From contig JBAXGN010000081.1 in the NCBI GenBank assembly GCA_037139415.1, forward strand, positions 1 to 32,719: a stretch of DNA of 32,719 nucleotides. The letters are read 5' to 3'. This DNA is from Verrucomicrobiota bacterium (GTDB lineage: Bacteria; Verrucomicrobiota; Verrucomicrobiia; Limisphaerales; Fontisphaeraceae). The position numbers and the translations under genes were made by a program. Shown here piece after piece: positions 1 to 32,719 of the stretch. The stretch's first letter is position 1; the number at the start of each line of letters is the position of its first letter. The notes under the pieces were generated by a model, which saw only the letters and a program-made list of their open reading frames with translations, had not been told where the DNA came from and made no database searches.

Positions 1-132
1 AGATACGCCGATTAGGCGCGCCACGGTTTGGGCGGGGGCGGGGGAAATGGCGGGGGGCGCGCTTGGCGGCGCGTCCAGTTGCTCGGTCGGAATGATACCC
101 GAAACCGCAACCATTTGCCCGTAACGATCCAT
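1..132 (-). CDS. Partial gene, N-terminus of an unrecognised Pro/Ala-rich protein
   Basis: An open frame starts with ATG at 132 on the minus strand and runs off the left edge after 44 codons without a stop. It begins MDRYGQMVAVSG and continues into a Pro/Ala-rich stretch (residues 22-36). The start is supported by an unusually good ribosome binding site for this window: GAAGGA upstream, with AAGGA ending 5 nt before the ATG. There is no signal peptide or membrane segment in the visible part. I do not recognise the family. It could be the start of a longer cytoplasmic protein with a Pro-rich linker, or a short spurious frame. The binding site and lack of stops favour a real gene. Confidence 0.45.
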   Translation of the reverse strand, partial: MDRYGQMVAVSGIIPTEQLDAPPSAPPAISPAPAQTVARLIGVS

Positions 133-242
133 GTCGTTCCTTCTTTAGGTCCTTGCTGTAACGCGCAAAACTTATCAAGTCCTTGGCAGGATTCAACAAG
201 ATAATGCAGAAAAAAATATGAGTTATATTTGGCAATCTGCGC

Positions 243-287
243 CGGGCTGAAAGCCCGTAATGTGACAGCTTGGGGTGAAGCCCCAAG
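243..287. repeat. Two adjacent short hairpins in an intergenic region
   Basis: Bases 133-375 hold no convincing gene. Within them are two close perfect inverted repeats: CGGGCT-GAA-AGCCCG at 243-257 and CTTGGGG-TGAAG-CCCCAAG at 269-287. Neither is followed by a T-tract in either direction, so they do not look like ordinary terminators. Short GC-rich palindromes of this kind are often dispersed REP-like repeats in high-GC environmental genomes. That they are dispersed here is inference, because only one copy lies in the window. Confidence 0.45.
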
Positions 288-375
288 GAAACGAAGAACC
301 ACCTGATTGCCGCCGCCCTGAAAGGGAGGGATGTTCCATTCCATGATTGCCGCCAGGGTAGGCCCGTTCCCCTGT

Positions 376-996
376 TTAATATTTTAATTGCCCAGCAATT
401 CCATCTGGGTCGGTTCCAAAAGCATTCCACAACCTCCAGTCCTTAACACATGGTTCGCTGCTGCCAATTGACAGGACCTGAATGCCAGGCACTGCTGGAG
501 CCGCTTTTCCTTGCCTAACGGATTTACTGAAGTCATCACGTGTCACGAATCCACTTAATCTATACCAAAGCATTACTGCTTCTTTTCCATCTTTTGGAAG
601 TAACTCCATCCGGAATGCACTTTCTCCGGGATACGGGCATATCGGTACAGTTCCAGCCATAGGTGGCAAATCGTATATGTCTGAATCATTGAGCCATTTC
701 GGATGGTCAAACAAGTGCGCCAATTCATCCAATGTCATGCCTGGGTGATAATTCTGTTTTAATAGCTGCATGATGGTGATCCGCCGATTGATCACTGGGA
801 AGCGATCATCGTTAGCGATGATTTGTAAGGCGGGTGAAAGCGCCTTTATATCTTTTGTCTTAAACAGTTTTAAATGGAAAACGTAAGGATCTGTTTGAGG
901 ATTAAGCAGCACAGTCTGCACACGCTGATGAATACACCCGACACTAGCAAGACATATTAAAATTACAATGCTCATCAGGACGCTATGTCGCTTCAT
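376..996 (-). CDS. Putative lipoprotein, 206 aa, unknown function
   Basis: The protein starts MKRHSVLMSIVILICLASVGC: a basic N-terminus, a hydrophobic core and a Cys at 21 in an S-V-G-C context. This is consistent with a signal peptidase II lipobox and membrane anchoring outside the cytoplasm. The rest is soluble with no domain I recognise. Three further Cys and many Pro and Trp residues suggest a small folded extracytoplasmic domain. It is the last gene of a minus-strand run in which each gene is preceded by a copy of the same repeat (copy at 1031-1147). Its base composition is more AT-rich than the downstream glycan-degradation genes, which suggests acquired DNA. The start is chosen because it gives a complete signal sequence. 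Confidence 0.7.
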   Translation of the reverse strand: MKRHSVLMSIVILICLASVGCIHQRVQTVLLNPQTDPYVFHLKLFKTKDIKALSPALQIIANDDRFPVINRRITIMQLLKQNYHPGMTLDELAHLFDHPKWLNDSDIYDLPPMAGTVPICPYPGESAFRMELLPKDGKEAVMLWYRLSGFVTRDDFSKSVRQGKAAPAVPGIQVLSIGSSEPCVKDWRLWNAFGTDPDGIAGQLKY

Positions 997-1030
997 AAAT
1001 TCCTTTCTTCATAGCGGCTAACGGCAGTCG

Positions 1031-1147
1031 TATTCTTGAACGCCTTTCTCATTCCTGGTTTCCGCTGGCCAGTTGGTTTTCATGGTGCCGACCATCCCTA
1101 AAAAGGCCCCTCGGGTCAATGCGAAACAGCCTGTGGTTTGGTTATTG
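1031..1147 (-). repeat. Cassette-spacer repeat, copy A
   Basis: First of four copies of a dispersed repeat. The 60-bp core is at 1067-1126 (GGCCAGTTGG to GCGAAA), and similarity extends on both sides to about 1031 and 1147. The core contains a small perfect hairpin, ATGGT-GCCG-ACCAT, nested between two GGCC boxes. An outer imperfect pair, CTTTCTCATT with AATGCGAAAC, makes the whole an imperfect palindrome. It lies between the stop of the nucleotidyltransferase gene and the start of the lipoprotein gene. GTTAGCC (minus strand) lies between this repeat and the lipoprotein start. Confidence 0.85.
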
Positions 1148-1209
1148 CTTGCCCCTATTTTGCGAGGGGTTCGATGGTGCATAATCGCGCATGGTTCGGA
1201 AGCTGCGGC

Positions 1210-1923
1210 TCATTCCGCCTCATCTCGCTTTTTCTGTTCCAATGCGGCAATGCGGTCAAAGACGGTGGTGGCACAGCGGGTGCAGGCGTCCTTGACCGTC
1301 TGCCAATTTTGCCACTTTTTGGAAAGGTTCTTGTATTCAGTCAACCGTGTCTCTTCCAAATCGTAAGGGAGGGGATTGGCCAGTTGAATCTGTAATTGCT
1401 GCAACGCCGATTCGTCGTTGCGCTGGGGATACAAACGGTCAAAATTCCGCAACGCTTCGGCGATCTTCTCCGCGCCGAGTTGTTCGGCCAGCGCCACAAA
1501 ATCCAGGTAATCGCGCGTTGCATTCCGCTTCAAGATTAGCGCGCCTTTGATGCGCAGGATCTCCTCTTTTGTCGGCAAGGTGATCGTCTGCTCGCCATAA
1601 TTGACGACCGTGGTTTCCAGAGGTTGCTCCCGAATCAACTGGCGAATGCCGGTTTCGATGCCGTCGAGGTTGCCCAGGATTTGAACCGGCCGCTGAATGC
1701 GCGCCGTCTTCCAGCCGGCCACCGACTCCAATTGCGCAAGGATTTCGTCGTAATGCTCCCGCAACCCCGGCAACACATGGTCCGCATCCCGCGAGAACCG
1801 GTGCCGGGCGTGGATGGCCGAGGCGGTCCCGCCCACCAGCACCGCCTCCGGCAACAACTGTTGCAGCCGTGCGGCGGCGGAGAGAACTTGTTCCCAATCA
1901 GGCAGCGAGGTGGGTTGCGGCAT
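1210..1923 (-). CDS. AbiEii-type nucleotidyltransferase (toxin-like), 237 aa
   Basis: The protein carries the start of a minimal nucleotidyltransferase fold: LVGGTASAIHARHRFSRDAD at residues 29-48. The GG-T/S box is followed by an acidic pair (D46, D48) as in the AbiEii/AbiGii toxin family and related DUF1814-type proteins, which transfer NMP or pyrophosphate-linked groups onto RNA or protein targets. The C-terminal third is helical and rich in Glu, Arg and Lys. The start at 1923 is chosen because it overlaps the end of the upstream small gene by 26 bp and places the fold at the usual distance from the N-terminus. Longer in-frame starts exist (to 2058) but would lie inside the partner gene. 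The pair resembles a type IV toxin-antitoxin or abortive-infection module. Toxicity is inferred from family, not shown. Confidence 0.7.
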   Translation of the reverse strand: MPQPTSLPDWEQVLSAAARLQQLLPEAVLVGGTASAIHARHRFSRDADHVLPGLREHYDEILAQLESVAGWKTARIQRPVQILGNLDGIETGIRQLIREQPLETTVVNYGEQTITLPTKEEILRIKGALILKRNATRDYLDFVALAEQLGAEKIAEALRNFDRLYPQRNDESALQQLQIQLANPLPYDLEETRLTEYKNLSKKWQNWQTVKDACTRCATTVFDRIAALEQKKRDEAE

Positions 1924-2122
1924 AGTGCATCCAGAAATGATAGCGTTGCGCGTAGGGATCGCCGATATGCGCGCGGCAAACCTTTTGAATTTTCTCCAAA
2001 ACGGCGGGCTTGGCCAGGATTGCCAGGCGTAACTCCTCCCAATCCTTGCGTTTGCCACGCGCGATTACATCGTCAATGGCCGCAAGGCTCAACTCTTGAT
2101 GGTTAAGATGCCGGTGAACCAT
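1898..2122 (-). CDS. Small partner of the nucleotidyltransferase, possible antitoxin, 74 aa
   Basis: A 74-residue protein, MVHRHLNHQE at the start, with a charged helical body (IARGKRKDWEELRLAILAKP) and an aromatic C-terminus (YAQRYHFWMHYAAT). It overlaps the downstream nucleotidyltransferase gene by 26 bp, so the two are almost certainly co-transcribed and translationally coupled. The genetic layout (small gene first, AbiEii-type gene second) fits a toxin-antitoxin or abortive-infection pair in which this is the antitoxin or regulator. I see no clear helix-turn-helix of the AbiEi type, so the role is inferred from position only. Confidence 0.6.
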   Translation of the reverse strand: MVHRHLNHQELSLAAIDDVIARGKRKDWEELRLAILAKPAVLEKIQKVCRAHIGDPYAQRYHFWMHYAATHLAA

Positions 2123-2309
2123 AAACTGGTCTGTCTAATCATCCGCCACTTTCAAATCCGTAGTATCAATAGCGCTAGTATCCCGCCAAACCATCTGAAA
2201 GTCAAATTAGTCCTCTCGCCTCGTGACCAGCGCAACCAATGAGTGGGGGAAACTAAACGGGCATTTGAGATGGGATGGTAAGGAGCCGGGAATGATCAGC
2301 GTCAGCGTC

Positions 2310-2393
2310 TTAAAGAAGGAACATCACCAGTGCGCCAATTACTGATCCGATTGATGTAAGTGCGAACATCAAGGACAAGCCCCATTGTGCCAT
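2310..2393 (-). CDS. Tiny hydrophobic protein, 27 aa
   Basis: A short frame starts with ATG at 2393, only 3 bp past the end of repeat copy B, and ends with TAA at 2310. It begins MAQWGLSLMFALTSIG and ends VIGALVMFLL, which is almost entirely a single membrane-spanning helix. Its position directly after a repeat copy matches that of the larger genes in this region, where each gene begins shortly after a repeat. No ribosome binding site is obvious. A chance frame of this length is possible, but the strongly hydrophobic composition and the position make a small membrane protein plausible. Confidence 0.35.
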   Translation of the reverse strand: MAQWGLSLMFALTSIGSVIGALVMFLL

Positions 2394-2396
2394 GAA

Positions 2397-2477
2397 GGCC
2401 AGTTGGTTTTCATGGTGCCGACCATCCCTAAAAAGGCCCCTCGGGGCAATGCGAAATGGACCATGGTTTGATTATTG
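2397..2477 (-). repeat. Cassette-spacer repeat, copy B
   Basis: The core at 2397-2456 matches copy A except for one G-for-T change (TCGGGGCAAT) inside the core. Similarity continues to TTATTG at about 2477. The left flank seen in copies A, C and D (AACGCC...TTTCCG) is missing here, so this copy is shortened on the side facing the 27-aa frame. It lies after the stop of the 77-aa gene. Confidence 0.85.
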
Positions 2478-2496
2478 ATTGGCCCATTTCGACTGG

Positions 2497-2730
2497 TTAT
2501 GCATTTGAGTCTACCTTTTCTTTGAACCACCCCACCGCGCGGCTCAGTCCGAAAACGAGCAGGAATACGAAAATGATGAAGCAAGGGGCGACAACCGGCG
2601 GTGACACAGGGAGAAGGCAAAAGAACTTTCCAACATAGACCTGAGAGGTTCCCTCACTCCACTGCACCAAACCGTAGGAGCCACCTCCGATGTCAATACG
2701 CCAGTCTCGAATGGGGCTTATCGTTCCCAT
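2497..2730 (-). CDS. Small single-pass membrane protein, 77 aa
   Basis: The N-terminal half (residues 1-35, MGTISPIRDWRIDIGGGSYG...) is soluble and Gly/Trp-rich. It is followed by a strongly hydrophobic segment at about residues 38-62 (PPVVAPCFIIFVFLLVFGL) and a basic tail. A C-tail-anchored or single-pass topology is expected. The ATG at 2730 lies 3 bp after GTTAGAC on the minus strand, at the edge of repeat copy C. No family is recognised. It sits alone between two repeat copies, like a one-gene cassette. Confidence 0.55.
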   Translation of the reverse strand: MGTISPIRDWRIDIGGGSYGLVQWSEGTSQVYVGKFFCLLPVSPPVVAPCFIIFVFLLVFGLSRAVGWFKEKVDSNA

Positions 2731-2740
2731 ATGTCTAACA

Positions 2741-2858
2741 GTATTCCTGAACGCCCGTTTCGCTCGTGGTTTCCGCTGGCCAGTTGGTTTTCATGGTGCC
2801 GACCATCCCTAAAAAGGCCCCTCGGGTCAATGCGAAACAGTCCGTGGTTGGGTTATTG
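2741..2858 (-). repeat. Cassette-spacer repeat, copy C
   Basis: The core at 2778-2837 is identical to copy A over nearly its full length. The outer arms pair perfectly for 7 bp in this copy (GTTTCGC near 2757-2763 with GCGAAAC at 2832-2838). On the minus strand GTTAGAC lies at the far edge, directly before the start codon of the 77-aa gene, and ACCCAAC lies at the other edge. Both fit the R-box consensus of integron attC sites (GTTRRRY and RYYYAAC). Copies A and D fit that consensus less well. Confidence 0.85.
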
Positions 2859-2931
2859 AATGGTCCCGTTTCTGCTGTATTTGCTGGCGTCGCTTCGATC
2901 CGTAGCAATATAGCCTTTATTGTTCAGCCGG

Positions 2932-3348
2932 TCAGTCATGATTTCCGGGACCCCAAAACACAAAGGCGTAAGCCTCCGCCGAAAAGCGAACGCTAGCGGA
3001 CTGCGCAACACGCTCCACAGCTTCAGCGAAGGTCACATTTTTGAGGTGCAATGTAATCTTCGGACCTGAAAGGGCCTTGGCGGGAACGTCTAAGATGCAG
3101 TTGACTTTTTTGTGGTTGGCGTCGTGCTGCTTGCTGGCTTCCTCCAATTTCAGGGCGGCTTCAGCCAGGGTAGCACCGGCCAGCCGGAATTCTGGCAATT
3201 TGATGCTGCTGGCTTTTTCCAGCAGTGCCGCTCTTGCCTTAAGGGCTGGGTCATTCGTCCCCACCCCTGCGACGATTGAGGACTCGCCGCCCAGGAGCAT
3301 GCCTGTGACCAGCAGGGTCAGCCATAAGAGTGTAACAAGTTGTTTCAT
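2932..3348 (-). CDS. Short secreted STN-domain-like protein, 138 aa
   Basis: The protein has a signal peptide (residues about 1-22, MKQLVTLLWLTLLVTGML) and then one compact domain. The pattern IKLPEFRLAGATLAEAALKL, a helix, a strand containing NCILDVP, and ITLHLKNVTFAEAVERVAQS is that of the secretin/TonB short N-terminal (STN) fold: a strand, a helix, a strand, then a second strand-helix. The same layout occurs in the larger protein at 24370-25317 (IHLDEVSFDKVRLAEVVKLL and LSLFHVLEIMVKVS). STN domains act in the periplasm in outer-membrane transport or signalling. Here it stands alone with no barrel or secretin domain. It lies between repeat copies D and C. The start is set by the signal peptide. 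Confidence 0.65.
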   Translation of the reverse strand: MKQLVTLLWLTLLVTGMLLGGESSIVAGVGTNDPALKARAALLEKASSIKLPEFRLAGATLAEAALKLEEASKQHDANHKKVNCILDVPAKALSGPKITLHLKNVTFAEAVERVAQSASVRFSAEAYAFVFWGPGNHD

Positions 3349-3370
3349 GGTTGCTCGGGCTGTGCTTTAC

Positions 3371-3468
3371 AGTCTTCCTTAACGCCCTTCTCGTTCATGG
3401 TTTCCGGTGGCCAGTTGGTTATCACGGTGCCGACCATCCCTAAAAAGGCCCCTCGGGTCAATTTGAAA
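3371..3468 (-). repeat. Cassette-spacer repeat, copy D
   Basis: The core at 3409-3468 keeps exactly the 60-bp length of the other copies but carries more changes (TTATCACGGTG, AATTTGAAA). The left flank (TTAACGCCCTTCTCGTTCATGG) corresponds to that of A and C. It is the outermost copy. Beyond it the sequence changes to the plus-strand hydrolase stub, so the repeat array ends here. Confidence 0.8.
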
Positions 3469-3532
3469 ATTTGCTGGACGAGTTGGCGCGGGAGCGTCAG
3501 CGTGTTTGGCCATGCAGGTTGAATTGAATCGG

Positions 3533-3706
3533 ATGAACATCGGACGGTTTTTAATGGCGGCCCTGGTTGGCCTCGGTTGGCTGGCGGGGCTTTCGCGCGC
3601 GGCGGAGCGTCCGGGCGCGCGGCCGGCCCCGGATTTGGCCAATGAACCGTACGGGCCTCATGCGCGTCATGTGCTGGATCTCTGGAAGGCCAAGAGTGAG
3701 TATTAA
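3533..3706 (+). pseudogene. Truncated secreted alpha/beta hydrolase, N-terminal stub of 57 aa
   Basis: The frame encodes a good signal peptide ([19 protein letters not shown], cleavage near SRAA) followed by [20 protein letters not shown]. That second motif is the typical mature N-terminus of secreted alpha/beta hydrolases of the PVC group, just before the strand leading to the oxyanion HGGG motif. A TAA stop follows at 3704-3706. Neither the oxyanion motif nor the nucleophile elbow occurs in any frame before the next gene at 3748. The rest of the gene (normally 250 or more residues) has been deleted. An earlier in-frame ATG at 3512 would add 7 residues that do not belong to a signal peptide. 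Confidence 0.65.
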
Positions 3707-3747
3707 ACGCTTTTACTTTTCTGGAGCCAGAGCTAACCTCCCGCCTG

Positions 3748-4542
3748 ATGAACATGCGGCCAAGTCCAATCATAACCAGTTTGGTTTTCGCGGTGAGCCT
3801 GGCGACGGGAGCGTTCGCCGCCGAGCCGGCGCCCAAATTGGTGCCCGGCAACACGCTTACCATCACGTTCCCCGAGATGCCGCCTACGTTCTACGCGCTA
3901 TACGCCAAGAAGGATTTGAAGGCGCAGATGACCGTGCTGCTGCCGCGGAACTACGATCCCGCCAGGAAACACCCGCTCCTGGTTTATCTGAACGGCGGCG
4001 ACGGCGGCACTGGGGATACCCTCGGCGTCGCCCGCGGGATTTCCGGGCAGCAGGATTTCGTCTGTGTCAGCATGCCACTATTCAAGGCGGACAAGCCGTG
4101 GACCCCCGGCTTCGGATACATTATGGTCGAGCCGGACGGCAAATACATGTGGCCTTTCTTCAAGACGATGCTGGACAAGGTGGAAGCGCTTGTTCCGAAC
4201 CTCGACCCGGCGCATCGCGTGCTGGGGGGCTTTTCCAACGGCGCGCACGCCACCGCGGCCTTGATCGATGGGTCGGATGGTGAAGTGAGCCGGCTTTTCT
4301 CGGCGTTCCTGTTCGTGGAGGGCGGCGGCAAGCTGAAGCACTACGACTGGCTGAAAGGCAAGACGGTGATGATGGTTTCCAGCAACGTCAAGTCCAAGCC
4401 GCGGGCGCAGCAGATTTTGGATGCGGCCATCGCCGCCGGCGCCAAGGGGACGTTCCTATGCGAAGACGTTGGCCAACATGACTTCCCGGTCGCGGCCTAC
4501 CAAAAAGTGGGGGCCTGGTTGCACAACCCCGCGATGGAGTAA
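3748..4542 (+). CDS. Secreted alpha/beta hydrolase (esterase/PHB-depolymerase-like), 264 aa
   Basis: A signal peptide (residues about 1-24, ending GAFAAE) leads into an alpha/beta hydrolase domain. Visible elements are MTVLLPRNYDPARKHPLLVYLNGG at 60-85 (oxyanion-side strand), the nucleophile elbow GGFSNGAH around 153-160 with Ser in the G-x-S-x-G context, and a late His in VGQHDFP near 246. This is the usual Ser-Asp-His order of extracellular esterases and feruloyl- or PHB-depolymerase-like enzymes. The substrate is unknown. The locus suggests de-esterification of plant polysaccharide or a related polymer. The next gene starts 11 bp downstream and encodes a similar enzyme, so they form one transcription unit. 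The start is set by the signal peptide. Confidence 0.75.
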   Translation: MNMRPSPIITSLVFAVSLATGAFAAEPAPKLVPGNTLTITFPEMPPTFYALYAKKDLKAQMTVLLPRNYDPARKHPLLVYLNGGDGGTGDTLGVARGISGQQDFVCVSMPLFKADKPWTPGFGYIMVEPDGKYMWPFFKTMLDKVEALVPNLDPAHRVLGGFSNGAHATAALIDGSDGEVSRLFSAFLFVEGGGKLKHYDWLKGKTVMMVSSNVKSKPRAQQILDAAIAAGAKGTFLCEDVGQHDFPVAAYQKVGAWLHNPAME

Positions 4543-4553
4543 CGAATACGCCT

Positions 4554-5441
4554 ATGTTTTCACTCAAAAAGCAGTGTGCCCTGGCCACCTCGGTGCTCAT
4601 CCTGTCCTGCGTGCTCGCAGTTCGAGCGGCCACCCCGCCGGCCACCCAAGCGCAAAAGGGCGGGGGAATTGCGCCGCCTCCCCCAGTTCAGACGGCCACG
4701 ACCCACCCGATGAAGTACTACCTTTCACTGCCCAAAAACTGGTCCGCCAACCGGAAGTGGCCGGTGCTGGTGGCCCCCAGCGCCCATTACGGGGATAAGG
4801 GAGCCACCTTGGCCATGTTTGCGCGGGAACGGGATGCGCGCAAGGCCGAGTTCATCCTTGTGCAGCCTTTTGTAATCAATGCCGACCGGGTGGCCACCAT
4901 GACCGAATATCGCGGCGCGGTCGCCACTGCCATTAGCGCCGCCGATGCGGCCACGGATGGACGAGACGAAGTCGCGCGCGGCAAATTCGATTCGGAGGGC
5001 GTCAGGGCGGTAATCCAGGATGTGCAAAGGCTCTATCATGGGGAGGAGAAGGTTTACATCACGGGTTTTTCGTCCTCGACGCATATTGTCTTCATGTTCG
5101 TCTTTGCCCACCCAGAACTGCTCAAGGGGGCGATGATCAATTCCGGGAGTTATGCGGGGCGCGGCGTGGATGAGGCACACATTCCGTTGCCAAATTCGCC
5201 GGAGCGTGCCCGGCTGGAGATTAAGGTGATCGTTGGCGAAGAAGATCGGGGGTACAAGTTTTACACGGAGAACTGGGCGGAAACCAAAACCAAGCTGCTC
5301 GGCTGCGGGCATCCGGCGGCGAAGCTGCAGTTGGAAATCATCAAGCAAGGCAACCCGGAAAAACTCAACCCGAGTCATGGCTGGTATCCGACGCGGATCA
5401 TGGATTTTATCATCGGCGTTGAGCAGAGCTTACAGAAGTGA
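4554..5441 (+). CDS. Secreted alpha/beta hydrolase, 295 aa
   Basis: After a signal peptide (MFSLKKQCALATSVLILSC..., cleavage near VRAA) and a Pro/Gln-rich linker (residues 27-48) comes an alpha/beta hydrolase fold. It has PMKYYLSLPKNWSANRKWPV, LVAPSAHYG and a nucleophile region VYITGFSSSTH near residues 170-180. The usual G-x-S-x-G is changed to G-F-S-S-S, as happens in some esterase-like subfamilies. A C-terminal SHGWYP supplies a candidate catalytic His. The gene is 11 bp downstream of another secreted hydrolase and the two are probably paralogous and co-expressed. Polysaccharide esterase or peptidase-like activity are both possible. The altered elbow lowers certainty that it is catalytic. 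Confidence 0.7.
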   Translation: MFSLKKQCALATSVLILSCVLAVRAATPPATQAQKGGGIAPPPPVQTATTHPMKYYLSLPKNWSANRKWPVLVAPSAHYGDKGATLAMFARERDARKAEFILVQPFVINADRVATMTEYRGAVATAISAADAATDGRDEVARGKFDSEGVRAVIQDVQRLYHGEEKVYITGFSSSTHIVFMFVFAHPELLKGAMINSGSYAGRGVDEAHIPLPNSPERARLEIKVIVGEEDRGYKFYTENWAETKTKLLGCGHPAAKLQLEIIKQGNPEKLNPSHGWYPTRIMDFIIGVEQSLQK

Positions 5442-5708
5442 AACAGCGTGTGAGCGCCACTATTCGGCTTGAACTGATAGCAGAACAACTTTTTGGGACG
5501 TTTCCTCTTGCTGGGGAGAGGATTTTCATTGTCCGGCTGAGGGAACAGGCATAATCGCTTCACTTTCTTCCGGGTGATTCCGCTGCACTGGGAACACCCG
5601 ATCCACCGCTTCCAGCTTGAACCAAAACGAGCTTAATGCAGCCCTGGGGGGATAGCATGGGCAAAACTCGTGCTCGCCATAAATCCTGGCAGTCATTAGA
5701 GTGTCGGC

Positions 5709-8555
5709 ATGAATCGTTTATTTATCCTGGTAATTTGCGGCATCGCTCTGGTCACCGTGGACGGGGCGGAAACTACCAGCCCCTGGACCACGGTTATTGC
5801 GCCTGCGGGCGGAGCGCGGCTGGAGCGCGGCGGCAAGGAATTTGGCACGCTGGTCGCCGGATTATTCGAGGCGCCCTGGCGGTCCGCGAGCATGAGCGCG
5901 GGCAAGGCTGGCGAAGCGCCGCAGGGCGGCGTGCATCGCGGTCAGATTCTCGCTCCGGGCGGTGCGGTTGTGGACGTGGAGATGCGTGTCACCGCGCTGG
6001 CGAACGGCGCCCAGTTCGATTATCGCCTGACACCGCGGCAGACCCTGAAACTGAATAGCCTGCATATCAGCCTGACCCTGCCTTCCCCGCTTTGGGCCGG
6101 TGGAAGTTTTGTGGCGGACGGACAGACCGGAACACTCCCCGCGCAGTACAAGAACGCCGGCTTGCGCTCCGGGCCAACTAAATCCCTGGCGCTCACCAGC
6201 GCTGCTGGAGCAGCCCTGCGGCTGGACTTTGCCCAGACGACCACTGTGCTGGTGCAGGATGATCGACAGTGGGGCGAGACGTTTTCGGTGCGCATGGGCC
6301 CGCAATTCAGCGGCACCGAGGCATGGCCGGCGGGCAAGACCCTGACGCTGGGTTTCACGCTCAGCTCGGATACCGGATTGAAGCTGGAGGAGGACGGGCC
6401 GGTGACCATTCGCGCGGGTGCGGATTGGCTGCCGCTGGACGTGGACCTGGACATTGAGCCCGGCTCGGCGTTGGATTTCAGCACGGTGGTGCCCCATCAT
6501 TCCCCCGCCGGCAAGTTTGGCCGCGTGCTGGCCAGTCCGCAGGGCAAGTTCACGTTCGAGAAACGCCCGCAGACGCCCGAGCGTTTCTACGGCATCAATC
6601 TCTGTTTCTCCGCGCTATCGCTCTCGCACGCGGAGTCCGATCGCCTCGCCGAACGGCTGGCGCGGCTGGGTTACAACTCGCTGCGGGTGCATCATTACGA
6701 AGGCGAACTGGTGGACCGCTCGCCGGGGACGGGTGTCCAATTGAAGGCTGACAAGCTTGAGCTTTTCGATTATCTCTTTGCGGCGCTCAAGCAGCGCGGT
6801 ATTTACATCACCACTGATCTGTTTGTTTCCCGTCCCGTCCCGGCCGCCGCCATCTACGAGGGCGAACCGGGTAACATCGGCATGGATGAATTCAAGATGG
6901 CTGTGCACGTCAACGAGCGTGCGTTCGCGAACTACCAGGCCTTTGCCCGGACGTTGCTGGATCACCAGAACCCCTACACCAAGCTCCGCTATGCCGATGA
7001 TCCCGCGCTGGCGTGGCTCAGCCTGGTGAACGAGGATTGCCCGGGCAATTTCATCGGCGGCCTGAAGGGCAAATTGCGTGACGACTGGCAGCGCGCCTGG
7101 AATCGCTGGCTGGCGGCCCGGTATCCGAATCGCCCGGCGCTGGTGCAGGCGCTCGGCAAGCTGCCGGACGACCAGGACCCGGCCAAGGGGAATGTGCCCC
7201 TGCAAAACGTGTATGCGGGCTCGGCCGCCGCCACGCAGTTCAACGTGTTCCTGACCGAGACCGAACGTGATTTCGTGGCACGCACCCGCAAGTTTCTGCG
7301 CGAGGAATTGCGCTGCCACGCCTTGCTGACCGACCTCAACGCGTGGACCAATCCGCTTCAGATGCAGGCGGCGCGCGGGGATTTTGACTATGTGGACGAC
7401 CATTTCTACGTGGATCATCCGCACTTCATGGAACGGCCGTGGTCGCTGCCGTCGCGTTGCGCCAATACCAGCCCCATTGCTGGAGGGGCGTCGGGCGGCC
7501 GGGGCTGCGCCTTTACGCGGGTGTATGGCAAGCCGTTCACCATCACCGAATTCAACTATGCCGCCCCCGGTCGGTTCCGTGGGGTCGGCGGCATCCTCAC
7601 AGGCGCCTTGGGCGCGGTCCAGGATTGGGATGGGATCTGGCGCTTTGCCTATAGTCACAGCCGCGACAGCCTTTCACGCCCGGGTGCGTTGAATTATTTC
7701 GACGTCGCCACCGATCCGTTGAACCAGGCCGCCGAACGTGCCAGCCTTTGCCTCTTCCTGCGCGGCGATCTCGCGCCAGCCAAACACGCGATCGCGATCA
7801 CCGCTGATCCCCGGGCGCTGTTGGATTCTCCCAAGTCGTCCCGCGACAAGACCCCGTCGTGGCACGCCTTGGCCTGGCTCACCCGGGTGGGCTGGACCCT
7901 TGGCACCGAAACCAAACCGGCCCCGGATGTGCTCGCGCTGGCGCTCACCGGCGGCGAGAGCGATCCGTTTGCCAACGGGACGGACAAAAAGATTCTCGAC
8001 CAGTTCCGCACGCGCGGCTGGCTGCCCGCCGGCAACCGGACGGATGTTGCGAAGAACCTCTTTCAGAGTGAAAACGGTGAGGTCACGATTGACGCGCCCG
8101 AGAATATCCTCACGCTGGACACGCCCCAGACGGCCGGGGGCTTTGCCCCGGCGGGCCGGAAGATCATGACGCGCGCGGCCACCATCGAGATTACCGAGAC
8201 GGACGCCACCGTCTGGGTCAGCAGCCTGGATGGCAACCCGATCGCCACGAGCAAGCGGCTCCTGATCACCCACCTCACCGATCTTCAGAACACGGATATT
8301 CGTTACGGCGACCGCGCCCGACAGGTGTTGCTGGCGTGGGGCAAACTCCCGCACCTGGTCCGCGCCGGACGCGCCACCATCAACCTCCACCTCAAGGATG
8401 CCAGCCGCGCCAAGGTCTATGGCTTGACGACCAGCGGCAAGCGGTTGGGCGAAATCCCCGCGAACGCCCAAGGCGCGGAGGGGCTTTCCATCCCCCTCTC
8501 CGTTACCGCCAACGACAAGGCACGGATGCTGTACGAGGTGGAGATTGGCCGGTAA
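5709..8555 (+). CDS. Large secreted clan GH-A glycoside hydrolase, 948 aa
   Basis: A signal peptide (residues 1-20, ending VDGAE) is followed by a beta-rich N-terminal region to about residue 285, then a (beta/alpha)8 glycosidase domain beginning RFYGINLCFS near 291. Clan GH-A features are visible: LGYNSLRVHHYE, the acid/base Glu in SLVNED (E442) and the nucleophile Glu in FTITEFNY (E614). A C-terminal beta-sandwich region follows from about residue 720. The protein resembles cellulase-like GH5-related proteins of Verrucomicrobiota, but I cannot assign a family number or substrate from sequence alone. No anchor is seen, so it is probably secreted or periplasmic. The last codons overlap a small antitoxin-like frame. 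The preceding 267 bp (5442-5708) hold no gene I can support. Confidence 0.8.
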   Translation: MNRLFILVICGIALVTVDGAETTSPWTTVIAPAGGARLERGGKEFGTLVAGLFEAPWRSASMSAGKAGEAPQGGVHRGQILAPGGAVVDVEMRVTALANGAQFDYRLTPRQTLKLNSLHISLTLPSPLWAGGSFVADGQTGTLPAQYKNAGLRSGPTKSLALTSAAGAALRLDFAQTTTVLVQDDRQWGETFSVRMGPQFSGTEAWPAGKTLTLGFTLSSDTGLKLEEDGPVTIRAGADWLPLDVDLDIEPGSALDFSTVVPHHSPAGKFGRVLASPQGKFTFEKRPQTPERFYGINLCFSALSLSHAESDRLAERLARLGYNSLRVHHYEGELVDRSPGTGVQLKADKLELFDYLFAALKQRGIYITTDLFVSRPVPAAAIYEGEPGNIGMDEFKMAVHVNERAFANYQAFARTLLDHQNPYTKLRYADDPALAWLSLVNEDCPGNFIGGLKGKLRDDWQRAWNRWLAARYPNRPALVQALGKLPDDQDPAKGNVPLQNVYAGSAAATQFNVFLTETERDFVARTRKFLREELRCHALLTDLNAWTNPLQMQAARGDFDYVDDHFYVDHPHFMERPWSLPSRCANTSPIAGGASGGRGCAFTRVYGKPFTITEFNYAAPGRFRGVGGILTGALGAVQDWDGIWRFAYSHSRDSLSRPGALNYFDVATDPLNQAAERASLCLFLRGDLAPAKHAIAITADPRALLDSPKSSRDKTPSWHALAWLTRVGWTLGTETKPAPDVLALALTGGESDPFANGTDKKILDQFRTRGWLPAGNRTDVAKNLFQSENGEVTIDAPENILTLDTPQTAGGFAPAGRKIMTRAATIEITETDATVWVSSLDGNPIATSKRLLITHLTDLQNTDIRYGDRARQVLLAWGKLPHLVRAGRATINLHLKDASRAKVYGLTTSGKRLGEIPANAQGAEGLSIPLSVTANDKARMLYEVEIGR

Positions 8556-8739
8556 TTTTGACGGCGAGAAGGTTCAGTTTGATGAACCTTGTCAACTCCA
8601 GGTTGATGCCCGCCTGGTTGTGCTCGTGCTCCCGGAGGACGATGAGCGTACTGCGTGGTCGCGCTTCTCCACCGGACAGTTGGCCAAGGCCTACAGTGAC
8701 CAGGAACCGGAATACACAGTTGCGGATCTGCGGCCATGA
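8545..8739 (+). CDS. Antitoxin-like small protein, 64 aa
   Basis: The product (FDGEKVQFDEPCQLQVDARL, then VVLVLPEDDERTAWSRFS and LAKAYSDQEPEYTV) matches a common antitoxin-like family. Those proteins typically run: strand with FDG..I.LDEP, strand V.VLP, helix W..FS...LA.AY, and a DEPEYS tail. Such proteins are encoded just before PIN or PemK/MazF-type toxins. Here the start is TTG at 8545, so the frame begins inside the last codons of the GH-A gene, and four to five residues usual at the family N-terminus are missing. The gene may be 5'-truncated. Its TGA overlaps the ATG of a toxin remnant (ATGA at 8736-8739), the standard coupling for toxin-antitoxin pairs. Confidence 0.55.
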   Translation: MAGNFDGEKVQFDEPCQLQVDARLVVLVLPEDDERTAWSRFSTGQLAKAYSDQEPEYTVADLRP

Positions 8740-8774
8740 ACGAAGGGGACATTACGCTCGCTCCGCTGCCTCAG
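8736..8774 (+). pseudogene. Remnant of a PemK/MazF-like toxin gene (first 13 codons)
   Basis: The frame starts with ATG overlapping the antitoxin stop and reads MNEGDITLAPLPQ. This is the characteristic start of PemK/MazF-like growth inhibitors (K/N-E-G-D-I-V-L-x-x-L-P-Q, first strand of the SH3-like barrel). After the Gln codon at 8772-8774 the sequence becomes the reverse complement of the 3' end of the DUF1080 gene, and the frame continues only as nonsense. The toxin has therefore lost about 90% of its length in a rearrangement whose breakpoint falls at or beside the DUF1080 stop codon. Confidence 0.55.
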
Positions 8775-9400
8775 TTTGGTTCCACAGTACTCGCTTTCAG
8801 GTCGTCGAAGAGAATCGAGTCGCCGCCTGCGAGGAACTCAATTTCAGTCTTGTCCACGTTGATGCCGGGATGGCGTCCTTTGAGGGTGGCGTGCCCTTGC
8901 AGTGTGGCGCTGAATTCCTCGCCCTGAACCACAGCGGTGACGGCATACCATTCGCCGGGCTTGAGCTTTAGCACGGCCTTGTCGAGCACCACGGCCTTCT
9001 CCGGCGTGTCCTTCGGCAAGTTCGGTTTGTCTTTCGTGATCGTGATGCCGGTCGGGGTGATGGTGACCCGACAGAGATTGCCGAACTTGTTTCGCAGCAG
9101 CAGCATTGCGGTGTTGCCGCCGGCGAACTGAAAGCGAAATTGGATCACGGCATCGTGATACACACGCTGGCAGGCGATCCCTGCTGCATGTTTGCGCTCC
9201 GGCGTCTCGGTGCCCTTGAGCGCACCATCCGAGACCGTCCACTTCCCCGCGCCCCAGCGCCATTTCGCCGTGGCATCGGGCCGGGAGAAATCTTCATCGA
9301 CGATCAGTTGCCCCGGTTTAACGGGCAAAGGCCCTTCGGCGGCCAGCAGGGTGAGTTGTCCCGCCAGAACAACGGCAAACAGTGATATGATGTGTTTCAT
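8771..9400 (-). CDS. Secreted DUF1080 (3-keto-disaccharide hydrolase-type) protein, 209 aa
   Basis: A signal peptide (MKHIISLFAVVLAGQLTLLAAEG) is followed by one concanavalin-like beta-sandwich. It has VDEDFSRPDATAKWRWG, WTVSDGALKGTE, a central QFRFQFAGGNTAMLLLRN strand pair, and a terminal IEFLAGGDSILFDDL. The pattern DF....W....G.W.V.DG.L is typical of the DUF1080/LamG-like fold, which is very abundant in Verrucomicrobia and Planctomycetes. Some members cleave 3-keto-glycosides. Others bind glycans. The start at 9400 gives the signal peptide. It lies 25 bp after the CBM-GH gene and is probably in the same transcript. No strong ribosome binding site is visible. Confidence 0.8.
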   Translation of the reverse strand: MKHIISLFAVVLAGQLTLLAAEGPLPVKPGQLIVDEDFSRPDATAKWRWGAGKWTVSDGALKGTETPERKHAAGIACQRVYHDAVIQFRFQFAGGNTAMLLLRNKFGNLCRVTITPTGITITKDKPNLPKDTPEKAVVLDKAVLKLKPGEWYAVTAVVQGEEFSATLQGHATLKGRHPGINVDKTEIEFLAGGDSILFDDLKASTVEPN

Positions 9401-9425
9401 GATTTTATCGTTATGAGGACGCGCT

Positions 9426-11582
9426 TCATTGGCTCGCATTCCCGGATTGATCCACCGCCACCACCTTGTAGAACGCCCCCGGAACCGGCGTCTGGTCGGT
9501 AAAATGCGTGGCAATCGTCGAGGCGATCTGCTGGTCAGGTGCAGGCGTAAAATCGGCGCGCGGGCCACGGAACACGCGATAGTAGCAAAAATCGGCGTCG
9601 CCACTGGGCTGCCACATCACGATTTTTGCGCCCGCATCCGCCGCGCTCACGCTGAGGCCGCGTACCGGGGCGGGAGGGGTATTATCGTAGGCAGTCGTGT
9701 AAATCACCAGCGTTTGCGGATCAAGGGTATCGCGCAGGGCGTCGGCCAAAGTCAGCGTCGCCACCGGCCCCGGCAGGTCGCCAAAGGGATGCTTCTTCAC
9801 GTGGACCGCATCGTAAAGGTATTTGCGGAATACCAGCGGCTGGGAGTGCTCAATGGGCAGCTTGATCTCGACCGGCATCGCCGCCTTATAGCGATTCACC
9901 ACGGCGATGGACCAGCGTCCGTCGGCGTGCCGCACGGCACCAGCACGCAACCATGGATCCTTGGTTTCCACCGCCACCGCCTGTGCCGGGCCGCGGAAAA
10001 AGCGCACCAGCGGGCCATACGCGTAATGAATGTCACGCGTTGACAGGTCGTCGCCGCTCCACTTCGTCAGTCCCCATTTGTTCGCGTAGGTTTTGCCAAC
10101 GGTGTCCGGAAAATCCATAAAGGTCCAATAGCCGATGGCCTGGACACCGGCGTTGAGCGATGCAATCGCGGCCTCGGCAAGTTGCAGGCCCACGAACGGC
10201 TCCAGCGGCGTGTCGAAATACACGCAGGCATCCATCTTTTTGCCGTTGATGGTGCGGCCGTCGCACTTCGCGCCAAATTCGCCGAGGATGAATTCCTTGT
10301 GTTTGGCGTGCGCCACCTCCACGATGCTTTTCAGGCGGCTCTCGAACCACGCATAAAAGCGCGGGTTATCCGGCGCGTATTCGCTGAAATAATGGTGCCC
10401 GCCATAGACCGCCGTAATTACATCCATGTTCTGAGCCGCCCATTCGATGGTGCTCCAATTCGCCAGCGGCGAGGCGTCGGTGGCCAGCAGGCCAATAGGC
10501 AACTTGCGCGCCTTGAATTCGTTGAACAATTCCTGGTGGTAATCCTTGAACTTCGGCAGATCGTTGAGCAGCGCGCCCCAGCGCCCCATCTGCATCTCGT
10601 TGCTCAGGCAATACAGCAGGATGTGATCGGCACCCTTTTGCCGGAACCATTCCAGTCGGTCGGCGACTTTTTTGGCATAGGCGCGGCGGGCCTCCCCGGG
10701 TGGCACATCATCCGGATCCCATGCCGCCATGTAGATTTGCGTGCCGGTTTCCTTCATGCGCCGCAGGTGATCGGCGATTTCCTCTTTCTGCTCCGGGGTC
10801 CATCGGTTGCTGTCGTTAAGCCGCGCGAACGACGGGTTGATTTCCCGCCAACGTTTGTACACCACTTCATTTTTCAGGGTGTCGCTCATCGGATGCGTGT
10901 GATGAAACGCGTGAAAGCCCATGCCCATAAACTGCGGCTGCGTGATGGTGTCGGGGTGAATCGTGATAATCCGTGTCACGTTGCCCAGATCGGGCAGCGG
11001 GGCACCAGCTCGCGTGCGTTCCAGGCGAACCTCGTCGAACCACGCCGTACCCCGCGCATGCAGGATCAGCCCGACGCGCACCGCCACGGCATTGCTCGGT
11101 GCCGTGCCCTCAGCCGTGAGCCGTTGCCACCCTTTCGCGCCGTTTTCCAGGTTCACCGTGCTATGCGCGATGCTGGCACGCTGGTTTTTCGCATCGAGAA
11201 ACTCCAGGCACATATAGGCCCCGGTGCCATCCCGCGCACCCTCGGTCCGCACCCACACCGAAGCCTGGAACTCATCGTCGTCAATGGCCGGAGTGAAGGT
11301 TTTGGAATACTGCTGCCACGATGGCGTCCCCTCGGCGGGAATCGTCAACCGGGCTGCGCCGTTACCGTTGTGACCGACGGTGGGATCATGCGTGAATTGC
11401 GCCTTGCCTTGCGTCTGCCAACCGGCGAGGCCATCCCGGAAATCGCTTTCAAACTTCAGGTGGGAATCACGCGAAGTGCCGGGCGCAGACTCGGCAGCGC
11501 TAAGTGGCGCCAGCGGCGCCAGCAACAGGGCGGCAACCGCAAAACAAATCGAGCGTAGGTGCATAGATGCGTGCGCAAACAC
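9426..11582 (-). CDS. Secreted CBM - clan GH-A glycosidase - FN3 protein, 718 aa
   Basis: The order is: signal peptide (to about residue 30, cleavage near LSAAES); a CBM4/9-like jelly roll at about 40-190 (FESDFRDGLAGWQTQGKA ... WFDEVRLERT); a TIM-barrel glycosidase at about 205-560; a short beta-rich domain; and a C-terminal fibronectin type III domain at about 630-718 (PPAPVRGLSVSAADAG ... YRVFRG). The clan GH-A acid/base is E329 in LSNEMQ and the nucleophile is E435 in ILGEFGAK. The catalytic domain resembles GH39- or GH79-like proteins, but I do not claim a family. A second start at residue 7 (MHLRS, 11564) also gives a good signal peptide. It lies upstream of the DUF1080 gene and is probably co-transcribed with it for extracellular polysaccharide breakdown. 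Confidence 0.75.
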   Translation of the reverse strand: MFAHASMHLRSICFAVAALLLAPLAPLSAAESAPGTSRDSHLKFESDFRDGLAGWQTQGKAQFTHDPTVGHNGNGAARLTIPAEGTPSWQQYSKTFTPAIDDDEFQASVWVRTEGARDGTGAYMCLEFLDAKNQRASIAHSTVNLENGAKGWQRLTAEGTAPSNAVAVRVGLILHARGTAWFDEVRLERTRAGAPLPDLGNVTRIITIHPDTITQPQFMGMGFHAFHHTHPMSDTLKNEVVYKRWREINPSFARLNDSNRWTPEQKEEIADHLRRMKETGTQIYMAAWDPDDVPPGEARRAYAKKVADRLEWFRQKGADHILLYCLSNEMQMGRWGALLNDLPKFKDYHQELFNEFKARKLPIGLLATDASPLANWSTIEWAAQNMDVITAVYGGHHYFSEYAPDNPRFYAWFESRLKSIVEVAHAKHKEFILGEFGAKCDGRTINGKKMDACVYFDTPLEPFVGLQLAEAAIASLNAGVQAIGYWTFMDFPDTVGKTYANKWGLTKWSGDDLSTRDIHYAYGPLVRFFRGPAQAVAVETKDPWLRAGAVRHADGRWSIAVVNRYKAAMPVEIKLPIEHSQPLVFRKYLYDAVHVKKHPFGDLPGPVATLTLADALRDTLDPQTLVIYTTAYDNTPPAPVRGLSVSAADAGAKIVMWQPSGDADFCYYRVFRGPRADFTPAPDQQIASTIATHFTDQTPVPGAFYKVVAVDQSGNASQ

Positions 11583-11706
11583 TGGTTGAACTCACAGCAA
11601 AAGGCAAGTCCGCAAGTCTTTGCCATGCAGTATTGTTCACACGTGAACTCTGGTTGGACCGGTTTGGTTTATCCCTTTGACGCATGGCACAACCAGCCTG
11701 GCAACG

Positions 11707-11907
11707 TCAACTCTGGGTTCGATCTCGAATTGCGTCGAGCACCCGTATGAACGCTCCGCAGACCGCCCCCGCAAAAGATAGCGCCACGCAAAGCAGCAAC
11801 AGATCCTGCTTCAACATAATGCAGCCAAAGAGGGCACTCATACCAAGCATGACCATTATGTGAATGAACCACAGACTACCCAGGACGTTGCGGAAGATTT
11901 TCTTCAT
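11707..11907 (-). CDS. Small two-helix membrane protein, 66 aa
   Basis: The protein MKKIFRNVLGSLWF... has two hydrophobic segments, at about residues 8-32 (LGSLWFIHIMVMLGMSALFG) and 35-56 (LLLLCVALSFAGAVCGAFI), with a short basic turn between them and a polar C-terminus (RVLDAIRDRTQS). No family is recognised. It stands alone between the CBM-GH gene and a non-coding stretch. Intrinsic length and topology suggest a small inner-membrane protein. Confidence 0.5.
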   Translation of the reverse strand: MKKIFRNVLGSLWFIHIMVMLGMSALFGCIMLKQDLLLLCVALSFAGAVCGAFIRVLDAIRDRTQS

Positions 11908-11984
11908 AAGGTTGTCGTACTAACTATGCAGCGGGACGCTTTGGTTGAATAGCATCATCAGAACCAAGCCGAACCGCAAAACTA

Positions 11985-12240
11985 CAGATACTTGGTCTTT
12001 TGCACCGTCCGCCAAAGGCTACATCCCGTGGAATGAAACGCATAGGGTGACCCTACGCACCCAAGGTATTCCGGGCAAGTACGGAAAATCCCATCCCAAA
12101 GCCCCGTAGAGGCGACATGACCGACCCGGGCAAAGCAACTCATCTTAAAACATATCTCCCCGGTCCCGTCCCCGGAGAACGGAATCAAAGAGTTGGGGGT
12201 CACCCGACGCTCCGCCTACGATGCAAGATCATCGAAAGCA
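11985..12240. other. Non-coding stretch with a probable dispersed repeat
   Basis: Between 11908 and the promoter at 12264 no convincing gene is visible. The segment contains GC-rich imperfect palindromes, such as GCCCCGTAGAGGCG near 12101 and CCCCGGTCCCGTCCCCGG near 12159. Text of this kind (CCCCGTAGRGGCGACATG) is reminiscent of intergenic repeats often seen in Verrucomicrobiota and relatives. Only one copy lies in this window, so the repeat status is an inference. A 73-codon minus-strand frame across it (11982-12203) has no protein-like character. Confidence 0.3.
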
Positions 12241-12263
12241 ATCGAACGGCAGCATTCCGAGGG

Positions 12264-12292
12264 TTGACATATATACGCCAATGGCGTACATT
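12264..12292 (+). promoter_or_regulatory. Promoter with embedded palindromic operator of the toxin-antitoxin locus
   Basis: A -35 box TTGACA (12264-12269), a 17-bp spacer and a -10 box TACATT (12287-12292) form a near-consensus sigma-70 promoter. Inside it lies a perfect palindrome TACGCCA-A-TGGCGTA (12274-12288), which covers the spacer and touches the -10 box. A repressor bound there would block transcription. This is the usual arrangement for autoregulated antitoxins, and the downstream gene encodes a helix-turn-helix protein of that class. The toxin remnant starts 8 bp after the -10 box. Confidence 0.75.
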
Positions 12293-12300
12293 ATTCAGGA

Positions 12301-12348
12301 ATGGAATTCATTGAGACGCCGACGTTCACCAGGCTTGGCCATGTATGA
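12301..12348 (+). pseudogene. Remnant of a HigB/RelE-type toxin gene (15 codons)
   Basis: The frame MEFIETPTFTRL is the well-known N-terminus of HigB/RelE-type mRNA-interferase toxins that precede NadS/HigA-like antitoxins. It is followed by only GHV and a stop. The usual toxin length is about 100-120 residues, so the interior has been deleted while the start, promoter and junction with the antitoxin are kept. The TGA overlaps the ATG of the antitoxin (ATGA at 12345-12348), so translational coupling is preserved. Confidence 0.65.
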
Positions 12349-12632
12349 AAAAAGAATTATTTAAGCAACTGACGGAGAGCCTGCAGGAAGCAGGTCAGAT
12401 CAAGCGGGGCGCGTTGAAGCCCGCGCGCGTGTTCCATGTGGACCCCAAGAACGACCTGGTAAAGGTTCGCAGCAAGCTGGGATTGTCACAAGCGAAGTTT
12501 GCCGGTCTGTTGGGAATCAGCGCGGACACACTTCAAAACTGGGAGCAGGGACGGCGTGAGCCGACCGGGCCAGCAAAGATATTGCTCAAAATTGCGCTGA
12601 AGCATCCGAACCTCCTCATGGAGGTTGCATGA
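12345..12632 (+). CDS. HTH antitoxin/autoregulator (HigA/NadS-like), 95 aa
   Basis: The C-terminal half holds a Cro/CI-type helix-turn-helix, LVKVRSKLGLSQAKFAGLLG then ISADTLQNWEQGRREPTGPA at about residues 37-77. This is the hallmark of HigA/NadS-like antitoxins that repress their own operon. The N-terminal part (MKKELFKQLTESLQEAGQI) is a typical toxin-binding arm. It is encoded directly after a toxin reduced to 15 codons, so it is an orphan antitoxin. It probably still binds the palindrome at 12274-12288 and regulates itself. The frame is intact with no signs of decay, which suggests either recent loss of the toxin or selection for the regulator. Confidence 0.8.
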   Translation: MKKELFKQLTESLQEAGQIKRGALKPARVFHVDPKNDLVKVRSKLGLSQAKFAGLLGISADTLQNWEQGRREPTGPAKILLKIALKHPNLLMEVA

Positions 12633-12760
12633 CGGAGGTTTTTCATTCGTGTGAATTGGCGTCATTCGCGGGCAAATTTCGTCCTCATTTTCTGCAAAGA
12701 GTACCCACTCTATTGCGAATGTTTGTCCATTGCGCTTTGGCATGTTTTTTGGTTTCCTAA

Positions 12761-13435
12761 TTGGCCATGCGATTACCCATTGATGTGAAAACCTTAGCGC
12801 CGCAGTGCCTAACCCTGCTGCTCATGCTGACCGCGTTGTTCGCGGGCTGCACGACGACGCCTCACCGCGGTGTGACGATCTCCGATTTCACGTATCCGTG
12901 GTCAGACAAGCCGGCACCGAAAACCGAGTGCCGCCTGCATACCGATGCGGAGCGGCTACATTTCACCTTCACGGTTGAAGACCGCGACATCATCGTGAGC
13001 CGGCGCTGGACCAACGAAACCACGGTCGCCAGCGAGGACCGGGTGGAACTCTTTTTCGCGACGGATGAGGAGCTGCGCCATTATTGGTGCATTGAGATTG
13101 ACCCGCTCGGCCGGGTGCACGACTACGCGGCCAGCCATTACCGGAAGTTTGACAACGACTGGAATTGCCCGGGGTTGAAGAGTTCCGCGCACCGCACGCC
13201 CGACGGCTATTCCGTCACCGGCTCCATCCCGCTGGCGACGCTTTCGCAGTTGCTCGGCCGTCCGATCGCGCGCGGCAGCGAAATACGCCTGGGCCTATTC
13301 CGCGCCGACTTTTACGGCACCGGCGCCAGCGCCCAAGGCCTGGTGAACGACGACTGGCTGAGCTGGGTGCGCCCCACATCGTCCAAGCCTGACTTTCACG
13401 TGCCCAGCGCGTTCCGGATGTTTGCGCTGCCATGA
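12761..13435 (+). CDS. Lipoprotein with CBM9-like carbohydrate-binding domain, 224 aa
   Basis: A long signal sequence ends in LFAGC (Cys 30), consistent with lipid anchoring. The mature part matches the CBM9-like family (carbohydrate-binding family 9-like domain): LHFTFTVEDRDIIV, the EDRVELFFATDEE motif, YWCIEIDPLGRVHDY, then WNCPGL, DGYSVTGSIPLATL and a closing W-x-x-W/P segment. Such domains bind terminal sugars, and they occur as free lipoproteins in polysaccharide-degrading Bacteroidota and Verrucomicrobiota. The stop at 13433-13435 is followed by the collapsed FAD gene copy on the other strand. The preceding 128 bp contain nothing I can name. Confidence 0.75.
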   Translation: MAMRLPIDVKTLAPQCLTLLLMLTALFAGCTTTPHRGVTISDFTYPWSDKPAPKTECRLHTDAERLHFTFTVEDRDIIVSRRWTNETTVASEDRVELFFATDEELRHYWCIEIDPLGRVHDYAASHYRKFDNDWNCPGLKSSAHRTPDGYSVTGSIPLATLSQLLGRPIARGSEIRLGLFRADFYGTGASAQGLVNDDWLSWVRPTSSKPDFHVPSAFRMFALP

Positions 13436-13448
13436 CCAGACTGCCTGG

Positions 13449-13760
13449 CTAGCCCAAGCAAGCGCCCTGTTTCACCAGCAGGCTGTGAAGTTGGGCCACA
13501 TCCACATCGCGCGGACGACACTTGCTCTGGATGGACAGCCCCGCCGCGGCCCCCGCCGCATGGCCGGTCAGCAGACAAGTGGCAATGAGACGCATATCCT
13601 CGACCATGGGCGTATCCACATCCAAACAACGTCCGGCAGCGATGAGGTTGTTTTAACGCCCGCCTCCTCCACCATCTCGTCCATCATGATTTTAGTGATC
13701 TCAGTTATCCAATTATGAGGCGGGCTGCAATGAGTGATTTCCTCATTCGTATTTCATGGT
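13449..13760 (-). pseudogene. Collapsed copy of the Tat-exported FAD oxidoreductase gene
   Basis: The segment is a mosaic of three pieces of the intact gene at 16061-17434 in the same order and strand. Bases 13449-13652 match the 3' end (16061-16264, including the stop), 13653-13704 match an internal piece (about 16878-16929), and 13705-13760 match the region just upstream of the gene (17444 onward). About 610 bp and 510 bp are missing at the two junctions. Identity within the pieces is roughly 90% by eye. The frame is still readable at the C-terminus (ends QGACLG then TAG) but no functional protein can be made. Confidence 0.85.
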
Positions 13761-13785
13761 TGTTCCGGTTGCTTTCATGCTGCCG

Positions 13786-14286
13786 TCATTGCCAACGTTT
13801 GGTCCTTTTGCCGTGGACGGCCAAATCACTGAGAAACAGTTCCATTTTCGCCGCGCCCCCGCCCAGGTCCGCCCGTGACTGCGGTGGGTGACCGGAATAT
13901 TCGCTGATCGCCGTGTGCTTACGCTGAAAATGGGTCTCCTTTGGGCTGCGGTGAATGTTGCTGTTCACCTCGCCCCAGAACGCTCCGACTACCCGGGGCT
14001 TGTCGAGATCCTGCACGACCACAATCTTCGGGCCGGAGACGCTGGCCACGTAGCGGCGGTACTCGCTCCACGCCCTGGGATTATTCCTTGGGTGGGCGGG
14101 GTTGCTTGGCTCGAACACCACCGTGATCGCGCGGCCGACCATCGGCCCCATCTGCGGCATGAAATCGCGGGTCTCCTCGACGTTGAAGCTTGTCACCGCA
14201 ATGTCATGGCGCGTGATCTGCTCCCAGCCATTATAGATGGTGGGCGTGTTCCAGCGTTTCAGTTGGAGCATGTCTGCGTGGGTCAT
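13786..14286 (-). CDS. RraA-like family protein with replaced C-terminus, 166 aa
   Basis: Residues 1-113 (LKRWNTPTIYNGWEQ, FMPQMGPMVGRAITVVFEPS, SGPKIVVVQDLDKP, GAFWGEVNSNIHR) match the first half of RraA/HMG aldolase-like proteins (4-hydroxy-4-methyl-2-oxoglutarate aldolase superfamily; RNase E regulator fold). In that family G-x-x-N-x-x-I-H-R is followed by a conserved G-C-x-G-x-x-x-D-G segment that carries the catalytic Arg/Asp. Here it is replaced by about 53 unrelated residues (SPKETHFQRKHTA...). The enzyme is therefore probably inactive or a recent fusion. The ATG overlaps the stop of the upstream FAD oxidoreductase gene (ATGA), so it is the last gene of that operon. A longer upstream frame exists but is antisense noise. 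Confidence 0.6.
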   Translation of the reverse strand: MTHADMLQLKRWNTPTIYNGWEQITRHDIAVTSFNVEETRDFMPQMGPMVGRAITVVFEPSNPAHPRNNPRAWSEYRRYVASVSGPKIVVVQDLDKPRVVGAFWGEVNSNIHRSPKETHFQRKHTAISEYSGHPPQSRADLGGGAAKMELFLSDLAVHGKRTKRWQ

Positions 14287-15995
14287 AATTTTTGTCCGTC
14301 GTTTACCAGGCGTGCTTTCAGCCGGGCGTAATCCACTTCCTGTACCGCCACGCCCGCATCCATTGCCAGGCACGCCGCCGTCGCTGCGCTTTGGCTGGTG
14401 ACCATGAACACAGGTTCCATGCGGATACTGGCGAAGGCGCTGTGGCTGGCGCTGAGCGCAAAGGTGACAAAGAGATTCTCGCACTCGCTGCGCTTCGGCA
14501 CAATGGCGTCGTAGCCGATCTGATACGGGCCGAAGCCACCACGGCCGGTCCCAATCTTGCCTTCGCGAGTCACGACGCCGTCCTTCACGATGCGGCGGAT
14601 CTCGTGGCAGTCCGTGCCATAACTGCCGAGGCCGACGGACTTCGGGGCGATCTGCCGGCCAAAGGTGTGATGCTCGGTCATGACGAAGTCGCCCACCATG
14701 CGCCGGGCTTCGCGGATGTAGAGTTGGTGCGGCCAGCCACCGGTTTCGGGGAACTCATCCTTGGGCAGCCCGAAACGCTGCATGTCCTGGCGCACCTTCT
14801 CCGGCACGCGCGGGTCGGTGGCGAGGAAATGCAGGAGGCCGCGGTGGTAACCCTGCTGTTCCTGCGCGAGTTTTTCCCGCTCGGCATAGCTGGCCTCCGG
14901 CCAGGCATGGCTCGCGCCGGGCAGATTGCCGCCGAAGGTCGCCGTGTTGAAATCCCATTTCTGATTTGGCAGCTCGTCATGCTTGGAAAACCAGCGCAGG
15001 TCCATGGCGTCGCCGTTCGCCTGGCACGCCTCGATGAAACGCACGACGATCTCGTAGCGCTTTGCCTCATAGTTCGGCGGCGGGGTGATGGGCAGGCGAT
15101 CCGCCGCCGTGCTCAGGCAGAGACGATAACAATAGGCCTGCACGCCGGGCGCAGGTGCGCCGGGCTTGCCGGGTTCACCTGCCTGGACCAAAGGGAGCAC
15201 GCCGCTCTTGGGATCGCCCTTCACCACATATGGGTCGAGCGGGAAGTCGCGGTCCCACGCACCCTGCCCGCCTTTCACCCGCCCATTCGGGCCCGGCTGC
15301 AAATGGCCGGTGCGCGGCTTGTATTGCGGGTCGTAGTAGATGCCATTATAAACCTCGCGATACGTCGCATTGCCCTCGCGCAGGAGCGTGTAGCTCACGC
15401 CGGCCTTCGCCATCAGATCCCCCTCATACGTCGCATCCAAAAACATCTTCGCGCGAAACACCGTGCCATCCTCGGTGACGAACTCCGTGATGCGCGCCCT
15501 GCTCTTCCTGACGGAAGCGAGCCGTGCCTTGAAGTGAACCTTCGCGCCCGCCTCCCGTGCCATGGCATCAAACACCTGCTCCGCCTGATGCGGCTCAATG
15601 GCATACGCGCCGCCCGTGCCGTGGCCGCTGCCGCCTTTGGCTGCATGGGGCTGCTCCCACTGCAGCGTCTTGCCATAGGCCGCGACGAGCCGTGTGAAAT
15701 ACTCCCGTGCGATGCCGCCGACACTGCGCGGATCCCCGATGTCCACCGCGCTGAGTCCGCCGCTCGTCATCCCGCCCAGATGTTTGCCCGGCTCCGCAAT
15801 CACCACCGTCTTCCCCATGCGCGCCGCCTGCACCGCCGCCGCGACCCCGCCGCTGGTGCCGCCATAGACGCAGAAATCGGCTTCGATGATGCGTAGCGGC
15901 TGCGCCTTGAGCGCCAGCAGCGGTGCCAGTAGGATGGTGGCGATGAATACTAAAACTCTGCGGGAAAGGAACATGGCAGAAATGTTTGCTGGCAT
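14283..15995 (-). CDS. Secreted FAD-dependent oxidoreductase (FAD_oxidored family), 570 aa
   Basis: A hydrophobic N-terminal segment at residues 10-31 (RRVLVFIATILLAPLLALKA) is a Sec-type signal peptide or anchor. The dinucleotide-binding motif follows at about 38-75 (DFCVYGGTSGGVAAAVQAAR, then GKTVVIAEPGKHLGGMTSGG), typical of the FAD_oxidored/GIDA-related group (PF12831). The C-terminal part (HSAFASIRMEPVFMVTSQSA) is the conserved closing segment that completes the FAD site. The family is abundant in Planctomycetes and Verrucomicrobia, next to sulfatases and glycosidases; substrates are mostly unknown. It lies between a second FAD oxidoreductase and an RraA-like gene that it overlaps by 4 bp. 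An alternative start is Met 8 (15974). Confidence 0.8.
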   Translation of the reverse strand: MPANISAMFLSRRVLVFIATILLAPLLALKAQPLRIIEADFCVYGGTSGGVAAAVQAARMGKTVVIAEPGKHLGGMTSGGLSAVDIGDPRSVGGIAREYFTRLVAAYGKTLQWEQPHAAKGGSGHGTGGAYAIEPHQAEQVFDAMAREAGAKVHFKARLASVRKSRARITEFVTEDGTVFRAKMFLDATYEGDLMAKAGVSYTLLREGNATYREVYNGIYYDPQYKPRTGHLQPGPNGRVKGGQGAWDRDFPLDPYVVKGDPKSGVLPLVQAGEPGKPGAPAPGVQAYCYRLCLSTAADRLPITPPPNYEAKRYEIVVRFIEACQANGDAMDLRWFSKHDELPNQKWDFNTATFGGNLPGASHAWPEASYAEREKLAQEQQGYHRGLLHFLATDPRVPEKVRQDMQRFGLPKDEFPETGGWPHQLYIREARRMVGDFVMTEHHTFGRQIAPKSVGLGSYGTDCHEIRRIVKDGVVTREGKIGTGRGGFGPYQIGYDAIVPKRSECENLFVTFALSASHSAFASIRMEPVFMVTSQSAATAACLAMDAGVAVQEVDYARLKARLVNDGQKL

Positions 15996-16060
15996 ACAAT
16001 TGCTAATTCAACCATGCAAAAGCATGAACGGGGCCAAACAAGCAAAGTCTTACCCATTCG

Positions 16061-17434
16061 TTAGCCCAGGTAAGCGCCTTGTTTCACCAGCAGACTGCGA
16101 AGTTGGGCCACGTCAACCTCGCGCGGACGACACTTGCTCTGGGTGGACAGCCCCGCCGCAGCCCCCGCCGCATGGCCGGTCAGCAGACACGTGGCGATGA
16201 GACGCATATCCTCGACCATCGGCGTATCCACATCCAAACAACGTCCGGCAGCGATAAGGTTGTCCACCTTCCTGGGCACCAGCGCGCCGTACGGAATGGC
16301 AAAACCAGGCTTGCTCTGACTGGCACCGTAGGTGCCACCGATGGCAATTGTATCGGCCGCCCGCTTTCCGGAACGCGCCTCGGCCTGGGTCATCTTCCGT
16401 GTGCCGGCCAACAACCGCGTGATGCGCACGCCGATCTGCGGGGCGGTTTGAAGCAGAAACACCTTGTCGCCTCCAGGGCTCTGGCGGATTTTCTCGATCC
16501 GCTTCCAAATGCTGCGCCGGTGCTCGACTTCCAGGCGGCTGAGTTCGCCAATATTCAATCCATCCGTGCTTGGGCCGCGCAGGTTTACCCAGCGCACACT
16601 GGATAGCGGTTCAATCGTGCCAAGATTCTTAAACCCCGCAGCTTTCAGCTTTTCCATATCGGCACGATCCGCGTTGCCGACCCGGTGCACCAGGCCGATG
16701 GCGTGCAGGCGTTGCTCGTGCTCCGCCCCGGCCGCGGCAAAAACATCCCCGTCGCCGGTGGCGTCCACGACCACCTTGGCCCGGATGGCCTGGCGGCCCG
16801 CCTTGCTTTCAAGCACCACGCCACACACCGCATTGCCGTCCATCACCACGTCGGCCACCCAGCAATGGAAGAACATCTTTACACCCGCCTCCTCCACCAT
16901 CTCATCCATCATGATTTTAGTGATCTCAGGATCGGTGGTTGGATCCGGCCGGCCGACCCGGTTGGTGGACCCCTCGGGATGGCTGGCAATGCGCTCAAGC
17001 AGTTCGTCACCCACGCCGCGCACCACTTTGGTCAGCACGCCATTTTCAGTCGCGTGGGTCGGGTAAACCAGCAGCACCAGCCCGCCCGCCCAAAGGCCGC
17101 CGAGATATCCGTAACGCTCGACCAGGGTGGTCTTCGCTCCCGCCCGGGCGGCAGCAATGGCCGCAGTAAAGCCGGCGGGGCCGCCCCCCACAACGAGCAC
17201 GTCGGTCTCGTGCATGACCGACAGCGGACGTTCGGGCTGAATGATCTTGTCGCCCACCAGTCGGGCCGGGTAACGGTCACGCGCCGTGACCGGGACCACC
17301 GTATTTTCCCGCACCGCACCCTGCTTGGCGTTTTTATCCGCTTCGTCGGCGACCAAACGGGTGGCAAAGGGCGCGCCGAACCCGGCGGCAGTTAAAAGCT
17401 TGAGCAGTTGGCGGCGGTTTAAATTCGTGTTCAT
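16061..17434 (-). CDS. Tat-exported FAD-dependent oxidoreductase, 457 aa
   Basis: The N-terminus MNTNLNRRQLLKLLTAAGFG contains a twin-arginine motif (NRRQLLK) and a moderately hydrophobic stretch, so export of the folded flavoprotein through Tat is likely. The FAD site is visible at about 77-117 (TDVLVVGGGPAGFTAAIAAA, then TTLVERYGYLGGLWAGGL). A later KVVVDATGDGDVFAAAGAE motif and a C-terminal APGC-type cofactor segment (AAGRCLDVDTPMVEDMRLIA) are characteristic of the FAD_oxidored family. It is the first gene of a minus-strand operon with another FAD oxidoreductase and an RraA-like gene. A collapsed second copy lies downstream at 13449-13760. The family often acts on sugar- or polyol-derived compounds in the periplasm, but the substrate is unknown. 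Confidence 0.8.
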   Translation of the reverse strand: MNTNLNRRQLLKLLTAAGFGAPFATRLVADEADKNAKQGAVRENTVVPVTARDRYPARLVGDKIIQPERPLSVMHETDVLVVGGGPAGFTAAIAAARAGAKTTLVERYGYLGGLWAGGLVLLVYPTHATENGVLTKVVRGVGDELLERIASHPEGSTNRVGRPDPTTDPEITKIMMDEMVEEAGVKMFFHCWVADVVMDGNAVCGVVLESKAGRQAIRAKVVVDATGDGDVFAAAGAEHEQRLHAIGLVHRVGNADRADMEKLKAAGFKNLGTIEPLSSVRWVNLRGPSTDGLNIGELSRLEVEHRRSIWKRIEKIRQSPGGDKVFLLQTAPQIGVRITRLLAGTRKMTQAEARSGKRAADTIAIGGTYGASQSKPGFAIPYGALVPRKVDNLIAAGRCLDVDTPMVEDMRLIATCLLTGHAAGAAAGLSTQSKCRPREVDVAQLRSLLVKQGAYLG

Positions 17435-17776
17435 GGAGGTTATTTATCCAATTATGAGGCGGACTGCAATGAGTGATTTCGCGATTTTCTCATTCGTGCT
17501 TCATAGTTTAGCATTGAAAGGCGTCACGTGAATGTCGTCCAGTTCAATCCCTTTCTCCCCGCCCCAACTCTCCGCAGTCTACTTTTTCAAGCCCCACAGA
17601 GTTCAAAGTCGAAATGGAAAGGCGGTCCCCTAAAACACCGGTTGCGCAGCATTCGGTGTGGCGGAGTTCAGATCTGGCCGTTGTCCAAATCTGGGGGATT
17701 GATCGTTCCTTCGCTGGGCTCTTGCCAAACAACAATCGGCTTGCCGCGGGTGCCTGTCTGGGTTTATTGTCGGGCC
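17435..17776. other. Intergenic region with duplicated upstream sequence
   Basis: No gene is supported in this 342-bp stretch between divergent genes. Bases 17444-17515 recur at 13705-13760, so the FAD oxidoreductase gene was duplicated together with its upstream region. The frame leading into the SGNH hydrolase gene stays open from 17528 but does not look like protein. The remainder presumably holds divergent promoters that I cannot place with confidence. Confidence 0.5.
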
Positions 17777-18457
17777 ATGAAACGCATCACGTTTTTATGG
17801 TCGTTGGTTGGCTGCCTTATCGTTGCACCGTGGTTGGTCGCCCGCGGGGCTGAGCACAACTTCGCCAAGTGGGAAAAGGATATCTCGGCGTTTGAACAGA
17901 AGGATCACGCCACGCCGCCGCCGAAAGGCGCGGTGCTGTTCATCGGGTCTTCGACTATTCGCATGTGGAAAACGCTTGCGCAGGATTTCCCCGGTCAGCG
18001 CGTGATCAACCGCGGATTTGGCGGGTCGGAAATTGTTGATTCCACGCACTTCGCCGAGCGGATTATCTTCCCCTACGAGCCGCGGATGATCTTCCTGCGC
18101 GCCGGGGGCAACGACATCAATGCCGGGCGGTCTCCCGAGCAGGTTTTTGCCGACTTCAAGGATTTCGTTGCCAAGCTTCACGCGAAACTGCCGGCCACCG
18201 AGATCGTATTCATCGGGCTGTGTCCATCCGTCAAGCGTTGGAAGAATGCGGAGAAGGAAAAGACACTCAACTCGCTGGTCGCGGCCTACGTCCAACAGAC
18301 GCCGCTCACGAAGTACATCGACACTTACGCGATGTCGCTGGGCGCCGATGGCCAACCGCGGCCCGACCTGTTCATCGCCGATCAACTCCACTTCAACGCC
18401 GCCGGTTACCAACTGCTGGCCGAACGGGTTCGCCCCTATCTGCCGAAGACCCCCTGA
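17777..18457 (+). CDS. Secreted SGNH/GDSL hydrolase, 226 aa
   Basis: A signal peptide (MKRITFLWSLVGCLIVAPWL, cleavage near RGAE) is followed by all SGNH blocks in order. Block I is FIGSSTIRMW with the nucleophile Ser 59 (GSS instead of GDS), block II is RGFGGSEI, block III is RAGGNDIN, and block V is DQLHFN with Asp 202 and His 205. Enzymes of this type deacetylate or hydrolyse ester groups on sugars or lipids, which would suit the surrounding glycan-degradation locus. The start at 17777 is chosen because it gives the signal peptide. A longer open frame upstream (to 17528) has no signal and no protein-like composition. Confidence 0.85.
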   Translation: MKRITFLWSLVGCLIVAPWLVARGAEHNFAKWEKDISAFEQKDHATPPPKGAVLFIGSSTIRMWKTLAQDFPGQRVINRGFGGSEIVDSTHFAERIIFPYEPRMIFLRAGGNDINAGRSPEQVFADFKDFVAKLHAKLPATEIVFIGLCPSVKRWKNAEKEKTLNSLVAAYVQQTPLTKYIDTYAMSLGADGQPRPDLFIADQLHFNAAGYQLLAERVRPYLPKTP

Positions 18458-18614
18458 GTCGCGCCCACCGTGCCTTCGGGAACGTCACGCTAGATATTGG
18501 CTTCCGGGTTGGACGGGCGGTCAACTGACCAAGCGAGGGTACATTTTGGCACCATGGCTTTTGGATGGTTCATTTTGGGCTATTTTTTTGCACTTAATTT
18601 TGCAATAAATCGCT

Positions 18615-18642
18615 TTGACTCAGGGGCGGAGTTCGTTATTCT
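18615..18642 (+). promoter_or_regulatory. Probable promoter of the pgk-tpiA-secG operon
   Basis: TTGACT (18615-18620), a 16-bp spacer and TATTCT (18637-18642) form a plausible sigma-70-type promoter 45 bp before the pgk start codon. The region upstream is AT-rich, with T-tracts near 18583-18600, unlike most intergenic DNA here. No other candidate of this quality lies between the SGNH gene and pgk. Confidence 0.5.
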
Positions 18643-18686
18643 CACGCCTTTATTTAGGATTTAACCAACTAAAGAAAGAACGACTT

Positions 18687-19940
18687 ATGGCAAAGCTGAC
18701 TGTTAACGATATTGATGTCCGGGGCAAACGCGTGTTTATGCGCGTGGATTATAACGTGCCCATGGAAGAAAAAGACGGCCAGATGGTCGTCACGGATGTC
18801 ACCCGCATCCAGGAAACGCTGCCCACCCTCAAGCTGCTCATTGAAAAGGGCGGTAAACTCATTTTGTCGGCGCACCTCGGTCGTCCCGATGGCAAGCGCG
18901 AATCCACCATGTCCTTGGCCCCGGTGGCGGTCAAGCTCCAGGAAATGACCGGTCGCAACGTGACCTTTGTGGATGATTGTATCGGCGAGAAGGTTGAAAC
19001 GGCGGTGGCGGCCATGAAGGATGGCGATATCGTCCTGCTGGAAAACGTTCGCTTTTATGCGGAAGAAGAGAAGAACGATCCGGCCTTCTCTGAAAAGATG
19101 GCCAAGGTGGCGGATATTTATGTGAACGACGCGTTCGGTTCCGCCCATCGCGCGCACGCCTCTACTGAAGGGGTGGCCCGCGTGGTCGCCAAGCGCGGTG
19201 GCAAATGCGCCGCCGGTCTGCTCATGGAACGCGAACTCAAGTTCCTCGGCGATGAACTCGACAAACCGGTGCGTCCGTTTGTGGTCATCCTGGGTGGGGC
19301 CAAGGTCTCCGACAAAATCAAGGTCATTGACCGCCTGCTCGAAAAGGCCGACTCCATTCTCATCGGTGGCGCCATGGCGTACACCTTCCGCCTGGCTCAG
19401 GGGTACAAGACCGGAAAATCCCTGGTGGAAGCTGATAAGGTGGATATTGCCAAGTCCGCCCTCGCCAAAGCCAAGGCGAAGAATGTGCAATTCCTGCTCC
19501 CGGTGGACGACGTGGTCGCCACCCCGGTGAAAACCGAAAAGCTCGACAAGAAGGGCAAGCCAGTCATCGAATTCCAAAACCCCACGGTCAGCAGCGACCT
19601 GAACTGCCCGGACAACGCGGCGGGTCTGGACATCGGCCCGGCGACCGTCAAGGCATACTCGGACGTGCTGGCCAAGGCCAAAACGGTGCTGTGGAACGGC
19701 CCGATGGGGCTGTTCGAGAACAAGGATTTCGCCAAGGGCACCTTCGCGGTGGCCCAAGCTGTGGCGGATGCCACCCAGAAGGGGGCCAAGAGCATCATTG
19801 GCGGCGGCGACAGCGTGAAGGCGCTGAACAAAGCCAAACTCGGTGATAAAGTCACCTTCATGAGCACTGGCGGCGGTGCGAGCCTGGAATTCCTGGAAGG
19901 CAAGGTCCTCCCGGGTGTCGCAGCCCTAAGTGAGAAGTAA
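18687..19940 (+). CDS. pgk: Phosphoglycerate kinase, 417 aa
   Basis: The glycolytic enzyme makes 3-phosphoglycerate and ATP from 1,3-bisphosphoglycerate and ADP in the cytoplasm. Family signatures are clear: RGKRVFMRVDYNVPME near the N-terminus, LSAHLGRPDGKRE (substrate-binding Arg/His), LLENVRFYAEEEKND, the hinge region VVILGGAKVSDKI, and the nucleotide-binding close WNGPMGLFE ... SIIGGGDSVKAL with FMSTGGGASLEFLEG. Length is normal. The start at 18687 is preferred over an upstream in-frame codon at 18615 because only from 18687 does the sequence align with the family (MAKLTVNDIDV). It is the first gene of an operon with tpiA and secG. A GACGGG...CCCGTC hairpin without a T-tract lies between pgk and tpiA (about 19954-19984) and may affect mRNA processing. 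Confidence 0.97.
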   Translation: MAKLTVNDIDVRGKRVFMRVDYNVPMEEKDGQMVVTDVTRIQETLPTLKLLIEKGGKLILSAHLGRPDGKRESTMSLAPVAVKLQEMTGRNVTFVDDCIGEKVETAVAAMKDGDIVLLENVRFYAEEEKNDPAFSEKMAKVADIYVNDAFGSAHRAHASTEGVARVVAKRGGKCAAGLLMERELKFLGDELDKPVRPFVVILGGAKVSDKIKVIDRLLEKADSILIGGAMAYTFRLAQGYKTGKSLVEADKVDIAKSALAKAKAKNVQFLLPVDDVVATPVKTEKLDKKGKPVIEFQNPTVSSDLNCPDNAAGLDIGPATVKAYSDVLAKAKTVLWNGPMGLFENKDFAKGTFAVAQAVADATQKGAKSIIGGGDSVKALNKAKLGDKVTFMSTGGGASLEFLEGKVLPGVAALSEK

Positions 19941-20015
19941 TCCTTAAATTTATGACGGGTCACCCGCATGATGGGGGGCCCGTCCTTAACTCAAACATTC
20001 AAATTTAATAATAAC

Positions 20016-20780
20016 ATGGATAAAACACGCAAACTCATTATCGCTGGCAACTGGAAAATGAACAAAACCGTTGCTGAAGCGTTGCACCTCGTCAATGATC
20101 TCAAGCGCGAACTCAGTTCGGTGAAGGAAGTGGACATCGTGGTCTGCCCGCCGTTCACCGCCTTGAGCGACGTTTCCAAAGCCATCCTGGATTCCAATCT
20201 CCGCCTGGGCGCTCAAAACATGAGCGAAAACGGCGTGGGTGCGTTCACCGGCGAAATCGCCGCCGTGATGCTCAAGGAATTCTCGGTGCGTTATGTCATT
20301 CTCGGCCATAGTGAACGCCGCCAGTACCAGAAGGAAAGCGACGCGCTGATCGCCAAGAAGGCGCTGGCGGTTCATGCCGCCTCGTTGAAGCCGATCGTCT
20401 GCGTTGGGGAAACCCTCGCGGAACGCGAAGGCGGCCTGACCAACCAGGTGCTTGAAACCCAGGTCACCGGCAGTCTCGCTGGCCTGAGCAAGCAGCAGAT
20501 GGATGAAACCATCGTGGCCTACGAACCCGTGTGGGCGATTGGCACTGGCAAGACTGCCACGACCGCCCAAGCGCAGGAAACGCATGCGTTCATTCGCAGC
20601 GTGCTGGCCAAGATGTATGATGACAATACCGCCCGCAAAGTGCGTATTCAATATGGCGGCAGCGTGAAGCCCAACAATGCCCGCGAACTCATGAGCCAAC
20701 CCGATGTGGATGGCGCGCTGGTCGGTGGCGCGGCCCTCGAGGTCCGGAGCTTTGCCGATATTATTAAAAATTCTATTTGA
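20016..20780 (+). CDS. tpiA: Triosephosphate isomerase, 254 aa
   Basis: The enzyme interconverts dihydroxyacetone phosphate and glyceraldehyde 3-phosphate. Catalytic residues are visible: Lys 14 in AGNWKMNK, His 98 in ILGHSERR and Glu 170 in AYEPVWAIGTGKTAT. The flexible loop 6 and the phosphate-binding YGGSVKPNNARE and DGALVGGAALE motifs are intact. Length is typical. The start at 20016 (MDKTRKLI) is the only one consistent with the family. The open frame extends 16 codons further upstream without homology. It follows pgk with a 75-bp gap and precedes secG by 44 bp, an arrangement (pgk-tpiA-secG) conserved in many bacteria. Confidence 0.97.
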   Translation: MDKTRKLIIAGNWKMNKTVAEALHLVNDLKRELSSVKEVDIVVCPPFTALSDVSKAILDSNLRLGAQNMSENGVGAFTGEIAAVMLKEFSVRYVILGHSERRQYQKESDALIAKKALAVHAASLKPIVCVGETLAEREGGLTNQVLETQVTGSLAGLSKQQMDETIVAYEPVWAIGTGKTATTAQAQETHAFIRSVLAKMYDDNTARKVRIQYGGSVKPNNARELMSQPDVDGALVGGAALEVRSFADIIKNSI

Positions 20781-20824
20781 TTTCGGCCCCAAAGCCGCTA
20801 CCTTACGCGTCTTTGAATTGAATT

Positions 20825-21217
20825 ATGTCACTGTTTATTACATTGTTGACGGGTGTGCTGGTGATTGACTGCATCATTTTGACGTTGTTGATCCTCATGC
20901 AACTTCCCAAGAAGGAAGCGGGTCTGGGGCAGGCGTTCGGCTCCGGCGCCACAGATGCGTTGTTTGGCGCCGGCAGCGGTAACGTGCTGACGCATGCGAC
21001 CACGTGGGCGGCGGGCATTTTCTTTGCGCTTGCCCTGTTGCTCACCATCCTGGGTGCCCACTCCAACTTGAACAAGAAGCGCACGCGCGACTTGGAACAA
21101 GGTTTGGCGAACCGCCCGACCAAGATGGTCACGCCGCCCGCTCCCGCAGCCACTCCGGCGCTGCAATCCACCAAGTCCACCAACGCGATACCGCTCACTG
21201 TCAGTACCAACAAGTAA
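20825..21217 (+). CDS. secG: SecG subunit of the protein translocase, 130 aa
   Basis: SecG assists SecYE and SecA in moving proteins across the inner membrane. The frame shows two transmembrane helices (about residues 3-26 and 58-79) joined by the conserved loop LPKKEAGLGQAFGSGATDAL, where K/G-x-G-L-G-x-A-F-G is the family hallmark. A C-terminal Pro/Ala/Thr-rich tail of about 50 residues extends beyond the family core of about 75 residues. It is the last gene of the pgk operon and is followed by an intrinsic terminator at 21239-21270. Confidence 0.93.
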   Translation: MSLFITLLTGVLVIDCIILTLLILMQLPKKEAGLGQAFGSGATDALFGAGSGNVLTHATTWAAGIFFALALLLTILGAHSNLNKKRTRDLEQGLANRPTKMVTPPAPAATPALQSTKSTNAIPLTVSTNK

Positions 21218-21238
21218 GCGAACGGCCAGACTTTTCAG

Positions 21239-21270
21239 AACGCCTCCTGATTCATTCGGGAGGCGTTTTT
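21239..21270 (+). terminator. Intrinsic terminator after secG
   Basis: A 9-bp perfect stem, AACGCCTCC (21239-21247) with GGAGGCGTT (21259-21267), an 11-nt loop and a run of five T residues (21266-21270). It lies 21 bp after the secG stop. Confidence 0.9.
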
Positions 21271-21283
21271 GTTTGGGTGGGAT

Positions 21284-21346
21284 GTTTAAAACCGAAATCC
21301 GAACACCGAATTCCGAAAGAAGTCCGAAGCTCGAAAACCGAACCAG
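21284..21346. repeat. Degenerate CCGAA-type tandem repeat
   Basis: The motif CCGAA recurs every 8-12 bp (CCGAAATCCGAACACCGAAT, then TCCGAAAGAAGTCCGAAG and later copies), giving a degenerate tandem array. The stretch 21271-21455 contains no gene. A related piece in inverted orientation (AAAACCGAATTCCGA on the minus strand) lies on the other side of the IS element near 22925-22943, so the element may have entered such a repeat block. Confidence 0.55.
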
Positions 21347-21455
21347 AGGTCAACGAGCGAAATTCAGGATCTCAAATTCAGACAGATGGCAGATAGAGCA
21401 TCCCCCATTTCTCAGCTTGATAGCGATTTGGAATTATCATCGATATTTTTCCTGG

Positions 21456-22883
21456 CAGAGGGTGTTAGGAAATTCGCTGCAAGTTGTTGAGGTTGAATAA
21501 AGAGGATATAAAAAATTGGGGTCTCATGGAATTGCTGGACGCGCGCGTATTTTTAGGGTAGCCAAAAGCCGGATTCGCGACTGCCAATGACGGGAACTGC
21601 CGAACTGCTGAACCTGATCGCGCCGCATGTTCCGGACACCTTTATCAACGACTTGCTGCCACCAGGGTGCGGCCGCGGGCGCCGAACCTTGTTCAGCGCC
21701 GCGCAACTTTGGCGGGTCCATTTGCTAAGCTTGCTGACGCCAGCCCGCACCTTCAATCTGCTGGTCAAACTACTGCCTGAACAGCGCGCCTGGCGACGCT
21801 TTGCACACCTGAGTAATCGCGCTGCGGTGCCCGACGTCTGGATGCTGAACCAGTTTCGGGAGCGGATCGGGGTGGCGGGCTTGCGGCGGATCAACGACGA
21901 ACTCCTGCAGCCCTTATTACCCCGTCACACCCCGCGCCAGTCCTTGGCGCTGATCGACGCGACCGACTTGGCGGCCGCCTGTTCGGGACACAAAAAAAGA
22001 CCACGGGACAATACTCCGCGGCCCATGCGGCGCTCGGTTGTCGGACTTTCAAGTTCGGCCAGAGTCAATTTTTTGTCGGCTACAAGAAGCACACTTTCCG
22101 ACTGTGGCTGCCCGCCTATCAACGGGGCATTCTCTTGGTACCGCTGGTCAGTTGGGTCGCCCCCGCCAATGTTTCCGAAGGCGTTTTTCTCAAGCCCAGC
22201 GTGACGTATGGTGTCCGCCGTTGGCAGTGGCGTCCGGACATGGTTGTCGCTGATATGGGCTATATCGATGCTGCCACCAAACGTCACCTGCGCGAAACGT
22301 GGCAGGTGGCCGTGGTGACACGACTCCGGGAAAACATGCACTTGGTGCCTCCGTTTGAAACCCCGCAGCCCGCCACCTGTCCGCAGGGGCAGTCCTTGAC
22401 CTGGCTGGGCTACGAGGCGGCGGATCAACGCCATTGGTTTGGGGTGACGGAGCCGCAGCCGTTGTGTGACTGGTGTTGGGAAGCGTCCCAATGTGCCAGG
22501 CAATTTGACCACTCGCCAGCAGACCATGAAACGCTCTTGGGCTTGATTCCGATGAACACGCGGGTCAGCCAACGCTTATGGCAACAAGCCCGCCCGTGGA
22601 TTGAACCGACACAGTCGTATGAGAAAAATCAATTGGGGTTGAGCGGGGGCTTTCTCAACAGCCCGCGCCTCACGTGGACCATGGCCTTGCTCGCCGATGC
22701 GGCGGTTTTACTGCGCGCACGGGTGCTGCTGGAGCGGCCTGTGGTTGCCCCGCCCATGCATGAATTATCCCCACGGCAATTGACCTTGGAATTGGGGTTG
22801 GAAATGCAAAAAGAACTGTTCGCCAAAAAATGAAATTTACAGATTTTATGCGGGAAACACTTCGCATTTCCTAACACCCTCTG
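21456..22883 (+). mobile_element. Insertion sequence of about 1.43 kb with 21-bp terminal inverted repeats
   Basis: The ends are CAGAGGGTGTTAGGAAATTC at 21456 onward and, on the other strand, CAGAGGGTGTTAGGAAATGC ending at 22883. They match for 20 of 21 bases with one mismatch. The single gene between them encodes a DDE transposase whose frame is broken. No clean target-site duplication is visible. The flanks share only a rough similarity (TATTTTTCCTGG on the left, GCATTTTTCTGCC on the right). Family assignment is uncertain. The size, ends and protein suggest an IS4-like or IS1182-like element. Confidence 0.85.
21587..22833 (+). pseudogene. DDE transposase with a frameshift at an A7 run
   Basis: The first frame (MTGTAELLNLIAPHVPDTFI ... 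LIDATDLAAACSGHKK) holds the N-terminal DNA-binding region and the first catalytic Asp (D124). The protein continues in the -1 frame from KTTGQYSAAHAALGCRTFKF, through FVGYKKHTFRLWLPAYQRG and VVADMGYIDAATKRHL (second Asp), to a stop at 22831-22833. The switch lies in CACAAAAAAAGACC at about 21990-22003. Restoring the frame gives one protein of about 415 residues with no gaps. The break may be a lost A, a sequencing error or slippage. The original frame continues by chance to 22204. The third acidic residue was not assigned. Confidence 0.75.
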
Positions 22884-22941
22884 GCATTTTTCTGCCAATA
22901 AATTTTTCTGCAAAAATCTTCCGACTCGGAATTCGGTTTTC

Positions 22942-23283
22942 TCACCGTTCCACCTTCACCGCCACCCAGCGGGCCTCCGGCAAAATGAATTTCTTCACTT
23001 CCACCGTCACGCGTTGCGGGCCGTAATCTTGCAGGATCAGCGTGGCGAGGTCACACGCCAGGGTTTCGATCAGCTTCCAGGAACGATCTTCTCCAAAATG
23101 CAGGAGCCGCCGGGAAACGGCATAGTAATCAATGGTTTTCGTCAGGTCATCCGTGGCGACCGCCGCTGGGAATGGGTGCTCCATGGCCACTGTGAGCAAC
23201 AGGCGTTGTGCTTGGGCGCGCTCGGCTTCCGGCACGCCCACCCGGTAAAAAACCTCCAGTTCATGGATGGTGATGGTGTCCAT
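22942..23283 (-). CDS. folB: Dihydroneopterin aldolase (FolB family), 113 aa
   Basis: The enzyme converts 7,8-dihydroneopterin to 6-hydroxymethyl-dihydropterin in folate synthesis. Family features are all present: start ITIHELEVFYRVGVPEAERA with the conserved Glu near residue 21, LTKTIDYYAVSRRLLHFGED (Asp-Tyr), KLIETLACDLATLIL (substrate-binding Glu-Thr-Leu-Ala) and the final VEVKKF with the catalytic Lys. Length is normal. It lies 7 bp after the HAD-Nudix gene, so it is probably part of the same minus-strand transcript. The 3' end lies only about 58 bp from the IS element. Confidence 0.88.
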   Translation of the reverse strand: MDTITIHELEVFYRVGVPEAERAQAQRLLLTVAMEHPFPAAVATDDLTKTIDYYAVSRRLLHFGEDRSWKLIETLACDLATLILQDYGPQRVTVEVKKFILPEARWVAVKVER

Positions 23284-23290
23284 AGGGGTA

Positions 23291-24373
23291 TCAGGTTGCG
23301 GCGGCAGTGGGTTGCACCGCCTGAAGGAGAATCAGGGTCGGCCGGTTGACCGGCAGCGCCAGCGCTTCGGCCATGGTGACCCATTTGAATTCCTGCGCCT
23401 CGTCGTTCAAAGTCACTGCGGTGTCACCGGCGGCCCGGCAGGTATAATTCAGCAGGAGGAAATGCGCGTCCCGATAAAATTCGGTGGAATGAATGCAATC
23501 CTGCACCAGCACGAACCGCACGTCATCCACGTCCAGATCAGTCTCTTCTTTCAGTTCCCGGCGCAAAGCGGCCTCGGAGGTTTCGCCCCACTTGATCTTG
23601 CCGCCGGGAATGCCCCAGAGGTTGGACCACTTGCGGGTACGAACCATCAAAAAGCGCTGGCCATCTGGGTGATAAATCAAGGCGCCAACAGTGGCGACGG
23701 GATGCAAATCCTGACGTTTTCCCGGGGTAAGGTAGTGGTGCAGTTCAAAGCGGGATTTCTCCAGGATGTCCTGCAATTCCGCCAGGTGTTCCACGATCAG
23801 GTCCGGCTCGGCGTTGCGCAGTTGTTGCAGTGTGTTATAGCCGGTGAGCACGCCGCAGGAATACACGCCGCCGTGCTTGGCGGTTTCGATGTCGTGCTCC
23901 ATGTCGCCGATGAAGAGGGTTTCCTCGGGGTTCAACCGGTTCTCCGCGATGATTTCCCGGATTTTCAGGCGCTTGTCGTACACCTGCACATAGGGTCGCG
24001 CCAGGAAGGCGTCGAATCCCATGCCGCGCGCCTGGCGATGATAGTAGTCGGAGTGAATGGAACTCAGCACAAACGTGTTCAATTTGCGGCTTTTGCAAAA
24101 CTCTAGGAAACTGCGCGCATGGGGCAGTTCCACCACGGTATCCTGCACCTCCTGGAACCGGGTGTGAAACCAGATTTCCAACTGGTCCATGGGCAGGTTG
24201 GGCGTGTAGCGGTCGTAAAATTTATTGAATGGCAGGCAGAATTCCGCGCGGAATTGATCCAGTGACAGCATGGTCAATCCTGCCTGTTGAAACACGTAAT
24301 TGGTGGCGTGCCACGCCGCTGGCAGGTCATCCACCAGCGTCCCAGACCAGTCAAAGATAAGATTGCGAATCAC
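23291..24373 (-). CDS. HAD phosphatase - Nudix hydrolase fusion, 360 aa
   Basis: Residues 1-205 form a HAD-superfamily phosphatase: motif I is NLIFDWSGTLVDD (D8; the usual second Asp is Ser 10), motif II is VLSSIHS, a Lys lies in KRLKIREII, and motif IV is LFIGDMEHDIETAKHGG with Asp 157. Residues 225-360 form a Nudix hydrolase with an almost perfect Nudix box at about 257-279 (GGKIKWGETSEAALRRELKE then ET). Together this suggests a two-step enzyme that hydrolyses a nucleoside diphosphate-linked or pyrophosphate compound and removes the remaining phosphate. Its neighbour FolB suggests the dihydroneopterin triphosphate branch of folate synthesis, but this is inference. The start is GTG at 24373, overlapping the upstream stop (GTGA). 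Confidence 0.85.
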   Translation of the reverse strand: MIRNLIFDWSGTLVDDLPAAWHATNYVFQQAGLTMLSLDQFRAEFCLPFNKFYDRYTPNLPMDQLEIWFHTRFQEVQDTVVELPHARSFLEFCKSRKLNTFVLSSIHSDYYHRQARGMGFDAFLARPYVQVYDKRLKIREIIAENRLNPEETLFIGDMEHDIETAKHGGVYSCGVLTGYNTLQQLRNAEPDLIVEHLAELQDILEKSRFELHHYLTPGKRQDLHPVATVGALIYHPDGQRFLMVRTRKWSNLWGIPGGKIKWGETSEAALRRELKEETDLDVDDVRFVLVQDCIHSTEFYRDAHFLLLNYTCRAAGDTAVTLNDEAQEFKWVTMAEALALPVNRPTLILLQAVQPTAAAT

Positions 24374-25317
24374 GGGACGAGTGTACCATTGGTGGCCGGT
24401 AATGCAACCGGTTGCCGCAGGGTCTTTTCCAGGATGGCATGGTCGTTGGTGGTGCCGCGCACCATCAACAGGCCGCGGGTCTCGTTGAAGTAATAGGAGC
24501 GGGGTGGTGCCAGGTTGATCCCCTGTCTTTGGAAGAATTGGCGTGCGGTGTCATTGGTTCCCATATTGGCGCGCGGGGCAGGGGAGATGCTGTTTGGACG
24601 GGGACCGGTGCTGCCACCGTTGCCCCGCTCGCTGACGTTGCCCGCAATGTTCACCTCGGCATAGGTGGCCATGCCCCCCGAGGCATTACCGCCTTGTCCG
24701 CCGCGATTATCCTGATTTCCCCCGCCAAACGTCGCGGTGCTCACATTTTCCAACCCTTGAACGAAGGTGTTACCATCCACCCGATACACGCGGGTGTACA
24801 AGGTCTCGGTGTCCTGGACCTGCCACGAAAACACCACCCCGTACTCTTCCACCGAATATTTGATGCGTTGGTTGGATACCTTGACCATGATTTCCAGCAC
24901 GTGGAACAGGCTCAGGTCGCTCATGGGCGGTTGGATCTGGATAGGCACATCGTCCAGGTTGGGTGCTTCCCCCGTGGCACCAGCGGGTTGGCGTAGCAGG
25001 TCCACATTATTGCTGAACAGGAAATTGATGCCTTGCTTGTCCGGATCGCGCTTTTTGGATTCTTCCCCCAGCAGTTTGACCACTTCGGCCAGGCGCACTT
25101 TATCGAAGGACACCTCATCCAAATGGATGCGGTTCAGCTTATCGAGGATGACCTGGCGTCCCTTGCTGGTATGCACCAGGGGGCTGCGCGCGTAGGGATT
25201 CGGCTGGGGCAAAGCATCCGCGCCCGCCAGTTCCGTGCCGGGCAACAGGAAGCCGCCCGCCAGCAGGAACAACAGTGGCTGATGCCGGCGAACCAATGGT
25301 TTGACGCTCAGTGGCAT
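24370..25317 (-). CDS. Secreted STN-like protein with Gly/Asn-rich region, 315 aa
   Basis: A signal sequence (MPLSVKPLVRRHQPLLFLLA ... ELAGADA) is followed by a domain at about 55-150 with the STN/secretin N-terminal pattern (IHLDEVSFDKVRLAEVVKLL, NFLFSNNV, IQPPMSDLSLFHVLEIMVKV, IKYSVEEYGVVFS). Then comes a beta segment (TRVYRVDGNTFVQGLENV), a Gly/Asn-rich low-complexity stretch (about 192-240) and a closing SYYFNETRGLLMVRGTTNDH segment that recalls the end of secretin N-domains. It may be a short periplasmic component of a secretion or pilus-like system, but there is no secretin channel domain. The start at 25317 gives the signal peptide. It overlaps the HAD-Nudix gene by 4 bp and is translationally coupled to it. 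Confidence 0.65.
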   Translation of the reverse strand: MPLSVKPLVRRHQPLLFLLAGGFLLPGTELAGADALPQPNPYARSPLVHTSKGRQVILDKLNRIHLDEVSFDKVRLAEVVKLLGEESKKRDPDKQGINFLFSNNVDLLRQPAGATGEAPNLDDVPIQIQPPMSDLSLFHVLEIMVKVSNQRIKYSVEEYGVVFSWQVQDTETLYTRVYRVDGNTFVQGLENVSTATFGGGNQDNRGGQGGNASGGMATYAEVNIAGNVSERGNGGSTGPRPNSISPAPRANMGTNDTARQFFQRQGINLAPPRSYYFNETRGLLMVRGTTNDHAILEKTLRQPVALPATNGTLVP

Positions 25318-25671
25318 GGTGAAACCATAACCGGTGGCGTCCGGTTTTGCAAGCTCAGTTGCGTGAGGTGTTCCATGGGGTGAACACCCCATATCTGGAA
25401 ACCCATTGCGTGGGTTATCCTATTGTTCAAGTTGTCTATTGCATTATGGTTCATGACCTGCAGAAAAGCAAGTGGCGGCGTAACTGGCGTATTGGGCTTG
25501 CCCGCCAAACCTTGATCGAAGTGCTGTATCAGGAGGTGCAGCGATGAAAATGGCTAAGCCTGGCGCAATCACTGCATTACCGCCTTCCCCGTCGGCTCCT
25601 CCCCCGCGTTCGGCTGCTCCGCATTCCGCCTTACGAGCGCCGTGTTCGTCTCATCCATTAATCCACGCCCT
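25318..25671. other. Gap with short overlapping open frames, no gene supported
   Basis: This 354-bp stretch separates divergent genes. It contains a plus-strand frame ending YQEVQR at 25545-25547, and a second short frame that overlaps its stop by ATGA (25544) and is Pro/Ser/Ala-rich. Both may be remnants of a decayed operon that continues with the response-regulator stub at 25672, but neither resembles a family I know. Confidence 0.3.
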
Positions 25672-25761
25672 ATGAGTGATCCCTTGCCACCCCCCCGTCG
25701 AAATCTTGATTGCCGAAGACAGCCCCACCCAAGCCAAACGACTCCAACGCCTTCGCCTTTG
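25672..25761 (+). pseudogene. Remnant of a response regulator gene
   Basis: ATG at 25672 starts MSDPLPPP. After a run of seven C (25690-25696) the adjacent frame reads VEILIAEDSPTQAKRLQ, the standard first strand and acidic pocket of a CheY-like receiver domain. It ends at RLRL and a stop around 25758-25760. Removing one C would join the two frames. The remainder of the receiver domain (about 90 residues) is absent. The gene is broken both by a one-base insertion and by deletion, just before the intact hybrid kinase, which has its own receiver domain. Confidence 0.6.
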
Positions 25762-25819
25762 AAAAACTGAACGGACTGCTCCAATGAAACCTTTAACCCT
25801 TTAACCTATTAATTATATT

Positions 25820-26992
25820 ATGATTCTGCAATCCGCAATCCGCAATCCGCAATTTGAAGCTCCCCAATTCACAAATCCAACCATCCAACCATCCAGCGGT
25901 CCCCCCGCCTGCGTGCTGGTCGTGGATGACACCCTCGCCAATCTCCAGTTGCTGGCCGGCTTCCTCAAAGACCGTGGCTACCGGGTCTGCCTGGCCCCCA
26001 GCGGCAAGCTGGCCTTGCAAGCCGTCCAAACCGACCCGCCCGACCTGATCCTTCTCGACATTAACATGCCCGAAATGAACGGTTACGAGGTCTGCCAACG
26101 CCTGAAAGCCGATCCCGCCACCGCCGATATCCCCGTCATTTTTATCAGCGCCTTGACGGAGATGACCGACAAGATGCACGCCTTTGCCGTGGGCGGCGTG
26201 GATTACGTCACCAAGCCCTTCCAGTTCAAGGAGGTCGAGGCCCGCGTCGCCACCCACCTGGAACTCCGCCGCCAGAAACGCGAACTGCAGGCCAGCTACG
26301 CCCGGCTCCAGGAATTGGAGCACCTGCGGGATAGCCTGGTACACATGGTGGTGCATGACCTGCGTTCGCCCTTGAGTGTCATGCTGATGGGGATCCGAAT
26401 GCTGGGTACCAGCCCGCTGGCGCAAGACCCCGATAGTAAAGACATCCTGCAAACCGCTTGCAGTTGTGCCAACACCTTGGAGAAAATGGTCACGCAATTG
26501 CTGGACGTCAGCCGTTTGGAGGCGGGCCAGATGCCCCTCGCCAAAAAGGAGTGTGACCTGGCGCAAATCGCCCAAACCGCCCTGGCTTCCCTCGGTGCCT
26601 TGGCGAGTGGGCGGCAGGTGTCTTTGTCTTTGAGCGCCACGGAGCCGGTTCCGGCCGTGTGCGATCCCGACCTGATCCGCCGCGTCATCGAGAATCTCCT
26701 GGGTAACGCCCTCAAGTTCAGTCCGGCAACTGGCGCGGTGCAATTGGCCGTCACGCGCGAAGGCCTGAATGCCCGCATAGCCGTGAGCGACCATGGTCGG
26801 GGAATCCTGCCGGAATATCACCAGAAAATCTTCGAGAAATTCGGCCAGGTGGAATGCCGGGAAAAACGGCTCGGCACCGGCTTGGGCCTGGCATTCTGCA
26901 AACTGGCCGTCGAAGCCCACGGTGGCCGCATCGGCGTGGAAAGCACGGTAGGCCAGGGCAGCACCTTCTGGTTTGAACTGCCGGGTCACTGA
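25820..26992 (+). CDS. Hybrid two-component protein: receiver - HisKA - HATPase, 390 aa
   Basis: After a low-complexity leader (residues 1-29, encoded partly by tandem repeats) comes a receiver domain at about 30-150. It has acidic pocket VLVVDD, phosphoacceptor Asp 80 in LILLDINMP, Ser/Thr in VIFISALTE, and Lys in YVTKPF. A coiled linker follows (about 150-170), then a HisKA domain with His 179 in MVVHDLRSPL, and a HATPase domain with N box VIENLLGNALKFSP, G1 VSDHGRGI, F box FEKFGQ and G2 GTGLGLAF. No input or membrane domain is present, so it acts in the cytoplasm and is probably driven by phosphotransfer to its own receiver. A GTG inside VLVVDD would be too late a start. No partner regulator is intact nearby. 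Confidence 0.88.
   Translation: MILQSAIRNPQFEAPQFTNPTIQPSSGPPACVLVVDDTLANLQLLAGFLKDRGYRVCLAPSGKLALQAVQTDPPDLILLDINMPEMNGYEVCQRLKADPATADIPVIFISALTEMTDKMHAFAVGGVDYVTKPFQFKEVEARVATHLELRRQKRELQASYARLQELEHLRDSLVHMVVHDLRSPLSVMLMGIRMLGTSPLAQDPDSKDILQTACSCANTLEKMVTQLLDVSRLEAGQMPLAKKECDLAQIAQTALASLGALASGRQVSLSLSATEPVPAVCDPDLIRRVIENLLGNALKFSPATGAVQLAVTREGLNARIAVSDHGRGILPEYHQKIFEKFGQVECREKRLGTGLGLAFCKLAVEAHGGRIGVESTVGQGSTFWFELPGH
25828..25853 (+). repeat. Three tandem ATCCGCA units at the 5' end of the kinase gene
   Basis: Three exact tandem heptamers ATCCGCA occupy 25831-25851, preceded by a partial GCA. They lie inside the coding frame of the hybrid kinase and encode part of its first residues (ILQSAIRNPQF), which do not belong to the receiver domain. 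Similar CCATCCAA units follow at about 25878-25896. Confidence 0.6.
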
Positions 26993-27212
26993 TCACTGAT
27001 CACTACCCATCTAATCCTTTCCTCCCATATTTCCCTTTTCCACCATCGCCCGGCGTTCATGAGAAGTTTGGACACATTCCACGGAAATGCCGGGCGACCA
27101 TCGGGTTGGCGAGTGCGGCGGAAATGACTTTCGTTTTCAACACTGCTTGCGCTTGGGGCGGATATGCCTTAATAAAGACGCGAACCGCCGCCCGGTCAGG
27201 TGGCGCGTGAAA

Positions 27213-27719
27213 ATGAATATGAACGAGAGCAAAAAACCATTGGTCGGGGTCATCATGGGCAGCCAATCCGATTGGGACACCATGCAGCATTGCGCGGCCC
27301 AGTTGGATGCTTTGCAGGTGCCCTATGAAGTAAGGGTGATTTCGGCACACCGGACCCCTGATCTCCTGTTTGAGTATGCGTCCAGCGCCGTGGCGCGCGG
27401 GTTGGAAGTCATTATTGCCGCTGCCGGCGGCGCGGCGCACCTGGCCGGGGTGACGGCGGCCAAGACGCCGCTGCCGGTGTTGGGCGTGCCGATGGAATCC
27501 AAATCGCTGCAAGGGCTGGACTCGTTGCTTTCGATGGTCCAGATGCCTGGCGGGGTGCCGGTGGGCACGCTGGCCATCGGCAAGCCGGGCGCCATCAACG
27601 CCGCCTTGTTTGCCACGGCAATGCTGGGAAATAAATATCCTGAGTTCCGGGCCGCGTACGAGCAGTTCCGCCAGGCACAGACCCAGAAGGGGGCGGCCAA
27701 CCAACAAATCAAGACGTGA
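27213..27719 (+). CDS. purE: N5-carboxyaminoimidazole ribonucleotide mutase, 168 aa
   Basis: PurE rearranges N5-CAIR to CAIR in purine synthesis. Signatures are [32 protein letters not shown] (catalytic His region), [17 protein letters not shown] and [18 protein letters not shown], which define the class I PurE octamer. Length is normal. The start at 27213 (or Met 3 at 27219) fits the family. The open frame runs upstream to 27087 without similarity. No purK is adjacent. A GC hairpin with one mismatch followed by TTTT (27729-27754) may be a weak terminator. The 220 bp between the kinase and this gene hold no gene. Two tandem TGATCAC units occur near 26990-27003. Confidence 0.95.
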
Positions 27720-27794
27720 GTGCAACGGCAGGGCCCGCCGGGGCCTGATGTTTTGCCAGGGATTGGGGCATTCCATCCGTCTGCCAGTTTGGGC

Positions 27795-27823
27795 TTGCAC
27801 GGTCAACTTTTTTGGTGGATAAT
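27795..27823 (+). promoter_or_regulatory. Probable promoter of the prs operon
   Basis: TTGCAC (27795-27800), a spacer of exactly 17 bp with a T6 run, and GATAAT (27818-27823) make a good sigma-70-type promoter. It lies 83 bp before the prs start codon, leaving a leader that contains a hairpin. Confidence 0.6.
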
Positions 27824-27844
27824 GGCGTCGCGCGTTAGAGAAAA

Positions 27845-27868
27845 GAGGTCGCCACAAAGGCGGACCTC
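27845..27868 (+). promoter_or_regulatory. Hairpin in the prs leader
   Basis: GAGGTCGCC (27845-27853) pairs with GGCGGACCTC (27859-27868) with one bulged G and a five-base loop. The hairpin lies between the predicted transcription start and the prs start codon at 27906. It is followed by GTGCTTTTAG rather than a long T run, so it may be a control or stability element more than a terminator. Confidence 0.45.
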
Positions 27869-27905
27869 AAGTTCGTGCTTTTAGTCTGTAAGTCCGGTTA
27901 CAATT

Positions 27906-28850
27906 GTGAAAATTTTCAGCGGCAATTCAAATCTGCCTCTCGCCAGAGCCATCTGTGCTTCGATAGGCGTCGAACTCGGCAAATGCACCATCAGTGCGTT
28001 TCCCGATGGCGAAACCTTCGTCAAGATTGAGGACAACGTGCGGGGCGATGATGTCTTCCTGGTGCAATCCACCAGCCCGCCCGCCAATCATAACTTGATG
28101 GAAATGTTCATCATTATTGATGCCTTGCGTCGGGCCAGCGCCAAACGCATCACGGCGGTGATTCCCTTTTACGGTTATGCGCGCCAGGACCGCAAGGATC
28201 AGCCGCGCGTGCCCATTACCGCCAAGTTGGTGGCCAACCTGCTGGTGGCGGCGGGGGCCAACCGGATTCTCACCATGGACCTGCATGCCCAGCAAATTCA
28301 GGGTTTCTTCGACATTCCCGTGGATCACCTCTACGCCGCGCCGGTGATGTATAACTATATTCAGAGCAAAAATATTAGTAAGTTGGTAGTGGCCAGCCCG
28401 GATGTGGGCGGGGTCAAGATGGCGTACGCGTATGCGCAGGTGCTGGAGACAGACCTGGCCATTGTGGCCAAACGCCGCACCAGCGCCTACGAAGTCGAGT
28501 CCATGGCGGTCATCGGCAGTGTGCGCAACAAGAATGTGCTGTTGGTGGATGACCTCACGGAAACGGCCGGCACTCTGACGGCGGCCGCGGCTTTGCTGCG
28601 CAAAAAAGGCGCGGGGAAAATTTTCGCCTGTGTCTCCCATGCCATCCTCAACGATGTCGGGGTGAAAAGATTGCAAAAATCAGATATTGACGAACTGATT
28701 ACGACTGATAGTGTTTGCCGCCCCGCCGTCAAGGGCGTGAATATTGTTACGCTGTCGGTGGCGGGGTTGCTGGGTGAGGCGATCAAGCGCATTGCCGGCA
28801 ATCAGTCGGTAACGTCGCTATTTGAGTTTAAAGGCGGGCGTACCAGCTAG
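27906..28850 (+). CDS. prs: Ribose-phosphate pyrophosphokinase, 314 aa
   Basis: The enzyme makes PRPP from ribose 5-phosphate and ATP for purine, pyrimidine, His and Trp synthesis. It has the family start MKIFSGNSNLPLARAICASI (encoded from GTG at 27906), FPDGETFVKI, RRASAKRITAVIPFYGYARQ then DRKDQPR (ATP and metal site), TMDLHAQQIQGFF, SPDVGGVKMA and a PRPP loop VLLVDDLTETAGTL. Length is normal. The PRPP loop has Leu-Thr-Glu in place of the more usual Met-Ile/Cys-Asp, a mild variation. It heads a six-gene operon, with a promoter at 27795-27823 and a leader hairpin. Confidence 0.97.
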   Translation: MKIFSGNSNLPLARAICASIGVELGKCTISAFPDGETFVKIEDNVRGDDVFLVQSTSPPANHNLMEMFIIIDALRRASAKRITAVIPFYGYARQDRKDQPRVPITAKLVANLLVAAGANRILTMDLHAQQIQGFFDIPVDHLYAAPVMYNYIQSKNISKLVVASPDVGGVKMAYAYAQVLETDLAIVAKRRTSAYEVESMAVIGSVRNKNVLLVDDLTETAGTLTAAAALLRKKGAGKIFACVSHAILNDVGVKRLQKSDIDELITTDSVCRPAVKGVNIVTLSVAGLLGEAIKRIAGNQSVTSLFEFKGGRTS

Positions 28851-28882
28851 GCTGGCGTCCGTATGATGTTTTTTAACGAGCC

Positions 28883-29680
28883 ATGAAATCTGTGTCATTA
28901 ACTGCGTACCCGCGCTCCTTGGAGCGCCGGGGCGGAACAAAGAAACTGCGTACCACCGGACGTGTGCCGGCGGTTATTTACGGTCGCCAGACCCAACCGC
29001 AAAACCTGGAAATTAAGAGCAAGGAGATTGAAGACTTGCTCCATCATTCCGTGTCTGAAAACTTGCTGCTGGATTTGGCGGTCGAGGGCGATGCCCGCGC
29101 CAAACGCTTGGCGATGTTGCGGGAAGTCCAGCACCATCCCTTGAGTGGCAAGATTTTGCACGTGGATCTCCATGAAGTGCTGGAGACCGAAAAGGTCACC
29201 GCGCAGGTGCCGGTGGAAACCACGGGCGAAGCGGCCGGCGTCAAGAATGGCGGCGGCATCCTCGAGCACGTGTTGTTCAAGCTGAAGGTGCGCGCGCTGC
29301 CCAAGGATTTGCCGGAAACCATTGTGATTGATGTGTCACACCTTGAAATTGGCAAAGCGGTGCATATCGGCGAGGTTAAAGCGCCAGCGGGCGTGGAAAT
29401 CCTGGGCGATAAGCATATCCCCGTGGTCGCTGTGGCCGCGCCGATGACGGAGGCCGAAGCCGCCGCCGCCGAAGCCGTCACCACCGAGGCGGTGGCTGGC
29501 GAAGTGGAAATGATCAAGGAAAAGAAGGAAGATGGCGTGGAAGGCGCTGCTCCTGCGGCCAAGGGCGAAAAAGCTCCGGCCGAGAAGGCGGCAGCGGGTG
29601 CCGACAAAGGCGCAGCCAAACCGGCTGCTGGCGCGAAGCCGGCTGCGGCGGCCGCCAAACCGGCCGAAAAGAAGAAATAA
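28883..29680 (+). CDS. rplY: Ribosomal protein L25, TL5/Ctc form with long charged tail, 265 aa
   Basis: The N-terminal domain (SLTAYPRSLERRGGTKKLRT, then GRVPAVIYGRQTQPQNLEI) binds 5S rRNA. The middle and C-terminal beta domain (VDLHEVLETEKVTAQVPVET, IGKAVHIGEVKAPAGVEIL) is that of the long TL5/Ctc type. After residue 190 comes a tail of about 75 residues rich in Ala, Lys, Glu and Pro, with repeated AAAKPA-like units. The family normally has 190-220 residues, so this tail is longer than usual. L9 in the same operon has a similar tail. Start: ATG at 28883, 32 bp after prs. Confidence 0.93.
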   Translation: MKSVSLTAYPRSLERRGGTKKLRTTGRVPAVIYGRQTQPQNLEIKSKEIEDLLHHSVSENLLLDLAVEGDARAKRLAMLREVQHHPLSGKILHVDLHEVLETEKVTAQVPVETTGEAAGVKNGGGILEHVLFKLKVRALPKDLPETIVIDVSHLEIGKAVHIGEVKAPAGVEILGDKHIPVVAVAAPMTEAEAAAAEAVTTEAVAGEVEMIKEKKEDGVEGAAPAAKGEKAPAEKAAAGADKGAAKPAAGAKPAAAAAKPAEKKK

Positions 29681-29719
29681 TATTCCGGCGGGCACGGTTA
29701 GGGATGCCGGGACTTTGGC

Positions 29720-30313
29720 ATGGACGATTGGCATCTTTTGGTTGGCTTGGGAAACCCAGGCAAAGAGTATGTGCATACCCGGCACAATGCGGGGTTTATG
29801 GTGCTGGAACTTTTGGCGGAACGCTGGCACGCCAATTGGCGGCTGGAAGCAAAGTTTCAGGCCCGGTTGGCCAAAGCCGAACGGGGCGGCAGACGGGTGT
29901 TGCTTTGCCAACCGCAGACATTTATGAATTTGAGCGGCGAAGCGGTGCAGGCGGTGGGCGCGTATTATCAAATACCCGCCAGCCGGATGGTGATCGCGGT
30001 GGATGATGCCGACCTGCCGCTGGGTGAAATCCGGATGCGCCCCAAAGGCGGCAACGGCGGGCACCACGGACTGGAGTCGGTGGAGCAACACGTGGGCACG
30101 CGCGAGTATGCTCGGTTGCGGATCGGGATTGGCCGGCGAACGGAAGGGCAGCGAATGCTGACCGGTCATGTATTGGGCTCGTTTGATTCAAACGAGCAGG
30201 AACTGTTAAAACAAGTTTTGGCGAAAGCAGCCAGCCAGCTTGAATGCTGGGTGACGGCCGGGATCGAACCGGCAATGAACCAATTCAACGGGCCCATTGA
30301 AGGGCTCGTGTAA
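29720..30313 (+). CDS. pth: Peptidyl-tRNA hydrolase, 197 aa
   Basis: Pth releases peptides from peptidyl-tRNA that has dropped off the ribosome. Motifs: LLVGLGNPGKEYVHTRHNAG with catalytic His 22, LLCQPQTFMNLSGEAV with the conserved Asn, VIAVDDADLPLGEIRMRPKG with the catalytic-network Asp, and GGNGGHHGLESVEQHVGT. Length is normal. rplY-pth is a conserved neighbour pair. The gap to rplY is 39 bp and to rpsF 13 bp. Confidence 0.95.
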   Translation: MDDWHLLVGLGNPGKEYVHTRHNAGFMVLELLAERWHANWRLEAKFQARLAKAERGGRRVLLCQPQTFMNLSGEAVQAVGAYYQIPASRMVIAVDDADLPLGEIRMRPKGGNGGHHGLESVEQHVGTREYARLRIGIGRRTEGQRMLTGHVLGSFDSNEQELLKQVLAKAASQLECWVTAGIEPAMNQFNGPIEGLV

Positions 30314-30326
30314 ACGAGGACATAGA

Positions 30327-30644
30327 GTGAAAAAGTACGAAGGACTGTTCATCTTGAACACGGCGGGCAAAGAAGACGCGGTCAAGGACCTGATTGACAA
30401 GGTCGCCGCCGAGCTGACCGCCGCAGGCGGTAAAGTGGAAACCATCCAAAAGATGGAAAAGCGCCCGTTTGCCCGGGTGGCGAACAAAAAAGAAAGCTCG
30501 GGCTTTTACGTGAATATTATTTTTGAAATCCCACCCGCAGCGATTGCGGCGGTGCGGAGTCGCTTCGCCATGAACGAAGACATCCTGCGCACCATGATCA
30601 CCATCATGCCCAAGCCCAAAGAAACCGCGCCGGTGGCGGCCTAA
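30327..30644 (+). CDS. rpsF: Ribosomal protein S6, 105 aa
   Basis: The protein begins VKKYEGLFILNTAGKEDAVK, the conserved first strand of S6, and contains KVETIQKMEKRPFARVANKK and FYVNIIFEIPPAAIAAVRSR, then FAMNEDILRTMITI. Length is normal. The start is GTG at 30327, which has a good ribosome binding site (GAGGA at 30316-30320). An upstream in-frame start at 30297 would lie inside pth and add 10 unrelated residues. It is followed after 11 bp by ssb, the usual order. Confidence 0.92.
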   Translation: MKKYEGLFILNTAGKEDAVKDLIDKVAAELTAAGGKVETIQKMEKRPFARVANKKESSGFYVNIIFEIPPAAIAAVRSRFAMNEDILRTMITIMPKPKETAPVAA

Positions 30645-30655
30645 CAAACCGTTCT

Positions 30656-31141
30656 ATGGCCAGCTATAATAAAGTTCTCCTCATGGGGAACCTGACGCGG
30701 GATCCTGAGCTGCGGTATTTGCCAAATGGCAATGCGGTGGTCACCCTGCGGCTTGCCGTGAATCGCCGGTGGAAGACGGAGACCGGGGAAGAACGCGAGG
30801 AAGTGACCTTTGTGGATGTGGAGGCCTTCCGGCGTCAGGCCGAAGTGCTTGCGCAGTACCTGAAGAAAGGCAACCCGCTTTTTGTCGAAGGCCGTTTGCG
30901 CATGGATCAATGGGAGGATAAGAACACCCATCAAAAGCGCAGCCAATTAAAAGTGGTGCTCGAATCGTTCACATTTATTGGGGCTGCCAATCGTGGTGAA
31001 GGGCATCCTCCGGGTGCCGGTGCCGCGCCGACGCATAATGGAACGGTGACCCGTCCCGCTCCCGCCCCCGCTGCCGCGCAGGCCGCCCCTGCCATGGAAG
31101 AAATCCCGCCGCATGAAGGCGAGGACGATGTGCCTTTTTGA
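30656..31141 (+). CDS. ssb: Single-stranded DNA-binding protein, 161 aa
   Basis: An OB-fold domain (residues 1-112) shows YNKVLLMGNLTRDPELRYLP, AVVTLRLAVNRRWKTETGEE, VTFVDVEAFRRQAEVLAQYL, FVEGRLRMDQWED and LKVVLESFTFIG. A Pro/Ala-rich linker (about 115-145) ends in the acidic tip GEDDVPF, which binds partner proteins in replication and repair. Length is typical. It lies between rpsF and rplI. Confidence 0.96.
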   Translation: MASYNKVLLMGNLTRDPELRYLPNGNAVVTLRLAVNRRWKTETGEEREEVTFVDVEAFRRQAEVLAQYLKKGNPLFVEGRLRMDQWEDKNTHQKRSQLKVVLESFTFIGAANRGEGHPPGAGAAPTHNGTVTRPAPAPAAAQAAPAMEEIPPHEGEDDVPF

Positions 31142-31188
31142 AATTGACCGAACCGAAACTACAACGCTTTAACCCAACCAACTGATAT

Positions 31189-31800
31189 ATGGCCAAGATT
31201 GAAGTAATCCTCACTCACAACATTGTGGGCCTCGGCGCCGAATCCGACCAGGTCAAAGTCGCCGCCGGGTACGCCCGAAATTTCCTTTATCCCAAGGGCT
31301 ATGCCATCCCGCTCAGCGCGGGGAACAAGCGCCGGCTCGAATCCCTGCAACGCCGCCGGGCCGAACGCGAAGCGCATGAGCTGAACACCATGACCGAGCT
31401 GTCCAAGAGCCTCGGCAAGTTGCTGTGCGTGCTCCAGGTCAAGACTGGCGACGACGGCAAGATGTTCGGCACCGTCACCAGTGGCGCCATCGCCGACGCC
31501 TTGAAAACCCAGTTCGCCATCGAATTGGACAAGCGGAAAATCCACTTGGAAAAGGCGATTCGCGCCTTGGGCGAATACGAAGTCGAGATGCGCTTGCACC
31601 CACAGGTGCCATGTACGCTCAAGTTGCGCGTCGAAAGCACCACGCCCGCGCCGGATTTGACCGCTGTGGTCGAAGCCGCCAAGGAAGGCAAGGACGTCAA
31701 GACCGAAAAGGGCGACAAGGCCGAACGGCCCGAGCGCAAAACGGCCCGTCCGGCGCGCGCGGAGAAACCGGAAAAGAAGGATAAGGCTGAAAAAGCCTGA
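31189..31800 (+). CDS. rplI: Ribosomal protein L9 with long charged tail, 203 aa
   Basis: The N-terminal domain (KIEVILTHNIVGLGAESDQV, then KVAAGYARNFLYPKGYAIPL) binds 23S rRNA. A connecting helix (SAGNKRRLESLQRRRAEREA) and the C-terminal domain (MFGTVTSGAIADALKTQFAI, KAIRALGEYEVEMRLHPQVP) complete the usual fold at about residue 147. It continues with a tail of about 55 residues of Lys, Glu, Ala, Arg and Pro. Normal L9 is about 150 residues. It is the last gene of the operon, 47 bp after ssb. rpsR, which usually lies between them, is missing. Confidence 0.94.
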   Translation: MAKIEVILTHNIVGLGAESDQVKVAAGYARNFLYPKGYAIPLSAGNKRRLESLQRRRAEREAHELNTMTELSKSLGKLLCVLQVKTGDDGKMFGTVTSGAIADALKTQFAIELDKRKIHLEKAIRALGEYEVEMRLHPQVPCTLKLRVESTTPAPDLTAVVEAAKEGKDVKTEKGDKAERPERKTARPARAEKPEKKDKAEKA

Positions 31801-31847
31801 TCCGGCCTTCGTATTAAATCATAGTTTAAGACCGCGTATGCGGTGTG

Positions 31848-31888
31848 CCGTCCCAACCCTGATCAAGGGTTGGGGCGGTTTGTTTTTT
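31848..31888 (+). terminator. Intrinsic terminator after rplI
   Basis: CCCAACCCT (31852-31860) pairs perfectly with AGGGTTGGG (31866-31874), extended on both sides by further partial pairing (CG/CGG). A GTTTGTTTTTT stretch (31878-31888) follows. It lies 48 bp after the rplI stop and ends the prs operon. Confidence 0.88.
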
Positions 31889-32015
31889 GGGCGGCGCGGC
31901 CTTGGTGCCACGGTAAAAGTCCGACCGCCGAACCACGGCTGCCGGGCGGCGGTGAAGCAACATCTTTCTTAAAAAAATGGTTCGCATAATCTGTGAACCG
32001 AGGCATGATTAAGCC

Positions 32016-32719
32016 ATGAATTCCGCTCGGTGGGCCATATTCAGTGATATTCACTCCAATTTGGAGGCGTTGACGGCGGTCGTGGACGATATTCGCCAGC
32101 AGGGCATCACCCAAATGCTCTGTTTGGGTGATATTGTGGGCTATAATGCCAATCCTGCCGAGTGCCTTGAACTGGTGCGCAGGCTGGAGTGTCCGGTGTT
32201 GCAGGGCAACCACGACTTGTTGGCGGCCGTTGACGATCAGGATCGGTTGCGTGACTTCAATCCGGTGGCGATTGCCGGGGTGCTCTTTTCCCGGTCGCAA
32301 TTATCGGCGGAACAAAAAAAGTGGCTGGCCGCGCTGCCCATGAATTTAAAGTTCGCCGGTTTTGGCGCGGTGCATGCCTCCTTGTTCGAGCCGGAAGAGT
32401 GGCATTACATCACCAGTCTATTTGCGGCCCGCGCCCACTTCGCCTCGCAAGACAGCCCGATTTATCTGCATGGGCATACCCATTATCCGATGGTGTTCAC
32501 CCAGGAAGTCAAATCCCAGATGTGCGATGTGATTCAGCCGCGCCCGGACAAGGTGATGTTCCTGCCTGAATACCGCTATCTCATCAATTGCGGCGCGGTG
32601 GGCCAGCCGCGGGATCGCGATCCCCGGGCGTGTTACGGGATTCTGGATTTGGGCGAACAGCGGTTTGAATTTCGCCGGGTGACCTATGATATTCAGCGGG
32701 CGCAAAAGAAAATCCATGA
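32016..32719 (+). CDS. Metallophosphoesterase, 3' end outside the window
   Basis: The frame starts MNSARWAIFSDIHSNLEALT at 32016 and stays open for 234 codons to the right edge. Metal-binding motifs are in order: D11-x-H13 (SDIHSN), CLGDIVGYNANP, QGNHDLL, VHASLFEP and LHGHTHYP, then INCGAVGQPRDRDPRACYGI. The order and spacing match the calcineurin-like phosphoesterases of the YfcE/MJ0936 type (diesterases or phosphatases acting on nucleotides or phosphodiesters). No signal peptide is present. It lies about 125 bp after the terminator of the prs operon and has its own promoter somewhere in that gap. The end of the protein is not visible. Confidence 0.88.
   Translation, partial: MNSARWAIFSDIHSNLEALTAVVDDIRQQGITQMLCLGDIVGYNANPAECLELVRRLECPVLQGNHDLLAAVDDQDRLRDFNPVAIAGVLFSRSQLSAEQKKWLAALPMNLKFAGFGAVHASLFEPEEWHYITSLFAARAHFASQDSPIYLHGHTHYPMVFTQEVKSQMCDVIQPRPDKVMFLPEYRYLINCGAVGQPRDRDPRACYGILDLGEQRFEFRRVTYDIQRAQKKIH

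Follow-up and report, generated by a model that had tools for sequence, protein, structure and literature searches.

The closest described counterpart of the Nudix part of the enzyme analysed here is FolQ, a Nudix enzyme of L. lactis which performs the first step there and is encoded together with folate genes (PMC1971073). According to the same source, most genomes lack the pyrophosphatase gene, and reviews attribute removal of the last phosphate in bacterial folate synthesis to a phosphatase that is non-specific or left unspecified; the corresponding pathway figure of a 2016 review places an unnamed phosphatase beside FolB (PMC5041015). FolQ and NudB of L. lactis, plants and E. coli share the Nudix fold and the Nudix box with our domain, which like FolQ of L. 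lactis is encoded with folate genes, but the known enzymes stand alone, whereas the Nudix domain described here is fused to a HAD domain. A precedent for a HAD phosphatase joined to the enzyme of a neighbouring step is MtlD (7ocs and others), in which it is fused to mannitol-1-phosphate dehydrogenase, although MtlD differs from the HAD-Nudix protein in pathway and fusion partner. The core and cap fold of our HAD domain (Z about 21–26) and its motifs I to IV are shared with phosphatases of HAD subfamily IA that resemble phosphoglycolate phosphatase (2ah5, 3mc1, 2hsz), and core, cap and motifs are likewise held in common with a HAD pyrophosphatase of B. thetaiotaomicron (3qu2 and others). It differs from both by an identity of at most 21%, a Ser in motif I, an invariant GDMxHD motif and its linkage to FolB. 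Searching the open-licence literature, we found no report of a HAD enzyme acting on dihydroneopterin phosphate or triphosphate, and no description of FolB fusions in Verrucomicrobia or, among the titles listed, of the HAD-Nudix fusion itself. The enzyme superfamilies and the pathway are known; the new aspects are the fusion forms, which we did not find described, and a step previously without an assigned enzyme.

The window, i.e. the whole stretch of DNA that was analysed, comprises 32,719 nucleotides of contig JBAXGN010000081.1 from a Verrucomicrobiota bacterium (GCA_037139415.1). The locus of interest contains the following features:

24370..25392, minus strand: upstream ORF of 340 aa, overlapping the GTG start of the fusion gene by 4 bp (GTGA)
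23291..24373, minus strand: HAD-Nudix fusion gene, a single ORF of 360 aa with a GTG start
23849..24361, minus strand: HAD_2 domain, residues 5-175 (Pfam PF13419, E 4e-16), in a structural domain of about residues 1-205
24338..24352, minus strand: HAD motif I, D8-W-S10-G-T12 (DWSGT), with Ser at the position of the second Asp
23699..23758, minus strand: interdomain linker, residues 206-225, the AlphaFold confidence minimum between the domains (about 66-82)
23351..23698, minus strand: Nudix domain, residues 226-341 (Pfam PF00293, E 5.8e-24)
23534..23602, minus strand: Nudix box, residues 258-280, GX5EX7REXXEE
23284..23290, no strand: intergenic gap of 7 bp from the fusion stop codon (23291-23293) to the folB ATG (23281-23283)
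22942..23283, minus strand: folB, dihydroneopterin aldolase, 113 aa (PF02152, E 2.2e-23)

The first-pass annotation had described a HAD phosphatase fused to a Nudix hydrolase, located 7 bp ahead of folB and carrying Ser instead of the second Asp of motif I. All of this was borne out: both Pfam domains lie in one ORF of the minus strand, for which the annotation had given no strand, with the HAD domain at the N-terminus and the Nudix domain at the C-terminus, the sequence and the PF02152 match identify folB as the next gene downstream, and motif I reads DWSGT. The AlphaFold model of the fusion protein reached a mean pLDDT of 93.2 and a pTM of 0.80, both domains being predicted confidently and the linker more weakly. 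Full-length two-domain homologues of 48–69% identity are present in more than 100 other genomes of the source's order, which rules out a frameshift, an assembly artefact or a chance ORF. Because the upstream ORF overlaps the fusion gene by 4 bp and folB follows after 7 bp, the three genes are probably co-transcribed, as judged from their spacing; any part of the upstream product in the function is conjectural. This product showed a weak and partial match to NF042912 (Amuc_1098 family, type IV pilus outer-membrane protein), scoring 61.5 bits where the model's cut-off is 750. Beyond folB, the plus strand of the window carries a transposase-like protein, named from its translation, in two overlapping frames (21587-22204 and 22135-22833), which possibly represent a frameshifted insertion sequence.

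Comparison of the HAD half with known structures, using a VIA-align list covering residues 1-214 of the fusion, aligned 204 residues with 2ah5 (Z 26.2, rmsd 1.8, 19% identity). The domain shows the hallmarks of subfamily IA of the HAD superfamily, namely the Asp nucleophile, a Ser or Thr in motif II, the Lys of motif III and the acidic pair of motif IV, but it lacks the second motif I Asp at position 10 that characterises classical HAD phosphomonoesterases. Among 198 aligned, non-identical family members, residues D8, T12, K134, D157 and D161 are invariant and position 104 is always Ser or Thr, while position 10, the usual place of the general acid, is occupied by Ser in 194 members and by Cys in the remaining four; three distant outgroup HADs carry Asn there. 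The exchange of Asp for Ser is therefore an old family trait and no flaw of the window copy, and we rejected the assumption of a HAD domain rendered defective by it. Active HAD enzymes with a DxS motif are known, such as human LHPP and HDHD2. The loss of Asp+2 alone would not make the enzyme inactive, yet it is a real ground for caution regarding the substrate: a HAD lacking the general-acid Asp is not well suited to phosphomonoesters whose leaving group is poor, which speaks against the reading that we prefer below, and an anhydride such as pyrophosphate is a possible substrate in view of the DxS motif. The family models gave no substrate name for either domain, as none of the 25 NCBIfam models among the matches listed reached its equivalog cut-off with the HAD or the Nudix part, a result that likewise speaks against this reading. 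Phosphoglycolate phosphatase (54.4 bits against a cut-off of 225, NF009695) and phosphonoacetaldehyde hydrolase (PhnX, phosphonatase; 28.9 bits against an NCBIfam cut-off of 220) were accordingly rejected as labels for the HAD domain.

The C-terminal half clearly belongs to the Nudix superfamily, with a PF00293 match above the cut-off and the GX5EX7REXXEE box kept in all 78 domains of the profile comparison. Its substrate could not be named from similarity, since the best solved relatives were assorted MutT/NUDIX proteins, with NudB in fifth place, and the Foldseek matches included NudI, NUDT12 and NUDT15. The label of NudB, dihydroneopterin triphosphate diphosphatase, was rejected because the domain scored 32.3 bits where the model (NF006961), which may be narrow, requires 103. 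With nine Nudix matches in the source genome, the triphosphate may also be handled by a different protein, and a lack of other folate Nudix genes is not evident there.

The single FolB match obtained in a profile search of the source genome is the one of the window. Its best solved relatives carry dihydroneopterin aldolase names, and it scores above the PF02152 cut-off but stays slightly below that of TIGR00525 (68.9 vs. 72.15 bits); it also has KF where the known solved relatives shown have KP. The neighbouring steps of the pathway are represented as well. FolE2 (GTP cyclohydrolase IB, PF02649) was detected in 127 of the 146 genomes of the order, including the source genome, and HPPK/FolK in all 17 genomes tested, again including the source genome. 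FolE was not found in the source genome by profile search; it occurs in 19 of the 146 genomes, with a score above the cut-off in 18, and is present in 11 of the 19 that lack FolE2.

Across the 146 genomes of the source's order, the HAD family is present in 130 and FolB in 128; both occur together in 124, and 12 contain neither. For 100 of 109 full-length fusions, folB follows directly in the same orientation at a distance of up to 300 nt, measured between the ends of the profile matches and not of the genes. Counted per genome, HAD and folB are adjacent in 115 of the 124 genomes holding both. Conservation of the fusion beside folB in related genomes, suggested as a check by the first-pass annotation, was therefore confirmed, and fusions distant from folate genes are a minority: five of the remaining nine have folB on another contig, three at distances of 309, 389 and 1493 nt, and for one genome none was shown. 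Three of these 100 cases, in genomes from three different families (G032, G067 and the one-contig genome G072), even have the HAD, Nudix and FolB matches within a single reading frame of 516-528 codons, and all three domains of such a triple fusion were confirmed by Pfam in locus L073. A gene for the HAD domain only, located immediately 5' of folB, was found in 11 genomes of the order. The survey contained 20 "HAD only" entries, two of which (G130, G120) are fragments of split or frameshifted fusions and two more (G062, G140) reach contig ends. In the split cases (G130:C31:10697-11800 and G120:C378:8197-9192), the HAD and Nudix matches are found in two pieces at one place, with an identical frame length reported; G130 has a longer stretch between the pieces, and G120 misses part of the query.

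In the phylum-wide survey, the family was found in 59 of 387 genomes. Outside the class, five genomes showed weak or one-domain matches, and all other family members belong to the same class as the source. The 52 genomes from other orders of this class show the following forms: 24 of them encode HAD and FolB as a single polypeptide that lacks Nudix (confirmed by Pfam in locus L298), the HAD gene stands alone next to folB in eight, and a HAD-Nudix gene adjoins folB in ten. Two further genomes have a HAD-Nudix gene with folB at 520 or 757 nt, and in the remaining eight, six of which belong to family f65 besides G323 and G396, folB is absent from the stretch around the HAD gene and FolB is encoded elsewhere. 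Five of the f65 genomes with such a separate HAD gene (loci L290, L291, L293, L294, L295) carry FolB in a frame of 307-327 codons, which starts with a cpYpsA-like SLOG domain according to Pfam for L295 and inspection by eye for L290, L291 and L294, L293 being grouped with them by frame length only. We also scanned 80 loci from named genomes, taken from at least 514 relatives; 75 are titled Verrucomicrobiota and five as other taxa or unspecific MAGs, among the matches listed. Again among the matches listed, folB is adjacent (53) or fused (8) to the HAD gene in 61 of these loci, lies on the opposite strand in one and farther off in two, and is not seen in 16, four of which are cut by a contig end. 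The f65 genomes, two others of the 52 and these 16 listed loci, all without folB beside the HAD gene, count against the reading that we prefer.

To follow the history of the fusions, we used a tree of 115 HAD domains, kept from 201 after similarity reduction and built by a "quick" method, in which some "HAD" labels may represent truncated ORFs at contig ends. The "FolB fused" state requires at least nine changes on this tree and the presence of Nudix 22; counting well-supported branches alone, at least three changes remain for HAD-FolB and at least two for the triple fusion. The Nudix domain was thus gained or lost often while FolB was retained, and fusion to FolB arose repeatedly. Because HAD and FolB are paired time and again without Nudix, it is the HAD and not the Nudix domain that represents the constant partner of FolB. 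No separate close Nudix protein was found in the genomes with HAD-only or HAD-FolB genes, only weak matches turning up in 7 of 25, so some other enzyme must perform the Nudix step there, which weighs against the reading preferred below.

We consider the HAD-Nudix protein to be a putative bifunctional enzyme of the folate pathway, providing the Nudix and the HAD step ahead of FolB, and assign a probability of about two thirds to this reading. GTP would be converted by FolE2 to 7,8-dihydroneopterin triphosphate, from which the Nudix domain would strip pyrophosphate to yield dihydroneopterin monophosphate. The HAD domain would then take off the final phosphate, and FolB, encoded by the neighbouring gene or, in some relatives, in the same chain, would cleave the resulting dihydroneopterin to 6-hydroxymethyl-dihydropterin as the substrate for FolK. 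The strongest clue comes from the HAD-FolB fusions without Nudix, because the monophosphate is the direct precursor of the FolB substrate. The domains, the motifs except D+2, the linkage to FolB and the presence of FolE2 and FolK are observed, and we infer from them the substrates of both domains, their order of action and any channelling. The proposal of the first-pass annotation that the fusion carries out both dephosphorylations thus stands as far as the linkage and fusion to FolB and the FolE2 and FolK genes are concerned; it has to be modified in that the constant partner of FolB is the HAD domain, not the Nudix domain.

Extending this to the class Verrucomicrobiae, it appears rather probable that the lineage has its own dedicated HAD phosphatase, recognisable by DWSGT and GDMxHD, which acts on dihydroneopterin monophosphate and has been repeatedly joined into HAD-Nudix, HAD-FolB and HAD-Nudix-FolB proteins. 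The triple chain would convert dihydroneopterin triphosphate into 6-hydroxymethyl-dihydropterin in three consecutive reactions. The conserved linkage and fusion to FolB expected of such a dedicated phosphatase is found, making the HAD a strong candidate for the ill-defined phosphatase step in the synthesis of vitamin B9. Its recurrent position beside or within FolB makes the monophosphate step testable with one cloned gene. The assignment, if true, would supply a signature for annotating this step in a whole bacterial class. It would also offer the engineering of folate production a naturally occurring chain of three enzymes, and would allow one to test how a HAD without the general-acid Asp acts on a phosphomonoester.

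The main rival is a HAD domain which splits pyrophosphate. It would remove the PPi released in the Nudix step, thereby driving the reaction and easing product inhibition, and the monophosphate would be left to another phosphatase. A DxS motif without a general acid would suit anhydride bonds, the inorganic pyrophosphatase of B. thetaiotaomicron is among the close solved folds (by fold similarity only), and E. coli NudB was solved with PPi, described as feedback inhibition (PMC4790348). In addition, family I pyrophosphatase (PF00719) was absent in 14 of the 17 genomes tested, i.e. the source genome (G000) and 13 others; the three that possess it are precisely those of family f65, in which HAD gene and FolB are separated. 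The f65 pattern, however, represents a single family and possibly a single event, and PF00719 covers family I alone among the pyrophosphatases, which also include membrane and family II enzymes. Moreover, the fusions and pairs of HAD with FolB in the absence of Nudix make FolB the partner, which neither produces nor consumes PPi, and it is hard to see why a pyrophosphatase should be fused to it. We therefore regard pyrophosphate as an unlikely substrate compared with dihydroneopterin monophosphate.

Many members of the Nudix and HAD families are sanitising enzymes, and the protein might accordingly be a house-cleaning enzyme for damaged pterins or nucleotides, trimming side products near FolB without catalysing an obligatory step. 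The absence of the Nudix part from many relatives and the presence of FolB without HAD in 4 of the 146 genomes of the order would agree with such a function, but the recurrent fusion to FolB and the near-universal pairing within the order make it improbable.

We give still less credit to an action of the HAD on another pterin phosphate, such as a 2'- or 3'-phosphate, arising from a cyclic-phosphate route as known for the archaeal MptA and MptB. The cyclohydrolase of these genomes is of the PF02649 type, which also matches in three archaeal control genomes. However, the presence of a Nudix domain on the same polypeptide suits a triphosphate and not a cyclic phosphate. Moreover, where classical FolE scores above the cut-off within the order (18 genomes), 17 genomes possess a full-length fusion and the last one has a fusion matched to residue 299.

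Finally, the adjacency might merely reflect an inherited arrangement of genes devoid of functional significance, and the origin of essentially all cases from one phylum could be quoted in favour of this. Such a reading is very unlikely and was rejected, because FolB gene fusions arose several times and the outer neighbours change while HAD-FolB persists. This flank control comprised 158 loci flanked by 900 nt or more on each side, where folB is next or fused to the HAD gene in 122. The upstream neighbours were spread over 89 clusters, of which the largest contained 19 of 156, and those downstream over 105, with no more than 13 of 155 in any one; although the crude ORF calling may inflate the cluster counts, even the largest clusters remain far below the frequency of folB.

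A Nudix-only relative of 42% identity was detected in another class (G334, L157:724-3310), where it adjoins a Pterin_bind gene of the dihydropteroate-synthase type, in keeping with the folate role proposed above. Another Nudix-like ORF and one resembling QueE, both named from their translations, lie nearby, and the stretch may represent a pterin/deazaguanine cluster.
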